Origin: Armatimonadota bacterium
Lineage (GTDB): Bacteria > Armatimonadota > Fimbriimonadia > Fimbriimonadales > Fimbriimonadaceae
Reading direction: 5' to 3'
Length of the DNA: 64,000 nt
Assembly (NCBI GenBank): GCA_037138755.1
Contig: JBAXHT010000002.1
Span: 186,001 to 250,000, forward strand
Part shown: piece by piece, positions 1 to 64,000 of the stretch
How positions within the stretch are numbered: position 1 is the stretch's first letter
How the letters are laid out: each line of letters begins with the position of its first letter
Notes under the pieces: model-generated
Database searches by the model: none
What the model saw: only the letters and a program-made list of their open reading frames with translations
What the model was told of the DNA's origin: nothing
Position numbers and translations under genes: made by a program

Positions 1-372
1 TCCCGAAGGAGTCGCGACAAGCGTAACCGACTTATCCAACACAAACTCGATCTTGTTGTACGTGCCATCAGGCAACACGCCCGGAGCCAACAACAGGAAC
101 CGAGAAGCTCCATCGTTGAGCTGCCTCAAGTTGACGGTCGTGCCTTCCGCACTGTCAAATAGAGTTGTGGAGGCGCCAGCAGAATTCTTGATTTGGGCTT
201 TGTAGACCTTCACCCAGACCCCGCTGTAGCCAGCGTGAAGATCATCGGTGATGAACAGCTGGAAGTTTCCGGTACCGGATGTTGCGCTGCCTCCGCCGCA
301 CCCCTGGGTTGCAAATAGCACCCCAAGTAGGGCGATCAAAGCCAAGATGTTCTGAATGAGTCTGGTTTTCAT
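1..372 (-). CDS. DUF4382 domain lipoprotein (3' end outside window)
   Basis: The first 124 codons of a minus-strand gene are visible; the rest lies beyond the window edge. The N-terminus has a basic start, a hydrophobic stretch and a lipobox ending at Cys25 (ATQGC), followed by a Gly/Ser linker, so the product should be a lipid-anchored envelope protein. From about residue 33 the sequence (FQLFITDDLHAGYSGVWVKV and onward) matches the DUF4382 beta-sandwich family, whose function is not known. A TAAAAT hexamer lies 15 bases upstream of the ATG, so this gene has a short leader, unlike many others in the window. Confidence 0.8.
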   Translation of the reverse strand, partial: MKTRLIQNILALIALLGVLFATQGCGGGSATSGTGNFQLFITDDLHAGYSGVWVKVYKAQIKNSAGASTTLFDSAEGTTVNLRQLNDGASRFLLLAPGVLPDGTYNKIEFVLDKSVTLVATPSG

Positions 373-577
373 GATGTCGTTCTGTGCATTTTACGGTAAT
401 CGATTGGTTTCCACTGCTCGATCCGGATTTCTCACTACCAAGGCTTTTTGCCACTAGGGATAAATGCCCACTGCCAGTAAAAGTGCGAGCTTCGTCCATT
501 GGACAAAACTAAGATTTCCTCAAGGTCCTTCCGAACTCCAACCCGTGACCCCGGAGCAGCCGTTCGGACAGAAGGAA

Positions 578-589
578 TATAATGCCGTT
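578..589 (+). promoter_or_regulatory. TATAAT -10 element 6 bases before start codon (leaderless promoter)
   Basis: TATAAT at 578-583 is followed by GCCGTT and then the ATG at 590. Transcription starting 6-7 bases after a -10 would begin at the start codon itself. This supports 590 as the start rather than the in-frame ATG at 464. No clear -35 is visible. Confidence 0.6.
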
Positions 590-2440
590 ATGCTCTCCGC
601 CGCATTAGTGGCCGCGTCTGCGGCGGTGATAGTGTTTGTCGACACCCCTCGCCAGATTTGGCCCGGAACTGGTGTCAACATCCAGTTCACAACTCCGCGA
701 AAAGGAGAGATGGAACTGCTTGCCAAGGGTGGATTCAAGTACACCCGCTCAGTTTTGCCTTGGGCGGAAACTGAAACTGCTCCGGGTAAGTACGATTTCT
801 CCAAGTTCGAGGGACTTCTCCGCGACCTGAAGACTAAGGGAATTCGCCAAATCTTCTGCCTGTCCGGGTCAAACCCTGCTTACCAAGCAGGCGCCCCCAC
901 GATGCCCGAAGCAAGGGCAGCCTTCGCCCGCTGGGCCGGACAAGCAGCATTGCAGTTTAAGGGAGAAGAGATTGTCTGGGAGGTGTGGAACGAACCTAAT
1001 GCAGAGCAGTCCTGGAAGCCGATCCCATCCCCAACCGACTACTCCAGTCTCGCAGTCGAAACAGCCAAAGCAATGCGGTTCATGGACCCCACTTGCCGAA
1101 TCATCGCCCCGGCCGGAGCTGGAGTTGATACCCAGTTCCTCAATTCATCGCTAACCGAAGAACTACTCAGCCTTGTCGACGGCATTTCGATTCACCCCAA
1201 CCGAATCGGCGGACCAGAGAGCCTGGTAGGTGAACTTCAGGCCATCCGAGACCTGATCGCTCGACGAGCACCAGCCGGAAGAAAGGAACTCCCGATCATC
1301 TGCACTGGCTGGGGGTACAGCACGGCCCGAGGAAAGAACACAGAAGGTCGTCAGGCAATGTACGTCACTCGGATGTGGCTACTGAACTCGGCGTTGAACA
1401 TCCCGATAACCGTTTACGACTCTTGGCAGGATAACGGTCCCAATCCCGATAATCCTGCTGACCGTCTAGGACTGGTTAGAGAAAACCTTGACCTCAAGCC
1501 ATCCTTCATCGCGGTAAAGGAAGTCATTGAAAAGTTTCGCGGCTGCACAAATTTCCGCTGGCTTCCGCAGAAAGACCCGTTGGATTGGGTCATCGTCGGA
1601 GCAGGTTCAAGCAAACTGGTCCAAGCACGTTGGTATCAGAAAGAAGCAGGTGTCAAGTTCTCGGATCTCTCCATGAAGGAGAAGAGATTCAAGACACTGT
1701 ACGCAAGTTTAACCGGCGGTCAAACCGTCGCAATTCCCAGGCCAGTAGCCACCGTCACGATTCCAAACAAGCCGATCGCCAGGTCGCTGGATGGATTGGA
1801 CTTCGCCTTTGCGCCACCGATCGACGAAGACGGCTGGTGCGTTCTTGTCCAAAAGTCAACAACCGAAACCGCCAAACTCGAATTCAAATATCAAAGATCG
1901 AACGGTGCCAACGTCACCTGTTACGCAAAGATTGACGGTCCACGAATTGTCGAACCCATCGCGACGACGGAGGAGTCACCAATGGTTTCCGTAGGAGTCA
2001 GCGGAAGTGTCAGCGAGTCGTACAAATTACAAAAGACTAGCTTCGATCCGACACGCTGGGAAGTTAAGCGAGAGGGCAAACTAACCGGCGAGCTCTTGGC
2101 TGGGCAGCGTGGCGTCTTGCTCAACTACGATGGCGGCGGTAAAGCACTTGTCGTTCCAAAGAGCCGATCTGCCATCCCTGAAGGTGCGAGGGCGCTTGTC
2201 GTTTGGGTTCGTCCAGACGGTTCAAGTAACCGACTGAAGTCTGAATATCGAGACTCAGCGGGCGAAGTTATCTCGGTTGATTTGGGTTCCATGGAGGGTC
2301 CCACCGACCGAAATGGCTGGCGAGTCTTAAAAATCCCTCTGGGAGGGAAAGGCGTAGAATGGGTTTCACTTCTTGCTGTCGAATCAGAGCGAGAGCGAAG
2401 CGGGAGCATCGAAATTGGACCCGGCGCTTACATGTTCTGA
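590..2440 (+). CDS. Clan GH-A glycoside hydrolase homologue lacking the nucleophile
   Basis: The product has 616 residues with a hydrophobic N-terminus (residues 2-17) that may be a signal peptide. Residues 30 to about 330 look like a GH39/GH5-type TIM barrel: the strand-4 acid/base motif is present (WNEPN, Glu135) and a substrate-site SIHP follows. At the expected strand-7 nucleophile motif (TEWGYS in relatives) the sequence reads TGWGYS: codon 1307-1309 is GGC, giving Gly240 instead of Glu. The C-terminal 250 residues look like beta-sandwich domains. The protein is therefore either a non-catalytic sugar binder or an enzyme using another residue. An in-frame upstream ATG at 464 was rejected because the extra 42 residues look non-coding and a TATAAT sits just before 590. 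Confidence 0.75.
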   Translation: MLSAALVAASAAVIVFVDTPRQIWPGTGVNIQFTTPRKGEMELLAKGGFKYTRSVLPWAETETAPGKYDFSKFEGLLRDLKTKGIRQIFCLSGSNPAYQAGAPTMPEARAAFARWAGQAALQFKGEEIVWEVWNEPNAEQSWKPIPSPTDYSSLAVETAKAMRFMDPTCRIIAPAGAGVDTQFLNSSLTEELLSLVDGISIHPNRIGGPESLVGELQAIRDLIARRAPAGRKELPIICTGWGYSTARGKNTEGRQAMYVTRMWLLNSALNIPITVYDSWQDNGPNPDNPADRLGLVRENLDLKPSFIAVKEVIEKFRGCTNFRWLPQKDPLDWVIVGAGSSKLVQARWYQKEAGVKFSDLSMKEKRFKTLYASLTGGQTVAIPRPVATVTIPNKPIARSLDGLDFAFAPPIDEDGWCVLVQKSTTETAKLEFKYQRSNGANVTCYAKIDGPRIVEPIATTEESPMVSVGVSGSVSESYKLQKTSFDPTRWEVKREGKLTGELLAGQRGVLLNYDGGGKALVVPKSRSAIPEGARALVVWVRPDGSSNRLKSEYRDSAGEVISVDLGSMEGPTDRNGWRVLKIPLGGKGVEWVSLLAVESERERSGSIEIGPGAYMF

Positions 2441-2454
2441 CACAATGTAAGTTG

Positions 2455-3342
2455 ATGGCAACCGCATCAACTTCTGAACTCAAAGGGCTCTCGGCGTTTC
2501 GGGCGTTCCTCGAGATGATCAAGTTTGAGCATTCGATATTCGCGTTGCCATATGCCCTGATAGGCATGATGTGGGCGACTCCTGGCTTTCCAGGGTGGCG
2601 AGTTTTCTTACTGATTCTTATTGCTATGGTGAGCTGCCGAACAGCAGCAATGACCTACAATCGAATTGCCGATTGCGATATTGACGCGAGAAACGAGCGA
2701 ACCGCGAGACGCGCAATCCCGGCTGGGTTGCTCAGCCTTCGAACGACCAACCTCTACTTTTTCGGTTCGATTGTGCTGTTCTTCATTGCCGCCGGATTGC
2801 TGAATACCGTCACATTGCTCCTTGCTCCACTCGCGATTTTTATCACGGTCTTCTATTCTCGAACGAAGCGGTTTACCTGGCTCTGCCACTTCTGGCTGGG
2901 TATGTCGCTGGGAGTTGCCCCGGCGGCGGCGTGGATTGCTGTCACCGGAAAACTCGCCATCGTTCCGATCTTGCTATTCCTAACCGTCACATTTTGGACC
3001 GCGGGGTTTGACATTATTTATGCGCTTCAGGACGAGGAGTTCGACAAAAAGAACGGCCTCTACTCGGTTCCAGCCAAGTTCGGCAAAGTGAGGGCCCTTC
3101 AAATTTCGCGAGGCTCGCACGGTGCGAGTTTGTTCTTTCTCGGCTTAGCCCTGAGCATCTATGGAGTCGGATTCGTCGGTGTCCTGGCCGGAATTTTTGC
3201 CGCGGGAATGCTGATTTATGAGCAGAGCCTGGTGAAGCCGAACGACCTCAGCAAGGTCAATATGGCGTTTTTCACGCTCAACGGGTGCATTTCGGTAGGC
3301 GTCTTCTTGCTTCTGCTCGTAGATCATTTGGTTAAACGATGA
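2455..3342 (+). CDS. UbiA-family polyprenyltransferase
   Basis: This 295-residue integral membrane protein transfers a prenyl chain to an aromatic quinone precursor. The first Asp-rich motif is clear (NRIADCDID, residues 69-77, then RTARRAIPAG), and the second appears as QDEEFD before KKNGLYSVPAKFG. About eight to nine hydrophobic helices cover the rest. The N-terminal FEHSIFALPYALIG is typical of the 4-hydroxybenzoate/MqnP-like branch, so a role in ubiquinone or, more likely in this kind of organism, futalosine-pathway menaquinone synthesis is inferred. The ATG at 2455 follows the preceding stop by 14 bases. It overlaps the next gene by ATGA. Confidence 0.85.
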   Translation: MATASTSELKGLSAFRAFLEMIKFEHSIFALPYALIGMMWATPGFPGWRVFLLILIAMVSCRTAAMTYNRIADCDIDARNERTARRAIPAGLLSLRTTNLYFFGSIVLFFIAAGLLNTVTLLLAPLAIFITVFYSRTKRFTWLCHFWLGMSLGVAPAAAWIAVTGKLAIVPILLFLTVTFWTAGFDIIYALQDEEFDKKNGLYSVPAKFGKVRALQISRGSHGASLFFLGLALSIYGVGFVGVLAGIFAAGMLIYEQSLVKPNDLSKVNMAFFTLNGCISVGVFLLLLVDHLVKR

Positions 3343-3971
3343 ACAAGAATCTTCTCGGTCGAACGAATCAAGAGTTCCCTTCGCGGTGGCTAGCCCTTGC
3401 TGCTCCCGATGGAGGATTTTCCGAGGAATCACCTTCCGACTTCGTGTCAGCAGCGCGTGACTCTGGTCTGCCGATTGACTTCTCATCTCAGCCAGCCCTG
3501 TGGGGCGGGTGCATGCGCGGGGCAGACGAAGTCATTTTGATTCAGCAGGGCACCTACCAAATCGAACGGGCGACCAGCGAGGACCATGCAACTGATCTTG
3601 TTCAGGCCCACCTCATCGAGACCCTCTCGGCAATCGGTCGTGATTGCCTTGATTTCTACTTCCTTCGCATCCGTCGAACTCTCGAAGAGTATCAGGTAAA
3701 CGGCGCACTGGCGGCCCTTGAAGCGGCGAGAGGTGAGGGGCACTTACGATTCATGGGACTGCACTCCACGGGGCACCCCCTGGCAGCCCTCGGACTTTGG
3801 CAGTTTCACGATGCGTTTGAAGTTGTGATGATTCAGGATAATGACGACGCCCGAACGACGCTGGAACCGCTCGCTGGGCAGCGGAGAGTTGGGATTGTTG
3901 GAGTCGGGCACGGTGAACCACGATTGGTCACAGTGCGCTCCAGTGAAGAAATACGCCAGGTGTCGGGGTGA
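3339..3971 (+). CDS. Aldo/keto reductase-like protein, shortened
   Basis: The product has 210 residues. Residues 90-165 resemble the middle of the aldo/keto reductase barrel: LIETLSAIGRDCLDFYFLRI corresponds to the family's SLxRLGxDxIDLYxLH strand-helix, and ALEAARGEGHLRFMGLHSTG to the ALxxLxxxGKIRxIGVSN segment. The protein is about 100 residues shorter than a typical member, and I could not identify the catalytic Asp-Tyr-Lys-His set, so activity is doubtful. It starts inside the UbiA stop codon (ATGA) and its own stop overlaps the next start (GTGA), which indicates one operon. Confidence 0.6.
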   Translation: MNKNLLGRTNQEFPSRWLALAAPDGGFSEESPSDFVSAARDSGLPIDFSSQPALWGGCMRGADEVILIQQGTYQIERATSEDHATDLVQAHLIETLSAIGRDCLDFYFLRIRRTLEEYQVNGALAALEAARGEGHLRFMGLHSTGHPLAALGLWQFHDAFEVVMIQDNDDARTTLEPLAGQRRVGIVGVGHGEPRLVTVRSSEEIRQVSG

Positions 3972-4195
3972 TTCTGTTTAAGACCGCGTTCGCGATTGCG
4001 GCGCTGGTCGTTTTGTTCGGTGGAGGATTCGTTGCAGTTCATAAGCCGTTCCGGGCGGGTCCGGCGATTGCAATTCTTGGCGCAGGCGTCCTGCTGTTAG
4101 GGGTCGCGTTTACCACCGGCTGGATTCGGTTCGCGTGCCTTGGTACGCTTCTGGTGATGTTGATTGCGTTACCGTTTTTTGGGAGGCGAAAATGA
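3968..4195 (+). CDS. Small two- to three-helix membrane protein
   Basis: This 75-residue protein is almost entirely hydrophobic, with helices around residues 5-22, 31-50 and 52-70, and ends in a basic GRRK. It begins with GTG overlapping the previous TGA and ends with an ATGA overlap into the amine oxidase gene. No family is recognised. It was kept because of the tight four-base overlaps on both sides and its membrane-protein composition. Confidence 0.55.
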   Translation: MILFKTAFAIAALVVLFGGGFVAVHKPFRAGPAIAILGAGVLLLGVAFTTGWIRFACLGTLLVMLIALPFFGRRK

Positions 4196-5481
4196 AGGTC
4201 GGAGTCGTCGGAGCGGGAGTTTCTGGCCTTCGCGTTGCTCAACTCCTTGAGGAGCAAGGTCATCGGATTTCGGTCTTCGAGGCTCGGGACCGCATTGGCG
4301 GACGGGTCTACACGACAGACCTTGGCAATGGCGCTGAATATGAGGCAGGTGGTGAGTGGCTGGATTCGGATCACCATCGTTGCCGTGCGGTGGTCGAAAA
4401 GTATTGCGGGGGGTTGGAACCCGCCGACCAGGAACCGGCACTTGCCTGCTACAAGGGTGAGATGCGCGATACAAGCGAGCTTTGGCCGGAGGCGGCGGAG
4501 GATGAGGAGCGTTTCGAGCACTCGGCGCGGGCTCTAGCAAGGCAGTTGGAACTGCCGGTTTGGAAGAACGTCGAATTTGCGAAGTACGACAGCCTCAATC
4601 TCGACTCTTTCTTAAGGCAGAACTGTCAGTCGGAGCAAGGGCAGTGGTGGCTGCGGGCGAACCTTCGGAGCGACGAGGGTGACGATATCGAGCGAATCGG
4701 TTTGCTCGGCTGGCTGGGCGGTTATGTTCACTATATCAACCGTGAGAACTTGAATCGCGGCGAGAGCGAGATGTCAGCGTTCCGGGTTCCGGGCGGGTTT
4801 TCGGGTCTGTTGCGTCATATGCGTGATAGTTTGCAGGGGCAGGTTTTTCTGGGGTGTCCATTGCAGAAGGTTGTCCAGGATTCGAGTGGGGTTGAGTTGC
4901 AGTTTGCCGATTCAGCCGAGCGGTTTGACCGAGTTGTTTTGACCTTGCCGCCGCCCTGTGCGGAACGAGTGATTTTTGAGCCGGCCCTGCCGGTCGCGAA
5001 GCGTTGCGCCCTAGAAGCCTGCGGAATGAGCCGGGCGATCAAGATTGTTTGGCGGTTCTCGCAGGCTTGGTGGCGAGACCGTGGGTTCTGTGGACGGTTA
5101 CATTGCGACGGTCCGCTGCACCAGCTTTGGGAAGGGACACGGGGGTCGGAGCCGATTCTGACGGCTTACATCTGCGGCGATCGGGCGGTGGAGTGGACGC
5201 GTCTCGGCGACCCGGTGAGCGCAGGGCTGTATGAGATCGCGCAGATGTTTCCGGAGGCTCCCGCATTTTTTGTCCAAGGCGAGTTTCACGACTGGATTAA
5301 CGATCCTTACTCACTCGGAGCATTTAGCCATCATGCACCAGGCTTTGCCTTGGACCACGCCGGGAACATTGGAACTGCCGAGGGACGGATCCACTTTGCC
5401 GGGGAGCATACGGCGACTTGGGTGGGGTTCATCGAGGGTGCGTTGGAGAGTGCGGAGCGGGTTGCGGCGGAGATTGGGTGA
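4192..5481 (+). CDS. Flavin-containing amine oxidase family protein
   Basis: This 429-residue protein has an N-terminal FAD dinucleotide-binding fold: GAGVSGLRVAQLL (residues 7-19), the Glu ending strand 2 in VFEARDRIGGRV, and near the C-terminus the flavin-contact motif FAGEHTATWVGFIEGALESAERVA. This is the layout of monoamine oxidase/phytoene-desaturase-like enzymes, which oxidise amines or related substrates. The substrate cannot be read from sequence. The ATG at 4192 has GGAGG eight bases upstream and overlaps the previous stop. It is the last gene of the UbiA run. Confidence 0.85.
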   Translation: MKVGVVGAGVSGLRVAQLLEEQGHRISVFEARDRIGGRVYTTDLGNGAEYEAGGEWLDSDHHRCRAVVEKYCGGLEPADQEPALACYKGEMRDTSELWPEAAEDEERFEHSARALARQLELPVWKNVEFAKYDSLNLDSFLRQNCQSEQGQWWLRANLRSDEGDDIERIGLLGWLGGYVHYINRENLNRGESEMSAFRVPGGFSGLLRHMRDSLQGQVFLGCPLQKVVQDSSGVELQFADSAERFDRVVLTLPPPCAERVIFEPALPVAKRCALEACGMSRAIKIVWRFSQAWWRDRGFCGRLHCDGPLHQLWEGTRGSEPILTAYICGDRAVEWTRLGDPVSAGLYEIAQMFPEAPAFFVQGEFHDWINDPYSLGAFSHHAPGFALDHAGNIGTAEGRIHFAGEHTATWVGFIEGALESAERVAAEIG

Positions 5482-5512
5482 CTTTTTCGCTATTCGCTGT
5501 CGGCAGTTCCTG

Positions 5513-6043
5513 ATGAAAGAGTTAGCTATTCACAGCGCCGGTGACGGTCAGTTACTTTTGTTCGAGGGCACCAGGTTACTCTCAAAGCGACGGTCGAAAA
5601 CCCTGACTCTCCGGTGGCTTCCGAGACGAGTGATTCGTTGGCGACACGAGTGGGCCATCGGTGATGAAGCTACTTGCCTAGAAGTCGTCTTTGAGTCGAA
5701 CTGGACCCTTTCCCTTCGGTTCGCTGAGTTTCGTATCCAGAGTTCGCAGTTTACATCGGGTGTCCTCTCGGGGTTGAATCTTCTCGACGAGGCTTCGTTC
5801 CGCGAATACCTTTCGATGCGTAACTTGACTTTTAGACTTGAGGGAGCTCGGGAGCAATTTGTCGACCAGCACGGCGAAGTGGTGTTGGAACGTGTACCGG
5901 TCTGGAAGGATGACGAAACAAAGCAGGGGATCGTTGACAAGTATCTAGTTGCTCCAACGCTTGATTTGAAGCAAGTTCCCGCAATGATCGAAGTTTGTCG
6001 CTTCCATTCGATGGAATTCTGGAAAGGATATCGACTAGTTTGA
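5513..6043 (+). CDS. Hypothetical protein, 176 aa
   Basis: No family is recognised. The sequence is soluble, rich in Arg and Trp early on (LRWLPRRVIRWRHEW), with no signal peptide or membrane helix. The frame stays open well upstream of the ATG at 5513, so the start is uncertain. The minus strand also holds a long open frame here, but its composition (Ser/Arg/Thr-rich, low in hydrophobic core residues) is that of a shadow. Position downstream of the amine oxidase on the same strand suggests possible co-transcription. Confidence 0.5.
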   Translation: MKELAIHSAGDGQLLLFEGTRLLSKRRSKTLTLRWLPRRVIRWRHEWAIGDEATCLEVVFESNWTLSLRFAEFRIQSSQFTSGVLSGLNLLDEASFREYLSMRNLTFRLEGAREQFVDQHGEVVLERVPVWKDDETKQGIVDKYLVAPTLDLKQVPAMIEVCRFHSMEFWKGYRLV

Positions 6044-6112
6044 GCGGGCTGACCGAGCGTAGCTCTTTGCAACCAGAGCGGTAACAAGTTGCCGCAGTCC
6101 ATAATTCTGTTC

Positions 6113-7642
6113 ATGCCAACGCTTCTGACGAACTTCTTATGGTGGGCAGATATGTCGCCTCGGTCGATGTTGATTGACGGAGGGCGAGTGGTGGTCGCTC
6201 CGACCACAGACAAGCTGGCAGAAGGCGAGGTTTTGGATTGTGGCGGGCAGGTTTTGTTGCCGAAGTTCATCGACGCGCACTGCCACATTTTGCCGACGGG
6301 GTTAGACCTTTTGAAGTTGGATCTTTCGGGGTGTGCGACTCAGGAGGAAGTATTGGAGGCGGTTCGAGATCGGGTTGCTTCTACCGAGGGGTGGGTGCTG
6401 GCGGTGCAGTACGACCAGACGAAGTATCCGGGCGGGCGGCACATTACTCGCGCGGAGTTGGATGCCGTTTCTGGTTCGCGGCCGATATTGTTGCGGCACT
6501 ACAACGGCCACGCGAGTGTTGCGAACTCGGCGGCACTAGCGGCGGCGGGAGTGAACGAGCAGACTCCGGAACCGGCGGGCGGAGAGTTTGGCCGGGGGGC
6601 GGATGGGCTATTGAACGGCCTCCTCTTGGAGACGGCGCATGAGTATGTATGGGAACGGACTCCGAAGGTGAGCCGTGAGGAGATGGTGACGGCGATTCTG
6701 GCGGCGGGCGAGAAGATGGCGGACCTGGGGATCGGGATGGCGGCGGACATGATGACGGGCCGTTTTAACCTGGAAGACGAGGTGTGGGCTTACCGCGAGG
6801 CGGCGCGGCGCGGGTGCCGGATTCGGACTCGGCTCTACGTTCAGTGGCGCGAAGTGTTTGGCCCGAAAGGCGTTGGGCTAGCACGTTTGCGCGAGTTAGA
6901 AGCTTCGCTCGACGATCCCGACCGAACGAGGATTTGTGGGATCAAGTTATTTGCAGATGGAGCAATCGGGTCGGCGACGGCGGCGATCTATAGCTCTTAC
7001 ACTGGTCGCGAAGCGAACGGTCCGAAGGTTTCTCGTCACGGGCGGAAGACCGAGGCAGAGGGGACGAGCGGACAGCTCATCTACTCGCCAGAAAAGCTTA
7101 CGGAAATGACCCGGGTCGCCAGCGACGCGGGATACCAAGTCGCGATTCATGCGATTGGTGACTATGCGACTGACTTGGTGCTGGACGCTTTTGAGGCGAC
7201 GGGTTGCTCCGTACGGCACCGCCTGGAGCACGCAATGATTCTCAGCGACTCCCAAATCGAGCGGATAAGAAACTTGAACCCATTCGTGACATTCCAACCT
7301 GAGTTCTTAATGAGGTTTGGCCATGCGTACCGCCTCCAGCTTGGCGAGGAGCGAACCGCGCTTCTTAAGCGCTCAAGGAGCGTTCTTGATGCAGGAATAC
7401 GGCTGAGCTACAACTCGGATCGGCCGATTGTGCCAGGGGACCCAATGGACGGAATTCGAACCGCGACCAAACGACCGCAAGGCTTCGAACAAAGCGAGAA
7501 TGTGAACCTCCATGAGGCGATTCTTGCCTACACGGTGGCTGGCGCCGAGGTCTGCGGCGACACAAACTTGGGTGATTTAACCGAAGGCAAGCTAGCTGAC
7601 TATCAGCTGATTAGTCTTCACCGCTGGTCCGAACTGCTTTGA
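6113..7642 (+). CDS. YtcJ-like amidohydrolase
   Basis: This 509-residue metal-dependent hydrolase belongs to amidohydrolase family 3. Visible motifs are the strand-1 metal ligands FIDAHCHI, the KLFADGAIGSATA segment typical of YtcJ-like members, the metal ligand AIHAIGD, RLEHAMIL, and the late YNSDRPIVPGDPM. The family cleaves amide or imide bonds in small molecules; the substrate here is unknown. CATAAT followed by seven bases precedes the ATG at 6113, in the leaderless pattern. Its 3' end overlaps the convergent regulator gene by 32 bases. Confidence 0.85.
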   Translation: MPTLLTNFLWWADMSPRSMLIDGGRVVVAPTTDKLAEGEVLDCGGQVLLPKFIDAHCHILPTGLDLLKLDLSGCATQEEVLEAVRDRVASTEGWVLAVQYDQTKYPGGRHITRAELDAVSGSRPILLRHYNGHASVANSAALAAAGVNEQTPEPAGGEFGRGADGLLNGLLLETAHEYVWERTPKVSREEMVTAILAAGEKMADLGIGMAADMMTGRFNLEDEVWAYREAARRGCRIRTRLYVQWREVFGPKGVGLARLRELEASLDDPDRTRICGIKLFADGAIGSATAAIYSSYTGREANGPKVSRHGRKTEAEGTSGQLIYSPEKLTEMTRVASDAGYQVAIHAIGDYATDLVLDAFEATGCSVRHRLEHAMILSDSQIERIRNLNPFVTFQPEFLMRFGHAYRLQLGEERTALLKRSRSVLDAGIRLSYNSDRPIVPGDPMDGIRTATKRPQGFEQSENVNLHEAILAYTVAGAEVCGDTNLGDLTEGKLADYQLISLHRWSELL

Positions 7643-7955
7643 GCTCTTGGTAGCGGCGGTCGTCTTCGAGGCACTCAGCTGACCATTTGACTTCGTCGTA
7701 AAAACTAGTGATCAGGCCTTTGATGACGGGCCGCATGTCTGGGTTCATTTCGTAGGTGAGCCAGCGTCCGTCTTGGCGGGGTTTGAGGATTGCGGCTTCG
7801 CGGAGTTTGAGGAGGCGAAGGTCCACTGTGTGACGATCGAGTTCAAGGATGGCTTGGAGGTCTTGGATCGTCGATGGCGTTCGGTAGGTTACGCGAATAA
7901 TCCTGATGGCAATGGGGTCTGCAAAGCACTTTCCGAAAGTGAGAATTCGATCCAT
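7611..7955 (-). CDS. ArsR-fold winged-helix transcriptional regulator
   Basis: The product has 114 residues: MDRILTFGKCFADPIAIRIIRV opens the fold, followed by a helix-turn-helix (TIQDLQAILELDRHTVDLRLLKLREAAIL) and wing (PRQDGRWLTYEM). The metal-binding Cys motif of classical ArsR helix 3 is absent, so the signal is not obviously a metal. A longer frame starts at 8000, but a TATAAC lies exactly six bases before 7955 and the family normally starts there. An inverted repeat directly upstream suggests autoregulation. It is divergent from trpB. Confidence 0.75.
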   Translation of the reverse strand: MDRILTFGKCFADPIAIRIIRVTYRTPSTIQDLQAILELDRHTVDLRLLKLREAAILKPRQDGRWLTYEMNPDMRPVIKGLITSFYDEVKWSAECLEDDRRYQELKAVRTSGED

Positions 7956-7961
7956 TTCTTG

Positions 7962-7978
7962 GTTATACGATATTCGTA
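7962..7978 (-). promoter_or_regulatory. Leaderless -10 and palindromic operator of the ArsR-fold gene
   Basis: On the minus strand TATAAC (7962-7967) stands six bases before the ATG at 7955. Overlapping it is TACGA-TAT-TCGTA (7966-7978), a perfect 5-3-5 inverted repeat, a plausible autoregulatory operator. Confidence 0.45.
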
Positions 7979-8053
7979 CGGCTTTTGTCGTTAGTTGCAC
8001 AATTCTGGAATCTTGGTTCGGGTTTTTGGCTGAGGGTTCAGCGAAGGAAGCTG

Positions 8054-8065
8054 TAGACTAGAAGA
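8054..8065 (+). promoter_or_regulatory. TAGACT -10 element of trpB (leaderless)
   Basis: TAGACT at 8054-8059 is followed by AGAAGA and the GTG start at 8066. The AGAAGA could act as a weak ribosome site, but the spacing matches the leaderless pattern seen elsewhere in this window. Confidence 0.45.
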
Positions 8066-9247
8066 GTGGAAACCAAACCTGACGCTCGTGGCCGTTTTGG
8101 CGCGTTTGGGGGGCGATTTGTGCCGGAGACACTGATGCCCGCCCTCGAACAGCTTGATGCTGAGTTCGAGAGAGCATGGCAGGATTCGGCGTTTCGGACA
8201 GAGTTTAACGATCTGCTTCGGGAGTATGTTGGTCGTCCAAACCCTTTGACTGAGGCGAAGCGGCTCTCAGAAGATACCGGCCTACACATCACGATCAAGC
8301 GGGAAGACCTAAACCACACCGGGGCGCACAAGATCAACAATGCACTTGGCCAGGCTCTGCTGGCGGTTCGGATGGGCAAGAAGCGGATCATCGCCGAGAC
8401 TGGCGCCGGACAGCACGGAGTCGCGACGGCGACTGTTTGTGCGTTGCTGGGACTCGAATGCGAGGTTTACATGGGTGAGGACGACATCGAGCGGCAGATG
8501 CTTAACGTGTTCAGGATGAAGCTGTTAGGGGCAAAAGTGAACCCGGTTTCTTCGGGTACCAAAACCTTGAAGGATGCGTTGAACGAGGCGATGCGCGATT
8601 GGGTGACCAACGTCGATTCGACCCACTACATCATCGGAACGGCGGCGGGCCCGCATCCTTACCCGTACATGGTTCGAGAGTTTCAGCGAGTGATCGGAGA
8701 TGAGGCACGGGCGCAGTATCTTGAAAGATATGGCATGACTCCCGAAGCAGTTGTGGCTTGCGTTGGCGGCGGAAGCAATGCGATTGGATTCTTCGCGGGC
8801 TTTTATGGTGACGATTCGACCCGTATGGTTGGTGTCGAGGCCGGGGGGCGTGGATTGTCCTCGGGCGCCCACGCGGCTCCGCTGACGGCGGGTTCACCGG
8901 GGGTTTTGCATGGGTCTTATAGCTATTTGATGCAAGATGATGATGGTCAAGTGATCGGAACGCACTCGGTCTCGGCGGGGCTGGATTATCCGGGCGTCGG
9001 GGCGGAGCACTCTTATCTGAAGGATTTGGGCCGGGCGGAATACGTTGCAGTGACAGACGAAGACGCACTGGATGCGCTTCAGTGGGTCGCGCATCGCGAA
9101 GGACTGATTTGTGCTTTGGAGACGGCGCATGCGTTTGCCGCTCTGCGGATTCCGGGGCTGTTTAAGCCGGGCGAGCGAGTGATTGTCAACATGTCAGGTC
9201 GTGGCGACAAGGACATGGTGACGGTGGCTGGGCTGCTGAAACTGTAG
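8066..9247 (+). CDS. trpB: Tryptophan synthase beta subunit
   Basis: This 393-residue PLP enzyme joins indole and L-serine to make L-tryptophan in the cytoplasm. The PLP lysine is Lys89 in [14 protein letters not shown], and the catalytic loop [12 protein letters not shown], the phosphate-binding GGGSNAIG and the C-terminal SGRGDKDM are all intact. Length and start (GTG) fit the family. No trpA or other trp gene is adjacent, so the alpha partner must lie elsewhere. The divergent ArsR-fold gene is its only close upstream neighbour. Confidence 0.97.
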
Positions 9248-9300
9248 TTCCAAACAAGTTCCAAACACGATTTCGCCTGAATCTCCGTAACATATCGTCT

Positions 9301-9876
9301 ATGAGATGGTTCACCACGGAAGAGCTTGATATTCAGAAGCAGAAACAGCTTGGTTTGGTGATTGTGGGTGGGCTGTGCTTTAGCGTTCTGTCGGGGTTTG
9401 GGATCTACGCGCTAGAGGCGGGGCGACTGGTGTTTACCGGCAGTGCCTCCAATCCAACTTTTCTTCAGGTGCAGAGCATGACCACGAAGGTGCTGGTTGG
9501 GATAGCGATGTCAGGGATCGTCCTTGGGGTCTGTGTTACTCTGGGCGGTTTTGTGTACGGGATCTTGGAGGACAAGAAGAAGAACCTTGGGATTCCCAGA
9601 GTTTTGGAGCGGGCACGAATTATTGCTCGGTATGGAGTGGATTTTCAGGGGAACTACGTGAATGATGAGCGGCAGTTTGAGAGCCACGACGACCTGCGGT
9701 TTTTTGTCCGGATGAAGAGTCCTGGCGAGGGTTCGCTTGAATATGAGTGCTCTCGGCGGGTGTTCGAGTTTTGTGCTGAGGGGACGGTTGGGGACGCCGA
9801 AATTCAGGGGCAGTGGATCCGGGGGTACGTCGCTTATCGGGATATGGTGGAGAGTCCGGTGGGGCAGACAATATAG
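9301..9876 (+). CDS. Hypothetical membrane protein with two helices
   Basis: The product has 191 residues with hydrophobic helices at about residues 18-36 and 61-86, followed by a 100-residue soluble C-terminal region rich in charged residues. No family is recognised. TAACAT lies seven bases before the ATG, matching the leaderless pattern. It stands alone between trpB and a convergent terminator. Confidence 0.65.
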   Translation: MRWFTTEELDIQKQKQLGLVIVGGLCFSVLSGFGIYALEAGRLVFTGSASNPTFLQVQSMTTKVLVGIAMSGIVLGVCVTLGGFVYGILEDKKKNLGIPRVLERARIIARYGVDFQGNYVNDERQFESHDDLRFFVRMKSPGEGSLEYECSRRVFEFCAEGTVGDAEIQGQWIRGYVAYRDMVESPVGQTI

Positions 9877-9880
9877 AAAA

Positions 9881-9909
9881 CAGCCCCAGTACTTCAAACA
9901 CTGGGGCTG
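9881..9909 (-). terminator. Rho-independent terminator between convergent genes
   Basis: A perfect 10-base stem (CAGCCCCAGT / ACTGGGGCTG) encloses a nine-base loop. On the minus strand it is followed by TTTT, so it ends the gene that stops at 9929. It may also stop the plus-strand gene ending at 9876. Confidence 0.8.
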
Positions 9910-9928
9910 AGATTAACTGCCGTCTTCT

Positions 9929-10471
9929 TTAGAGGCCTGGCTTGGTGCCGCCTTTGCCCTTTCCGGCTCCAGCGCCGCCCGGTCCACCAGGACCGCCGAA
10001 TCCGCCTTTCTCGCGCATCTTGGCTCGCATTTCTTTGACCATCTTCTCGTACTCAGCGTATTTTGCGTCGCCCATAGCCTTCTTCATTCCGGCTTGGTAG
10101 CCATCCATGACGGCCTTGAACTTGTCTCGCATGGCTGGGTCTGGCTTCGGTCGCTCGCCGCCAGCTGCAGGCTTGGGCATCCCCTTCATCAGGGCTTCCA
10201 TCTTGGTTTTGGTCTCTTCTTTGACCTTCTTGACGGCGTCCATTTGTGGCTTGGTGAGCTTGAGCTTGGCGAGGATTTCGCTGTCCATTCCCATCATCAT
10301 TCCTGGACCGCGGCGCATTCCTCCACCCGGACCACCTTGGCCACCTGGGCTGAGCTTTCCGCCACCGCCTTGGCCCTTCCCACCGCCGGGACCTGCACCC
10401 TGGGCGAATACGGTTACGGTTAGCGCCGACATGACGGCCAGAGCGACGAAGTTTCGGATTACGTTTTTCAT
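9929..10471 (-). CDS. Secreted Spy/LTxxQ-like protein, Gly-rich
   Basis: The 180-residue product has a signal peptide (hydrophobic core FVALAVMSALTVTVFA) followed by long Gly/Lys/Pro-rich tracts and a central helical region with LKLTKPQMDAVKKVKEETKTKM. That segment resembles the LTxxQ motif of Spy/CpxP periplasmic proteins, and the C-terminal half is Met/Lys-rich coiled helix. Function is inferred only loosely (periplasmic chaperone or stress sensor). An AGAGGA ribosome site precedes the ATG. The frame is open further upstream to 10642, but those residues lack sense. It is a neighbour and probable paralogue of the next gene. Confidence 0.75.
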   Translation of the reverse strand: MKNVIRNFVALAVMSALTVTVFAQGAGPGGGKGQGGGGKLSPGGQGGPGGGMRRGPGMMMGMDSEILAKLKLTKPQMDAVKKVKEETKTKMEALMKGMPKPAAGGERPKPDPAMRDKFKAVMDGYQAGMKKAMGDAKYAEYEKMVKEMRAKMREKGGFGGPGGPGGAGAGKGKGGTKPGL

Positions 10472-10620
10472 TTGTTCCTCTTTATCTCCCCTGTTGGAAA
10501 CTTCCCTATTGGAAATTGGATCGATGAGAGCTTCAACGATCCAACAGATTCTTAGTTCAGTGCCGTGGATTCTACTTAGAAACTTTGGGTCTTTCTGACT
10601 AATGGGGACGTGTTGGGCAG

Positions 10621-10657
10621 AAAAAAGCCCCCGCAACGGCATTCATGTCGCGAGGGC
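10621..10657 (-). terminator. Rho-independent terminator
   Basis: Reading the minus strand, an 11-base stem (GCCCTCGCGAC / GTTGCGGGGGC, with two G-T pairs) is followed immediately by TTTTTT (10621-10626). It ends the gene at 10671 and separates it from its paralogue. The rest of the 200-base gap holds only the leader of the following gene. Confidence 0.85.
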
Positions 10658-10670
10658 AAAGCGTTGACGG

Positions 10671-11126
10671 TTAGTTTCCGCCGTCCTTCTTATCTTTGGC
10701 TTTTTTCGCCAAAGCCTTCATCCCTTTTTCATAGTCTTCGTACTGGACCGGGGTGAGAATCTCCTTCAGACCCTTCTTGTAGTCCTCGACGACTTCTTTG
10801 ACTTTCCCGCGCAGCGCTGCTTTGTCGTCGCCCTTGGTCTTACCCTTCATCAGGTCCTTGAGTTTGGCTTCGGTCTCGCTCTTCAGCTTCTTGACGCCAT
10901 CTTTTTGCTCGGCGGTGAGGTTGAGCTTTTCGAGGACTTCAACGTCTTTCTTGAGGAGCATCATCGGATCAGCCTTTCCGGCTTTGCCTTGCTTACCTTT
11001 CTTTGCTCCGCCTTGGGCCGGAGGGGTGCTCTGGCTTCCGGTTGTTCCAGCGGCCTGGGCATACGCGGTGACGGTTGCCCCTGCGAACAGGGCGGCGACG
11101 ATGAGGGTTTTGAGAGACTTCTTCAT
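10671..11126 (-). CDS. Secreted Spy/LTxxQ-like protein, Lys-rich
   Basis: The 151-residue product has a signal peptide (TLIVAALFAGATVTAYAQA), a low-complexity Gly/Lys linker, then a helical domain containing EKLNLTAEQKDGVKKLKSET, a clear LTxxQ motif as in Spy/CpxP proteins. The C-terminal YEDYEKGMKALAKKAKDKKDG parallels the end of the neighbouring paralogue (KYAEYEKMVKEM). The pair is separated by a strong terminator, so the two are probably transcribed separately despite a shared origin. A periplasmic location is inferred. Confidence 0.75.
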   Translation of the reverse strand: MKKSLKTLIVAALFAGATVTAYAQAAGTTGSQSTPPAQGGAKKGKQGKAGKADPMMLLKKDVEVLEKLNLTAEQKDGVKKLKSETEAKLKDLMKGKTKGDDKAALRGKVKEVVEDYKKGLKEILTPVQYEDYEKGMKALAKKAKDKKDGGN

Positions 11127-11188
11127 GTTGTTCACGTTCCCGTTTTTGCCGGGCGATGGTGAGGAGAACGCCTTCACCGGAAGAAGGT

Positions 11189-11917
11189 TTAGTAGAGTTG
11201 CGCGGCTTGGGTCTTTGTGACCAATTCCTTAATGGCGGGGTGGTCAGACTCCAGAAATTGATCCGGAGTTCCAAGGAAGACCAGTTCCCCTTTGTGAAGA
11301 AATGCCACTCGGTCGCTTACTCGCCTTACGCTCATAAGATCGTGGCTCACCAAAAGACTCGTGACGCCGAGTTCTCTTCTCAGCTGGGAAATCAGTTCGT
11401 CAATTTGGTAGGTAGTGATTGGATCAAGGCCAGTGGTCGGTTCGTCGTAGAGCATGATAGAAGGAGAAAGGGCGATGGCGCGGGCCATTCCGACACGCTT
11501 GCGCATTCCTCCACTCAACTCGCTCGGGAGAAGATGCTCATTGCCTTCTAGCCCGACTCGGGAGAGGGAATCCTTCAAGAGCGCTCTCTCGTCTTTAGAA
11601 TTCAACTTCAGATGGCGACCAACTCCGAAGAGGATGTTCTGTTCAACGTTGAGGTAGTCGAAGAGCGCTGCACTCTGGAATACCATCCCCATCTTGCGAC
11701 GAGCTGCTTCCGGATCGGAGCGAACCTCAACCGAGTCGACCCGAACCGAACCCGAAGTCGGCTGAATCAGTCCCGCAATGCATCTCAAAAGGGTTGTTTT
11801 GCCGCCTCCGCTGCTTCCCATCACTGATACGATCTCACCTTTACTGACCGTAAAAGAGATGTTCTTGAGAACTTGCTTGGTTCCAAAGGACTTCGAAAGC
11901 TCGGTCACTTCGATCAT
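11189..11917 (-). CDS. MlaF-like ABC transporter ATP-binding protein
   Basis: The 242-residue ATPase has Walker A GSSGGGKTT, a Q-loop in MVFQSAALFDYLNVEQNI, signature LSGGMRKRVGMARAIA, Walker B IMLYDEPTTGLDP and the switch His in LLVSHDL. The FQSAALFDYLNVEQN and GGMRKRVGMARA wording is typical of the MlaF/Ttg2A branch, which powers phospholipid trafficking between the two membranes. No MlaE permease or MlaD substrate-binding gene is next to it, which is unusual. It overlaps the AraC gene by four bases and is the last gene of a long minus-strand run. Confidence 0.85.
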   Translation of the reverse strand: MIEVTELSKSFGTKQVLKNISFTVSKGEIVSVMGSSGGGKTTLLRCIAGLIQPTSGSVRVDSVEVRSDPEAARRKMGMVFQSAALFDYLNVEQNILFGVGRHLKLNSKDERALLKDSLSRVGLEGNEHLLPSELSGGMRKRVGMARAIALSPSIMLYDEPTTGLDPITTYQIDELISQLRRELGVTSLLVSHDLMSVRRVSDRVAFLHKGELVFLGTPDQFLESDHPAIKELVTKTQAAQLY

Positions 11918-13092
11918 AGACCGCGCACCTTTTTGAAATCGCTCGGCGACATTCCGAACCTCTGGGCGAAAGCCCGCGAGAACGTTGCAAGGCTGGAGAA
12001 CCCGACGGCTACGCCAATCTCCGACACTGATCCCTGCCCCTGCTCGAGCATCATCCTCGCTTTCTCGAGGCGAGTTGCAACGAGGTACTTGTGGAAGGGC
12101 TGGCCGACTGACTGTTTGAACAGATAGCGGAAATGAGAGGTGCTCATCCCGACTTTTCCGGCGATGTAGTCGTCAGTGATCTCTTTCGAGTAATTACGAT
12201 CAACGAGGCTTAAAGCCCGGTCGATAATTTGGGGCTGGACTTCTTCGCTGTAGAGCCATGAGCCAACCACTTTGTCGACCATTTCCCTTGCAGACTCTTT
12301 GAGAGCCTCCGCTGTGGAAACTTGATCAAATCTTCGAGCAGCCTCGAGCTGGACTCGGTGAAGCGAACGATCTCCGCCAGCCTCAAGCATTCCGGCAGTG
12401 ACGATGGCAAGGAACGTGAGGGCTTCGCTTCGGGCCTCCTCCAAATCCGGCGATCGGTCTAGTGCTGCCACGAGCTGATCGACTGCCTGAGTGAACCGAA
12501 CACGATCTCGCATTCGGACAATGCCACCAAGCTCCGCGAGAGAAACTCCGCCGGAGCCGGTGTGAAAGGGACACTTCCCTTTCGTCAGGGGGACCTCGAA
12601 AACGACATCGAAGATAACAAAGTTCGCGTGCTCGCTTGAAGCTTGGAAGATGAGGCGCTCTGAACCGGAAGGAAGCTGAAGCTCAATGACATCAAGCCGA
12701 ACCCGGGTACCGCCGAGCAGAGCACAGCCGACGGTAGTTAGACGACAGTCGGGAGCCATTTCGAACTCGAGAAGTTCGGTTGCAGAGGCATCGCGGTAGT
12801 GGCGACCGGCGACAAGATTCTCCCGCCGCAGTTCACCGTTGGAGCCCAAAACCACTAAGGAAGCCCCGGCAGAACCCTTGCGATCAGAACCAAGCGCAAA
12901 GATGCCCACAACACTGACTGAACGAGCACTAAGAGGAACCGGAATTGCCAATGTCGCTGGCGAAGAACCCGACTCCCAACCTGGATCGCGGCTGAGCTCC
13001 GCCGCGAGCGGGCGCAAGTGCAGATCGCGAAGCACCCCTGAACGGGGGAACTTCGCGATCTCGTACTCGGCGCCGCTGTCGACGTCCAGCAT
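11914..13092 (-). CDS. AraC-family regulator with an unusual N-terminal region
   Basis: The C-terminal 100 residues of this 392-residue protein form an AraC double helix-turn-helix: ITDDYIAGKVGMSTSHFRYLFKQ, then VSEIGVAVGFSSLATFSRAFAQRFGMSPSDF. Residues 1-190 look like beta-rich, secreted-type sandwich sequence rather than a cupin, and residues 190-280 are helical. I do not recognise the sensor. The gene overlaps the start of the ATPase (ATGA) and its own start overlaps the stop of the peptide-binding protein (TAATG), so sensor, regulator and transporter parts appear co-transcribed. Confidence 0.8.
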   Translation of the reverse strand: MLDVDSGAEYEIAKFPRSGVLRDLHLRPLAAELSRDPGWESGSSPATLAIPVPLSARSVSVVGIFALGSDRKGSAGASLVVLGSNGELRRENLVAGRHYRDASATELLEFEMAPDCRLTTVGCALLGGTRVRLDVIELQLPSGSERLIFQASSEHANFVIFDVVFEVPLTKGKCPFHTGSGGVSLAELGGIVRMRDRVRFTQAVDQLVAALDRSPDLEEARSEALTFLAIVTAGMLEAGGDRSLHRVQLEAARRFDQVSTAEALKESAREMVDKVVGSWLYSEEVQPQIIDRALSLVDRNYSKEITDDYIAGKVGMSTSHFRYLFKQSVGQPFHKYLVATRLEKARMMLEQGQGSVSEIGVAVGFSSLATFSRAFAQRFGMSPSDFKKVRGL

Positions 13093-14717
13093 TACTTAAC
13101 TGCCGTCGTCGTGTGAGGGAGGTGACCGAAGGCCGACTCGCGCATTCCACTGACCCGCGAACTAATCAACTCAGCATCCTTCTGGAAGTAGATTGGGATG
13201 AACGGGGCATCTTGGAGAACGATGTCTTCGGCTTTGCCATACAGTTCTTTACGTTTTGCTTCGTCAAGAATTCCGTCGGCCTCAGCACAGAGCTTGTCGT
13301 ATTCGGCGTTTTTGTAGTTGACCTTGTTCTCGTTGCCGTAGCTGGCGAGGAGCTGAGAGAGAAAGTTTTCGGCGTCTAGGTAGTCCGCCGACCAACGCAT
13401 ATGGAACGCAGGGAGCTTTCGGCTATTGTGCTCCTTGAGGTAAGAACCCCACTCAACCTTGCGAGGCTGGAACTCGATTCCCAAGTTTTGTTTGAGTTGC
13501 TGCTGGATTGCTTGAGCAACCAACTCCACGTCTGGTCGTCCGTCTCGATAGCTGAACTGAACGGCCGGGAAACCCTTTCCGTCGGGGAATCCGGCTTCGG
13601 CGAGAAGGGCTTTGGCCTTGGCAAGATCGAACTTGAGGTAGTTCGTGGTCTCTCGGAATCCGAATACGCTTGGAGGGAGAATCGAATCGGCGCGACGGTT
13701 GACGCCGCCTAGAATGTCGTTGACTATCTTGTCTCGGTCGAGTGCCATTCCAATGGCTTGGCGAACTCGTCGATCTTTAAGAGCAGGAACGACGTCGGTA
13801 TTGAGGCCAACGTAATACATCGCAGGGCGGTCAAAGGTCTTGAGCTGAGCTTTGAGGGCAGGATCCTTTTCGATGGCGGCAAGGTCGGCTCGCTCTAGGG
13901 TCACCAAATCGGTCTCTCCGGTTTTGAATTTATTGAGACGGCTCTGGGCGTCTTTGATGACGGGTCGCTCGATCTTCTCCAGCGCAGGTGCTCCGCCGTG
14001 GTAGTCCTTGTTTGCAGCCAGCACAACGATTTCCTCAGGAGTAAACTTCTCGAACTTGAAGGGACCGGTTCCGATCATCTGTTGAACCGTCGCCATATCC
14101 TTCATTCCGTCAGGCAGGGCCTCTTTTGCGTAAACGTACGCACACGCATAGGTTAGCTTTCCGAGGAAGTATGGGCGTGGCTTGTCAATAGTGACTTCGA
14201 AGGTGTAATCATCAACGACCTTGGCTCCAGTGATCTCCTTCGATTTCCCGGCTAGCTTGTCTCTCAGGCCAACGATGTCGGACATGTACGTTTCGGCAGT
14301 ACTTGAGCCGTAGTCACGAGTTCCGACCCTCTCCCAGCACCACTTGAAATCAGCAGCTTTGAGTTCACGACCGTTATGGAACTTCACGCCCTTCTTGATG
14401 TGAAACACATATGTTTTGCCCCCATTGGTGATGTCCCACTTCTCAGCCAAGTTCGGCTGAACGGTATTGTCCTCGCCCCATTTGACGAGACCCTCGAAGA
14501 CTTGCTGGCACACATCGATGGTGTCGCCATCCTGGACCTTGCCTGGATCGAGTGAGGTTGGGTTAGTTGGGAGTGGGTATCGGAAAACTCCAGCCCTCCC
14601 TTCTCCGCCGCGCGAGCTGAAACCGCCGCTGCCGCCCGAACCCGAACCGCAACCGACGAGGGCAATCGAAATTGCACCAATGACCAAGAGACCGAATGCT
14701 CGCATCTTAACGAGCAT
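13092..14717 (-). CDS. Peptide/oligopeptide ABC transporter substrate-binding lipoprotein
   Basis: The 541-residue protein belongs to the SBP_bac_5 (DppA/OppA) family. A lipobox (ISIALVGC) and a Gly/Ser linker show that it is lipid-anchored. The N-terminal YPLPTNPTSLDPGKVQDGDTIDVCQQVFEGLVKW is the family's opening, and GTGPFKFEKFTPEEIVVLAANKDYHGG plus YYVGLNTDVVPALKDRRVRQAIGMALDRDKI are diagnostic later blocks. Two in-frame starts exist, at 14717 and 14705 (MRAFGLLV), and the second gives the better signal peptide. No permease genes are present nearby. Ligands are probably peptides, but nickel- or sugar-binding members exist. Confidence 0.9.
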   Translation of the reverse strand: MLVKMRAFGLLVIGAISIALVGCGSGSGGSGGFSSRGGEGRAGVFRYPLPTNPTSLDPGKVQDGDTIDVCQQVFEGLVKWGEDNTVQPNLAEKWDITNGGKTYVFHIKKGVKFHNGRELKAADFKWCWERVGTRDYGSSTAETYMSDIVGLRDKLAGKSKEITGAKVVDDYTFEVTIDKPRPYFLGKLTYACAYVYAKEALPDGMKDMATVQQMIGTGPFKFEKFTPEEIVVLAANKDYHGGAPALEKIERPVIKDAQSRLNKFKTGETDLVTLERADLAAIEKDPALKAQLKTFDRPAMYYVGLNTDVVPALKDRRVRQAIGMALDRDKIVNDILGGVNRRADSILPPSVFGFRETTNYLKFDLAKAKALLAEAGFPDGKGFPAVQFSYRDGRPDVELVAQAIQQQLKQNLGIEFQPRKVEWGSYLKEHNSRKLPAFHMRWSADYLDAENFLSQLLASYGNENKVNYKNAEYDKLCAEADGILDEAKRKELYGKAEDIVLQDAPFIPIYFQKDAELISSRVSGMRESAFGHLPHTTTAVK

Positions 14718-14728
14718 TTTACTTGAAC

Positions 14729-15475
14729 TTAGGTGCCGCTGGTTCCGAATGCCAGAGACTCCATGAGATGGCTTCGTGCTTTCAGCGGAGCCTCGCAGAT
14801 GTTGAGCCAGAATGGCTGAAGGGCATTAAGCGTCTCATCTACAAACTTGAGTCCAGGAGGAGGCTCATCCAGTCCGACAAGCGCATTGAGACCATAAAGA
14901 ACTTCCGCCCGGACAATGAAACGGTCTGAGTATTCACCGGCTACCTCGCGGCAGATATAGCCGCCTGCCTGGGGCGACACCATCGCTTCGGCTTCCTTCA
15001 CCTCCACCCCGCTTAAGACACAGGAGGCGAAGCTTGGAAGGAATCCGGTTTCGGCAAGAAGTGCGACTTCCGCCCAAGCCAAAGCGACTTTGGGCTTGGG
15101 GTGCTTCTCGATGGCGCCAAGAGCCTTGAAGCAGAGCTCATAGACTTCCTCGATCGGGTCTTCGTAGGGTGCAACATACGAAACAATCTCTGCCCATGCT
15201 AACGCGAGCGTGAGCCGCTCGTAGTCCTGTCGCAATCCGCGAAACGCGGCAATTGGCTGGGCTTGCTGGATGAACTTCTGGTGCCGACCATTGGCGAAGG
15301 TGAGCTGAGCTACAGAAAGCGGTTCACTCACCGAGCGAAGTCGCGAAGTCGGCTTGCGGGCGCCCTTTGCCACCAAGTCGATCTTGCCAAGTTCCCGCGT
15401 AAAGCAAACGAGACGCCGGTCAGATTCACCGGCGTCTCGTCGTCTCAGCACAATGGCTTCGACCGTGTGCTCCAT
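14729..15475 (-). CDS. recO: DNA repair protein RecO
   Basis: The 248-residue protein loads RecA in the RecFOR recombination pathway by helping remove single-strand binding protein. The N-terminal OB fold is clear: EAIVLRRRDAGESDRRLVCFTRELGKIDLVAKGARKPTSRL. The helical C-terminal half has the usual YELCFKAL and FLPSFASCVLSG segments. The zinc site is degraded, with one Cys left at each of the two CxxC positions. The start overlaps the stop of the preceding membrane protein gene by one base, tying this housekeeping gene to the uncharacterised membrane operon. Confidence 0.88.
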   Translation of the reverse strand: MEHTVEAIVLRRRDAGESDRRLVCFTRELGKIDLVAKGARKPTSRLRSVSEPLSVAQLTFANGRHQKFIQQAQPIAAFRGLRQDYERLTLALAWAEIVSYVAPYEDPIEEVYELCFKALGAIEKHPKPKVALAWAEVALLAETGFLPSFASCVLSGVEVKEAEAMVSPQAGGYICREVAGEYSDRFIVRAEVLYGLNALVGLDEPPPGLKFVDETLNALQPFWLNICEAPLKARSHLMESLAFGTSGT

Positions 15476-16221
15476 TACATTCCGATATGCAGGATTCGTT
15501 TCATCAAGAACTCGTCCCAGATGAAGTACATCCGGTCGATAACCAGCGAGAACCGCATCATAACCGTGCTTCCGAAGATCGCGCCAAAGCCGATCATCAG
15601 CAGGTACCGACCCGCCACGTTGAAGTTCTTCAGGGCCTTGTTCTTCACTTCAAAGCTAAACAGGAAGTAGCTGAGAACCGAAAGCAGCGTGAAAACAAAC
15701 AGCGCGTTGGAGATCGCCTGCGACCAAGTGATCGTTACTGCCGCGAGCTCCGCAGGAGCGTCCGAGCGAACGATGAACTTATCGAAGGACGTTGGGATGA
15801 CTGGAAGCATTCCCTGCTTCATTTGCGGGCCGTACACGGTCCAGAACGATTGGATTTGCTGACCAGACCAAATTCCAAGAAGGATTCCCATGGGGATCTT
15901 CGCCATCCAGTTGTGCTTCTTTGTGAAGACCATGTATCCCATGGCTCCGATTGGCACTAGCAAGATGTACGCCCAGCGACCTGGCTCGGTGACGGCCCCA
16001 GTTGTTTCAACAACACCTGTGAGCTTGTCCCACCAGATTTCGCGGAGCGACTCGGTCCACACCGCCACCGCAGACCACCCGGCTGCAAGGCCGAGGAAGA
16101 TGTGCTCGAACACACGGTAGAACTTGTTCTCTTTGTAGAGAACGCTTAGGAGACCGATGGTCGCCAGAACGCCGGCTCCGGCGGCGATTGTCCTGTAGAT
16201 TTCTAACTGCTCTGGCTTCAT
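15475..16221 (-). CDS. Polytopic membrane protein of the DUF6754 gene block
   Basis: The 248-residue protein has about seven hydrophobic helices (around residues 8-27, 36-55, 83-104, 108-125, 168-190, 205-230) with short loops and a Trp-rich loop near residues 50-70. No characterised family is recognised. The start overlaps the stop of the gene at 16218 by four bases and its stop overlaps the start of recO. It is the fourth member of a block of overlapping genes for envelope proteins and probably a subunit of the same complex. Confidence 0.7.
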   Translation of the reverse strand: MKPEQLEIYRTIAAGAGVLATIGLLSVLYKENKFYRVFEHIFLGLAAGWSAVAVWTESLREIWWDKLTGVVETTGAVTEPGRWAYILLVPIGAMGYMVFTKKHNWMAKIPMGILLGIWSGQQIQSFWTVYGPQMKQGMLPVIPTSFDKFIVRSDAPAELAAVTITWSQAISNALFVFTLLSVLSYFLFSFEVKNKALKNFNVAGRYLLMIGFGAIFGSTVMMRFSLVIDRMYFIWDEFLMKRILHIGM

Positions 16222-17159
16222 GCGTTCCCCTTTTGCTTCTTTCGAGCCGAGATCATTTCGTAGTTACCGATTCCAATCATGATGATCATGAGCAGAAGCG
16301 CAACGTGGAGGGTCGGATAGTACTTGGTGCCTTGCCCGACGCTGACGCCAGGCAGTGGAGCGATTTCTCCTTTGACCAACTCGGACGATACTGCGGTGAC
16401 GCCGTTGGGATCTTTGACATTAACTCCCTTCTCCATCATCTGCTCCATATCGAAGACACCTTTGAGTCCACCGATGAAGCCCTTGATTTGCTTGGAGTTG
16501 TAGAAGACCTGGGTTTCGGGAACCATGACGCCGGTGACCGCGAACATGAGTGGAACGTTTTTCGCGCTTATGAACTGGACGTGGAAGTCAGTGGTCTTGG
16601 AGGCGGTGCAGTCGATGACGAGATCGAAGTCGCTGACGCTCTTGATCTTCTCCAGCACCGGGCTTTTGAATATCTGCTCCTGAACACCTTTGGTGTCGTT
16701 TTCTCTTCTCGAACCGAAGGCGGTTCGGATGTCCTGCGCAACGGCATTGATCGCAACATCAGAGTTTGGATAGTAGCCAGCGCTCACCCACTGGGTCCAG
16801 CGTTGGTACTTTTCTTCTTTGTTCGCTGTCCGCTCGGCGTTCACTTCGGCGATGACGTCAAGTGCTGCCCGAGGAGCTTGAGGGTCGGCGGTACTCCAGA
16901 TGACGAACTTGACATTTTTTCGCATCAGGGTCCGCAGAATCGCTTTCATGTGACCCTTGCTTTCGCCCCGGGTTGAACCCGTCCAGTCGCTTCCGAGCAG
17001 GACAACGTCACCCTCTTTCAAAGCGGACAGAGTTTTGTAGAAGTCAACCGAAGGATCGCTTGGCTTATTCGGGATCGGAATCTTAAAGAACAGCGGAATC
17101 GAGCAGCACGCAATGAGCAGCGCATAGATGACGAACTTAGGAATGCCGCCTTTTTTCAT
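16218..17159 (-). CDS. Bitopic membrane protein with a large extracytoplasmic domain (DUF6754 block)
   Basis: The 313-residue protein has one helix at each end (about residues 9-25 and 284-302), and both flanks are basic, so the 250-residue middle is predicted to lie outside the cytoplasm. That region shows alternating strands and helices (EGDVVLLGSDWTGSTRG, NVKFVIWSTADPQAPRAALDVIAEV, FDLVIDCTASKTTDF), suggesting a Rossmann-like alpha/beta fold. I recognise no family or catalytic motif. Four-base overlaps with both neighbours imply translational coupling. Confidence 0.7.
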   Translation of the reverse strand: MKKGGIPKFVIYALLIACCSIPLFFKIPIPNKPSDPSVDFYKTLSALKEGDVVLLGSDWTGSTRGESKGHMKAILRTLMRKNVKFVIWSTADPQAPRAALDVIAEVNAERTANKEEKYQRWTQWVSAGYYPNSDVAINAVAQDIRTAFGSRRENDTKGVQEQIFKSPVLEKIKSVSDFDLVIDCTASKTTDFHVQFISAKNVPLMFAVTGVMVPETQVFYNSKQIKGFIGGLKGVFDMEQMMEKGVNVKDPNGVTAVSSELVKGEIAPLPGVSVGQGTKYYPTLHVALLLMIIMIGIGNYEMISARKKQKGNA

Positions 17160-18055
17160 GCCTTACCTCCTTTTTCGAGGCCGAGCCAGATTCGGAGGGC
17201 CATCGAGATGGTCCCAAGTCCGATTCCGAACTTGATTCCGGTGATCGCCGGAGTTTGGAAGGTGTTTTTGAGCCACCCTGCAACCTCCGTGATCTTGAAA
17301 TTCATCAAGAAATCTGCGGATGCTGTCTTCTCTGTTCCTGCCATGGCCACTACTTTGTCGTCCCAGGCTCCGGCAACAACTCCCATCAAGGAGAGGATCA
17401 CCAGTAGAGCAGTTCCGAGAAGGATGGTCGCTTCTACCGAGCGAGCTCGGAAGGCTCGGTAGGCCGCCGAGAGAATGAAGAACGCGATGATTGAGAACAT
17501 CGCTGCATCCATCTGTTGAAGGAGTCCGTCGAACAAGAAGTCACGGATCATATTGACCGTATGCCAATTAGCGGGATCGTCGAAGTCGACCGCCTTCTGG
17601 TTTTGGCGAACCATGAAGTCCGCATAACCGAAGGTGATCATGCTGAACATCGCGACCAAAAGGATTACGCTGAATGCCCAGTCCTTCTTCTTCCGTGCGA
17701 TGTTCATGAGGTGAATCCTCAGCAAGCTAAAGATTCCTAGCCCAAGTAGGAACGCAGCGATGATCTGGACGAAGCTTGAGACAACTCCAAATGATTGCTG
17801 GAGGAACGAGCCGACTGACTCAACTCCATTTGCCGGAATCTCCGTTTTGGGGTCGAAGTTGATTGGCTTTGGCCAGTAGGTGTACGCGACCATGAAGCCG
17901 CCACTCAGGAAGGTCACGAGCCAGACTAGCGGACGGCGAGCCTGGATCGGGGTTTGCATCACCGCGAGGAAGAGGATGATCCCGAGGATCAGTCCGCCTC
18001 CGATGAACATTTTCAGGTCGCCCTGGGGGTTACGTGCCCATATTGTGTCGTTCAT
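17156..18055 (-). CDS. Polytopic membrane protein of the DUF6754 block
   Basis: The 299-residue protein has about seven hydrophobic segments (near residues 17-35, 43-60, 88-110, 128-146, 184-200, 212-232, 272-290). A long loop between helices 2 and 3 carries FDPKTEIPANGVESVGSF, and another after helix 4 is charged. No characterised homologue is recognised. It overlaps both neighbours by four bases. Together with the gene at 15475 it supplies two multi-helix subunits to the putative complex. Confidence 0.7.
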   Translation of the reverse strand: MNDTIWARNPQGDLKMFIGGGLILGIILFLAVMQTPIQARRPLVWLVTFLSGGFMVAYTYWPKPINFDPKTEIPANGVESVGSFLQQSFGVVSSFVQIIAAFLLGLGIFSLLRIHLMNIARKKKDWAFSVILLVAMFSMITFGYADFMVRQNQKAVDFDDPANWHTVNMIRDFLFDGLLQQMDAAMFSIIAFFILSAAYRAFRARSVEATILLGTALLVILSLMGVVAGAWDDKVVAMAGTEKTASADFLMNFKITEVAGWLKNTFQTPAITGIKFGIGLGTISMALRIWLGLEKGGKA

Positions 18056-19053
18056 TTCGTTTCGGCCTCCTTGCCTGGTTCGGGCGGGGCCTTCTCGCGC
18101 TTCATGTCGAGGTCTTTCGGTGGCTTGTCAGCCTTGATCAGTCGCGAGACAGAGAAGGTGGCCTTCTGCTCGTCGGCAAGGGCACCGAGTTGCTTTGCAA
18201 GCTCTTCCGGGTTGCTCTTCTGGGCGTTATAAATTTCTTCAGTTTTAGCCGCCAGAGATCGTTGTTGGAATGATGCGTTGACGCAGCCCAAAGCGATGAA
18301 GCCGATCGCGACCATCTTTGACCAGTCCTGCCCAACGAGCGAGCCAACCATAATGGGGTCCCGAGTGAGATAAGCCGATGCAGCGTAGAACTCATCGCCA
18401 ATGAGAACGTAGTCGCAAGCGGCGATGAAGAACGGAGTTTGGGTGGCTTCAGTAGATGAAGCGACTTGAATCGCGCCAATCGAGTTCGCGGTTTCGGCGA
18501 AGATCAGCGACTCAGCGTAGAATTCGCCCAGGAAAAAGGCGGCGGCAGTTTGCTCGCGGTGGATGATTCCAGAGACACCGGCCGCGAAGGCGAACTGGCG
18601 ATCGGAGATGAAGCGGACGGAATCTGGATCGAATCTCTCGGGGTAGCCCTCGGATTGGTAGGTGTCGCGGATGACTTCTTGCGCCAAGGTGAACATCGAC
18701 GCCGAGTAGGCGCACATGATGATCGGGTTACTGAACCGGGCGGCAGTTTTGGCGACGTGGGCACAGATGTTGATCGCCTGAACCGCGGTTGCGTTGACTG
18801 GATCAGATAAGCCGGGAACCATGAGAACCGGGCGTCCCATTTCTGTAGCGCGACCGACGGCCTCATCAATCGCGTTGAGACCCGAGATGCGGCGGATGAA
18901 AAGGCTTTGCCCTTTCCCGGCCCGCTTCACGTTGAACACGATGAATACGATAATCATCAGGGTGAAGAGCAGTCCAAACCACCCTACGTCCCAATAGTTC
19001 GCACCCAGTAGCTGGCTATCCAGCGACCAGGCTCCTAACTGTTTTTCTGGCAT
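18052..19053 (-). CDS. DUF6754-type membrane protein
   Basis: The 333-residue protein has an N-terminal helix (residues 25-42), a large soluble region, a second hydrophobic segment (about residues 262-282) and a charged, Lys/Glu/Pro-rich tail. The soluble part contains GLNAIDEAVGRATEMGRPVLMVPGLSD and DRQFAFAAGVSGIIHREQTAAAFFLGEFYAESLI, which I associate from memory with the uncharacterised DUF6754 family. A search should confirm that name. No enzyme motif is visible. It is the largest conserved marker of the block and overlaps genes on both sides. Confidence 0.65.
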   Translation of the reverse strand: MPEKQLGAWSLDSQLLGANYWDVGWFGLLFTLMIIVFIVFNVKRAGKGQSLFIRRISGLNAIDEAVGRATEMGRPVLMVPGLSDPVNATAVQAINICAHVAKTAARFSNPIIMCAYSASMFTLAQEVIRDTYQSEGYPERFDPDSVRFISDRQFAFAAGVSGIIHREQTAAAFFLGEFYAESLIFAETANSIGAIQVASSTEATQTPFFIAACDYVLIGDEFYAASAYLTRDPIMVGSLVGQDWSKMVAIGFIALGCVNASFQQRSLAAKTEEIYNAQKSNPEELAKQLGALADEQKATFSVSRLIKADKPPKDLDMKREKAPPEPGKEAETK

Positions 19054-19358
19054 GAAGTCTCCAATAACTGCGGCTCACTATCCGGAATTTCTTCCAGGAT
19101 ACAGATGAGACGTTCGACATTATCCCGCTTTCTCAGCAAATTACTATATTGATTCACGAAATCGAAGCCTAAAAATGGAACCAACATCGGTGCGCTCACC
19201 ATCGTCAGGTGGGCCATAACGTTGGAAATTGGCTTGTGCATCTCGAAAAAGAGGATCGCGGGGGCTTCGAGTTTGCGCTTACGAATCTCTCCTGCAGCTT
19301 TCTGCAGAAGTTCCTCGGTTTGCTCCTCGCTGAGCTCATCCTCCCAAAAATCGAACAT
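19035..19358 (-). CDS. Small acidic soluble protein of the DUF6754 block
   Basis: The 107-residue product, starting MFDFWEDELSEEQTEE, is acidic at the N-terminus and helical throughout. No family is recognised. The frame is open upstream to 19496, but those residues overlap the previous gene and look like shadow; the ATG at 19358 is preferred. It overlaps the preceding gene by 23 bases and the DUF6754-type gene by 19, so it is translated from the same message. Confidence 0.6.
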   Translation of the reverse strand: MFDFWEDELSEEQTEELLQKAAGEIRKRKLEAPAILFFEMHKPISNVMAHLTMVSAPMLVPFLGFDFVNQYSNLLRKRDNVERLICILEEIPDSEPQLLETSCQKNS

Positions 19359-19746
19359 CTTTGCCTGTATGAGAACGGATGATTTCCATAACCTGTTCCC
19401 GGTCGACAGTGTCGTCGAAGACCAATCGGACTCCTCGCGTCGCGTCGAGCCTAGATTCTGACTCAAACGGGGACAGTTGTACCGCGTTTTCTTCAACTTT
19501 CACGCTTTTCACCTTATCCCAGGTGATCGTGCTGAATCCGGCGGTCGCTCCGACTTCGGAGACTTCGCACTTTTTGCCGACCGTGTATTCAAATATGATG
19601 GGCGCTAAGAACCCCATCGCAAGCACCGCGAGAAGAGGGACGCGCATGATGAAGCCGGCGAGTACCGCTCCGAAAGCGACCGCAATGATCACTGCGGTGC
19701 GCTGTGGCGTCACTTCCGTAGATTTCACTTTCCATTTGGTCGTCAT
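19336..19746 (-). CDS. Small membrane protein with PH-like C-terminus (DUF6754 block)
   Basis: The 136-residue protein has two adjacent helices (about residues 16-34 and 37-53) and a cytosolic-looking C-terminal part with FSTITWDKVKSVKVEENAVQLSPF and later RLVFDDTVDREQVMEIIRSHT. That arrangement, two helices followed by a small beta domain, resembles bacterial PH-domain or YcxB-like proteins, but the match is by pattern only. It precedes the rest of the block with overlaps. Confidence 0.6.
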   Translation of the reverse strand: MTTKWKVKSTEVTPQRTAVIIAVAFGAVLAGFIMRVPLLAVLAMGFLAPIIFEYTVGKKCEVSEVGATAGFSTITWDKVKSVKVEENAVQLSPFESESRLDATRGVRLVFDDTVDREQVMEIIRSHTGKDVRFLGG

Positions 19747-19752
19747 TCGACA

Positions 19753-20124
19753 TTAGTTTAGCGGCTGCTTACAACCGGGTTGAGATTGATATGGCAGGAC
19801 GTGCTGGTAACAGCGCAAGTCCTCCCTGCGCTGAATTGGCGAGGGCAATGTGAGGGCCCAGCAGGCCAACAACACGCCACCAAGAAAAACTGCCCCGCCC
19901 ACTCGCTTTCGGAATGTCCTCTCGGACGCGACCAGCTTCACCGCCTCTTCAGCCTTTGGGAACACATAGCTCATCAGAGGGACAAACCAGAGCGCCAGGT
20001 ACCCAAGGCCAATGGGAAAGATGAGGCATCCACCCTGAGCATCCCAGTTCCATGTCAGCATTGAGAGGCAAAACGTGCAAACCAACGCTCCTACAATTGC
20101 CACCAGGATCGCGGCCCTCATCAT
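19753..20124 (-). CDS. Hypothetical small membrane protein
   Basis: The roughly 123-residue protein starts at tandem ATG codons (20124 or 20121) and has three hydrophobic helices (near residues 4-24, 32-55, 78-96) and several Cys residues near the C-terminus. No family is recognised. A TAGAAT sits at 20130-20135, five to eight bases upstream, so transcription of the whole minus-strand run may begin here without a leader. It ends six bases before the next gene. Confidence 0.6.
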   Translation of the reverse strand: MMRAAILVAIVGALVCTFCLSMLTWNWDAQGGCLIFPIGLGYLALWFVPLMSYVFPKAEEAVKLVASERTFRKRVGGAVFLGGVLLACWALTLPSPIQRREDLRCYQHVLPYQSQPGCKQPLN

Positions 20125-20171
20125 TATCCATTCTATGCTATTTGCGCATCTGATCGCGCCTCGATGCCTCG

Positions 20172-20183
20172 TAGAATCATATG
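20172..20183 (+). promoter_or_regulatory. TAGAAT -10 element of the GH16 gene (leaderless)
   Basis: TAGAAT at 20172-20177 is followed by CATATG and a second ATG at 20184, six bases after the hexamer. This favours 20184 over 20181 as the start. A mirror-image TAGAAT for the divergent minus-strand operon lies at 20130-20135. Confidence 0.45.
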
Positions 20184-20933
20184 ATGGTGCTCTGCGCTGC
20201 TCTACTGCTTTACCCCGCCAAAACACTGTTTCGCGATGACTTTTACACTTACACCGAACGCGAGTGGGCTTATGCAGATTGGAAGCTGGGGCGGACGCAG
20301 TTTGGGTTGAAACCGGAGTGCCGGAATGGAGTGATGATCCTTAGGCACGAGACTTACAATCCGAAGGCTCCCGGAGAGACGTTCCTTGGAACCGAGCTTT
20401 ACACCAAGCCGAACTTCACGCTTGAAACCGGGCTTCAGATCACGGCGAAGGTTCGGGTTAAGAATCCACCGCCGGGGATGGTGGCTTCGATTTTCACTTA
20501 CTCGACCGACAAGCTCGGGTCGGACGAGATTGACTTTGAATTCCTCACCACCCAGACCAACAAAGCCAAAGGCGACCACCCCGTCCTCGTCACCAACTGG
20601 AACGATTGGGACGAAAAGAAGGAGCTTTATGGGAACAAGATCAATCACTCGCCGGAGACGGTGACTCCGAAAGGGTTGAACACGGCGGATTGGAACATGT
20701 ACACCATCCGCTGGTACCCGGATCACACGGATTGGCTGGTAAACGGAACCCTGGTTCGCACGAGCAAGGACGCCGTTCCCAACGCACCAACGCCCATCCG
20801 ATTCAATTTCTGGGCAGCGGCGAAGTCGTGGACGGAGGCGTACTCGGCGGAGTATCAACCGACTGCCGATCCGTCCAAGAACCAGGTTTGTACCTACGAG
20901 ATCGACTATGTTGAGGTCAAGCGGCTTCCGTAG
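20184..20933 (+). CDS. Glycoside hydrolase family 16 protein
   Basis: The 249-residue product (250 from 20181) begins with a short hydrophobic segment that may export it. The family's catalytic ExDxxE signature appears as DEIDFEFLTT around residues 114-123, with nucleophile and acid/base Glu both present, and YTIRWYPDHTDWLVNGTLV follows as in other GH16 jelly rolls. The family cleaves beta-1,3/1,4-glucans, agar, carrageenan or xyloglucan; the substrate is not resolved here. The C-terminus ends in YEIDYVEVKRLP, the usual last strand. It overlaps the convergent aquaporin gene by 17 bases. Confidence 0.9.
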   Translation: MVLCAALLLYPAKTLFRDDFYTYTEREWAYADWKLGRTQFGLKPECRNGVMILRHETYNPKAPGETFLGTELYTKPNFTLETGLQITAKVRVKNPPPGMVASIFTYSTDKLGSDEIDFEFLTTQTNKAKGDHPVLVTNWNDWDEKKELYGNKINHSPETVTPKGLNTADWNMYTIRWYPDHTDWLVNGTLVRTSKDAVPNAPTPIRFNFWAAAKSWTEAYSAEYQPTADPSKNQVCTYEIDYVEVKRLP

Positions 20934-21549
20934 AGAGCACTTTTGACTCGAGGAGCCAGGCCAACATCATGCCAACTGGAGGTCCAACCAGATACACCCA
21001 AAGGGTTCCGTAAGTCGCCGAACCACCGACGAGATCCGGCCCGAGGGAACGAGCAGAGTTCATCGAGCCTCCGGTGATGTTTCCACCCATCATGACGAGC
21101 AACACCACTGTGAGCCCGATCACCAACGGAGCAAACGAGTTCTCTTTGCGGATCACCGCGAAGATGACAGCCATGAGAATGGCCGAAAGGACGGTCTCGG
21201 TGCCAACGTTTCGAATTGCCTGATCCGGGGCCGCCGGGACGTGAGTTCCGAATGCCCCACCAAAGAGGAGCAGACCCAGCAGTCTGGCGGCTAGGCCGCC
21301 GAGAAATTGAGCCGCCATGTAAGGAATCGCATCCTTCTTGTCATGCTTGCCACTTAGAGTGAGCGCAAGCGTTACGGCCGGATTGAACTGGGCACCCGAG
21401 GTCGGGCCAAAGATGTAGATCATCGCTGTCACCGCGAGTCCGGAGACCCAGGCGGCGATGGCGAGATCGGTCTTTGCTGCCGACGCCATGACGGGAGCAA
21501 AGACGATTCCAAACGTCCCGAGGAACTCGGCAACGAGCTTTCTGTTCAA
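20917..21549 (-). CDS. Aquaporin-family channel of the ars operon (AqpS-like)
   Basis: The 210-residue MIP-family channel has six helices and two half-helix loops. The first loop motif is intact (GAQFNPAVTL); the second reads GGSMNSARSLGP, with NSA replacing the usual NPA. The gene overlaps arsC by four bases at the end of an arsR-arsM-arsC run. In Sinorhizobium meliloti an aquaglyceroporin in the same position (AqpS) lets arsenite leave the cell down its gradient after ArsC reduces arsenate, so the same role is inferred. No ArsB or Acr3 pump is present in this operon. Confidence 0.85.
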   Translation of the reverse strand: MNRKLVAEFLGTFGIVFAPVMASAAKTDLAIAAWVSGLAVTAMIYIFGPTSGAQFNPAVTLALTLSGKHDKKDAIPYMAAQFLGGLAARLLGLLLFGGAFGTHVPAAPDQAIRNVGTETVLSAILMAVIFAVIRKENSFAPLVIGLTVVLLVMMGGNITGGSMNSARSLGPDLVGGSATYGTLWVYLVGPPVGMMLAWLLESKVLSTEAA

Positions 21550-21950
21550 CCCATCTCCTCCAGGAGTTTCACCATGTGTCCTCGAATCTGGTCACGGATC
21601 ACGCGAACAGTCTCGATCCCCTGTCCGGCGGGGTCATCGAGACCCCAATCTTCGGTGAGGATGAACTTGGCGGGACATGCGGCGGCATCGACGCCGCAAC
21701 CCATTGAGATGATTTTGTCCGCACCATCGACCATGTCTTGGGTCATCAGCTTCGGATGCTGCCCTTCCATGCTGATTCCGAGTTCCGCCATGGCTTCGAC
21801 GGCCATTGGGTTGAGCTGCTTTCCACCGACAGTTCCGGCGGATTCGCCCTTGATGTCAAGACCCCGAGCTTTGGCCTCATGATTCACGAAGGCCTCAGCC
21901 ATTTGAGAACGACCTGCGTTATGGACGCAGAGGAAGATGACGGTCTTCAT
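21546..21950 (-). CDS. arsC: Arsenate reductase, thioredoxin-coupled type
   Basis: The 134-residue protein has the low-molecular-weight phosphatase fold. It reduces arsenate to arsenite using a three-cysteine relay. All three are visible: Cys8 in the loop CVHNAGRSQ, and Cys85 and Cys92 in MGCGVDAAACPA. The family's DWGLDDPAGQG Asp loop is also present. The in-frame ATG at 21959 adds three residues, but 21950 gives the standard MKTVIFLCV opening and a four-base overlap with arsM. Its product arsenite is the substrate for the flanking ArsM and channel. Confidence 0.94.
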   Translation of the reverse strand: MKTVIFLCVHNAGRSQMAEAFVNHEAKARGLDIKGESAGTVGGKQLNPMAVEAMAELGISMEGQHPKLMTQDMVDGADKIISMGCGVDAAACPAKFILTEDWGLDDPAGQGIETVRVIRDQIRGHMVKLLEEMG

Positions 21951-22843
21951 TTGCAGCACTCCGTTCCGCAGCAGGCTCCCTCTTTCGGCTTAGATGCGCG
22001 GATGAAGGCTCCCATGATCCGACCATCGAGGTTCGACTTTTCGTCGGCGGAAAGGGCGCTGACCTCTGGCGAAGTGCAGGTCGTGGCCTCAAGGTCGGCG
22101 AAGGTGTAGCGGCGAGTCGGTTCGATCGATGCATTCTCAAATCCAGCGTTCGCGAGCTTTCCGAGATACTCGCTGTACTCCATAGCTCCGGCGACGCAGC
22201 CAATGAAAGCCTCCATGTCAGCCCGAACTGCAGGAGGAAGTTCGCCCTCAACGACAACGTCGGAAACAGCGAAGCGTCCACCGGGCTTGAGGACGCGGAA
22301 TGCTTCGCGAAGGACGGCGTCTTTGTCGCTTGACAGGTTGATGACGCAGTTCGAGATGATGACGTCGACCGAGTTGTTTGGAAGGGGGATCGATTCGATG
22401 TGACCTTTGAGGAACGAGACGTTGGTGATTCCGCTTTCCGCCTTGTTTCGCTCGGCAAGAGCGAGCATTTCGTCGGTCATATCCAGACCGAAAGCAAACC
22501 CAGTTGGCCCGACTCGGCGAGCAGAAAGGAGAACATCGATCCCTCCCCCAGAGCCGAGGTCGAGGACGGTCTCGCCTTCGCTGAGCGAGGCGAGGGCAGT
22601 GGGGTTTCCACAGCCAAGCGAAGCGAGGAGAGCCGCTTCCGGGATGTCGCCTGCTTCGGATTCACTGTAGAGGTTGCCGGTGATGACATCTCCGCCGCAG
22701 CAGCTATCGTTGCCGCCTCCGGTGTTTCCGCCGCAGCAGGCGGCACCCTGGCCGTTGAGGACGGTGAGCGCGGCGGCGCCGTACTTCTCGCGAACGATTT
22801 CGCGTACGTCTTCTCGGTCGATGAGTCTTGTGTTTTCGTTCAT
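21947..22843 (-). CDS. arsM: Arsenite S-adenosylmethionine methyltransferase
   Basis: The 298-residue enzyme methylates arsenite, usually to volatile or excretable methylarsenicals. The SAM site is plain ([23 protein letters not shown]), followed by [16 protein letters not shown] with a conserved arsenic-binding Cys and FIGCVAGAM with another. The N-terminal region holds two CCGG motifs in a Gly/Asn-rich stretch (residues 35-52), and the C-terminus ends with ACCGTECCK, extra Cys pairs that could hold arsenic. It follows arsR by four bases and overlaps arsC. Confidence 0.93.
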
Positions 22844-22847
22844 TGTG

Positions 22848-23192
22848 TTAGCAACAGTTGGTTTGGTCGTTGGGTTGGGCGAGTGTTTTCAAATAGTTGG
22901 AGAGGGCGAGGAGGGCGTCGGGTTTAAGGGTGCAGAGCATTCGCTTCCCTTTTCGTTCGATTTGGATAAGACCCGCGTCTTCGAGCTCGTGAAGGTGGTG
23001 GGAGATCGTGGAGCTGATCTTCTCTTCGCCGGTGATGTGGCAACAGATTTCTCCGGCGGTTGGACCTTCGACTCCACCCTCATCATCCACCGAGGCCCTT
23101 CCGCAGCACATAGAGGAGAGGAACTCCACAATGTGAAGCCGGGTTGGGTCACCAAGGGCTCGGAATGCTAGACGGTTCGTTTCGACATCCAT
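22848..23192 (-). CDS. arsR: ArsR-family arsenic-responsive repressor
   Basis: The 114-residue winged-helix protein contains RALGDPTRLHIVEFLSSMCCG, a recognition helix STISHHLHELEDAGLIQIERKGKRML and a Cys-rich pattern (SMCC, ICC, C-terminal NCC) suited to binding arsenite. It should repress the ars operon that it heads and release DNA on metal binding. A TAGAAT lies seven bases before the ATG, and a long inverted repeat flanks that element. The Asp/Gly-rich insert between helices 2 and 3 (ASVDDEGGVEGPT) is longer than usual. Confidence 0.92.
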   Translation of the reverse strand: MDVETNRLAFRALGDPTRLHIVEFLSSMCCGRASVDDEGGVEGPTAGEICCHITGEEKISSTISHHLHELEDAGLIQIERKGKRMLCTLKPDALLALSNYLKTLAQPNDQTNCC

Positions 23193-23221
23193 CGAAATGA
23201 TTCTACGCCATTATTTCGATG
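23190..23221 (-). promoter_or_regulatory. ars operator/promoter: inverted repeat flanking the -10
   Basis: CATCGAAAT (23190-23198) and ATTTCGATG (23213-23221) form a perfect nine-base inverted repeat with a 14-base spacer. The minus-strand TAGAAT (23200-23205) sits inside the spacer, and the left arm covers the arsR start codon. A dimeric ArsR bound here would block both transcription and start of a leaderless message. Confidence 0.6.
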
Positions 23222-23236
23222 AAATGCGAAATGTTT

Positions 23237-23881
23237 TCAGTTTTTTGTTTCGGCGAGGGCAAGAAACTCTTCGACTTCTCCCGCAACGAGAATTGGCAGC
23301 AGAGGAGTCAACTCATCAATGGGCCAATCCCACCAAGCGACGGTCAGCAACCTCTCGACTTGATTGGAGGCGAATCGTTCTCGGATGAGTTTCGCGGGGT
23401 TTCCGCCGTAGATCGAGTAAGCCGGGACATCAGACGTCACCACGGAGCGCGCGGCAATGATAGCACCATCGCCAATAGTGACCCCTGGCATGATGAGCGC
23501 CTCGTAACCGATCCAAACATCGTTGCCCACGACCGTATCTCCCTTGAACGGAAAAACTGCGCGCTCGGAAAGCGCGGGTTCCCAGCCGTCACCGAAGATG
23601 TAGAACGGGTAGGTCGAGGTTCCGCTCATGATGTGGTTTGCACCGTTCATGATGAATTTCACACCTCGGGCGAGAGCACAGAATTTTCCGATGATGAGCT
23701 TGTCGCCGACGAACGGAAAGTGATAGAGAATGTTTTTCTCGAACTCGGCTGCCCCTTCGGGGTCGTCGTAATAGGTGTAGTCTCCGACGATCACGTTTGG
23801 GTTCGAAATCGCGTTTTTGATGAAGCAGACCTGCTCAAAACCCGGAACGGGGTGAAGCTCGGTCGGGTTGGGTCCGTTCAT
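23237..23881 (-). CDS. Vat/CatB-type xenobiotic O-acetyltransferase
   Basis: The 214-residue protein is a left-handed beta-helix acetyltransferase. IIGKFCALARGVKFIMNGANHIMSG holds the catalytic His of the family, and DTVVGNDVWIGYEALIMPGVTIGDGAIIAARSVVTSDVPAYSIYGGNPAKLIRERF is the hexapeptide-repeat region. The closing VERLLTVAWWDWP matches the C-terminal helix of Vat and CatB. These enzymes acetylate streptogramin A or chloramphenicol with acetyl-CoA; many chromosomal members have unknown substrates. It lies upstream of arsR on the same strand with a 44-base gap. Confidence 0.85.
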   Translation of the reverse strand: MNGPNPTELHPVPGFEQVCFIKNAISNPNVIVGDYTYYDDPEGAAEFEKNILYHFPFVGDKLIIGKFCALARGVKFIMNGANHIMSGTSTYPFYIFGDGWEPALSERAVFPFKGDTVVGNDVWIGYEALIMPGVTIGDGAIIAARSVVTSDVPAYSIYGGNPAKLIRERFASNQVERLLTVAWWDWPIDELTPLLPILVAGEVEEFLALAETKN

Positions 23882-23913
23882 TCGGTTGGACTAGGATACT
23901 TGGAGTGGACCGT

Positions 23914-23977
23914 TGGCTTTTAGATTTTGGTTATCCGAACCTTAACTTGCGGAGCTTGGGGATCGCTCTAAAAGCCA
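23914..23977. repeat. 11-base inverted repeat upstream of sucD
   Basis: TGGCTTTTAGA (23914-23924) and TCTAAAAGCCA (23967-23977) are exact reverse complements 42 bases apart, in the 168-base gap between the acetyltransferase gene and sucD. They could form a stem in a leader RNA or bind a regulator. Nothing else was seen in this gap. Confidence 0.4.
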
Positions 23978-24050
23978 TGTCGTCACTGCGAAACTGCGGA
24001 ACTGAGCAACTTCTAACGTCCGCACCAGCCGGGTAAACTTCCCCGCAGAA

Positions 24051-24926
24051 ATGTCAGTCCTCGTCGACAAAAACACCAAAGTCATCGTTTGCGGAATCAC
24101 TGGGAAAGAGGGTGGATTCCACACCGAACAGATGATCAACTACGGAACCAATATCGTCGGCGGAGTGACCCCCGGAAAAGGCGGTCAGGAGTTCCTGGGC
24201 AAGCCGGTTTTCAATACGGTCAAAGAAGCCGTAGAGGCTACGGGTGCGGATGCGTCGATCATTTTTGTTCCACCCCCCTTTGCGGCTGACTCCGTTCTGG
24301 AGTGCGAAGCGGCGGGGATGCCATTCGTGACCTTGATCACGGAGGGAATCCCAATCTCGGACATGACGATGGTTGTCAATCGGCTTAAGGCTAACGGCGT
24401 CACCCGGTTGCTCGGCGGAAACTGCGCGGGAATCATCACTCCGGGCGAGTGCAAGATGGGCATCATGCCTGGGCACATCTTTATGCCGGGCAACGTCGGA
24501 ATGGTGAGCCGATCAGGAACGCTTACCTATGAGATTGTATGGGAAATGACCCGGGCCGGATTTGGTCAAACCACCTGCGTCGGAATCGGCGGAGACCCAC
24601 TTCCAGGAACTCGGTTCATCGAAGTCATGGAAATGTTCCACAACGACCCCAAGACCGAAGCAGTCGTCTTCGTCGGCGAAATCGGCGGCTCGGACGAGGA
24701 AATGGCTTGCGAATGGGTGAAGGCTAACATGAAGAAGCCGGTTGTTGGATTCATCTCGGGTAGAACCGCACCTCCTGGAAAGCGAATGGGCCACGCAGGA
24801 GCGATCATCAGCGGAAAGACTGGGACTCCACAGTCCAAGGTTGACGCGCTTCTGGATTGCGGAGCTTTGGTCGCTGACCGCACCAGCGACGTACCTGCTC
24901 TGCTCAAGCAAGCAATGGGCGGCTAG
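24051..24926 (+). CDS. sucD: Succinyl-CoA synthetase alpha subunit
   Basis: The 291-residue subunit works in the TCA cycle, interconverting succinyl-CoA and succinate with formation of a nucleoside triphosphate. The N-terminal CoA-binding fold has [18 protein letters not shown], and the phosphohistidine is His248 in [11 protein letters not shown]. Length and ends fit the family. The beta subunit gene sucC, normally adjacent upstream, is not in this window, so the two subunits are encoded apart. A TAAACT lies 11 bases before the ATG. Confidence 0.95.
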
Positions 24927-24944
24927 CCGCCAGTATAGGTACTG

Positions 24945-25958
24945 CTACTTCAAAACCTGAACTATCTCGCGGAGGTAGTAGCCACCCTCATTGCTGAGGT
25001 AAATCACTGATCGGCCGAGGGCCTCCGTTTCAATGAGTTGGATGGCACCCTGGGTCATTAGCAGTTTCCCACGGCTCTTCTCCGTTGATTCCGCAACGAT
25101 ATCGATGAGCGGATTCTGAGCCAAGTTGGAGTCGCCCTTTGATCGCACCACCTCGTTGAACACGAATTTCGGCTTCATCCCTGGTTCGGTCTGGCCGACC
25201 GACGGAATCTCGGAGATCGGCAAAGCCGCTCCCGTCGCAAAGCTCAACCGATAATTGCCGAGCAACTTGTAGTCGGGAGCGCCATCTTGTAAAGTGATAA
25301 TCGGGTCTCCGTCAGATGTTCGACTGCCGTAGGCGCCGCCTTGATAGGCCATCTTTTCCAACCGTTGAGTCTTCTGGCCACTGTTTGTAACGAATGAGAT
25401 TTCGGTCGGACACCCTTCGCCACAAGAGAACACAAACGCTTTTTGGTCTGTACGCGACCCACAGACCGAAACGCTTCTTCCGACTATTCGATCCTTGATG
25501 ACCTTCGCACCTTGACCGACCGGGCAGTAGACAACCTTCCAAATGAGGTTATCACCGGATGATTTTCCGACCACCAAACTGCAGATCACTCCTCCGTTGG
25601 GGCCGACTGGATCGATATCCATCACCACTTCGCCAAGTTGAATTTCGAACAGTGTGGACTTAACCCCCGACTGGATATCGAAGCGGCCAACTAGACGCCG
25701 TGAGGTTTGTTGACCACGTGCGACTCGCTCGCGCTCTACCACATATGAATCTTCTACGAACTCCTCGATGAACACAACAGAGTTTCCGGCAGGGCTATAT
25801 TTGACTTTGCTAAGATATTGTCCCAGCTTGATCGATGGCCCCACAACATACGTTCGATCCCCGACCGCAATTGATCGATAGAAATCCGCCTGGGCGAAAC
25901 AAACCGCAATTGCTCCGCCAACCGCTACTGAAACGAGCCAACGCAAAGAAGTGATCAT
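24945..25958 (-). CDS. Secreted hypothetical protein, possibly beta-propeller
   Basis: The 337-residue protein has a signal peptide (LRWLVSVAVGGAIAVCFAQA) and then beta-rich sequence with repeated patterns such as KVKYSPAGNSVVFIEE and LFEIQLGEVVMDIDPVGPNGGVI, reminiscent of TolB-like propeller blades. No family can be named. Four Cys residues cluster near the middle (VCGSRTDQKAFVFSCGEGC). The gene stands alone, convergent with sucD across an 18-base gap. Confidence 0.6.
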   Translation of the reverse strand: MITSLRWLVSVAVGGAIAVCFAQADFYRSIAVGDRTYVVGPSIKLGQYLSKVKYSPAGNSVVFIEEFVEDSYVVERERVARGQQTSRRLVGRFDIQSGVKSTLFEIQLGEVVMDIDPVGPNGGVICSLVVGKSSGDNLIWKVVYCPVGQGAKVIKDRIVGRSVSVCGSRTDQKAFVFSCGEGCPTEISFVTNSGQKTQRLEKMAYQGGAYGSRTSDGDPIITLQDGAPDYKLLGNYRLSFATGAALPISEIPSVGQTEPGMKPKFVFNEVVRSKGDSNLAQNPLIDIVAESTEKSRGKLLMTQGAIQLIETEALGRSVIYLSNEGGYYLREIVQVLK

Positions 25959-26027
25959 TTCCAGGTTTCTACAGAGCCTGCGCCCGCAAAATTGCTGATC
26001 GTTACGTTGGCGGCTCGAAACTATGAT

Positions 26028-26486
26028 CTACTTTCCGGCACGTTTACAGTGGTACATCAGGTGGGCATGCACAAAGGCAAGAGTCTCATTCAGGTTCAAC
26101 GGGCCCCCAACTGGATGAACAAAGCAAACCCAAGAGTCTTGAACACCCTCATCGATCCGTTTCTCTAACTTGGCTTGAAGTTTTCGGAGTTTTGCAGCCG
26201 CCGCTTCAAAATCCGCATTCTCTGGGCAAGCGGGAAGAGCTCCCCGGGCCGGAACTGGTATTGCGCTTAACATGAGGAAGTTGACGATCCGCCTTCGCAA
26301 GGCCAGTCCGACATGACGCCTTGGCATTTCAACTTGTGAGCGCAAGCCGAGCAGAACACCTGTATGCACCTGAGAAAGGTGATCCAGAACCTGTACCGGA
26401 GTCCATCCTTCTGCGGGACCTTTTGCACTCGCCAAATGCTCAATCGTCTGTTCTACGAGCAGGCCAACGTCGGTAATCGTAGCCAA
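26028..26486 (-). CDS. DinB-like / DUF1569 family protein
   Basis: The 152-residue protein looks like a four-helix DinB-fold member: WTPVQVLDHLSQVHTGVLLGL near the start supplies one His, and HPVGGPLNLNETLAFVHAHLMYHCKRAGK at the end supplies the HxxxH type metal site. Relatives bind a divalent metal or act as thiol transferases; this one is uncharacterised. The start directly abuts the stop of the upstream membrane protein gene, so they are co-transcribed. Confidence 0.7.
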   Translation of the reverse strand: MATITDVGLLVEQTIEHLASAKGPAEGWTPVQVLDHLSQVHTGVLLGLRSQVEMPRRHVGLALRRRIVNFLMLSAIPVPARGALPACPENADFEAAAAKLRKLQAKLEKRIDEGVQDSWVCFVHPVGGPLNLNETLAFVHAHLMYHCKRAGK

Positions 26487-27374
26487 CTACCGGTTCCGTC
26501 GCATGTAATTGCTGACCATTCCGTCGGGCTTAGGCAAAAATGCTTCTTGCATCTGCTGCGCGGAAAACGCACTCGGAGTGGAGCCGGTTCTTGCGTATTC
26601 GAAGACCGCCGCGGTGTAAATCCCCTGCAGGCAGCTGCTCAGGATGGCAATTCCTAACCAAACCACAACCGCGAGCCCGATCGCCGCTACGATCACCCAA
26701 ACACTTTGAGTGAAGCATGCCGCAATGATCATCGGAATCGGCAGGAGCGACAAGAATCCCATTGCATAGGAGATCCCAACGTTTCCAATGAGCGTCTCGC
26801 CCCAAGCCTTCTTGATCGTTTCAAACGACGAATTGATCGCCGAAACCGGCCCAATGCCCTCAAGTGCGAGAGAAGGCACAACAAAGAACGTGACAATGTT
26901 CCACGCCCCACCCAGCAAGGCGACGATGATCTGCCCAACGATCCCAACTCGTTCCGAAATCGCCTTGAGAATTGTTCCTACGGTTGCCGCGATCAAGCTC
27001 CACCCCAGGATCGGACCCAAGCGACTCTTCGCAACACTAATCCCTTCGCCAACCGAAGTCTTCTCTCCCCGAAGAGCTTTAGAAGCACAGTGAATCAGCG
27101 CGACGTTGAAGAACACCACAACGAAGTAGCTCACAAGGTAGTAGCAGAACGAGACAATGTAATACCAAATGGGAATCTGCTCTCGCGTCTTCGCGCCTGA
27201 CTCAAACATGCCCGATTGATATGCACTGAACGCGATGGGAGCCAGGAAGCTTAACGACACAAAAAGAGTCGCAATTCCCGAAATGATCGGAAACAAAGCC
27301 AGGGTCGGCTGATTCCGCATGACTCCGAACGTTTGCTTGGCAAGCGCCCAGCTTCGATTGAACCTCTCGAACAT
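26487..27374 (-). CDS. DUF6159-like polytopic membrane protein
   Basis: The 295-residue protein has six hydrophobic helices (near residues 29-50, 71-95, 120-140, 145-170, 195-225, 228-250). The N-terminus (FNRSWALAKQTFGVMRNQPTLALFPIISG) is typical of the DUF6159 family of unknown function. A TATAAT is placed exactly six bases before the ATG. It heads a two-gene operon with the DinB-like gene. Confidence 0.75.
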   Translation of the reverse strand: MFERFNRSWALAKQTFGVMRNQPTLALFPIISGIATLFVSLSFLAPIAFSAYQSGMFESGAKTREQIPIWYYIVSFCYYLVSYFVVVFFNVALIHCASKALRGEKTSVGEGISVAKSRLGPILGWSLIAATVGTILKAISERVGIVGQIIVALLGGAWNIVTFFVVPSLALEGIGPVSAINSSFETIKKAWGETLIGNVGISYAMGFLSLLPIPMIIAACFTQSVWVIVAAIGLAVVVWLGIAILSSCLQGIYTAAVFEYARTGSTPSAFSAQQMQEAFLPKPDGMVSNYMRRNR

Positions 27375-27426
27375 ACGCGCATTATACGCTCACGCGTCCC
27401 TGTGAGGTTTCAGTACACTTCAGCAT
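27375..27426. promoter_or_regulatory. Divergent leaderless promoters
   Basis: On the minus strand TATAAT (27381-27386) lies six bases before the ATG at 27374. On the plus strand TACACT (27414-27419) lies seven bases before the ATG at 27427. Both genes therefore appear to be transcribed from their start codons, with about 27 bases between the two -10 elements. Confidence 0.55.
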
Positions 27427-28527
27427 ATGCACGAGCGGTATTTTGATAACGCTGCCACAACTCCCGTGGACCCTCGTGTCGTTGAGGCGATGCTGCCCTG
27501 GTTTCACGAGTTTCCGGGAAATGCGAGTTCGTTGCATCAGTACGGTGCGAAGGCGATGGACGCGGTCGAGAAAGCTCGGGCTCAGGTCGCACGGTTGATC
27601 GGGGCCGAGGATCCTTCGCAGATTACGTTTACGAGCGGGGCGACGGAGGCGAATAACTGGGTGCTGCATGCACTGAAAGATCAGATTGAAGTGAGTGTCG
27701 TTGAGCACAGTTCGATTCGAGATACTGCCGAGAAACTCGGAATTCCGTTCTTCTACCCACCGGCAAAAGTAGCTCGGCCAGTGTCCGGGGTGGGGGTTCC
27801 ACCTCGGCAGCCACTTCTGCGAGCTCAGATGCTGGTGAACAACGAAACGGGAACCATTTTCGACGAGTGGAATCGGGTTCCGGGAGCCTATCTGGTTGAT
27901 GCGACACAAGCAGTTGGAAAGATTCCCTTTGAGGTGGGTGAACTCGAGTATGTTACGGGCTCGGCTCACAAGTTTTATGGCCCCAAGGGAGTCGGATTCC
28001 TGTATCAAAAGTTCCCTGGCTCGATCTCCCCATTCATCACCGGTGGTGGTCAAGAACGGGGCGAGCGATCTGGAACACTAAACGTCCCCGCGATTGTGGG
28101 AATGGGCACTGCTGCCGAGATAGCGAATGAAGAGATCTTTCGTCGGAGGGAGCAGGTGGAAAACCTGAATGAGGTCTTTTGGAACGTCTTTGATTGGGAT
28201 TGGGATTCAACCAATCCGTTGAAGAGATACCTTGAGAATGGTGGAAACCGCCGCTCCCCCTACATCCTCTCCCTCTCATTCGCAGGAATCGAGGGGGAAA
28301 CGCTCCTTATTGAGCTCGATCAAGCAGGGTTCTGCTGCTCGGCCGGAGCGGCGTGTAGCAGCCAAAACACCGAACCTTCACCAGTATTGCGCGCCTTCGG
28401 AGTTCCCGATGAATATATCCGTGGAACTATCCGAATCAGCTTTTCTCACCACAACACCGAGGAATCCACCGCCCAGCTCGCCCGCGAGATTAGGCGAATT
28501 GTGACGAAGTTGCGCAATCTACGCTGA
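27427..28527 (+). CDS. Cysteine desulfurase (NifS/IscS family)
   Basis: The 366-residue PLP enzyme takes sulfur from cysteine for Fe-S clusters and thiolated tRNA. Seen motifs: YFDNAATTPVDPRVVEAM at the start, TSGATEANN, the PLP lysine in GSAHKFYGPKG, GGGQERGERSGTLNVPAIVG, and the persulfide Cys in CSAGAACSSQNTEPS. It is 20-40 residues shorter than typical IscS, mostly in the middle region after SSIRDTAEKLG. No iscU or tRNA-modification gene is adjacent, so whether it serves Fe-S or tRNA work is open. Confidence 0.93.
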   Translation: MHERYFDNAATTPVDPRVVEAMLPWFHEFPGNASSLHQYGAKAMDAVEKARAQVARLIGAEDPSQITFTSGATEANNWVLHALKDQIEVSVVEHSSIRDTAEKLGIPFFYPPAKVARPVSGVGVPPRQPLLRAQMLVNNETGTIFDEWNRVPGAYLVDATQAVGKIPFEVGELEYVTGSAHKFYGPKGVGFLYQKFPGSISPFITGGGQERGERSGTLNVPAIVGMGTAAEIANEEIFRRREQVENLNEVFWNVFDWDWDSTNPLKRYLENGGNRRSPYILSLSFAGIEGETLLIELDQAGFCCSAGAACSSQNTEPSPVLRAFGVPDEYIRGTIRISFSHHNTEESTAQLAREIRRIVTKLRNLR

Positions 28528-28678
28528 TTCAACGTAGAACTGAGAGGATGCTGAAACCTTTCGCTCGCTAAAAGACGTCTAAGTTTTTTGCTGTCCCCCA
28601 AGATAGCGTTTCGTTGTACTGATTTCCCGGTAAACTCAAAAGGTTTTCCAGAACATTGACAACTGGCACGCGTCTCGC

Positions 28679-28707
28679 TTGACAAAATATCAGTGGAGTG
28701 ATACACC
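28679..28707 (+). promoter_or_regulatory. Candidate sigma-70 promoter of the sigma factor gene
   Basis: TTGACA at 28679-28684 is followed, 17 bases on, by TACACC (28702-28707). A second TTGACA is at 28656-28661. The 271-base gap before the sigma factor gene holds these and a leader of about 90 bases; nothing else was recognised in it. The -10 match is weak. Confidence 0.4.
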
Positions 28708-28799
28708 TAAAGGGCTCACAACACGAAAAGACCAACCATGCAAGGTTCGACGAGCCGGAGCATACCGAAAAGGTCAAACACGGAGTAACTAAAAGATAA

Positions 28800-29963
28800 A
28801 TGGCTATTGAAAACGGCATCCCAACCCAACCGAAGCGCGGACGTGCAATTACTGTCCGAACACCCGGTCGGACCAACGGCTTCATGGAACCTAACATGAC
28901 GTCGCTGGAGGATCCGTCCGCCGAGATCGAAGACGATGACGCTTCTGATGAGGAGCTTGAAGAGCTTGAGGCGGAGGCCGCCGCGGTACCGGACGACTCT
29001 GAAGAACTCGAAATGTGGATGCGACAGACCCGTCGCGCCCAACTTCTGACCCCTGAACAGGAAGTTCACCTCGCCGTGCTCGTTATGGCCAAGGAGCTTC
29101 TGGAGAAGGGCAAAGAGAAAGAGCTGCTCAAACTTCTTCAACGCAAGGACATCACTCACCCCGTTGGTAAGCCGACTGAGCTGAACCAGTTCATCAAGAC
29201 CCGCGTTATCAACGAGGGTATTGAGGCGAAGAGGCACCTGATCGAGTCGAATCTTCGACTGGTTGTATCCATCGCCAAGAAGTACAACGCTCGAGGAATT
29301 CCTTTGGCTGACCTCATTCAAGAGGGCAACCTTGGTCTCATCCGGGCCGTTGAGAAGTTTGACTGGTCCAAAGGCTTCCGATTCTCGACCTACGCTACCT
29401 GGTGGATTCGCCGAGCGATTGCTCGCGCCATCATCAACCAAGGTCGAACCATCCGAATTCCGGTTTACGTCGCTGAGTTGATCAACAAGGTCGTCAAGAC
29501 CGCTTCACGCTTGCAGCAAGAGCTCCAGCGCGAAGCAACTGAAGAGGAGATCAGCCGCGAGGTTGGACTCTCGGTTGACCGTGTTCGAGAGATGATGCGC
29601 GTTGCAGTCGAACCGATTTCTCTCGAAACTCCGGTTGGTGAAAAAGACAACTCGTCCATCGGTGACTTCGTGCAGAGCACGAACATGCCGACCCCGGGTG
29701 ACGTCACCTGGTCGCTAATCCGACGTGAAGAGATCGACGGAATCCTCGGACGCCTGACCTCCAGAGAGCGAGATGTTGTTCGACTCCGGTTTGGACTTGA
29801 CGATGGCCGTGCCCGGACGCTTGAGGAAGTCGGAACAGAGCTCAACGTCACCCGAGAGCGAGTCCGTCAAATCGAACTCCGAGCGATGAAGAAACTCCGC
29901 CACATCGGTGCCGAGCTCACCTCGCAAGGCTTCACCATCACACCTTCTCCGCACCACAACTAA
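28800..29963 (+). CDS. Primary RNA polymerase sigma factor (sigma-70/RpoD)
   Basis: The 387-residue sigma factor begins with a short basic stretch and a highly acidic segment (residues 40-70) instead of a full region 1.1. Region 1.2 is followed by about 40 inserted residues ([20 protein letters not shown] and on). Region 2 is canonical: [57 protein letters not shown]. Region 3 ([12 protein letters not shown]) and region 4 ([43 protein letters not shown]) are intact. The complete regions 2-4 suggest a housekeeping role, probably the vegetative factor. Confidence 0.93.
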
Positions 29964-29981
29964 GGTTGGACCGTTAAGGTT

Positions 29982-30015
29982 AAAGACCCCGAACCATGTT
30001 CGGGGTCTTTTCTTT
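29982..30015 (+). terminator. Bidirectional rho-independent terminator
   Basis: AAAGACCCCGAAC and its near-complement TTCGGGGTCTTT form a 12-base stem with a small loop. The plus strand ends in a T-rich tail (TTTTCTTT) for the sigma gene; the complementary AAAG run gives a T-tract for the convergent gene ending at 30044. Confidence 0.9.
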
Positions 30016-30043
30016 ATGGTCCAAAGATTGTTTGCAGTTGCTA

Positions 30044-30667
30044 CTAGGCTTCTAACAACCGCAGGCGCAGTTTATCAATCATAACTTCCGCATGGCAGTC
30101 TCGCCACGAGTCATCTTCGGCCGACCGAATTAGCTCGATGGCCGGTATCGTGGGTCGGCGGATCGGAATCGAAGCTTGAAGTAAAGCGGCTCCTCTATTC
30201 ACGCGAAGTGCGCACCCACACAGCTTTTGGCCCGTAGATACCGACACGATATCATTTTCAGACTTTCCGAGGAAGCAGTACGGACCGGTCGAGCGCTCGG
30301 CAAAACCAGCATCTGCGCCGAGAGCTGCATCGAAGCCTAAGTCTTGAAGCGCGAGGACCAACGGGTACACCATCTTCCGGTAGACAGCCCTGACTCCAAC
30401 GGAACCTATGAGAGGAACCGACACTCCTACCGTCAGGTCGTGACCGTGCAGTACGGCGGCCCCACCCGTCTCCCGAATCGTCCAATTGTCAACGGAGGCA
30501 TTAACCAGCGTCTCCTCTGGCTTCTGAAACCGTCCGAGAGTCACCCAGGTTTGGTCCCATTCGTAGATTCTTGCGGAAGGCTCGCCGCGCAGAGCGCCTT
30601 CAAAAAGCTCATGGTCCCGAGCCATTTGGGTTGCGGCGGTCCGGTCCGGATCGATGTAAACCTTCAC
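30044..30667 (-). CDS. Lipoate/biotin-protein ligase family protein
   Basis: The 207-residue protein resembles the LplA/LipB/BirA catalytic fold: RIYEWDQTWVTLGRFQKPEE, then IRETGGAAVLHGHDLTVGVSVPL, matching the RRxTGGxAVxHxxDLTxS motif, and later LGKSENDIVSVSTGQKLCGCALRVNRGAALLQASIP. Relatives attach lipoate or octanoate to lipoyl domains. Because gcvH, a lipoyl carrier, is 1.3 kb away, it could modify that protein. A GTG start overlaps the trmD stop by one base. It is shorter than full-length LplA and lacks its C-terminal domain. Confidence 0.75.
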   Translation of the reverse strand: MKVYIDPDRTAATQMARDHELFEGALRGEPSARIYEWDQTWVTLGRFQKPEETLVNASVDNWTIRETGGAAVLHGHDLTVGVSVPLIGSVGVRAVYRKMVYPLVLALQDLGFDAALGADAGFAERSTGPYCFLGKSENDIVSVSTGQKLCGCALRVNRGAALLQASIPIRRPTIPAIELIRSAEDDSWRDCHAEVMIDKLRLRLLEA

Positions 30668-31476
30668 TACAGTAAATCTGGCCGCCTCTCGCGAGTCCGC
30701 CTTTCTCCTTCAACCCGCCGCCACTCATCGATCTTTTTGTGATCACCACTCCGAAGAACCTCGGGTACTTCCCTTCCGCGCCAAACCGGCGGCTTGGTGT
30801 AGTTCGGAGCACTGAGGCCCTGCCCAGAGAATGAGTCTTCTTCGAGAGACTCGGCCGCCCCCAGCACTCCTGGCAAGAGACGGGTGATGGCATCGGCCAT
30901 AACCAGGGCTGGCAATTCGCCGTTGGTCAGGACATAGTCGCCGACGGAAAACACATGGGTCGCGTACGCCTCTTCTGCTCGATGGTCGATGCCTTCATAG
31001 TGACCACAGACGAAAACGATCTGCTCGTATTGTGCAATTTCTTTGGCATTTTCTTGCTTAAATGGAATTCCGGATGGCTCCGTAAAGATGATTGCGATGC
31101 TCTGCTTGTGCAGATCCACGACAGAAGAAGGTCCAACGATTTTTCCGACTTCATTAGTCTTAAAATAGTAGTGAAAACGGCGCCTGTCTGAACTCTCAGG
31201 AGCCTCCACCTCAACTGTCTCACCAGCCCAGGCCTCCGCCGAAATCGGGATCAACTCTTCTATCGCCAGAGCAACAGGCTCGGCTTTAATCAGCATCCCT
31301 GGATGTCCGCCGTACGGGGTGTCATCAACTTTCTTGTGCTGGTCGTAACAGTAATCCCGGGGCGAAACCGCCCGAAACTCGACTAACCCAGCTGAAGCTG
31401 CTCGACCCAGAATCGAATGCTCCAATGCCCCGCGAACCATGTCGGGGAAGAGCGTCACAAAGTCGATTCGAGGCAC
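30667..31476 (-). CDS. trmD: tRNA (guanine-37-N1)-methyltransferase
   Basis: TrmD methylates G37 of tRNAs to prevent frameshifting, using a SPOUT-class trefoil knot to bind SAM. Motifs: RIDFVTLFPDMV, DDTPYGGHPGM, VCGHYEGIDHRAEE, SVGDYVLTNGELPALVMADAITRLLPGVLG, and the C-terminal PPVWRGREVPEVLRSGDH. There is an insert of roughly 25 residues before AIIFTEPSG compared with ordinary TrmD, and GGGPGM reads GGHPGM. The GTG at 31476 (giving the normal PRIDFVTLF opening, with TACCCT six bases before) is preferred to the ATG at 31500, which adds eight residues. Confidence 0.92.
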   Translation of the reverse strand: MPRIDFVTLFPDMVRGALEHSILGRAASAGLVEFRAVSPRDYCYDQHKKVDDTPYGGHPGMLIKAEPVALAIEELIPISAEAWAGETVEVEAPESSDRRRFHYYFKTNEVGKIVGPSSVVDLHKQSIAIIFTEPSGIPFKQENAKEIAQYEQIVFVCGHYEGIDHRAEEAYATHVFSVGDYVLTNGELPALVMADAITRLLPGVLGAAESLEEDSFSGQGLSAPNYTKPPVWRGREVPEVLRSGDHKKIDEWRRVEGERRTRERRPDLL

Positions 31477-31498
31477 AATGAGAGGGTACCTGTCTGCC

Positions 31499-31993
31499 AT
31501 GTTGCAACTTGAATTCCGAAAGAACGAGACCGGCGCGATGCTGGTTTACACCAGGCCGGACGGCACTTCGACCTGGAGCAAGTCCGGCGAGTTCTTTGTT
31601 CTTCACGACCTGGTCCACCTCGCTGTCGAATCGGCCTTCGGCTTCAAAGAAGCGTTCTTTGGGCTAATCGCCCAAGGTCGTACGATTCTGTCGTTCGAGG
31701 ATAAGGTGCCTGGTTCGCACGAACATCAACAGCTCCCCGACGAAGCGTATCTCGCCGAACTTATTGTCGGGCATCTCGACAACATGCGTCACAGCCCCGA
31801 GCCGCACGACTATCCGCTGGACAACCAGATTCGGCGAAGCGCGTCCGAGGCCAATCTCGCACTTTCTGAAGGCTACGAGCGCAAGCTCCACACAGCCGTT
31901 ATCGTGATGAGTGATCTCCATCAGGAATGGCGATCCTTGCCGGTCGGGCAGGCACTCAAAAAATCCTTCCCGCTCCCGATTGCAGTCCCCTAA
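31499..31993 (+). CDS. Hypothetical protein, 164 aa
   Basis: The sequence is soluble, with FVLHDLVHLAVESAFGFKEAFFGLIAQGRTILSF near the start and a helical C-terminal half. Two His residues in HDLVHLAVE could bind metal, but I do not recognise a family. The ATG at 31499 is six bases after TACCTG, which overlaps the divergent trmD -10 element. Spacing of 21 bases to gcvH suggests co-transcription with the glycine cleavage genes. Confidence 0.6.
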   Translation: MLQLEFRKNETGAMLVYTRPDGTSTWSKSGEFFVLHDLVHLAVESAFGFKEAFFGLIAQGRTILSFEDKVPGSHEHQQLPDEAYLAELIVGHLDNMRHSPEPHDYPLDNQIRRSASEANLALSEGYERKLHTAVIVMSDLHQEWRSLPVGQALKKSFPLPIAVP

Positions 31994-32014
31994 AGCGGTA
32001 TTCTGATACCACTT

Positions 32015-32392
32015 ATGTCGAACATCCCGGCAGATCTGAAATACACCGAATCGCACGAGTGGGTGCGTGTTGAAGGCGACGTAGCCACTATCGGAATCAC
32101 CGACCACGCCCAGTCAGAACTCGGCGATGTGGTGTACGTCGATCTCCCGACCGTGGGCAAAACCCTGGCTATCGGCGAGACCTTTGGTAGCGTAGAAAGT
32201 GTCAAGACGGTTTCCGATCTGTACGCCCCGGTGGCTGGCGAAGTCATCGAGGTTAACGGCGAACTGGCAAGTGCTTCTGAGCTTGTGAACACCGATCCTT
32301 ACGGACAGGGATTCATGATCAAGGTTCGCCTCTCGGGCGAAGTTCCGGGCACGCTGCTGGACGCCGCTGGGTATGGAGCAGTCGCTCACTAA
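32015..32392 (+). CDS. gcvH: Glycine cleavage system H protein
   Basis: The 125-residue carrier holds a lipoyl arm that shuttles the aminomethyl group between the P, T and L proteins. The lipoylated Lys is in [16 protein letters not shown], and the family's opening [36 protein letters not shown] is intact. It lies six bases before gcvPA and near a lipoate ligase-like gene on the opposite strand that might modify it. Confidence 0.97.
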
Positions 32393-32398
32393 GCCCTA

Positions 32399-33730
32399 AT
32401 GCCTTATATCCCGCACACCGAAGCTGATGTCGCCGAAATGCTCGCCGTCATCGGCGTTTCTTCGATTGACGACCTGTTCTGCGAAATTCCGGCGAACCTT
32501 CAGCTTCAGCCGGGTTCTCTGGACATCCCGAAGGCGCTTGACGAGCCGAAGCTATACGCTCACTTGCTCGAGATCGCCTCGAAAAACGTCGATCTGAGCA
32601 AAGTCACCTGCTTCCTGGGTGCAGGAATCTATGATCGCTACATTCCGGCTTCCGTCGGAGCAGTCATCTCACGGGGCGAGTTTTTAACCGCCTACACTCC
32701 GTACCAGCCAGAAGCTTCGCAGGGTTATCTCCAAGCAATCTACGAGTTCCAGACGATGGTCGCTGAGCTATATGGCTGCGACATCGCTAATGCTTCGATG
32801 TACGACGGCGCAACTTCGATGGCGGAGGCGGCGATCATGTCGACCAGCCTCAACAAGCGGCAGAAAGTCGTCGTCAGTGCGGGTGTTCATCCTCACTACC
32901 GACAAGTTTTGGACACGTACTGCTGGTCCATGGATATAGAGGTACAGACCGCTCCGTCAACTAAAGGAGTCACCGTTCCCTTTGTCGATGACAAAGAAGC
33001 CGCCTGCTACATCGTCCAGTACCCCAACTTCTTTGGCTCAATCGAAGATCTCGCCGCCGTCCGAGAAGCATGCGACAAGAACGGCTCGACAATGATCGTC
33101 GTTACTGACCCGGTCGCCTGCGCCCTTCTCAAGCCGCCCGGACACTTCGGCGCAGATATCGTGGTCGGCGAAGGCCAACCCATGGGAGTTCCAATGGGAC
33201 TCGGTGGACCTGGTGTCGGACTCTTTGCCTGTAAGAAAGAACTCATTCGCTTCATCCCGGGCCGAATCGTTGGAAAAACCAAGGAAGTCCACGGTGACAA
33301 ACCCGGCTACGTCATGACCCTCCGAACCCGTGAGCAAGATATTCGCCGCGAGAAGGCCACGTCGAACATTTGTACCAACGAGGCTCTGATGGCTCTTGCC
33401 AACACGGTTTACATGATCGCCCTTGGCAAAAACGGCATGCGCTCCGTAGCGGAATCGAGCGTCAGAAACGCGCAGTACATGATCTCCGAACTCGAGAAAA
33501 TCGGCATTGGGGCCATGACCAACAAGGTCTTCTGCGAGTTCGTAGTTGGCCTTCCGAAGGACGCCGAGTGGGTCTGCTCGGCGATGCTGAGCAAAGGAAT
33601 CCTTGCCGGACTCCCGCTGGGCAAGTATTACGACGGTCCGCCCAATACGCTCCTGATCTGCACGACTGAACTCCGAACGAAGGACCAGATCGACACCTAC
33701 GTTTCTGCCCTCAAAGAGGTGCTTGCCTAA
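32399..33730 (+). CDS. gcvPA: Glycine dehydrogenase (decarboxylating) subunit 1
   Basis: The 443-residue subunit is the N-terminal half of the split P protein, which decarboxylates glycine. Recognised blocks are MPYIPHTEADVAEMLAVIG, SFLGAG-type TCFLGAGIYDRYIPA, YTPYQPEASQGYLQAIYEFQTMV, NASMYDGATSMAEAA, and GGPGVGLFACKKELIRFIPGRIVG. It acts as a heterotetramer with GcvPB. The stop overlaps the gcvPB start by one base (TAATG), so the subunits are made together. Confidence 0.96.
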   Translation: MPYIPHTEADVAEMLAVIGVSSIDDLFCEIPANLQLQPGSLDIPKALDEPKLYAHLLEIASKNVDLSKVTCFLGAGIYDRYIPASVGAVISRGEFLTAYTPYQPEASQGYLQAIYEFQTMVAELYGCDIANASMYDGATSMAEAAIMSTSLNKRQKVVVSAGVHPHYRQVLDTYCWSMDIEVQTAPSTKGVTVPFVDDKEAACYIVQYPNFFGSIEDLAAVREACDKNGSTMIVVTDPVACALLKPPGHFGADIVVGEGQPMGVPMGLGGPGVGLFACKKELIRFIPGRIVGKTKEVHGDKPGYVMTLRTREQDIRREKATSNICTNEALMALANTVYMIALGKNGMRSVAESSVRNAQYMISELEKIGIGAMTNKVFCEFVVGLPKDAEWVCSAMLSKGILAGLPLGKYYDGPPNTLLICTTELRTKDQIDTYVSALKEVLA

Positions 33731-35247
33731 TGCGACAAACCACCGTTCCCGAGCCAAAACTCATCTTCGAAAAGTCCCGCGCTGGTCGCGTTGGCTGCAA
33801 CCTTCCCAAGTGCGATACACCTTCAGTTGACCTCGGCAAAATCCTCGGCGAAACCCGCGAAGACCTTCACCTGCCCGAAGTCGGAGAGCTCGACATGCTC
33901 CGGCACTTTACCAACCTTTCGCACATCAACTACGGCATCGAGACCGGCTTCTACCCGCTGGGTAGCTGCACAATGAAGTACAACCCGAAGATCAACGAGA
34001 TGACCGCACGGATGACGGGCTTCGCCAATCTTCACCCGCTTCAGCCGGTCGAAACCATTCCAGGTGCTTTGGAGATTTTACACGGCGTGCAGAGCATCCT
34101 CTGCCAAGTGACAGGCTTTGATTACATCACTTTGCAACCACTCGCTGGTGCTCACGGCGAGATGACTTGTCTCATGCTCGTTCGCGCCTACTTCGAGTCG
34201 CGCGGCGAAGGACAGAAGCGCAAGATTGTCCTTGTTCCAGACTCGGCTCACGGCACCAACCCGGCTTCCGCCGCTCGTTGCGGTTACGATGTCAAGTCGA
34301 TTCCAACCGACGCTGAGGGCAACACAAACCTTGCGGTCCTGACTCAAGTTCTTGAGGAAATCGGCGACCAGGTCGCCGCGTTGATGCTGACCAATCCTTC
34401 AACGCTTGGGCTTTTCGAGCCAAACATCGAAAAGATTTGTAAGATGATTCACGATGCAGGCGGGCAGGTCTTCTGCGACGGAGCCAACATGAACGCAATG
34501 GTTGGTACCACCCGACCAGGCGATCACGGCTTCGACTGCATGCACCTCAATCTCCACAAGACCTTTAGCACCCCGCACGGCGGCGGGGGTCCAGGATGCG
34601 GAGCGATTGGCCTGCAAAAGCACCTCGAACCGTTCCTTCCCAAACCGGTGATCCGAACCGAAAACGGCAAAATCATCGCCGATGAAGACCGGCCAAAGTC
34701 CATAGGACGAGTCGCTGGCTTCTACGGTCAGTTCCTCATGGAAGTCCGGGCGTACACCTATCTGATGGCGTACGGCAAGGAGAACATGCACCGGATTTCG
34801 AAGTTCGCGGTTCTAAATGCCAACTACGTTCGGGCTCGGCTCAAAGATGTTCTTCCCCCCGCACACGACCGCCCTTGCATGCACGAGTGCATTCTTACCG
34901 CCGAGAAGTACAAAAAGGAGAAGGGCGTGCGCGCACTGGACATCTCGAAGCGCCTTATCGACTACGGCTTCCACCCCGCCACCAACTACTTCCCGCTCAT
35001 CGTTCCCGAGTGCTTCATGATAGAGCCGACCGAGACCGAGAACAAGGAAACCTTGGACGAGTTCTGCGACGCGCTAATCGCGATCTGCCATGAAGCTGAA
35101 ACCGAACCGGAACTCCTGCACAATGCGCCTTCGACAAAGATTGTTGGACGCCTAGACGAGACTCTGGCCGTCAAACAGCTAGACGTCCGCTGGATTCCGG
35201 GCGCCGAGAACAAGGAATACACGCGGCTCCGGCAAGCAATCCAGTAA
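33730..35247 (+). CDS. gcvPB: Glycine dehydrogenase (decarboxylating) subunit 2
   Basis: The 505-residue subunit holds the PLP site of the split P protein. The Schiff-base lysine is in NLHKTFSTPHGGGGPG. Other blocks are NYGIETGFYPLGSCTMKYNPKINE, LQPLAGAHGEMTCLM, DSAHGTNPASAARCGY and GANMNAMVGTTRPGDHGFD. The C-terminus matches the family. The gcvT gene that completes the pathway, and the lpd gene, are not present in the window. Confidence 0.96.
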   Translation: MRQTTVPEPKLIFEKSRAGRVGCNLPKCDTPSVDLGKILGETREDLHLPEVGELDMLRHFTNLSHINYGIETGFYPLGSCTMKYNPKINEMTARMTGFANLHPLQPVETIPGALEILHGVQSILCQVTGFDYITLQPLAGAHGEMTCLMLVRAYFESRGEGQKRKIVLVPDSAHGTNPASAARCGYDVKSIPTDAEGNTNLAVLTQVLEEIGDQVAALMLTNPSTLGLFEPNIEKICKMIHDAGGQVFCDGANMNAMVGTTRPGDHGFDCMHLNLHKTFSTPHGGGGPGCGAIGLQKHLEPFLPKPVIRTENGKIIADEDRPKSIGRVAGFYGQFLMEVRAYTYLMAYGKENMHRISKFAVLNANYVRARLKDVLPPAHDRPCMHECILTAEKYKKEKGVRALDISKRLIDYGFHPATNYFPLIVPECFMIEPTETENKETLDEFCDALIAICHEAETEPELLHNAPSTKIVGRLDETLAVKQLDVRWIPGAENKEYTRLRQAIQ

Positions 35248-35249
35248 TT

Positions 35250-35298
35250 TAGATTCCCGTGTCCTACGCGGCTGAGCCACGTAGGGCACGGGAATCTA
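35250..35298. repeat. Long near-perfect hairpin (18-base stem)
   Basis: The arm at 35251-35268 (AGATTCCCGTGTCCTACG) pairs with 35280-35297, with one G-T pair and an 11-base loop. Flanking T/A extends the stem further. No T-tract follows on either strand, so this is not a standard rho-independent terminator. It may be a dispersed palindromic repeat or an RNA processing/stability element after gcvPB. Between it and 35375 nothing else was seen. Confidence 0.6.
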
Positions 35299-35375
35299 GA
35301 TTCGTGCAGGTCGAGCCATAAGGACGATAATCCTGTGACCCTCCAAAGAAGGTTCCTCCCAAGATCGGCCGAGTG

Positions 35376-35777
35376 CTAGCGCGGAGCGACTTCAGTAGGA
35401 GTTGGAGGCGCGTCAACAGCAGTCTCCAAGATCCTGGTAGGTGGGGGTCCTGAAGGTTGCTGCTGCAACAGCATAAATCCAATGATTAGAATCGAGATGG
35501 CAAAAGAAAGCGCCATCACGAAAAGCGCCCTCCGACGTTGAAGTTGCTGAGCGGGAGTCAGAGGAGCAGACCCAGCCCAGAGCCCGCTGCGTCCACGCAT
35601 CTCTTGTAAAGCCATCGCGACATCTTGAACCGAGTATCCGCTTGCCTCGGCAACGTCTCCCACGGTAGTACTCCCCGTTGCCATCGCGCCATCCGCCGTG
35701 GCAAGACGAGCCAAAAGATCATGCAGCTCGTCGTCACGCACCTTGAGAGTTTCCAATCGCTCTTCAGATCGTTCCAT
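35376..35777 (-). CDS. Membrane-anchored hypothetical protein
   Basis: The 133-residue protein has a cytosolic N-terminal part with helices that may form a helix-turn-helix (VGDVAEASGYSVQDVAMALQEM), one membrane helix (about residues 87-103) and a Pro-rich tail ending at the C-terminus. No family is recognised. The layout (N-terminal DNA-binding-like domain then one helix and a periplasmic tail) resembles anti-sigma or membrane-regulator proteins, but that is weak inference. The 106-base gap upstream holds nothing I can name. Confidence 0.5.
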   Translation of the reverse strand: MERSEERLETLKVRDDELHDLLARLATADGAMATGSTTVGDVAEASGYSVQDVAMALQEMRGRSGLWAGSAPLTPAQQLQRRRALFVMALSFAISILIIGFMLLQQQPSGPPPTRILETAVDAPPTPTEVAPR

Positions 35778-35883
35778 TGCGCATCTCTGTCACTGTATTA
35801 CCCCGGAGTGAACTAGAAAGTTGCGTAGCGAACAGCTTACTGTCTTACTTTGCATTAGCCCAATCTCTCGCCGCCACCTAGGA

Positions 35884-36606
35884 CTATTCGGATAAGTGCC
35901 CCGGATCGCCAGTTGTTGGTGGAGCCAGATCGGTCGTCGAAGGCTTGCCTAACCACTTCCTCAACTGAGGGCGCAGGGCATCTGCCCAAACCTGGTACCC
36001 CATTACAGAGGGGTGCAAACCATCCGGAAACATCTTCGGAAGGTCGGTGAAGCCCTTGTTAGCATCAAGGAACGTAGCTCGAGACGCCCGTGCAACCAGT
36101 TTCAGCTCTTGGTTTACCGGGACCACGAGAGTTCCCGAAGCATCTGTTCGAGGGAAGATCGCCGTAAGCACTAACCGCGCCTTTGGCGCGCGCAATTTAC
36201 ATTCGGCGAGAATCGCCGATACTCGCCCAGCAACAATCTTTGATGCGTCGACGCTGCCCCCCAAACCCGGAAGATCATTCGTCCCGGCCAACAGAACGAT
36301 CACCTTCGGATTTACACCATCAAGCTCGCCATTCCGAACCCGCCACAGGATGTTCAGCGTCGTATCGCCCCCCCAGCCGAAGTCACCCGCGTTCCATCCC
36401 CAGAAGTTAGCCTTCCAGTTGGCGTAAAGGTCCGCATACTTCTCATCCGAGCAGCCCCAGCGCCGCGTGATCGAATCTCCTAGGAAGTACAGGTCGATTC
36501 GACCTGACTTGGCCTTAGCGAGTAACTGCTCATGGGCAATCCGGGATTTCCGATCCGTCCGCTCAACCGCCAATACTGGCTGTAGAGCTTGAAAAGCGAG
36601 GATCAT
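35884..36606 (-). CDS. SGNH/GDSL-type esterase
   Basis: The 240-residue hydrolase has the four SGNH blocks: block I IDLYFLGDSITRRW with nucleophile Ser, block II Gly in NAGDFGWGGDTT, block III AGTNDLPG, and block V FPDGLHPSVMGYQVWA with catalytic Asp-His. The overall form resembles the platelet-activating-factor acetylhydrolase branch. A hydrophobic N-terminus may be a short signal. The C-terminus is Pro/Thr-rich. It overlaps the UshA-like gene by four bases, indicating joint transcription and probably a periplasmic or surface location. Confidence 0.85.
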   Translation of the reverse strand: MILAFQALQPVLAVERTDRKSRIAHEQLLAKAKSGRIDLYFLGDSITRRWGCSDEKYADLYANWKANFWGWNAGDFGWGGDTTLNILWRVRNGELDGVNPKVIVLLAGTNDLPGLGGSVDASKIVAGRVSAILAECKLRAPKARLVLTAIFPRTDASGTLVVPVNQELKLVARASRATFLDANKGFTDLPKMFPDGLHPSVMGYQVWADALRPQLRKWLGKPSTTDLAPPTTGDPGHLSE

Positions 36607-38090
36607 CGACTGACTCGAATCTCGTTCTGTTCGCCGATCGGCGACATCTTTTTGATGAACTCGACAAAAGCATCGAGGTCAATTAATCCGGTGTCGAGCT
36701 TCTTCACCGACTTCAAAGTCGTTAGCGAGTCTCCTCCGCCGGCCATGAAGTTGTTCACCGTGACCTTATAGGTCTTCGCCGGATCAACCGCGACGCCGTC
36801 AATCGTCAATTCACGAGCCGACCCGCCCGCTACTTTATACCGAAAATTCTTTGAAGGAATCAGCGACCCCTTCGAGTCGTTGAGCAACGCTACCAACTCA
36901 GCTCCAGTCAGGTCTGCAATGGTCAGCGTGTTTCGGAATGGACAAACCGAGTTCAGCATTGCAAACGTGAGCTTGCCCGCCTCAAGATTCGACCGGACTC
37001 CGCCGGGGTTAACCAGAGCCGCCACTGCGCCCAGCTTTGACGTCGCGTCCAAATACGAATCCACTACCAAGTATCCGACCTTTACCCGATCAGTCAGGGC
37101 AACCGCGGATGTTCCAATTTGGGTGTTCCCCATTGCCTCAATCGGCTTTCGGAAAGCGTCGATGAGCGAAGCGATCTCCGGGTCTTCGGGGATCGACTCG
37201 TCCACGACAATCGGCTCCGGATTCAAAATCTTGGTCAATCGACCGGCCGCATCAAACTGGGCCTTGAACCGGCCAAAGACCTTCCCCCACTCCCAAGCCT
37301 GAACCACCGGAACTGTGGCACCCGTCGTGTCCTTGACAATCGTTGGATACGATCCACCCGAAGGACGCCAACCGTCCAAAGGCGGGGTTCCGAGCGGTGT
37401 GTGGCTGTGGCCACCAACGATCAGATCAACGTCGTGTAGCCCTCGCGCCAAAGCCTGATCCTCTTCATAACCAATGTGCGAGATGACGATAATCTTGTTG
37501 ACACCCTGTTTGGTCAATTCGTCCACCGCTCGCTGAACCGATGGTAAGTGTGCGGATGCTTTCAGTTCGTTTCCGAGCGTCGTCAAGTTTTCGAGATCAG
37601 AAGTCGTTACACCGACAATCCCGATTTTCTGCTTGTCAACCATGACAATCGCTGAAGGTTTAATCAGCGGAGCCAGAACCGGGAAGTGGGAGAAGTCAAT
37701 GTTGCAAGACAGGACAGGAAACTTTGCTCGTTTCACGTACTGCGCCAGTACGTCGGCCCCCTTATCAAACTCATGATTGCCAGCGCACTGGGCGTCGTAG
37801 TTCATCGCATTCATGAACGCCAGATCGGCTAGGCCGTCGTACATATTGAAGTACAGCGTGCCTTGAAAACAGTCACCCGCATTGAGCAAGAGCACGTTTT
37901 TCTCCTTGGCCCTTGTTTGCTTGATAATCGTCGCTTGCCGCGCATAGCCACCATAAGTCTTGCCCTTAATCGCGGTGGGCTCCATGTGGCTATGGAGGTC
38001 GTTGGAGTGGAGAATTGTCACCGTCAACGGCTTTTGTGCGATGCTGTGTGAGGCAGCGAATAGTCCAAGCAAAATTGCGGTGAAGCGCAT
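36603..38090 (-). CDS. UshA-like 5'-nucleotidase / cyclic-nucleotide phosphodiesterase
   Basis: The 495-residue secreted metallophosphoesterase has a signal peptide (FTAILLGLFAASHSIA). Metal-site motifs are ILHSNDLHSH, NAGDCFQG, AGNHEFDKG, VISHIGYEED and GGHSHTPLG. The C-terminal substrate domain (LVNPGGVRSNLEAGKLTFAMLNSVCPFRN, NNFMAGGGDS) is typical of the 5'-nucleotidase family that salvages extracellular nucleotides. The ATG at 38090 lies six bases after TACAAT and is preferred over the in-frame ATG at 38096, which lies directly against the -10 element. Confidence 0.92.
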   Translation of the reverse strand: MRFTAILLGLFAASHSIAQKPLTVTILHSNDLHSHMEPTAIKGKTYGGYARQATIIKQTRAKEKNVLLLNAGDCFQGTLYFNMYDGLADLAFMNAMNYDAQCAGNHEFDKGADVLAQYVKRAKFPVLSCNIDFSHFPVLAPLIKPSAIVMVDKQKIGIVGVTTSDLENLTTLGNELKASAHLPSVQRAVDELTKQGVNKIIVISHIGYEEDQALARGLHDVDLIVGGHSHTPLGTPPLDGWRPSGGSYPTIVKDTTGATVPVVQAWEWGKVFGRFKAQFDAAGRLTKILNPEPIVVDESIPEDPEIASLIDAFRKPIEAMGNTQIGTSAVALTDRVKVGYLVVDSYLDATSKLGAVAALVNPGGVRSNLEAGKLTFAMLNSVCPFRNTLTIADLTGAELVALLNDSKGSLIPSKNFRYKVAGGSARELTIDGVAVDPAKTYKVTVNNFMAGGGDSLTTLKSVKKLDTGLIDLDAFVEFIKKMSPIGEQNEIRVSR

Positions 38091-38125
38091 GTTCATATTG
38101 TATCCGAGGAGGGTAGAACCTTACG
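38091..38125. promoter_or_regulatory. Divergent leaderless promoters
   Basis: Minus strand: TACAAT (38097-38102), six bases, then ATG at 38090. Plus strand: TAGAAC (38114-38119), six bases, then GTG at 38126. A GAGGAGGG run at 38106-38113 may still serve as a ribosome site for the plus gene, though it is 12 bases away from the GTG. Confidence 0.5.
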
Positions 38126-38896
38126 GTGCTCCATCGAATCTGTGGTCTCTCTCTTCTCGCGTTAGCGGGCTGCGCTTTGGGTCAGGTCCAAGGCTGGTCG
38201 GGGCAGTTGAACCTCAACCTTACAGAAGCTCAGTCGGCACTGAATTCTTCTTCGGTTTTTGTTAACCTTCGTGCAGTGAACAAGCTCAAGATGGGTAATC
38301 AGCTTGAGTACTCGCTTTTTTACGGGCTGAGTCGGCAGACCAATGCGACCACGGGGCAGTTCGATACGACCGAGGATCGCTGGAGTGTCGGAGCGCATTA
38401 CGACACTCCTTCCAGCCGACGCAAGTTTGGGTTTATTGATCAGCGTTTCGACCGCAATGCGGTCGTTCAACTCGGCTCGCGGTCGGTGACAACCATTGGT
38501 TACGGCTACTTCGCGGTCCGAACCGAGAACCCCTTCAAGACCGGCCGCGTCGACGCTGTCGGAGATGCTGAGTGGAAGATAACGGCAGGTTTAAGCTATC
38601 TAACTGAAACATATCTCAACGACCTTGGGTCACGAAATGCTCCCGGCCTGCAGTTCGCATCTTCGTTCAGAAAGGTATTCAAGAAAGGTGTCTCGGTGAA
38701 TCACTATGCGGAGTTTTATCCTGCGTTTGACCGTTTTGATGACTTCTTCCTGACCAGCAACCTGAACCTCGGGATTCCGATCTCACAGCGCATCTCGCTG
38801 GCCGTAGCGTGGATCGCCGACTACGACTCCACCCCAGCTCCTGGGGCACGGAAAGATAACTCACGCTATGCGCTTACTTTGGGCTACCGATTCTGA
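38126..38896 (+). CDS. DUF481-family outer-membrane beta-barrel protein
   Basis: The 256-residue protein has a signal peptide (ICGLSLLALAGCALGQ) and then alternating amphipathic strands ending in an aromatic C-terminal residue (LTLGYRF), the signature of outer-membrane barrels. Repeated patterns (VNKLKMGNQLEYSLFYGLSRQ, WKITAGLSYLTETYLNDLGS) match the DUF481 form. Presence of such a barrel supports a diderm cell envelope. Function is unknown. The start is GTG. Confidence 0.8.
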   Translation: MLHRICGLSLLALAGCALGQVQGWSGQLNLNLTEAQSALNSSSVFVNLRAVNKLKMGNQLEYSLFYGLSRQTNATTGQFDTTEDRWSVGAHYDTPSSRRKFGFIDQRFDRNAVVQLGSRSVTTIGYGYFAVRTENPFKTGRVDAVGDAEWKITAGLSYLTETYLNDLGSRNAPGLQFASSFRKVFKKGVSVNHYAEFYPAFDRFDDFFLTSNLNLGIPISQRISLAVAWIADYDSTPAPGARKDNSRYALTLGYRF

Positions 38897-39375
38897 TGCA
38901 GGTCCTCGCGACCGATAGAATGCGGTTTCGAAAGCTTTCGGATGCGGACGCAATGACTCTCTACCAGATGGATTGTGATCCGCGAGTCACGGAGTTCCTC
39001 GGCCACGTCGAACCGTCACTGGATGCAACTCGAGAGTGGATCCGGAAACTGGCTGTTCAATACCCTGAAGGTAGCCGAAGGGGATTTTGGGCGGCGGATC
39101 TCGGCGATGAATTCATCGGATGGTTTCATCTTCGCCCTTCCCGGGACACCGGTGAGTGTGAACTTGGATACCGGCTCAAGACCGAGGCTTGGGGACAGGG
39201 TTTAGCAACCGAGGGATCAAAAATGCTGATTGACTTTGCCAATGAGCGAGTCATTGCAAGAACTCTCGCCGAAAACCACCGATCAAGGCGCGTTATGGAG
39301 AAAGTCGGCATGACCCTCGTGCGAGAGATCGATGTATTCTGGGTGGCTGACGGCGTGGAATATGCTACGACTTAA
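38896..39375 (+). CDS. GNAT-family N-acetyltransferase (RimJ/L-like)
   Basis: The 159-residue protein shows the GNAT fold with TDRMRFRKLSDADAMTLYQMDCD at the start, CELGYRLKTEAWGQGLATEGSKMLIDFA (acetyl-CoA pyrophosphate loop QGLATEG), and ENHRSRRVMEKVGMTLVRE, the RimJ/RimL-type tail. It acetylates an amine from acetyl-CoA; the substrate cannot be told. Overlaps: TGATG with the barrel gene and four bases with the convergent hipA. Confidence 0.88.
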   Translation: MQVLATDRMRFRKLSDADAMTLYQMDCDPRVTEFLGHVEPSLDATREWIRKLAVQYPEGSRRGFWAADLGDEFIGWFHLRPSRDTGECELGYRLKTEAWGQGLATEGSKMLIDFANERVIARTLAENHRSRRVMEKVGMTLVREIDVFWVADGVEYATT

Positions 39376-40529
39376 GACAGCCTCTGAATTCGCCGCTGGA
39401 TTTCGTTGACAACCTTCTCGGCAGTTTTGGGGTCAAAGATCGTTTCGCAATGCTGAATTCGGCTTGAAACTCCTTCGCAAAGTTGATGCAGATTCTTAAG
39501 CAGAACTGTTTCCGGAATGTCGAATCTCCGTCCTAAGTCAACAAAGCTGGACGCGCGAAAGTTTGAATCCTTCCCAAGTACGGCCAGAGCCATGTTCTGG
39601 TCTAGACCAGGATATGCCAAGGTAGTCAACAAGTCATACGCGGGGGATACTTCGATCAAGCCTGATTTTGCATTCTCCAGAATGCTCACATTCTTCGCGT
39701 GCATATCGCCGTTCCCAATGATGTAGGAGAAGATGTACTGCCGAATTAGGTCTAACGCCGCAAGGCGCGGACTGGCGCAAACCTCTGTAAACTTCCGGAT
39801 TAGATCGTGGAACGTCGGATGATACTTATCGCCAGGGTAGAGATCGAGAAGTTGGCATCCGTCTTCCTGAGCAAGTTTTCGATTGCCATGATCTGTGCGG
39901 TCGAATCGTTGCACCATCAGAGCTTTATCTCCGGCGGAATCCGAGATCACCTCCGCGTGGGCCACTTTGAGTCCGCACACTTTTGCGAGCCCTAAGAAGA
40001 ACATTTCGTTTTCAACAATGTTTGGAAAGGCAACATTGTCAAACTTAACAAGGCATGGCGCACCCCGGGTGCGGACCGAAACCGCCGTCAGACGACCCGA
40101 CATCTTCTCCTGCACTCCGGCGACGCTTTGCACCTCTCCCCGAAGGTCGGCCCAGCTTTCTTGTTTAAGCTCATGGAGAGCCAGTGAATACTCGATTCCT
40201 CGCTCGTTTGCGATTCCCACATCACCGATCAAATCTCCGCTGGTTGCGATGAGCAATGAGAAAAGATCGTCAACTGAGGTCTTGATGCTTCGGGCAACAG
40301 CATTGATACGGCTCCCTTCGGGCAGCAGATTCGCAAAGAATGCAGGAAGATTCACTCCTATTCGCTCGAAAGCCATACTCTGCTGATGCCGCATCGAGTG
40401 ACAAACAGAGTAGTGCGGGGCTTCTTCGTAATCAAACCTCCAACCGTTCTCTATTCTTCGGAGGACACCAATCTCAACGTCTTTCCGAGTTACGATTAGA
40501 GTATCGATACGCCGTGGATCGGCAGTCAC
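39372..40529 (-). CDS. hipA: HipA-type kinase toxin
   Basis: The 385-residue protein is a HipA-fold kinase, whose E. coli member phosphorylates glutamyl-tRNA synthetase and induces persistence. Visible are the N-terminal HipA_N part (LPAFFANLLPEGSRI), the phosphorylated-loop equivalent SVAGVQEKMSGRL, the catalytic loop YIIGNGDMHAKNVSIL with Asp, and the metal-binding segment SPAYDLLTTLAYPG. The gene overlaps hipB by four bases. The ejected-loop Ser is not certain in this homologue, so the regulation may differ. Confidence 0.9.
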   Translation of the reverse strand: MTADPRRIDTLIVTRKDVEIGVLRRIENGWRFDYEEAPHYSVCHSMRHQQSMAFERIGVNLPAFFANLLPEGSRINAVARSIKTSVDDLFSLLIATSGDLIGDVGIANERGIEYSLALHELKQESWADLRGEVQSVAGVQEKMSGRLTAVSVRTRGAPCLVKFDNVAFPNIVENEMFFLGLAKVCGLKVAHAEVISDSAGDKALMVQRFDRTDHGNRKLAQEDGCQLLDLYPGDKYHPTFHDLIRKFTEVCASPRLAALDLIRQYIFSYIIGNGDMHAKNVSILENAKSGLIEVSPAYDLLTTLAYPGLDQNMALAVLGKDSNFRASSFVDLGRRFDIPETVLLKNLHQLCEGVSSRIQHCETIFDPKTAEKVVNEIQRRIQRLS

Positions 40530-40780
40530 CGACGATTAACCTCTGCTAATTCTAGTTCCAGGCCGAGAACATTGAGGATCGCCAGGAGCTTATCTAACCT
40601 GACAGATTGCTTTCCATTTTCTAACTGAGAGACAAACAGGCGCCCGCAAAGAGCAAACTCGGCGAGTTCACTTTGCGAAAGCCCCAGTGCCTTTCGACGC
40701 TGAGCTACCTTTTCTCCAATATCTTCACCGTTTTGCATTCGATTGAATACATTATGGGCCGTTTTGATCGTTTTTGACAC
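40526..40780 (-). CDS. hipB: HipB-type antitoxin, Cro/CI helix-turn-helix
   Basis: The 84-residue protein carries an XRE helix-turn-helix: GEKVAQRRKALGLSQSELAEFALCGRLFVSQLENGKQSVRLDKLLAILNVLG. It should neutralise HipA and repress the pair by binding the operators nearby. The start is GTG. The first palindrome lies inside the first 20 codons, so binding would also cover the coding sequence. Confidence 0.88.
   Translation of the reverse strand: MSKTIKTAHNVFNRMQNGEDIGEKVAQRRKALGLSQSELAEFALCGRLFVSQLENGKQSVRLDKLLAILNVLGLELELAEVNRR
40734..40751. promoter_or_regulatory. HipB operator candidate O1 (inside hipB)
   Basis: TGCATTCGATTGAATACA is an imperfect palindrome (7 of 9 positions match) within hipB codons 10-16. 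It is similar to the other two sites. Confidence 0.55.
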
Positions 40781-40794
40781 TCATTTCGCAGTTT

Positions 40795-40812
40795 TGTATT
40801 CGATCGAATGCA
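40795..40812. promoter_or_regulatory. HipB operator candidate O2
   Basis: TGTATTCGATCGAATGCA is an 8 of 9 palindrome, 15 bases upstream of the GTG start and in the presumed promoter. Its centre is 61 bases from that of O1. Confidence 0.6.
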
Positions 40813-40850
40813 AAAACGATGAAATCAGAGATTTTTTGGGGCAGAATAGG

Positions 40851-40880
40851 ACGGTTTGTATGTGATCGCATACAAACCGT
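40851..40880. promoter_or_regulatory. HipB operator candidate O3 in a 30-base palindrome
   Basis: The core TGTATGTGATCGCATACA (40857-40874) resembles O1 and O2 and is embedded in a 30-base palindrome with 14 of 15 positions matching. Its centre is 62 bases from O2, close to six helical turns. It starts six bases after the carB stop codon and could also form an RNA hairpin for that gene, although no T-tract follows. Confidence 0.55.
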
Positions 40881-40885
40881 CGGGA

Positions 40886-42538
40886 TTAGGCTCGGCTCAG
40901 AGCGTCGTCTTCGACTTCAAATGTGCCGTAGTAGTACGGCGTATTCGATTCGAACTCGCCCGCGCAGGTATCAACCATCTTGAAGACGGGCTGCACTTTT
41001 TGCTTTTCAATTTCAGCCGCTGCCCGCTCAGCAAACTCGCCTGATCCTCCCAAAAGGGAGCGGATTGAGGGAGACGAAAAACCGATCAGGAAGGCTTCGG
41101 AGATGAGATTGGCCAAATCTTCACCCGACGATGAGGCGGTAACCAGCCGTTGCTCGACCTCCACCAACTTCTGCAACTTCCGCAAAAACCACTTGTCAAC
41201 CTTACAGATCTTATTGACTCGATCCAGCGACCAACCGCGCCGAATCGCCTCGATGATCGCCCACATTCGGTCGTCGGTCGGTTGCTTCACACTGGCCTCA
41301 AGGGTCACGTCATCTTGAGCCTGATACTTCTCGTGCCGCAGGTCCTTCTGCTTCACTTCAAGCCCCCGAATCGCCTTCATCATTGCCGCCTCAAATGTGC
41401 GATCAATCGCCATGACCTCGCCGGTAGCCTTCATCTGAGTGAACAGAGTTCGATCGCCAGTGGCGAACTTGTCGAACGGGAATCGCGGCAGCTTCACGAC
41501 GCAGTAGTCGAGAGCAGGTTCGAAAGCGGCTTTGGTCGTTCCCGTCACCTGGTTGTCGATCTCGTCTAGAGTCCGTCCAACCGCAATCTTTGCCGCAACC
41601 CGCGCAATCGGGTAACCGGTTGCCTTAGAAGCCAACGCGGAAGAGCGCGAAACTCGAGGGTTCACTTCGATGATGTAGTAGTCAAACGAGTGAGGATTCA
41701 CAGCGAGCTGCACATTACACCCACCCTCGATTCCCAAAGCCGAGATAATCTTCAACGAGGCCGTTCGAAGCATGTGGTACTCGAGGTCACTCAGCGTCTG
41801 GGAAGGCGCAACTACGATGGAGTCACCCGTGTGAACTCCCATCGGGTCGAAGTTCTCCATGTTACAGACCGTGATGACGGTGCCGATCGAGTCTCGCATC
41901 ACCTCATATTCGACCTCTTTCCAACCCAGCAGCGACCGCTCCACCATGATCTGGCTTCGCATAGAAAGCTTCAGGCCCTTGCGTCCCGTTTCCATTAGCT
42001 CTTCTCGATTGTTCGCGATTCCGCCTCCGGTTCCACCCAATGTATAGGCAGGTCGGATGATGCATGGATAAGGAACAACATCGAGAATAGCTTCAAGTTC
42101 TGCCTCAGTACCAACGATCCACGACTCGGGAACTGGCTCCTTAATCTCACGCATGAGCGTCCGGAAGGACTCACGGTCTTCGGCTTGCTTGATCGCGCTG
42201 AGCGGCGTTCCAAGCACCCGAACGTTGTACTTTTCGAGCACTCCAGCATCTTCAAGCTGAGTAGCCAGGTTAAGGCCAGTCTGTCCCCCGAGAGTCGGCA
42301 GCAGCGCATCCGGCCGCTCACGCTCGATGATTCTGGTGCAAAAATCGAGCGTCATCGGCTCGATGTAAAGGGCATCCGCAACGCCCGGATCGGTCATGAT
42401 CGTGGCGGGATTGGAGTTGAGGAGAACGACCGAATGTCCCTCCTCGCGCAGGCTTTTGCAAGCCTGAGTGCCCGCATAATCAAACTCCGCTGCTTGACCG
42501 ATGACGATGGGTCCGGAGCCGATCACAAGGACTTTCAT
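40886..42538 (-). CDS. carB: Carbamoyl-phosphate synthase large subunit, N-terminal half only
   Basis: The 550-residue protein corresponds to the first ATP-grasp and oligomerisation part of CarB, which makes carboxyphosphate from bicarbonate. It matches from [30 protein letters not shown] through [48 protein letters not shown]-type sequence and ends at [24 protein letters not shown], just before the point where a full CarB enters its second ATP-grasp half. The second half is not in this window. Split carB genes exist in some thermophiles and archaea. The clean end at the domain border suggests a true split. Confidence 0.9.
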
Positions 42539-42578
42539 TAAAGAAAGAGTTTACCGGGATTCCACGCCGTGGACAGAT

Positions 42579-43058
42579 TCATTCCTCAAGCGTCGACAAT
42601 GCTTCAAGCCGCTCAATGAGGCTGAGGTGAATTTTGTCTTTGCCCCGTCCGGTACCCAGCTTCATCGCTTTTAGCGCGGCCAATTTTGCGACTCGCACCG
42701 ATGTAGTTTGTATGGTCAGAGTGACTGACTGGGCCTCCAATTCTGCAAATGATTCATAGCCTGATACACGATTCAAAATCTGAACAACACCGACCTCTGT
42801 GAAAAAGGTGTTGAACGCACCCCCAAAGGAAAACCGATCTAAACGGCTCAACTCACCGCTGCGAGTTCTGGCACCAACCTCATTCAGGGCGTTCGCAAGC
42901 GAATCTAAATTTTCTGAATCATAGGCAATGCACAAGTCGATATCGTATGTGGTCAGGTCTCCACCTTGCATCAGTAGTGCATAGCCACCCACCACAACAT
43001 AACTAACGTTATGCTTTTTGAAGACGGCTGCGAGCGCCTTAAGGCTCGGAGAGCTCAT
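42579..43058 (-). CDS. Nucleotidyltransferase-fold protein (AbiEii/MNT-like)
   Basis: The 159-residue protein has the polymerase-beta-type nucleotidyltransferase signature: YVVVGGYALLMQGGDLTTYDIDLCI, with GG and the DxD metal site. Such proteins occur as toxins in AbiE systems or as the AMP-adding antitoxin in MNT-HEPN pairs. Its partner here is a 68-residue protein rather than HEPN. It overlaps that gene by 20 bases, the usual layout of a toxin-antitoxin-like pair. Confidence 0.8.
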   Translation of the reverse strand: MSSPSLKALAAVFKKHNVSYVVVGGYALLMQGGDLTTYDIDLCIAYDSENLDSLANALNEVGARTRSGELSRLDRFSFGGAFNTFFTEVGVVQILNRVSGYESFAELEAQSVTLTIQTTSVRVAKLAALKAMKLGTGRGKDKIHLSLIERLEALSTLEE

Positions 43059-43245
43059 CTGTCCTCCATCTCAGCGGAACAATGCCATTTTGCTCCCAAA
43101 TTTCGAAGATCTCTCGCATGATGCCTTCGTGATACTCGACTCGCTCGGTCGGGGTCATTTTGTGGAGAATCTTAAGCATCGTATCATCCCGCTCTGTCGA
43201 GAAAGACTCCGCTCGGTCGGCATTTGACTCCATTTCCAAACTCAT
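43039..43245 (-). CDS. Small partner of the nucleotidyltransferase
   Basis: The product has 68 residues from the first ATG, or 46 from 43179, and is charged and helical: MTPTERVEYHEGIMREIFEIWEQNGI. No family is recognised. A 20-base overlap with the nucleotidyltransferase gene suggests translational coupling and a functional pair. The N-terminal 20 residues are polar and may not be translated. Confidence 0.55.
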   Translation of the reverse strand: MSLEMESNADRAESFSTERDDTMLKILHKMTPTERVEYHEGIMREIFEIWEQNGIVPLRWRTDELSEP

Positions 43246-43278
43246 TATCCCACGGCTTCCCGAAGTAAACTGTTCGGA

Positions 43279-45180
43279 ATGCTCCTCTCTGTCTCAAATG
43301 TCAAAAAAGCGTTTGGGCCGGACCAGATTCTTTTGGGTGTCACCTTCCGTTTGGACCCCAAGGAGCGGGTGGCAATGGTGGGTCGAAACGGAGCCGGAAA
43401 GTCGACTCTTCTAAAAATTCTGACCGAACGCGATACGCCAGATTCGGGTTCATTCAACATCAACCGTGGGGCCAAAATCGGGTACCTCCGCCAAGAGCAG
43501 CCGGTCACCTTTGGGCGATCCGTCATCGAAGAAGCCCAGGCCGGAGCAGCAGATCGCCTCGCAATCCAGGTTCGGCTGAGAGAACTCGAAGAGCTGATCG
43601 AGGCGGACAAAGCGACCGCCGAAAACCTTGACGAATACGCTCTCGTCCATGAGCACTTTCTTGACGCCGAGGGGTACTCGGCCGAGCGAGATGTGCGAAC
43701 AGTTCTCATCAAAATGGGATTCGAGGAGGATGAGTTTGATAAGCCGACCGACGCCCTCAGCGGCGGAGAAAAAACTCGCCTCGCCATCGCAAGGATCCTG
43801 CTCGAAGAACCAGACCTCCTGATCCTCGACGAGCCAACCAACCACCTTGACCTTCAAGCCACCGAATGGCTAGAGAACTGGATCACGCAGTACCACGGCG
43901 CCGTTTTGCTGGTCAGCCACGACCGAACCTTCTTGGAAGCGACGGCTCAGCGAGTGCTGGAACTGCGGGATGGACAGGTTAAGGCTTATCCGGGACCGTT
44001 CGGTAAGTACCTAGAACTCAAACAAGCCGACGAAGAACGCCAAGCCGAAGTGGCGAAAAGGCAATCGATTGAGCTTGCCAAGATGGATGAATACGTCCGG
44101 CGCTTCATGAATAGCCAGCGCACTGCCCAGGCGCGTGGTCGGCTCAAGCAGATGGAAAAACTCGAAGCCGTTAGAGTTCATGCGCCAAAGAGCGATAAGC
44201 AGATGGCGGGCGGGTTTGGAAAAGCATCTCGCTCGGGAGAAATTGTTGTTGAGACAAAGAAACTCGCGGTCGGCTTTCCAGATTTGACTCTGATCAAAGA
44301 ATTGAACTGGGTCGTTCGCATCGGCGAACGGTGGGGCATCATCGGCGAAAACGGGGCCGGGAAATCGACACTCATCAAGACCGTCATGGGTGCGCTTCCA
44401 CCGCTTGGTGGAGTTGCCAAGATCGGCTCAAGTGTGGTTGCGGGCTACTTCACCCAGGATGCCAGCGATCTAGATCCTGAGATGTCGCCTTTGGACGTCC
44501 TCTGCTACGAAGACGGCCTCACTCCGCCAGAAGCGCGAACCCTGCTTGGGCGATTCTTGCTGACTGGGGACGACGTCTACCGCCCGGTCCGAACCCTCAG
44601 CGGTGGCGAGAAGAACAAACTTTCTTTGGCGCGCTTGACGAATCTGAATCCCAATCTGCTAGTGCTCGATGAGCCTACGAACCACCTCGATATGACTTCG
44701 CGCGAGGCTCTCGCGGATGTTCTCAAGGATTACGACGGAACGCTGATTCTCATTTCGCACGACCGCTGGTTGCTCAGCCAAGTGACCGACAACACCCTCG
44801 ACGTTCGCCGGAACGAAGTGATCCAGTTCCCTGGTTCCTACACCGACTATCGAAACAGAAAAACAACTGGGCCCGCAGTCGTCTCGACTACTTCTTCGTC
44901 GGCAAAGCCCGACGAAAATGTCCCCAAGCTCTCTCCCAGGGAGCTCGGAAAGGCGATCGAAAAACTCAACAAAGAGATATCACAGATCGAGGACAAGATC
45001 ACTAGCCAGGAAAACGAAATGGCGGTGCTAGAAATGAAACTCGCCGGAGTTCGCCCTGGAGACGATGTTCTAGCACTCTCAACTCAGCACGGAGAGTTGC
45101 AACAAACGATTGCCAGTACCATGAAGGAATGGGAGCGGCTGAACACCGAAGTTGCCGAGATGGAGGCACAGCGAGGGTGA
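43279..45180 (+). CDS. ABC-F family ATPase
   Basis: The 633-residue protein has two ABC domains on one chain and no membrane segment, the ABC-F form that acts on ribosomes. Walker A motifs are GRNGAGKSTLL and GENGAGKSTLI; signatures are LSGGEKTRLAIARILLEEPDLLILDEPTNHLD and LSGGEKNKLSLARLTNLNPNLLVLDEPTNHLD. Between them lies a charged linker (RRFMNSQRTAQARGRLKQMEKLEAV), and the C-terminus is coiled coil (residues 560-633). It may rescue stalled ribosomes or give antibiotic tolerance, but the interdomain linker does not settle which. TAAACT lies seven bases upstream. Confidence 0.93.
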   Translation: MLLSVSNVKKAFGPDQILLGVTFRLDPKERVAMVGRNGAGKSTLLKILTERDTPDSGSFNINRGAKIGYLRQEQPVTFGRSVIEEAQAGAADRLAIQVRLRELEELIEADKATAENLDEYALVHEHFLDAEGYSAERDVRTVLIKMGFEEDEFDKPTDALSGGEKTRLAIARILLEEPDLLILDEPTNHLDLQATEWLENWITQYHGAVLLVSHDRTFLEATAQRVLELRDGQVKAYPGPFGKYLELKQADEERQAEVAKRQSIELAKMDEYVRRFMNSQRTAQARGRLKQMEKLEAVRVHAPKSDKQMAGGFGKASRSGEIVVETKKLAVGFPDLTLIKELNWVVRIGERWGIIGENGAGKSTLIKTVMGALPPLGGVAKIGSSVVAGYFTQDASDLDPEMSPLDVLCYEDGLTPPEARTLLGRFLLTGDDVYRPVRTLSGGEKNKLSLARLTNLNPNLLVLDEPTNHLDMTSREALADVLKDYDGTLILISHDRWLLSQVTDNTLDVRRNEVIQFPGSYTDYRNRKTTGPAVVSTTSSSAKPDENVPKLSPRELGKAIEKLNKEISQIEDKITSQENEMAVLEMKLAGVRPGDDVLALSTQHGELQQTIASTMKEWERLNTEVAEMEAQRG

Positions 45181-45187
45181 GTATCTG

Positions 45188-45916
45188 ATGTTCGACAGGA
45201 TCGATGCCCTCAAGGCAAAACTTGACGCCATGCGTCCCTTGAAGCCGGAATTCCTTGCGGAATACCAAAAGCTGATCGACGTTCGAATGACTTACCACTC
45301 AAACGCAATTGAGGGAAATACACTCACACAAAGCGAGACAGAACTCGTCCTTGAAAAAGGCGTAACGATTGGAGGGAAATCTGTTGCCGAGCATCTGGAA
45401 GTGATCGGTCATCGGGAGGCCATTGGGTTCATTCAGGAACTTGCCACCACAAGTTCGCATCTCGGCGAGCATGAAATCAGACAGATCCACGCACTTGTAG
45501 TGAGGGGAAACATGCCCGAAGAACAAGGTAAATATCGAACTGTCAATGTCAAGGCCGCTGGTACTGAGCATCAGTATCCTGACCACATTCAGATTCCGAA
45601 CCTCATGCAGCGGTTTGTTGCCGAACTTGCGACCGGTAACCTGCATCCTGTGGGGCGAGCAGTGAAGGCACACTATGACTTCGTCTCGATTCACCCGTTT
45701 CGCGATGGAAATGGAAGAACAGGGCGGTTGCTGATGAACCTTCTTCTGATTCAAAGTGGCTATGTGCCAGCTATCCTCCGAGTCGAACGACGAACCGACT
45801 ATATCGATTCGCTCGTTCATGCCCAATCGAACGACGATGACCTTTCAAAACTGACCATGCTAGTGTGCAACGAACTCGAATCCGCCCTCGAAGAGGTGAT
45901 CTCGCTTGCGAGCTGA
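45188..45916 (+). CDS. Fic family protein (AMP-transferase)
   Basis: The 242-residue protein contains the Fic core HPFRDGNGRTGRLLMN, with the catalytic His and the phosphate-binding GNGR. The N-terminal helix carries SNAIEGN, the [ST]xxxE[GN] inhibitory motif of class II Fic proteins whose Glu blocks ATP binding in the resting state. Fic proteins transfer AMP to Ser, Thr or Tyr of targets. The ATG at 45188 is preferred over the upstream frame at 45152 that overlaps the ABC-F gene. It overlaps the next gene by 11 bases. Confidence 0.92.
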   Translation: MFDRIDALKAKLDAMRPLKPEFLAEYQKLIDVRMTYHSNAIEGNTLTQSETELVLEKGVTIGGKSVAEHLEVIGHREAIGFIQELATTSSHLGEHEIRQIHALVVRGNMPEEQGKYRTVNVKAAGTEHQYPDHIQIPNLMQRFVAELATGNLHPVGRAVKAHYDFVSIHPFRDGNGRTGRLLMNLLLIQSGYVPAILRVERRTDYIDSLVHAQSNDDDLSKLTMLVCNELESALEEVISLAS

Positions 45917-47522
45917 AATTCTAATCGCCGGTGGCGGAACAGGCGGCGTTGCCGCTGCGATGATGGCATGTGAGCTTGGTCACAAGGTCATCATGACCGA
46001 GGAGACCGACTGGGTCGGTGGTCAATTAACCTCCCAAATTGTTCCTCCAGATGAGCATCCGTGGATCGAACAATTCGGCTGTACCCGCCGCTACCGAGAT
46101 TTTCGAAACCGGGTTCGACAAGCGTACTACGCAAACCCGGGTCTCTCAGAGTCTGCCCGGCAGAACCCATTGCTCAATCCGGGAACTGGTTGGGTTAGCC
46201 GCCTATGCTTTGAGCCCGAAGTTGGGTGGAAAGTGATCCAAGATATGCTCGCACCCTATGTTGCCAAAGGGTTGCTGACGATTCTGCTGAAGCACAAGCC
46301 CCACTCAGCCATGGTTAATGATGACCAGGTCGAAGCCATTCGATTCTTGAACTTGGAGTCCGGAAAGCTTCTGACCATCGAAGCGGACGTCTTCCTGGAT
46401 GCCACCGAACTCGGAGATTTGCTCCCGATGACCGGGACGGAATACGTCGTTGGGGCCGAGTCGAAGGCCGACACGAAAGAGCCAAACGCAGTTGAAGGAC
46501 CTGCTGAATGGGATAACGTGCAGGGAATCACGTGGTGCTTTGCCCTCGCCAGCGATCCTAACGGCGAGCACCGGATCGAGAAACCAGCGCAGTACGAGAA
46601 GTGGAAGAACTGGAAGCCGAATTTTTGGCCCGGATCCATCCTAGGCTTTGAGGTGTTACATGCTCACACCGGTGAGACTCGCGAGTTGCCGTTGTACGGA
46701 CGAAAGCCCGGCGATTGGTACGCACTGTTTCCCTACCGTCAGATCGTCAGTCCAAGCGTTTTTCCTGGTCAACATCCAGCGACTGTGGTGAATTGGCCCC
46801 AGAATGACTACTTCGAAGGGACGATTATGGATGTCGATCCACTCCCGAAAGGCGACGAAATCCCCGAGCACTTCGACGTCCCCGGGGCGATGGGGCCAGT
46901 TTCCGCAAGCCGACTTCATGACTCCAAACAGCTCAGCTTGAGCCTACTGTATTGGCTCCAGAACGATGCACCCCGTCACGACGACCAACCGGGGGCGTAT
47001 CCAAACTTGTATATGAGCCCGGAGTTAGCGGGGACCGTCGACGGGTTTGCAAAGTACCCCTACATCCGCGAAGCTCGGCGAATTCAGGCCGAGTACGTGG
47101 TTAAAGAGCAAGATGTTGCAGCCTATACCAACGAAGGAGCCGATCGGGCACCCTCCTTTGAGGACTCAGTCGGGATTGGGGCCTATCGAATCGATCTTCA
47201 CCCGAGCACGAACGGGGCGAATACAATCGACACCTCGACGCTGCCGTTTGAGATTCCCTTGAGGTCGCTTGTTCCGGTTCGGATGACAAACCTAATCCCG
47301 GCCTGCAAAAATCTTGGCGTAACCCATATCACGAACGGTTGCTATCGGCTGCATCCGGTGGAGTGGAATATTGGAGAGTCCGCCGCGGCCCTGGCCTCGT
47401 GCACGCTGCGGATGGGTTCAGCGCAAGCGGTGTCGGGGTCTACCGAAGAAGTTGCTGGATTACATGGCCTTCTTTCCAACCAGGGAGTCGAGCTCCGCTG
47501 GCCACAGCTCCGGGCCCTCTAA
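45906..47522 (+). CDS. FAD-dependent oxidoreductase
   Basis: The 538-residue protein begins with a TTG codon and has the dinucleotide fold AEILIAGGGTGGVAAAMMACELGHKVIMTEE, followed by TDWVGGQLTSQ and later TNLIPACKNLGVTHITNGCYRLHPVEWNIGESAAALA, the closing pattern of the FAD-dependent oxidoreductases of the PF12831 type. Substrate unknown; relatives often lie in sugar or aromatic-compound loci. It is translated with the Fic gene through an 11-base overlap. Confidence 0.88.
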   Translation: MRAEILIAGGGTGGVAAAMMACELGHKVIMTEETDWVGGQLTSQIVPPDEHPWIEQFGCTRRYRDFRNRVRQAYYANPGLSESARQNPLLNPGTGWVSRLCFEPEVGWKVIQDMLAPYVAKGLLTILLKHKPHSAMVNDDQVEAIRFLNLESGKLLTIEADVFLDATELGDLLPMTGTEYVVGAESKADTKEPNAVEGPAEWDNVQGITWCFALASDPNGEHRIEKPAQYEKWKNWKPNFWPGSILGFEVLHAHTGETRELPLYGRKPGDWYALFPYRQIVSPSVFPGQHPATVVNWPQNDYFEGTIMDVDPLPKGDEIPEHFDVPGAMGPVSASRLHDSKQLSLSLLYWLQNDAPRHDDQPGAYPNLYMSPELAGTVDGFAKYPYIREARRIQAEYVVKEQDVAAYTNEGADRAPSFEDSVGIGAYRIDLHPSTNGANTIDTSTLPFEIPLRSLVPVRMTNLIPACKNLGVTHITNGCYRLHPVEWNIGESAAALASCTLRMGSAQAVSGSTEEVAGLHGLLSNQGVELRWPQLRAL

Positions 47523-47573
47523 AAGAGATTCCGAACTCCACTTGCGGGCCGAAGATACATCAAATAACGCAGA

Positions 47574-47599
47574 AGAGGTGCCCAGTTAGGGGCACCTCT
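47574..47599. terminator. Hairpin without T-tract
   Basis: AGAGGTGCCC and GGGCACCTCT form a perfect ten-base stem with a six-base loop, 52 bases after the FAD oxidoreductase stop and convergent with the lipoprotein gene at 47659. It lacks a T-run, so only a weak terminator or an RNA-stability role is supported. The rest of the 136-base gap is unremarkable. Confidence 0.45.
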
Positions 47600-47658
47600 C
47601 CAACGATTGTCCTCTAGAATCTTCCAATTCCGGACGATCTCAATTGATCAACTTGTTG

Positions 47659-47895
47659 CTACTTTCCGCCTTCGTCGGGAGCCGTTGCCTGACTGGACCC
47701 AGCATTTGCCGCGTTTGGCGGCTTAGCACCACCAGCCGCGCCGCGATCCGGAGTCATGTTGAGAGCTTCCTCTCTGCTGAGAGACTTGCCCGCCTGTGCT
47801 CCGGCAGGATTCCCTTTCCCAGAGTCGTCAGACGAACATCCGGCAACGAAAACTCCACCCAAAACTGCCGCTACAGCAACATGAATCGTCCTCAT
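47659..47895 (-). CDS. Small lipoprotein next to the pseudopilin
   Basis: The 78-residue product has a signal peptide and lipobox (AVLGGVFVAGC), then a Gly/Ala/Pro-rich, unstructured sequence with SREEALNMTPDRGAAGG. No family is recognised. The ATG at 47895 overlaps the last base of the pseudopilin stop codon, so the two are translated together. Confidence 0.7.
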   Translation of the reverse strand: MRTIHVAVAAVLGGVFVAGCSSDDSGKGNPAGAQAGKSLSREEALNMTPDRGAAGGAKPPNAANAGSSQATAPDEGGK

Positions 47896-48905
47896 TACGG
47901 GTTGCACTGTGCTCCACTACCGTTGTATCCAAACTGATATCCGCGCTGCTGGTCGGGTCGGAACATAGAGAGGTAATAGGGGGCAGTTGTTCCCGCTTGA
48001 CAGCGCATCGGAAGATCAACGTTTCCTGCAGGATATCCACCTTGCGGTCCGTAATAAGTCCAAGCTGGCTCTAGGTATCGCCTGTTCCCGTTTGCAGTAG
48101 CCTGCGGGGCATCGCTACCCATTGCGATCCACTTAGCTGAAGAGTCCACGAATCCGAGGATATTCCCACGGCCAAAGACTCGAACAGTATCGTTTGCAGG
48201 CAAGAACGTCAGCTCATAGGTGTCTTGACGACCGGTTACCGCAGCTCCTGTTTGAGGATGTCCACCAGGATTGAAGCGGCAAGCTGGGGCTGGCGCAGCA
48301 GCGGTCCCCACGGTGTTGCAGCGCATATAAGGAGAGGTGTAGCCAAAGCCTCGATAAGCTTCTTTTCCGTTTCCGAACCAAACGAGCGGAGTACCGCTGA
48401 CGTCTTGTACTGCGGTAGCGCTATACAGGGTAAGCAGGCCGTTCATGGTCATCATCGTTACCGGCAAGTTCGCCGGAGCAGTGGAGTAGTTGAAGCCAGT
48501 GGTGTAAACCGAGCCTCCACTTCCTTGGTAAAGGTCATTGTTCTTCGTGTAAGGGAAAATTGAGTTGTACCAAATCAACTGGTCCGCTCCTGCGAATGCT
48601 GCCCGACCACCCCAACCGGCTGGCACAGCGGCAAACCAGTAGGAGGAATATCCTGGCGGAACCCACGATGATCCCAAGACAGTGCCAGTTGCCGGATCTA
48701 CGGCATGAGCACTTGGGAAGTTATCGTCATTATCGGTAGTGTAAATGTTGAAGGAAGTTCCAGTCTGCTTGGTGTCGCTTATGACTCGCGCTTTCTTGGC
48801 CGCTTCTTTCGCCTGCGCGAAGACGGGGAAGAGGATTGCTGCAAGGATCGCGATGATTGCGATGACCACGAGCAACTCGATGAGAGTAAATGCCTTTGTT
48901 TTCAT
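47895..48905 (-). CDS. Type II secretion pseudopilin / prepilin-type N-terminal domain protein
   Basis: The 336-residue protein has the prepilin leader and methylation domain [23 protein letters not shown]; cleavage is expected after Ala5, and [22 protein letters not shown] follows as in Armatimonadota pseudopilins. The C-terminal part is Gly/Tyr/Asn-rich with [14 protein letters not shown], a surface-type fold. It is probably assembled as a fibre or as a secretion component. The start is 48905 (MKTKAFTL). The 120-base gap upstream holds a palindrome and a likely promoter. Confidence 0.88.
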
Positions 48906-48991
48906 GTTGGTTCCCATTTAAGGTCGGGCGACCAGATAATCGCTTGGTCCAGCAAACTGCCAGACTCCCATCCAATATACAAAACAATCTT

Positions 48992-49006
48992 TGCTAATTG
49001 TTAGCA
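48992..49006. promoter_or_regulatory. Palindrome upstream of pseudopilin gene
   Basis: TGCTAA-TTG-TTAGCA is a perfect six-base inverted repeat with a three-base centre, 87 bases upstream of the ATG. On the minus strand a TATATT lies about 17 bases further on, so the palindrome would cover a -35 region. It could be an operator. Confidence 0.4.
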
Positions 49007-49038
49007 GATCATTAAATTCTTCGAGAAAATGTTTAACG

Positions 49039-49383
49039 TTATCGAACGAAGTGGATTTCGACGATTCGACTGTTGTCCCACAGGAGCAACGAATCTAGAA
49101 CTGGCTTACCCTTCGCGATTTCGCGGGCGTCCTCAAACGAGACCCTTTTGGTCTCGCCGCTGAGCATTCCAGGTTGAGCCATGTACCCAATCGCATCGTC
49201 GATCGAAGGAAAACAAGAGAGGCCGTTGACCACCATTCCGTCAGGGGTAGACGCATTATTGCAGGCATACTTCCCGTCACCCACCGAGATCAAATAGATC
49301 TCGTCCGGAAAGTTGCTAATGGACTCCCACATCCCTTCATCGAAGGAGGAAATCAGGGGATTTTCTAAAATCTCAATTGCCAT
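49039..49383 (-). CDS. Hypothetical protein, 114 aa
   Basis: The sequence is soluble and acidic with SCFPSIDDAIGYMAQ and VSFEDAREIAKGKPVLDSLLLWDNSRIVEIHFVR, a repeated alpha/beta pattern seen in small immunity-like or DUF proteins. No family is recognised. It overlaps the 3' end of carA by 11 bases, so it is probably co-transcribed with it. Confidence 0.55.
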   Translation of the reverse strand: MAIEILENPLISSFDEGMWESISNFPDEIYLISVGDGKYACNNASTPDGMVVNGLSCFPSIDDAIGYMAQPGMLSGETKRVSFEDAREIAKGKPVLDSLLLWDNSRIVEIHFVR

Positions 49384-50476
49384 TCTTGATCTTCTCTACA
49401 AACTGTGCGAAGTAGGGCCTGGAGTCCCAGGGTCCCGGAGCCGCCTCTGGGTGGTACTGGATACTCGAAGCATCCGCGTCCGGAACAGATATTCCTTCAA
49501 CCGTTCCATCATTGACGTTGATCTGAGTCACTTTCGCTCGAGTTCCTTCGAGACTACCAGGGTCGACGGCGTAGCCGTGATTCTGGCTCGTTATAGTAAC
49601 TTTCCCAGTTTCAAGATCTTTGACTGCGTGATTAGAGCCTCGATGGCCATATTTTAACTTAAAAGTCTGCCCGCCTACCGCATGACAAAGCATCTGATTC
49701 CCCAGACATATCCCAAACATTGGTCGTTTGCCAAGTAGTGATTTTACAGTACGTACAACTCCTTCGAGTCGCTGAGGATCCCCCGGACCTGGGCTCAGAA
49801 AGATGCCGTCCGGCTTCCAACTCATCACTTCGTCAGCCGTAGCCGTAGCCGGAAGAACAATTGGGCGGCACCCGGCTCGCCAAAACCTACGGAGGATGTT
49901 GTATTTGAGTCCGCAATCAAGCACCACTAATCGCGGACGTCCGGCTGGGTCCGGTTCCGACACGGCTTCCTTCCCTTCCGGTCCCCACTTGTAGGCACTC
50001 TTAGTGGTCACCGACATAACGTAGTCTTGCTCGTCGTAACCTGCCGCTTCGGCAAGTTTTGCCTTGCCTTCAAGCGGATCATCGCAGATGACTCCCATCG
50101 TGACGCCAGCACTGCGGATATGCTTGGTGATCATCCGCGTATCCAGTCCCTGGATTCCTGCAACACCGCGCTCCTTCAACAACGCGTTCACGGTTCGATT
50201 AGAGCGCCAGTTCGAAGGGTCCTCACAGGCTTCTCGAACAATCAGTCCGCTGGGCTGAATCCTATCAGATTCAAAATCGTCATCGTTGATCCCGTAGTTC
50301 CCGATCATCGGGTAGGTCAGCATCACCATCTGACCTGCGTAGCTTGGGTCGGTAAGGATTTCCTGGTAACCAGTCATCCCAGTATTGAAGACCACCTCTC
50401 CGACGCCAGAAACATCGGCACCAAGAGCTCGACCTTCGTATTGGGAACCATCGCTAAGGAGCAGGAAACGCTTCAA
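49373..50476 (-). CDS. carA: Carbamoyl-phosphate synthase small subunit
   Basis: The 367-residue protein supplies ammonia from glutamine to CarB. It has an N-terminal domain (LLSDGSQYEGRALGADVSGVGEVVFNTGMTGYQEILTDPSYAGQMVMLTYPMIGNYG), and a class I glutaminase with nucleophile Cys in MFGICLGNQML and His-Glu in QYHPEAAPGP. The start is TTG. The car genes lie about 7 kb apart: carA here and the half-length carB at 40.9-42.5 kb, separated by unrelated modules. Confidence 0.95.
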   Translation of the reverse strand: MKRFLLLSDGSQYEGRALGADVSGVGEVVFNTGMTGYQEILTDPSYAGQMVMLTYPMIGNYGINDDDFESDRIQPSGLIVREACEDPSNWRSNRTVNALLKERGVAGIQGLDTRMITKHIRSAGVTMGVICDDPLEGKAKLAEAAGYDEQDYVMSVTTKSAYKWGPEGKEAVSEPDPAGRPRLVVLDCGLKYNILRRFWRAGCRPIVLPATATADEVMSWKPDGIFLSPGPGDPQRLEGVVRTVKSLLGKRPMFGICLGNQMLCHAVGGQTFKLKYGHRGSNHAVKDLETGKVTITSQNHGYAVDPGSLEGTRAKVTQINVNDGTVEGISVPDADASSIQYHPEAAPGPWDSRPYFAQFVEKIKNGN

Positions 50477-50497
50477 CCTAGACGAGCAGGATACCCG

Positions 50498-50917
50498 TTA
50501 GAGACCCTGAAATGGGTTCACAATCTCAACTCCTTTGTACTTAAAACCGTGATGCATGTCTTCCGAGTACAAGACATCACAATCTGAGAGCACTGCCGCC
50601 TGTATAATTTGGGCGTCAAAGATAGAGACGGTATGGAGGGCGCTGATCATAGCGGAATCTCTGACGAAGCTGGGTTCAACTGAAAAACTGATCAATGTCT
50701 CCCAGTGCACCAAAGTTGGGATCAGACTAAAAATAGGCACCCCTGCTTTTCGGACCATAACCCGACAAAACTCCGTCAGCACTTGCGGAGAAATTCTCTT
50801 GAGGAAAGTGGGATCATTAAGAATCTCTCTTGCTCTAATGTGTTTCGACCCGGCTGAGACATCCGCCCAGTAGATCAGAACATTAGTGTCTAGAAAGGCA
50901 CAGTCAATCTTCCTCAT
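50498..50917 (-). CDS. PIN-domain toxin (VapC-like)
   Basis: The 139-residue RNase of the PIN family shows the acidic metal-site residues in LDTNVLIYWAD, TEFCRVMV, FDAQIIQAAVLS and LYSEDMHHG. VapC toxins cut tRNA or rRNA and are blocked by VapB. It overlaps its antitoxin by 14 bases and lies upstream of carA on the same strand. Confidence 0.9.
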   Translation of the reverse strand: MRKIDCAFLDTNVLIYWADVSAGSKHIRAREILNDPTFLKRISPQVLTEFCRVMVRKAGVPIFSLIPTLVHWETLISFSVEPSFVRDSAMISALHTVSIFDAQIIQAAVLSDCDVLYSEDMHHGFKYKGVEIVNPFQGL

Positions 50918-51128
50918 AGATTTCCTCTCGAGTGATCTTCTTTCCGTAAGACACTTTGAACTCCTGAATATGGACGTAGTGATTGTCCAGCCACTCTTGA
51001 GGAGACATTGTAAGCTTGGCCGCCAGGAGCACGTTTACATAACCGTTGACGGAGGTCTTCTTCTCGTGCGCGGCCGCCTTCACTCTCTCATACAAATCGT
51101 CAGGCAAACTCAATGTAATATTCTTCAC
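50904..51128 (-). CDS. Ribbon-helix-helix antitoxin (VapB-like)
   Basis: The 74-residue antitoxin begins MKNITLSLPDDLYERVKAAAHEKKTSVNGYVNVLL, a ribbon-helix-helix fold, and has an acidic C-terminus (TREEIYEED) suited to fill the PIN active site. The start is GTG, six bases after CACAAT. It heads a two-gene operon with the PIN toxin. Confidence 0.88.
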   Translation of the reverse strand: MKNITLSLPDDLYERVKAAAHEKKTSVNGYVNVLLAAKLTMSPQEWLDNHYVHIQEFKVSYGKKITREEIYEED

Positions 51129-51154
51129 ACAAACATTGTGCCACAGATTCTGTG
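51128..51154. promoter_or_regulatory. Tandem VapB operators
   Basis: CACAA-ACA-TTGTG (51128-51140) and CACAG-ATT-CTGTG (51142-51154) are two 5-3-5 inverted repeats with centres 14 bases apart. The first spans the CACAAT -10 and reaches the GTG start, so antitoxin binding would block the promoter directly. Confidence 0.55.
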
Positions 51155-51159
51155 TAAAC

Positions 51160-52878
51160 CTATACCGAAGGCTGGATATTCACCTTCTCCGGCGTGATTT
51201 CTACCGAAAACCTCTGACCGTCGATCACCATCGGACTAATCGTCAAGCTCTTCCACTTTGGTGGCAAGCAAGGCTTGCAGCTTAGCCACCAGCCCGATTT
51301 GAGCTGCTTCTTCCAAACCGCACCCTCCAAGGGCTTTTCGTCGAATCTGAACCCGGCGAATCCGTAGACAACGGTGTTAAGACAACCCGCCGCCCCGGTA
51401 TAGAAGTAGGTTCGCTCAGAAGACCGCTTCTCGCTGAACATCATCTGCGGCCCCTTCACAAACGGCTCCCAGGAGCGCTTCCAGGCGTCGTAAGCTTTCT
51501 GCTTCTCTCCAAGGCGCGCCCAAATCGTGGCATGAATGGCATCGCTCATCGCCGGCCCGTTCTTGCTGACCTTGCCTTCAAACCGCTCCATCATGGTTCT
51601 AGCTTGCTTCTCCGCCTCGGGGTACTGGAGCGGGAAAATAGAGAGGACCGCGGCGGCCTGTTTATAGCTACGTAGCTTATCGTCGTCGTAGGTCAGGAAG
51701 GAAGTTTCGTCTTTCGGAAGCCTGAACTTAGCGGGCCCTTCCCACTTGCGCCCGTTCATTGCCCACTGGGCAAGTAAGTTGGTGTACAGATCGTTGTCAC
51801 CAATGTGGTTCTCATCGGGCGACATCACATCCTTAATTTCTCGGCCATTCGGGCCGGTTACTGACCTTGCATCAAAGAATCGAGAGACACCACTGGCGAC
51901 TTTTCCGACCTCACTGGAACTCGAAATCCCAGCCTTTTCGCTCAGATTCAGCCCCCACAGGACCGAGCCGGAAATGTGATGCTCCTTCACACTAGAAGCG
52001 CGAACCGTTTCCTTTCCACTGACCGACGACTCCCAGGGAAACATCATTCCGCTGTTTGATTTCTTGAAGAACTCCGCCGCATTCTTCTCCGCCTGCGCGG
52101 CTCGATCCAGCCGGTACTGGTTCATCTGGCGAACTGCATCGGGTTGCAAAAACAGCATCGAAGGCAACACCCAAACATCCATATCCCAGAATGTGTGCCC
52201 GAAGTAGAAGGAGTTGTTGAGTCCGAACGGTGCAAAGCCATGCTTTGCTACTGGCAGCACTTGTCGTACAGACTCACTAGTGATTCGGTTTACTATGGTT
52301 CGAATGAAGCGTTGGTCTTCCAGGGGGCCTTCGAGGTCGACGGCGATAACTGGCAATTCGCTCGATGGAGTCCGGAAGCTCACCGAGATGGTGTTCTCGG
52401 TAGTTTCAACTCTGACGGAATCTGCAGGATTCCTAGTCAGGCTCTCTCGATCAATTAGCGGCATTGCATCAGCTGATTGGTAGCTTGCACGAAACACGAA
52501 GTCAAGGTAACGGCCCTCCGGATCCTCAACCATCTCTTCCGAAATCTCAATCGTTGCATCCCCGGCTAAGTACTTAGGAAAATTGCTTGTGGGGTCGAGG
52601 ATCTTCCATGTTGACATCGGAGGAAGTTTTGTCGGAACGTACACTCGCTGGCGGCGAAACTCCAGTTTCTCTTCACCACTAGATTGAAATGAACTCGGCA
52701 GCAAAACGGTGAAGCCCGATTCGTCGATCTCGGTCACTCGAAAAGTCCCCGTCGTCGCCAAGTACTCAGGAAGTGGCTTTGACTCAGCGGTGGAAGAACC
52801 GATCTTTGAACCGCAACCCACAAGCAACAAACTCAGGGTCCCTAACCCCCACCTCCAAACTCCCAACCCTCTGTTCAC
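51160..52878 (-). CDS. GH65-like lipoprotein (glycosyl hydrolase/phosphorylase)
   Basis: The 572-residue protein is a lipoprotein (LSLLLVGCGSK). The middle matches glycoside hydrolase family 65: FGHTFWDMDVWVLPSMLFLQPDAVRQMNQYRL and, at the active site, MSPDENHIGDNDLYTNLLAQW, where the Glu corresponds to the catalytic acid of the family (GPDEYH in phosphorylases). The family handles trehalose, maltose, kojibiose or glucosyl-galactosyl-hydroxylysine; substrate is not resolved. A membrane-anchored GH65-like protein is unusual, as most are cytoplasmic. The ATG overlaps the stop of the repeat protein by four bases. Confidence 0.8.
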   Translation of the reverse strand: MNRGLGVWRWGLGTLSLLLVGCGSKIGSSTAESKPLPEYLATTGTFRVTEIDESGFTVLLPSSFQSSGEEKLEFRRQRVYVPTKLPPMSTWKILDPTSNFPKYLAGDATIEISEEMVEDPEGRYLDFVFRASYQSADAMPLIDRESLTRNPADSVRVETTENTISVSFRTPSSELPVIAVDLEGPLEDQRFIRTIVNRITSESVRQVLPVAKHGFAPFGLNNSFYFGHTFWDMDVWVLPSMLFLQPDAVRQMNQYRLDRAAQAEKNAAEFFKKSNSGMMFPWESSVSGKETVRASSVKEHHISGSVLWGLNLSEKAGISSSSEVGKVASGVSRFFDARSVTGPNGREIKDVMSPDENHIGDNDLYTNLLAQWAMNGRKWEGPAKFRLPKDETSFLTYDDDKLRSYKQAAAVLSIFPLQYPEAEKQARTMMERFEGKVSKNGPAMSDAIHATIWARLGEKQKAYDAWKRSWEPFVKGPQMMFSEKRSSERTYFYTGAAGCLNTVVYGFAGFRFDEKPLEGAVWKKQLKSGWWLSCKPCLPPKWKSLTISPMVIDGQRFSVEITPEKVNIQPSV

Positions 52879-55505
52879 TGCCGCCCCAAGTCCACGCCTT
52901 TCGCCACCATCGAAACCAACGCGTTTTGGTCGTTGATCAGTTCCAGAACTCGCTGTCGGTAGCCCGTCGGAACTCGGCCGTTCAGCGTATGCAACGCTTT
53001 AATGCGAACAGCCGTCGAGTTGGAATTCAGCCCAGAGCCCGCCATTTGCAACGCCTCAGGCGTTCCAACCAAGCCCATCAACTCCACTCCCAGTAGCAAT
53101 GACCTCTCGTCGGAACGCGACAACAGAGACTGGCCCAAAGCCATCCGCCTCGACGACTTCGATAAGAATCCCAGCGCTGCTCGACGAATCACCAAGTTCT
53201 GATTTGTGAGCAATGCCTCCATCGTCGGTGCCATGGAGTCATCGGCGAGTGCGGCCAGTGCGATCATCGCATCCTCCGCCGTGATCGCGTCGCCGCTGAG
53301 CACGATTCCCGAAATTTGATCGACCGCATCTTTAGCTCCCGCGACGGCTGCGTAACGAACCGCCGCTCGCCGCGTCACATCGTTCTTGAGACCGTCCGAT
53401 ACGGTGCCTTTGAGTTCAATCAGCTTTGCCAAAGTCGCAACTTGATAGAGGGATGCCCGCGCGAAGGGGCTCGCCTTTCCGAACTGCTCGACCAAGGTCG
53501 CCTTTGCGGCTGGCTCATTCAGAACCAATGCGGCGGCAACCTTAATCATGGGCGTTGGAGCGGTTCCTGCAAACTGGGTACAAAAACGATCCAGGGCAGG
53601 TGCGCCTATCTCCGCCAACTTGCGTGCCGAAGGCGCAGACCGCGCTCCGCCCGAGCGCACTTGTTCCCAAAGGGAGTCGATCTCCTCAGCTTTCGCCGAA
53701 AGAGAACCAGGTTTCACCGGCACTGGATCCTTGGTAGCTCCGTCCTCAGCCGCAAAGCTGATACCTTGAGAGCCAGACGAACTAGCGGTTCCTGGCAAGG
53801 GGCCATCGGCAAACGCGTCGTCCCCACCCAGGTTGACAAACAGGGCGATCCCTGGGCGTCCGTTAACCAACACCCCAATGCCAACTGGACCGGCGTAACG
53901 ATCTGATCCTGCCTCATCAAGGAAAATCGCCACCGAGCCTTCTTGCGCCAATGCAGGGCGGCTATCCCGGGCGGCATAGAGATCGTCCCCTTCCCGGTCG
54001 ATAAGGATTGCAACGGATCGGTCCGTAGCAAAGGAGTGGCAGGCACCTTTCCGAACCACGTAGGTATCGTCGCCTTCGAGGTCGAACTGTGCGGCGACCC
54101 CTTCGCCGGTTGCCGAAGCCTGCGATTGAGTTAGCGCAAGGTAGGTGTCATTTCCTGCGGCATCGTAAATGGAGCCGATCCCGAACGCACGAGCCGAACC
54201 TTGCGAGTCCGTTCCTGCTTCGTAAAGGTCGTCTCCACCGAGGTCGGTCAATAACCCAAGGCCTCCCGGCATTAACCCTGCGTAGCCCTGGGCGCGGCAG
54301 ATGAACCCCCCTGGGTTGGTGCTGTCCGGCACCAGCCCGCCAGCCCGGTAGCGGTCATTGCCGCCGTGGTTGATAAGCCATCCGGTTCCGCCGAGCATTC
54401 CGGCACCCTGGCCCAAGTAGCCAAGCTTTAAAGTATCGGAGCCCTTTCCAAGCACCAAAGCTCCGAAGCCAGCGATCCCGAAACCCTGGCCCAACGAACG
54501 GCTCTCAATACGGCACTGTTGTTCGACAACCGCGATTCCAACTCCGCCAGCCGCGGCTCCGTAAGAAAGTGACTTTCCGTAGAGATCGGGGCGAACTCCA
54601 AGGAAATGAGCGATACCGATGCCGAGCACTCCCGCTCCGCCTGCGGCATCGACAAAATCAGCTTTTGTGTCGTTACCCAGGTCGATGAGGACCGATGCGT
54701 AGCCGATCCCCGCTCCGTAGCGGCCTTTGTAGCGATTGCGACCGCCGAGGTCGATGCAGAGACCGGAGGCCAGAGCACTGTGGTCGTCGTCGCCTGATCC
54801 GCAGATCTCGACCGGAATTCCGCTCACGGCAAACGTCACCGATCCCTTCCAACCCTCCTTTGCCGCTTGACGAAGGGTCGGAACGGCGGCTTCGGTTGCC
54901 GCTGAGAGTTCCTGAGCCGCCTCCCGAATTGTGCCTAGCTCTACTTTCGCGAGTGCGCTGTCGAGCGCCATCGAGGTCATTCGTGGCTTGGTGATGAACT
55001 CAAACTTGATATCGGTTCCTTGGGCCGCCCAGGTAGGAAGAGACTCAATCAGCCCTCGCTTCTCATCCGGAGTGAGCTTAGAAAGGGCTTGACGTATTTT
55101 GGCGTTCGCGCTGGCGATGGAACTGAGTAGATCGGCGACGGGCCCACGGAGTTTCTCCGGAAGTTCGACGGTCGGAGGAATCAAGACCTGTTCGGTAGCG
55201 ACCAAAGTAGACGGTGGATCGCCATAAATCGCGGTGAAAGCTTGTTTCAAAAACAGTTTGAGGCTCGGATCAGTTTTCTCATGGAGGCCCAAAAGAGTCC
55301 CGATTGCCGCGACCGGGCGAGCGAGACACGTACCGACAATCGGAGGTGAAACCGGATACGGTCGGCTCTGGCGAGCAAAACTGAGATCGTCTTCAGAAAG
55401 CACGGCAATCTGGAGAGCTTGCCCAATCGCTGTCTTCTCTCCCGGAGTCATCTGCCCAAAAGCCGACCCGCTAAGCAACAATCCGAGAAGCCAAAAACGT
55501 TTCAC
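52875..55505 (-). CDS. Secreted repeat protein: GxDxY repeats plus HEAT repeats
   Basis: The 876-residue protein has a signal peptide (FWLLGLLLSGSAFG). Residues 250-570 contain about nine copies of a hydrophobic-x-D-x-G-[GD]-D-x-Y motif (DLGGRNRY, NHGGNDRY, DLGGDDLY, DAAGNDTY, DLEGDDTY, DREGDDLY, DEAGSDRY, NLGGDDAF), the last six spaced 27-28 residues apart, suggesting a beta-solenoid with possible Ca2+ binding. From about residue 600 the sequence turns helical with HEAT-like repeats (AALVLNEPAAKATLVEQFG, AMIALAALADDSMAPTMEALL). It is co-transcribed with the GH65-like lipoprotein. The start is GTG with TAAAAT eight bases upstream. Confidence 0.78.
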   Translation of the reverse strand: MKRFWLLGLLLSGSAFGQMTPGEKTAIGQALQIAVLSEDDLSFARQSRPYPVSPPIVGTCLARPVAAIGTLLGLHEKTDPSLKLFLKQAFTAIYGDPPSTLVATEQVLIPPTVELPEKLRGPVADLLSSIASANAKIRQALSKLTPDEKRGLIESLPTWAAQGTDIKFEFITKPRMTSMALDSALAKVELGTIREAAQELSAATEAAVPTLRQAAKEGWKGSVTFAVSGIPVEICGSGDDDHSALASGLCIDLGGRNRYKGRYGAGIGYASVLIDLGNDTKADFVDAAGGAGVLGIGIAHFLGVRPDLYGKSLSYGAAAGGVGIAVVEQQCRIESRSLGQGFGIAGFGALVLGKGSDTLKLGYLGQGAGMLGGTGWLINHGGNDRYRAGGLVPDSTNPGGFICRAQGYAGLMPGGLGLLTDLGGDDLYEAGTDSQGSARAFGIGSIYDAAGNDTYLALTQSQASATGEGVAAQFDLEGDDTYVVRKGACHSFATDRSVAILIDREGDDLYAARDSRPALAQEGSVAIFLDEAGSDRYAGPVGIGVLVNGRPGIALFVNLGGDDAFADGPLPGTASSSGSQGISFAAEDGATKDPVPVKPGSLSAKAEEIDSLWEQVRSGGARSAPSARKLAEIGAPALDRFCTQFAGTAPTPMIKVAAALVLNEPAAKATLVEQFGKASPFARASLYQVATLAKLIELKGTVSDGLKNDVTRRAAVRYAAVAGAKDAVDQISGIVLSGDAITAEDAMIALAALADDSMAPTMEALLTNQNLVIRRAALGFLSKSSRRMALGQSLLSRSDERSLLLGVELMGLVGTPEALQMAGSGLNSNSTAVRIKALHTLNGRVPTGYRQRVLELINDQNALVSMVAKGVDLGRQ

Positions 55506-55571
55506 TACCCAGCATTTTAGCGAGTAGCAAACGCGTGGTGACGTTTGGCGGCAAGGTTTCGTCAGAATCTT

Positions 55572-56708
55572 ATGATGGAGGTTGCCGGCAAGTATCGGAT
55601 GATAGCGTCGGTTTGCCTGCTCGTGGCGACCATCTCGGCGTTTGGGCGGTGGCGACTGTCGGTCGTTCCAATACAGCCAAGTTCAGCGAATCCAGAGAAG
55701 ACTTCAGCCGGACCAACGCCGACTCTCACGCCGCCGAAGCTGGAGAGTCCGACTTTCTTGAAGTTCAAATCCATACGGGTCACCCCGACCGGCACGGTTG
55801 ACCTTGCGGATGACGGATCAGTTTTGGAATCTGAACTCGACGAGAGTACAGGTGAAAGAACCTACAGCTACCTGAGTGCAAGCAAATCATTCAAAAAGCT
55901 CCCGTCCGATGATCCCGCAACTCGATTTGCCTTATCTCAACGGGGACGACTTTTCAAGTTTCGAGTGAATCCCTCCCGATTAGGGTTCGGAAGGCGGGTC
56001 AATGTTCGACTTACGCTGTCCGAACTCCTCGCGCCCAACTCAGGTCCTTATGGCACCTCGCGAAGGTTTCTTGAGGACGGAGCGATGGTGAGTTACGAGT
56101 ACTCCGCGAAAACGAATTCTATCAATATTGTTCGCGAGGGCAAGCCGACGAAGACTGTGCTTCAGTCCCAAAATCAGCTCCTGTTGGGGCAGGTTGATGA
56201 TCGAGACGAGCTTTGGACTTGGGAGGTGCGGAACTCAGCACGAAAGCCTGAATTCCACCTGTTTCGCGGTCAAAATGTCGAGGAGGTTGACATTGCGGCG
56301 GTTGGTAAGATCGGCGTCCCAAAGCTTGTCACGACCACAAACGGGGCCTCTGTCCTAACCGTTTGCACAAAATCATCTACAGCAGTCAATCGCGCGTTCC
56401 GGTCCGAAAAAGGCGCTTGGAAGGAAATTCTTCCTCCACCGGGATTCGATGGGGTCATGATCCAGAAGATTTCGGAAGACGGACTCATGTTTGGAGCGCT
56501 GCAGATTGGTAGTGTTGATCTGGTGCCAACGGTATGGAGGGACGGAATCCCTTACGATCTCCGTCGACACCCGCAATGGCCGTTAGGCGGCCATTTTTCG
56601 TTCGCCGAGTTGGTGAACCGTCGAGGCGACATCATTGCCACATCTCTGGTCACCGGAGATGACCGCGAACGAACTTCAACCCTTCTTACTCGGCTACCCG
56701 CCAAGTAG
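55572..56708 (+). CDS. Secreted hypothetical protein with HAF-like C-terminal repeats
   Basis: The roughly 378-residue product has a signal-like N-terminus (MIASVCLLVATISAFG, or from ATGs at 55572/55575/55599). The C-terminal part contains GLMFGALQIGSVDLVPTVWRDGIPYDL and ELVNRRGDIIATSLVTG, similar to the HAF-repeat extracellular proteins (VVG..LW..G...L...NxxGxIVG). Function is unknown. It overlaps the convergent trpS gene by 15 bases. Confidence 0.65.
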   Translation: MMEVAGKYRMIASVCLLVATISAFGRWRLSVVPIQPSSANPEKTSAGPTPTLTPPKLESPTFLKFKSIRVTPTGTVDLADDGSVLESELDESTGERTYSYLSASKSFKKLPSDDPATRFALSQRGRLFKFRVNPSRLGFGRRVNVRLTLSELLAPNSGPYGTSRRFLEDGAMVSYEYSAKTNSINIVREGKPTKTVLQSQNQLLLGQVDDRDELWTWEVRNSARKPEFHLFRGQNVEEVDIAAVGKIGVPKLVTTTNGASVLTVCTKSSTAVNRAFRSEKGAWKEILPPPGFDGVMIQKISEDGLMFGALQIGSVDLVPTVWRDGIPYDLRRHPQWPLGGHFSFAELVNRRGDIIATSLVTGDDRERTSTLLTRLPAK

Positions 56709-57695
56709 TCCCATCGCTGACCTGACATCTGCCATCGTTTGACCAGCGACTTCCCGAGCCTTCTTCGCGCCCTCTTTGAGGATGTCGTGGACGTCATCGT
56801 TGCTCAAGGCGTTTCTCCGCTCGCGAATTGGGCGGAAGTATTCATTGATGGCCTCGATGCAAGCCGTTTTGTTTTGCATACAGCCGCGCTCGCCTTTCCG
56901 ATCTTCATCCCAAAGGGTTTCCCAATCGGGCGAGTAGATCTTGAGATACTGGCAGACGGCGCACCCTTCGGGAATGCCAGGATCCGTTTTCTTAATTTTG
57001 CTTGGCGTGGTGTACGCACTCTTTACCTTCACTGCGGTTTCGTCTTCAGACTCGCTGAGGAAGATGCAGTTGTCGTAACTCTTGCTCATTTTCCGCATGT
57101 CTAATCCGGGAAGCTTGGCTCTGGTCTCGTCTTCAGGGATGAGGTATTTGTAGGTCTGGAACACCTCTTGGTTGAAGAGGCGATTGAACCGGATTCCGAT
57201 ATCGTTCCCGATCTCAAGATGCGGAGCCTGGTCTCGACCAACGGGCACACCGTAGGGGCGGTAAAGCAGAATGTCGGCAGTCTGGAGAACCGGGTAGCCG
57301 AGGAGGCCGTAGGGCTCGCGCTCGACGCCTTCCAACTCGTCTTTTTTCTCCTTGTATGTCGGAGTTCTCTCTAACCAGCCAAGCGGGGTCACCATGCTGA
57401 ACAGCACGTGGAGCTCGGCGTGCTCCTTGACGTGGCTCTGTACGAAGATCGCTGACTTCGAAGGATCGATGCCGGCGGCGACATAGTCCTTGGTGATCTC
57501 AATCGTGTTCTGGGCGAGGCTGTCAGTGTCGTCCAGAGTGGTGAGCGCATGCCAATCGGCGACCATGCAGAACATGTCGTACCCCTCATTCTGCAGGTTC
57601 ACCCAGTTGCGAAGCGCGCCTTCATAGTTGCCCAAATGCCCGCCCTTCGGATTGGTGGGGCGCATTCCGCTGAGGATTCGCTTCGATGTACTCAC
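56694..57695 (-). CDS. trpS: Tryptophanyl-tRNA synthetase
   Basis: The 333-residue class I synthetase charges tRNA-Trp. The HIGH region is GMRPTNPKGGHLGNYEGAL, with MVADWHALTT and the KMSKS motif as MRKMSKSYDNCI. The GTG at 57695 lies six bases after TATAAC and gives the standard STSKRILSGMRPT opening; a longer frame from 57791 would add 32 residues that do not fit. It converges with the previous gene. Confidence 0.95.
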   Translation of the reverse strand: MSTSKRILSGMRPTNPKGGHLGNYEGALRNWVNLQNEGYDMFCMVADWHALTTLDDTDSLAQNTIEITKDYVAAGIDPSKSAIFVQSHVKEHAELHVLFSMVTPLGWLERTPTYKEKKDELEGVEREPYGLLGYPVLQTADILLYRPYGVPVGRDQAPHLEIGNDIGIRFNRLFNQEVFQTYKYLIPEDETRAKLPGLDMRKMSKSYDNCIFLSESEDETAVKVKSAYTTPSKIKKTDPGIPEGCAVCQYLKIYSPDWETLWDEDRKGERGCMQNKTACIEAINEYFRPIRERRNALSNDDVHDILKEGAKKAREVAGQTMADVRSAMGLLGG

Positions 57696-57707
57696 CCGAA
57701 GGTTATA
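57696..57707 (-). promoter_or_regulatory. TATAAC -10 element of trpS (leaderless)
   Basis: TATAAC (57702-57707) is followed by CTTCGG and the GTG start. This decides the start codon. Confidence 0.5.
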
Positions 57708-57717
57708 CCTTTGCGCC

Positions 57718-58623
57718 TCAGCTCTGGGAGTAGGCGAGCCTGATCTGCTCGGCAGCTCCGTTGAGTTCATCAAAAGGGGTTCTGACTTCAAGTGACATTC
57801 GGCCTTGATAGTCCAACGCCTTGAGACGTCGGAAGAATCCTGCCATCATCGGGTCGTGAGCCGATGGCGCCGCCCGACCCTGTAAGTCGGCAAGATGAAC
57901 GTGAACAGGAGCAAAAGGAAGTTGCGCCTCCCAGAATGCCTCGCTCGGGACGGCCAAACCACCCTCCCTTCCGTCGGCGTCCCATTCGTAGAGGATGTGA
58001 TAGACATCGGCAGTGTAAGGGATGCCGTAATACGCCAGGGTCGTGGCAAACTTGCCGCAGTCGTTCCCTAGGTTTGTTTCCGATCGATTGAGTGCCTCGG
58101 GAGCAAGAAGGGGCGACATCCAGGAGCGGATTGCGTTGCGGAGTTGCTCGTGGAACTGTTCGCGAGTAGGTGGCGGCTCAGAGGCGGCTTCAACAAAGTC
58201 ACCGAGAAATGCCTCGTGCTCTTCTTCATAGACTGCACTAATCGCCGAGTAAAGTAGCTTGCCAAACGCAGACTCCGGAGTCGAGCAAGGTGTGAACGGA
58301 ATGGGCCGAGCGTCCCACATCTCCCGTGTGAATGGGTGATTCCGTTGCCCGCCACCGCCAATTACCGCGACTTCAACGCCAACCTCGTTGGCCCTCGGGA
58401 GGAACTTCCGCAACTGAGCCAAAACGACGGCCGGAGGCAGGGTCCAAACGGAAACGCCTCCAGGCAGGAACAGGTTAGTCGCCTGGACATTTAGCCCCGC
58501 GTAAACCGAAGAATCCCAAGGCTCCATCGCCGCCATGTCGGACGCGGAGACCTCGACGTAGTTGAAGCCTTTGGCTGCAGCAAGGCGAGCATTCTCCAGA
58601 GAGCAACAAACACCTATTTCCAC
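57718..58623 (-). CDS. TIM-barrel sugar isomerase/epimerase-like protein
   Basis: The 301-residue protein resembles AP-endonuclease family 2 (xylose isomerase-like) barrels: GVCCSLENARLAAAKGFNYVEVSASD, ANEVGVEVAVIGGGGQRN, TLAYYGIPYTADVYHILYEW and VHVHLADLQGR with metal ligands, and SLEVRTPFDELN near the end. Substrate unknown; such proteins isomerise sugar acids or inositol derivatives. A GTG start is six bases after a TAGAAT. Some ligand spacing is unusual, so catalytic activity is likely but not certain. Confidence 0.75.
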   Translation of the reverse strand: MEIGVCCSLENARLAAAKGFNYVEVSASDMAAMEPWDSSVYAGLNVQATNLFLPGGVSVWTLPPAVVLAQLRKFLPRANEVGVEVAVIGGGGQRNHPFTREMWDARPIPFTPCSTPESAFGKLLYSAISAVYEEEHEAFLGDFVEAASEPPPTREQFHEQLRNAIRSWMSPLLAPEALNRSETNLGNDCGKFATTLAYYGIPYTADVYHILYEWDADGREGGLAVPSEAFWEAQLPFAPVHVHLADLQGRAAPSAHDPMMAGFFRRLKALDYQGRMSLEVRTPFDELNGAAEQIRLAYSQS

Positions 58624-58635
58624 AATGGGATTCTA
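58624..58635 (-). promoter_or_regulatory. TAGAAT -10 element of the TIM-barrel gene (leaderless)
   Basis: TAGAAT (58630-58635), six bases (CCCATT), then GTG at 58623. It is one of the clearest examples of the pattern. Confidence 0.55.
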
Positions 58636-58709
58636 GCAGGGAACCCCGGGTTACCGCTTGTGAAAAGCACGTCGTATCTAAAGCGGGAACAAGGTTCCGA
58701 AGTCCGAAA

Positions 58710-59663
58710 CTATTTCCTAAACATCTGCTTCAAGATGAAGAAAGCATTCGCCGGACGCTCAGCGAGTCGCCTCGTGAAGTACGGATACCACTGGTCCCCG
58801 AAGGGGACGTAAACCCGGACGTTGTAGCCTTCTTTCACCAGTGAGTTCTGGAGGTCGCGGCGGATGCCGAGAAGCATCTGGAACTCGAAGGACTGCTTGT
58901 CGATCCCTTCCGCTTCAACATATCGCTTCAGTTCGGTGATAATCGCTTCATCCTGCGAAGCGATCGCCGGGTAGAAGCCCTTCTTGAGAAGCCGCTTAGC
59001 TTGCTCAACGTACTTCTCGTCCACCTTCGACTTCTCCGGATAAGCGACCGAGGCAGGTTCCAAATAAGCACCCTTTACGATACGAGTCCGAATCTGCTTC
59101 TCGATCATCAGATCCACATCATCGTCGTTGCGGTGCAGGTAGGACTGCAACACCGTTCCCGTGTTCTTGTACTCCTGGAACACCGAGGTCACAATATCAA
59201 TCGTGCGCTGCGTGTACTCGCTGGCCTCCATGTCGATTCGCACGAAGTTATTCAGCTCAGCAGCACGAGCCACGACCTTTCGGTAGTTCTCGGTAGCAAA
59301 CTCGGTTCCCTGGTCAAGGCCACATTGAGTGAGCTTGATCGAGATATTCAGCGGCTCGGTTCCTACCGGATTTGCCTTCCATTCTCCAACCTTCCCAACC
59401 GAGTCGATGCGGTTGAGCATCTTGTGGTAGGTATCGCAAGCGGCAAGCGCCTCAGCTTCGGAGTGGGTGTTCTCTCCTAAGTAGTCGAGAGAGATTCGTT
59501 GTCCGCCAGGGAAGATTCCCTCGGAAGCCTTCAACGCATCCTCAAGCGAATCGCCCGCAATGAACCGAGTCACCAGGGGCTTAAACAAAAACGATTTGCG
59601 AACAATGGACTCGACCGGCTTCAGCGCGGAGGTCTTGAGGATGAAGGAACGAGCGAGCGACAT
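58710..59663 (-). CDS. Proline dehydrogenase (monofunctional)
   Basis: The 317-residue FAD enzyme oxidises proline to pyrroline-5-carboxylate. Motifs: RIDMEASEYTQRTIDI, VLQSYLHRNDDDVD, RIVKGAYLEPASVAYP, and the C-terminal YVPFGDQWYPYFTRRLAERPANA with the substrate-binding RRxxERP. The fused PutA P5C dehydrogenase part is absent and no P5CDH gene is adjacent. The ATG at 59663 (MSLARSFIL) is preferred to the upstream codon at 59690, which would overlap the glycosyltransferase gene; TACAAT and AAGGGGA precede it. Confidence 0.92.
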   Translation of the reverse strand: MSLARSFILKTSALKPVESIVRKSFLFKPLVTRFIAGDSLEDALKASEGIFPGGQRISLDYLGENTHSEAEALAACDTYHKMLNRIDSVGKVGEWKANPVGTEPLNISIKLTQCGLDQGTEFATENYRKVVARAAELNNFVRIDMEASEYTQRTIDIVTSVFQEYKNTGTVLQSYLHRNDDDVDLMIEKQIRTRIVKGAYLEPASVAYPEKSKVDEKYVEQAKRLLKKGFYPAIASQDEAIITELKRYVEAEGIDKQSFEFQMLLGIRRDLQNSLVKEGYNVRVYVPFGDQWYPYFTRRLAERPANAFFILKQMFRK

Positions 59664-59671
59664 TGCTCCCC

Positions 59672-60625
59672 TTATTGTACTTCCCGCCAATCTTGGAGCT
59701 GATCCAGATACCGCTGGACCAGTGAATCGTAGTCAAAGTTCTCTTCCGCGTAACGCCTGATCTGTGCCGTCATTTCATCCCGCTGGGCAATGGCTTTCGT
59801 CACTGCGGGGATCAGTTGGTCGTCGCTCTCGACAAGATGAATAAACGGTTGACTGAGGTCAAGATTTCCGGTACAGGCGGAAGAGATGACAACCGGCAAG
59901 CCTGCGGCCAAAGCTTCAACGACCACAAGAGGTTGCCCCTCTGATGTCGAAAGTAGGATCAGGCAGGAGTATTCACAAAGACGTTGATGGATCATGTCAC
60001 GATCCCAGGAACCGATCATCCGCTCTTTTAGCTCAGGGGAAGGTTCTATCTCGCCATAGTCGGGGCCGATGATGTCGCAGATGATCCCGCTCGGAGCAAG
60101 AATCCTCGCGACATCATCTTGTCGCTTCCGCGCTTGAATGCGACCAATGCAGACCGCTTTTCCGTTACCGACCAGATTGGTTTGGAATTCGTGGACCTCG
60201 ACGCCGTTGGGCAAAACCGCACAGATCGCCGACGGATTTCGCTTCTTAATCAGATTCGCAATATCGGCCCTGAGAATCAGGTGATAAGGTGCGTGATTGC
60301 ACCTGCGCAGTGCTTTCAGTTCGGACTTATCGAGGCTGTCTGAGTTCAACGGATGGTGGACAGTTGAGACAACGAGTGGTCTTCTCAGCACGGTCGCCAA
60401 AACCTGAATTGGCTTTTCGGAGTGGCAGTGAACGACATCAATCCGTTTCGTCAAGCAGTACCAAATCGTAGTGAAAATCGCTCCCCAACGCTTTTTGTTT
60501 ACGAGGATGACCTCGTGTCCCAAAGCCCGGAGCCGGATTGTGTATTGCCAGATCACCTGCTCGACCGCGCCCCATCCATTCGGCGGAATCGGCTCGTTCC
60601 CATGAGCTACAAAGATGATCTTCAT
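59672..60625 (-). CDS. Glycosyltransferase family 4 protein
   Basis: The 317-residue GT-B enzyme opens with MKIIFVAHGNEPIPPNGWGAVEQVIWQ and includes DVVHCHSEKP, CAVLPNGVEVHEF, AVCIGRIQARKRQD and CLILLSTSEGQPLVVVEALAAGLPVVISSACTGN, the nucleotide-sugar-binding EGxxxxxxEAxxxGxPV motif. It transfers a sugar from a nucleotide donor to lipid or polysaccharide; substrate unknown. No other polysaccharide genes lie nearby. Confidence 0.9.
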   Translation of the reverse strand: MKIIFVAHGNEPIPPNGWGAVEQVIWQYTIRLRALGHEVILVNKKRWGAIFTTIWYCLTKRIDVVHCHSEKPIQVLATVLRRPLVVSTVHHPLNSDSLDKSELKALRRCNHAPYHLILRADIANLIKKRNPSAICAVLPNGVEVHEFQTNLVGNGKAVCIGRIQARKRQDDVARILAPSGIICDIIGPDYGEIEPSPELKERMIGSWDRDMIHQRLCEYSCLILLSTSEGQPLVVVEALAAGLPVVISSACTGNLDLSQPFIHLVESDDQLIPAVTKAIAQRDEMTAQIRRYAEENFDYDSLVQRYLDQLQDWREVQ

Positions 60626-60639
60626 TAATCCTCGAAAGT

Positions 60640-61704
60640 TTAGCCGAGCACCGAGACGGGGTGTTCGGACTCATAGCTGTTATGGTTGATGGCTCTCAGT
60701 GCTCTTTCAACATCTTCAACGGTGTTCGCCTGATAAAGGTCGGCCCGAATCTGAGCGGCGCCAGGAATGCCCTTGATGTACATCGGCATCTGACCTCGCA
60801 GCGAGCGAATGGCCCAGCCTTCATTTTGCTTGTGCTCAGGATGCCCGAGAGCTTCTTGGTAAGAACTTAGTTCCAGTTGGTACGCGACTTGGAGACGAGC
60901 GTGCTGCAAGGCGGTTTCTATTCGCTCTTCAATAGTTGGCTCCTCCGGGAGCGGTTCGCCACGCAGAGCCGCGGCGATGCGAGCTAGACCCCAAGGATTC
61001 GAGATCGCCGCCCGACCAACCATGACTCCGTCGCAACCCGTTTCCGTCAGCATCTTGATGGCATCTTCCGGCGTCTTCACGTCGCCATTTCCGACCAGCG
61101 GCACCGTCACCGACTCTCGGAGCCGCTTGATCAAGTCCCAATCTGCCTCGCCTTCAAAGCCTTGCTTGGCAAACCGGGCATGAAGTGTCAGCATCTTTAT
61201 TCCCGCATCCTGAAACCGGCTCGCTAGCTCGGGAGCGGCAAAAAGAGAATAATCCCAACCAGCCCGAACCTTGACCGTGACTGGAATCTTGACCGCTTTC
61301 ACAACCGAAGAAACAATCTTTTCCGCAAGGAGCGGATCTTTCAGAAGGGCAGCACCGGATCCAGTTTTGCAAACCTTCGGGACCCAGCAACCCATGTTGA
61401 TATCAACAATATCGGCTCCCATCTCTTCGCAAAGGCGAGCGGTCTCTGCCATCACATCCGGTTCTGAGCCAAAGATCTGGATCGCCAGCGGACGCTCCTC
61501 GGGATGAATCTGCATTTTCTTGAGCGTCTTCACTGCGCCGTGGTGAATCGCCATCGCCGAGACAAACTCGGTCACGACTAGCCCAGGGTTGGCGATGCGC
61601 TTACAGATAAGCCGCATGGGTAGTGAGGTCACGTCTTCCATCGGTGCTAGAACCAGCGGGGTCTCCACCTTTACATCCCCCACCCTGAACCCCGGAAACT
61701 GCAT
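60640..61704 (-). CDS. tRNA-dihydrouridine synthase (DusB-like)
   Basis: The 354-residue flavoenzyme reduces uridine to dihydrouridine in tRNA D-loops. Motifs: PLVLAPMEDVTSLPMRLICK, IVDINMGCWVPKVCKTGSGAALLKDP with catalytic Cys, PVTVKVRAGWD, LTLHARFAKQGF with active-site His, VPLVGNGDVKTPEDA and GCDGVMVGRAAISNPW. A TAAACT lies nine bases before the ATG. It is followed 15 bases later by the glycosyltransferase gene. Confidence 0.93.
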   Translation of the reverse strand: MQFPGFRVGDVKVETPLVLAPMEDVTSLPMRLICKRIANPGLVVTEFVSAMAIHHGAVKTLKKMQIHPEERPLAIQIFGSEPDVMAETARLCEEMGADIVDINMGCWVPKVCKTGSGAALLKDPLLAEKIVSSVVKAVKIPVTVKVRAGWDYSLFAAPELASRFQDAGIKMLTLHARFAKQGFEGEADWDLIKRLRESVTVPLVGNGDVKTPEDAIKMLTETGCDGVMVGRAAISNPWGLARIAAALRGEPLPEEPTIEERIETALQHARLQVAYQLELSSYQEALGHPEHKQNEGWAIRSLRGQMPMYIKGIPGAAQIRADLYQANTVEDVERALRAINHNSYESEHPVSVLG

Positions 61705-61750
61705 GAATCTAATAGTTTACTTTAGGTTCGGTTTGTGCTAAAACTTGGGT

Positions 61751-62557
61751 ATGCGTTGCATTGCCGGGTTTGTCGCCCTTAGTTTTTCGGCTCTTTCATT
61801 CTCGGTTGCTCCCGGATTACCGACGGATGTAAATACTTCGGACTTTGATTTTGTGGGGCAAGTCAATGGTGCGTCTGGCGTTCTTGTTGGAGCGAATACC
61901 GTCTTGACCGCGCGCCATGTTGGCGCCGGAACATTTACCCTCCCCGGAATCGGCACCTTCAACGTTCTTGCCGGAAGCGTCAAGAACCATCCAACCGACG
62001 ATCTCACACTCTTTCAAATCGATACCGGGTCAACGACTCTGACAAATTACGCTCAGATCAACGTCAACAGAGTAGCAGCGAACACCGCAATTACGATGGT
62101 CGGATTTGGGGCTTCTGGAGTTCTGAACGGATCAGGAACGGGTTACGATATCACAATCAGTGCGGGCACTCGGCGCAAGGCGACAGGAATCGTTGAAGGT
62201 ACCCGAATGGTTGAGGAACCAGGCTTCCGCCTTGCGTCGATCTATTCACCGCTACGATCCAACGGACAAGGGGCCCTCGTCGGTGGCGACTCCGGAGGAG
62301 GTTGGTTCCTGCAAGATGGATCATCTCGCCCGCAGCTCGTCGGTATCAACTCATGGATCGACAACTTCGGAACCTTTTCGAGCTGGTTCCAGTTCAGCAA
62401 TCATCCGACAAACTTCTTCGGTTCTGGAGCTGCCGACCTGAGCGAATACAACGGCTGGCTCGTGCAAAATGGCGCAAGCGTCGTGCCGGAACCCGGGACG
62501 ATTACGGTTCTTGCAATTGGCTCGCTGCTTGCTCTTTGCCGCCGCCGAAAAGGCTGA
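61751..62557 (+). CDS. PEP-CTERM trypsin-like serine protease
   Basis: The 268-residue secreted protein has a signal peptide and a chymotrypsin-fold domain: catalytic His in VLTARHVGAG, Asp in HPTDDLTLFQ, Ser in GGDSGGGWF. The C-terminus is a PEP-CTERM sorting signal (VPEPGTITVLAIGSLLALCRRRKG), meaning an exosortase elsewhere in the genome would process it. TAAAAC lies six bases before the ATG at 61751, preferred over the TTG at 61745. The end overlaps the convergent PAP2 gene by 56 bases. Confidence 0.9.
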   Translation: MRCIAGFVALSFSALSFSVAPGLPTDVNTSDFDFVGQVNGASGVLVGANTVLTARHVGAGTFTLPGIGTFNVLAGSVKNHPTDDLTLFQIDTGSTTLTNYAQINVNRVAANTAITMVGFGASGVLNGSGTGYDITISAGTRRKATGIVEGTRMVEEPGFRLASIYSPLRSNGQGALVGGDSGGGWFLQDGSSRPQLVGINSWIDNFGTFSSWFQFSNHPTNFFGSGAADLSEYNGWLVQNGASVVPEPGTITVLAIGSLLALCRRRKG

Positions 62558-63056
62558 AGACGAGTTCGACAATAGAGCTGACGAGAAACCCGAGGCAGGC
62601 TCCCGCAACAACATCGCTGGGCCAATGAACGCCGCGATACACCCGGCTCCAGCCGACCATTGCAGCCCAAGGAAATAGCACCGCGACGTACTTGTCCCCG
62701 CGCCGACGTGAAACCCAAAAAGCCGATGTCGCCGTGCAAAAGGCAAGCGTTGTGTGCCCACTGGGAAAACTCGATTGGCGATGCTCCTCCATCGGCTGCG
62801 CAAATCTCAGGTTGCTCGGTCTCGGGCGTGGCATAGCGTCCTTGATCGCGTGAACAATAATCAGACCCCCAAGGAGCGAGGATAGGAGAATCGGCGCGGT
62901 GTAAGCCTTCGTTTTAGGGTGCAGAAGCAGGAGCAGCGCGACCAAGGGCGGAAACCAGCCAAGAGCGGACCAACTGAAAACAAGCGAGATTGCATCGAGA
63001 AATGAGCTTTTTGCACCGAGGTGAATCGACCGAAAAAGCTCAATTTCCCTCTGCAT
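62502..63056 (-). CDS. PAP2-family phosphatase
   Basis: The 184-residue membrane phosphatase has the three PAP2 motifs: KDAMPRPRP, SFPSGHTT and SRVYRGVHWPSDVVAG, with catalytic His in the second and third, and five to six helices. Relatives dephosphorylate undecaprenyl or other lipid phosphates. It starts directly after the HAD gene stop, so the two are co-transcribed. Confidence 0.9.
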   Translation of the reverse strand: MQREIELFRSIHLGAKSSFLDAISLVFSWSALGWFPPLVALLLLLHPKTKAYTAPILLSSLLGGLIIVHAIKDAMPRPRPSNLRFAQPMEEHRQSSFPSGHTTLAFCTATSAFWVSRRRGDKYVAVLFPWAAMVGWSRVYRGVHWPSDVVAGACLGFLVSSIVELVFSLFGGGKEQAASQLQEP

Positions 63057-63845
63057 TTACTTCTCCAAATAAGGCAAGAGCTCGGACAGATGGCTGACAA
63101 TCAGATCCGGCAGAGGCCCTTCGGTCGGAATCGGCTCGGGCTTTCCAGTCTTTGAGCTCGGCGGAACATCAGACTCGCGATAGGTCCAAGCCGTCGCCCA
63201 GCCGAACTGAATCGCGGGAATGATGTCGTGATGCAACGAGTTGCCGACCATCAAAAGCTCGTCCGGAGTGCATCCCATTGCCGCGGCTGCTCGGTCAAAA
63301 ACAATCTTCTCGGGCTTCCCGACCCGTTGCTCGCCCTCGATGAAGATCGCCTGCAGATACTTCCGGATGCCCGTCGTGTCGATCTCCTGATTCTGAATAT
63401 CGGCAGGGCCGTTGGTCATCAGCCCGATCTTATATGATTTAGACAGCCGTTCTAGAACGTCAATGGCGTCAGGAAAGAGCTTCAGATTCGCATCGCGGCG
63501 CTCCATATAGGCTTGACTCAAACGGGCCGCAAGTTCGTCATCTTCGATATCAAGTGCAGCCAACGTCAGCTGCATCTGGTGAGTACGCGTTCGCTCACCA
63601 GATGTCAAATAAGCTTCGTACAGCTCGTCGATGCCCTTCAGTTGCCCGCTAAATGCCTGGAAAACTGCGCTCCAAGCATCGATCGCATGGTCGGTAGTCA
63701 CGCCAGGAATCGGAACTTGGTCAAATGCCTCGCGAAGGCCGATTTTGCACGCGTCCCAGTAGCCGCAGAGGGTGTCGTCTAGGTCGAAGTAGATGGCTTT
63801 GACCTTGGACAGGCGTTCTTTTGCGGCGGCATTCACTCCCTTCAT
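63057..63845 (-). CDS. HAD-superfamily hydrolase
   Basis: The 262-residue hydrolase shows motif I YFDLDDTLCG with the nucleophile Asp, motif II IGLMTNGPADIQ, motif III Lys in VGKPEKIVFDRA and motif IV VGNSLHHDIIPA. The cap is helical. The family removes phosphate from small molecules such as sugar phosphates or nucleotides; substrate unresolved. It precedes the PAP2 gene. Confidence 0.88.
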   Translation of the reverse strand: MKGVNAAAKERLSKVKAIYFDLDDTLCGYWDACKIGLREAFDQVPIPGVTTDHAIDAWSAVFQAFSGQLKGIDELYEAYLTSGERTRTHQMQLTLAALDIEDDELAARLSQAYMERRDANLKLFPDAIDVLERLSKSYKIGLMTNGPADIQNQEIDTTGIRKYLQAIFIEGEQRVGKPEKIVFDRAAAAMGCTPDELLMVGNSLHHDIIPAIQFGWATAWTYRESDVPPSSKTGKPEPIPTEGPLPDLIVSHLSELLPYLEK

Positions 63846-63872
63846 TATGGCGAGTCCGGTGATCGACCTCGT

Positions 63873-64000
63873 TTAGTCCGAGGTCCGATTTCGCTGGTAT
63901 CCAGCTACAAGCCAGTAGCCGTCGGGATGCAGTGCCTGGTTAGTCTGCTCAAACCCCGCCCGCTGTAGCTCTTCCGTTGCGGATTTCTCGACAATCCAAG
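63873..64000 (-). CDS. C-terminal end of an unidentified protein
   Basis: The last 41 codons of a minus-strand gene are visible, ending at TAA (63873-63875). The peptide (WIVEKSATEELQRAGF, then ALHPDGYWLVAGYQRN) has the look of a class I methyltransferase tail, where a closing strand ends in YWLVAGxR, but too little is visible to name it. Confidence 0.5.
   Translation of the reverse strand, partial: WIVEKSATEELQRAGFEQTNQALHPDGYWLVAGYQRNRTSD

Follow-up and report, generated by a model that had tools for sequence, protein, structure and literature searches.

A conserved DUF6754-type operon of Armatimonadota as the candidate membrane half of an undescribed eight-component envelope system

ASKHA proteins of the GlmL branch are known or suspected remodelling factors, and relatives of GlmL have been proposed to serve B12 enzymes. 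Protein G of the system described here is like GlmL/MutL in its Pfam model and its ASKHA motifs, but is unlike them in its sub-cut-off NCBIfam scores, its extra length, the lack of a mutase neighbour and its membrane-complex partner. Protein H shares with RnfC and NqrA a short barrel-sandwich segment only, its middle domain and KOW-like end being different. ECF transporters are comparable in manner of working only, in that a cytosolic energising pair, which we take to be G and H in the present case, is apparently shared by several membrane units; their ATPase is of the ABC type whereas G is an ASKHA protein, and no sequence relation was found. The RCK domain of MthK and the SIS proteins GmhA and MurQ belong to the same general class of Rossmann-like alpha/beta sandwich as protein C, but with low TM-scores against C and no sequence relation. 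C itself belongs to DUF6754 (PF20539), a Pfam entry that names no function. Searches of the literature, mostly of non-subscription papers, returned no description of DUF6754, PF20539 or the eight-gene set, which may appear under another name, and searches on PF13941 and GlmL returned no description of the system.

Gene layout, protein families and predicted folds

The locus is a minus-strand block in a 64,000-nt stretch (the window) of contig JBAXHT010000002.1 of an Armatimonadota bacterium, and its genes were labelled A to F. Gene A (19336..19746) encodes a two-helix membrane hairpin with a C-terminal soluble domain and has homologues in 55 loci, and gene B (19035..19358) encodes a small acidic protein with one hydrophobic segment and has homologues in 64 loci. 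Gene C (18052..19053) encodes the DUF6754 protein, composed of an N-out helix, a cytosolic Rossmann-like domain and a second helix. Gene D (17156..18055) encodes a polytopic protein of ~7 helices here and fewer in other phyla, gene E (16218..17159) a membrane-anchored external Rossmann-like domain with a helix at each end, and gene F (15475..16221) a polytopic protein of ~5-6 helices. Downstream lies recO (14729-15475). Overlaps calculated from the coordinates are 23 bases for A/B, 19 for B/C, 4 each for C/D, D/E and E/F, and 1 for F/recO, at position 15475. The first-pass annotation had described at least six genes running in one direction, each overlapping its neighbour, and all six ORFs were found in that arrangement; its count of four junctions with overlaps of at most four bases is correct once F/recO is counted beside C/D, D/E and E/F, and the protein types it gave also stand (D and F polytopic, E with a large external alpha/beta domain and here two anchors, C of DUF6754 type, A two-helix, B acidic). 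Its statement that the block leads into recO describes this locus accurately but is no general trait, the adjacency being confined to close relatives (10 loci). Its extension of the block to 20124 was too long: the small hydrophobic ORF at 19753-20124 (minus strand), directly upstream of A, had no homologue in any fetched locus, including L052, a closely related locus whose A-F are 79-98% identical to those here, so the conserved block was taken as 15475-19746. This ORF is probably lineage-specific or no gene. A-F are real genes, with homologues of all six in the same order in relatives and homologues in other phyla at 26-48% mean identity.

C matched PF20539 at E 6e-93, with 311 bits against a Pfam gathering cut-off of 27. 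None of A, B, D, E or F scored over any Pfam or NCBIfam cut-off; A showed a weak, below-cut-off resemblance to DUF5673 (E 0.013). Topology was predicted from averaged hydropathy and the positive-inside rule, by which the N-terminus of C lies outside and its large domain is cytosolic, D has ~7 helices with positive loops inside, and E has both ends inside and an alpha/beta domain of ~250 residues outside. D carries a conserved cytosolic motif (SAAYRAFRxR) and F a conserved C-terminal part (FGAxFGxTVMxR). In many other phyla C is preceded by a signal peptide and an FN3-like ectodomain.

AlphaFold models of E (pLDDT 90) and C (pLDDT 89) were confident, and both are Rossmann-like alpha/beta domains. 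Foldseek searches of the two models against the PDB gave nothing at E 0.001 or better, and the external domain of E showed no recognisable solute-binding fold. The top match of C was the MthK RCK gating domain, which was weak (E 3.9e-3, TM 0.35 by target); its other weak matches were further Rossmannoids, with SIS domains lower down. When the alignment was read on the AlphaFold models, the invariant residues of C (G81, G176, Q196, A198, G219, E221) and E (E66, T209) lay close to strand C-termini, the usual ligand-binding region of Rossmannoids, which makes these sites candidate ligand pockets. The C and E models are alike in having six alternating strands and helices ahead of the last membrane helix; the profile comparison gave a probability under 3%, and we do not claim that they are diverged paralogues of opposite topology. 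A comparison of D with F gave no support for paralogy.

The proteins were also compared with known systems. No T2SSE-type ATPase of type II/IV secretion or pilus systems was matched in A-H by Pfam, no ABC ATPase occurs in the conserved set, and neither D nor F matched any transporter family in Pfam or NCBIfam. For Rnf/Nqr, the full rnfC and nqrA models scored far below cut-off for H, and no RnfA/D/E or NqrB/D/E family was matched in D, E or F. For an RCK-gated channel, the weak structural match of C was the sole finding, D and F being without a family match. C, E, G and H had no PDB sequence matches. The first-pass annotation had named clear matches to a transporter or secretion system already known as evidence against a new system; Pfam, NCBIfam, PDB sequence and Foldseek searches found none.

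Conservation, linkage and loss

PF20539 was found above cut-off in 231/255 Armatimonadota genomes, most of the genomes used being metagenome bins. The order A-B-C-D-E-F is kept in loci across Armatimonadota, some deep branches carrying insertions (G and H, or others). Among 194 good Armatimonadota genomes (≥90% complete, ≤5% contaminated), 181 carried both C and E and the remaining 13 carried neither (p 1.7e-20), so that the two agree in 194/194 and, where present, lie close together. Singly occurring homologues, which would have told against the proposed grouping, were not the case, C and E being present or absent together. Two extra E matches without C in genome G104 were found at small-contig ends, immediately next to an F, and were rejected as standalone occurrences. 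The p-values given here and below ignore shared ancestry; the losses nonetheless fall in at least six families of Armatimonadota (f1, f6, f8, f10, f13 and f41). Loss of the system through pilus loss was rejected, as PF00437 was kept in 15/15 tested genomes without the system, and so was loss through outer-membrane loss, as PF01103 (Omp85/BamA) was present in 28/28 genomes with or without it. No plasmid location of the system was found.

For the comparison across phyla, one genome was used per species and the best 80 of 578 loci were kept. Within these 80, C-D-E-F were nearly always linked, over ~16 phyla, neighbours among the four lay within 500 bases in 98-100% of cases, and the genes sometimes occurred as two or three tandem C-D-E-F sets. 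The gene order recurs outside the phylum, with holders that include WOR-3/Stahlbacteria, Zixibacteria, Latescibacteria, Eisenbacteria, Edwardsbacteria and Gemmatimonadota. In the C tree Armatimonadota are split (100/100) from ~15 other groups, although the labels of some metagenome bins may be wrong, and this tree would fit a system that is mainly vertically inherited. No further family beyond A-H was conserved beside the locus across phyla, nor did any client or enzyme recur across phyla as a neighbour of A-F, or of G and H in Armatimonadota; a kinase, cyclase or regulator recurring beside the locus was likewise not found across phyla. In seven cases (L048, L088, L093, L100, L110, L114 and L120), mostly of the non-Armatimonadota group, the locus has a glycine dehydrogenase (GcvPA-like) gene close by. 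In three other loci (L034, at 8466-10864, L035 and L046) a two-gene form was observed, in which DUF6754 is followed by a D with an extra domain of ~280 residues near its N-terminus; this domain matches no family, and no E or F lies beside the pair.

The components G and H

Two genes of ~600 and ~375 codons were found inside the operon in many phyla, in L049, L086, L088, L093, L100, L120, L128 and other loci. The first, G, is a GlmL/MutL-type ASKHA ATPase: it covered the whole Pfam MutL model (PF13941) with 425 bits against a cut-off of 27, and its nucleotide motifs DCGSTTTK (phosphate-1), DIGGATTD (phosphate-2) and GSGGVLSH (adenosine; GSGGxLSH) are intact. G fell below every cut-off of the curated NCBIfam GlmL models, which include TIGR01319, NF040745 and NF040744 (scores against cut-offs of 166.4/204, 229.6/475 and 220.4/600 bits), and is ~120 residues longer than the Pfam MutL match. 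No cobalamin-dependent mutase recurred beside the main G. By our own reading, a distant paralogue resembling GlmL, with aminomutase-like genes nearby, was seen in L161 alone. The second, H, contains a barrel-sandwich segment resembling NqrA_N and RnfC_N (1.5e-5 and 2.9e-5 in one member), and from our own reading of the sequence begins with a barrel-sandwich domain, differs in its middle domain and ends in a KOW-like segment.

The genome of the window carries both genes, at separate sites beyond the window: G at C2:58091-59965 (59% identity to the L093 copy) and H at C1:1372255-1373364 (51% identity to the copy of another phylum). H is missing in 17/255 and G in 19/255 genomes, almost the same genomes as those without C and E, and in good genomes co-occurrence with C or E was significant for H (p 1.9e-13) and for G (p 4.8e-12; Fisher tests), as was that of G with H (p 2.8e-16). 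This co-loss of unlinked G and H with C and E is the strongest evidence for G, H and A-F as one system. In other phyla, 27 of 30 genomes with C have an orthologue-grade G (64-85% identity), two more have a divergent G, and 28 have H, with G and H often away from C-D-E-F. The six genes had been put forward as the set; A-F very probably belong together, but as a set they are incomplete, with G and H, elsewhere in the genome, as further members.

Variant arrangements were also seen. L158 and L159 carry a divergent G behind the F of a C-D-E-F set, the former encoding a protein with a MutL/GlmL ATPase region beside F (1861-4449), and G-H fusions located away from C-D-E-F occur in L155 (7803-10724), L157 (8511-11228) and L160 (5197-8169). 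The large MutL/GlmL proteins of L155, L157, L158 and L160 are ~860-990 residues long and possibly represent a second ATPase branch.

Constraint drops from the cytosol outwards: identity between phyla is highest for G (~60-70%) and H (50-59%), followed by C (47%), D (38%), F (35%) and E (26%). In tandem copies E is the most different, at 47% vs 61% for C. Several genomes with two or three C-D-E-F sets have one G and one H (G259, G260, G263 and G281), as if one motor served several membrane units whose external E diverges most.

Proposed mechanism and competing explanations

On the best reading, an inner-membrane complex of eight components, undescribed, ancient and passed on mostly by vertical descent, would have A-F as its membrane half. 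We are highly confident that A-H are one functional system; that this system transports or gates is a real possibility that stops short of being probable. The first-pass proposal of an undescribed envelope system is supported, and no known transporter, secretion, pilus, Rnf/Nqr or outer-membrane system fits. A conserved cytosolic ATPase pair combined with several membrane units of variable outside gives the look of an energised transporter or exporter, which is the preferred reading. We infer a physical complex, ATP use and substrate movement as follows. G would attach to the membrane unit via H and split ATP, and this splitting would drive conformational changes in C-D-E-F; E on the outside and C on the inside may bind ligand or substrate, each in a pocket where the strands of its Rossmann-like domain end, and D and F may form a path through the membrane or a lever. 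As output, we consider it most likely that a small molecule or polymer would be transported, or let through a gate, across the inner membrane. A more far-reaching reading, which we regard as rather doubtful, is a new kind of ancient, near-core machine whose power would come from an ASKHA (actin/Hsp70-fold) ATPase instead of an ABC, AAA or rotary one and would serve one or several interchangeable trans-membrane units, with substrate carried between external and cytosolic Rossmann-like domains. Weighed against a transporter are the location of G and H away from A-F here, D and F without a transporter family and E without a recognisable solute-binding fold, and these observations would also be accounted for by a role in sensing or assembly.

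A two-sided sensory or regulatory complex, in which E takes an external ligand, C a cytosolic one in the manner of RCK or SIS domains, and G-H act as an ATP-dependent switch relaying the signal or gating an ion route through D/F, is an explanation that we regard as rather doubtful and still worth keeping in view. It accords with the presence of Rossmann-like domains on either side of the membrane, with the RCK gating domain as best Foldseek match of C and SIS further down, and with the FN3-like ectodomains on C in many phyla, but the RCK match is weak and of a kind common to many Rossmannoids, no GxGxxG motif or pore signature was seen, and signalling partners of the types searched for do not recur by the locus. 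The placement of G in Pfam MutL/GlmL could instead suggest envelope assembly or repair, with G a chaperone-type ATPase and the membrane unit handling or maturing a client envelope protein or glycan; this seems unlikely, given the scores of G under all GlmL model cut-offs, the lack of a client gene linked to the locus across phyla, and the Omp85 proteins and type II/IV ATPases still held by genomes without the system.

The NqrA_N/RnfC_N-like segment of H would fit a redox or ion-pumping complex akin to Rnf/Nqr with H as its NqrA/RnfC-like soluble subunit, but one small domain alone matches, neither the full H models nor the families expected of D, E and F were recovered, and we judge this highly improbable. 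Finally, gene order by itself proves no complex, and A-F could be a conserved operon of unrelated envelope genes with no common function; against this, linkage extends over ~16 phyla, C and E are missing from exactly the same tested genomes and C-D-E-F are duplicated in tandem as a unit. The co-loss of the unlinked G and H contradicts chance neighbourhood, leaving it scarcely credible.

The system occurs in ~91% of the surveyed Armatimonadota genomes and across many little-known phyla, its soluble parts are conserved like many housekeeping proteins, and it is probably a widespread bacterial machine overlooked so far; DUF6754 was found in 0/14 well-known control genomes, which would explain why nobody had met the system. 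If it is true that the ATPase drives the membrane unit, this would be a new way to power a membrane machine, and with eight defined parts the question is directly testable in cultured Armatimonadota. Two small (1.5 Mb), near-complete genomes of the window's own family (G113 and G114) have lost C, E, G and H and can serve as natural deletion strains for comparison.

Elsewhere in the window, at 20917-22843 (minus strand), nearly overlapping genes encode an ArsM-like Cys-rich methyltransferase, a protein with a low-molecular-weight phosphatase fold (ArsC-like arsenate reductase) and an aquaporin (PF00230), likely an arsenic operon. The aquaglyceroporin in place of an ArsB pump resembles the AqpS arrangement of Sinorhizobium.
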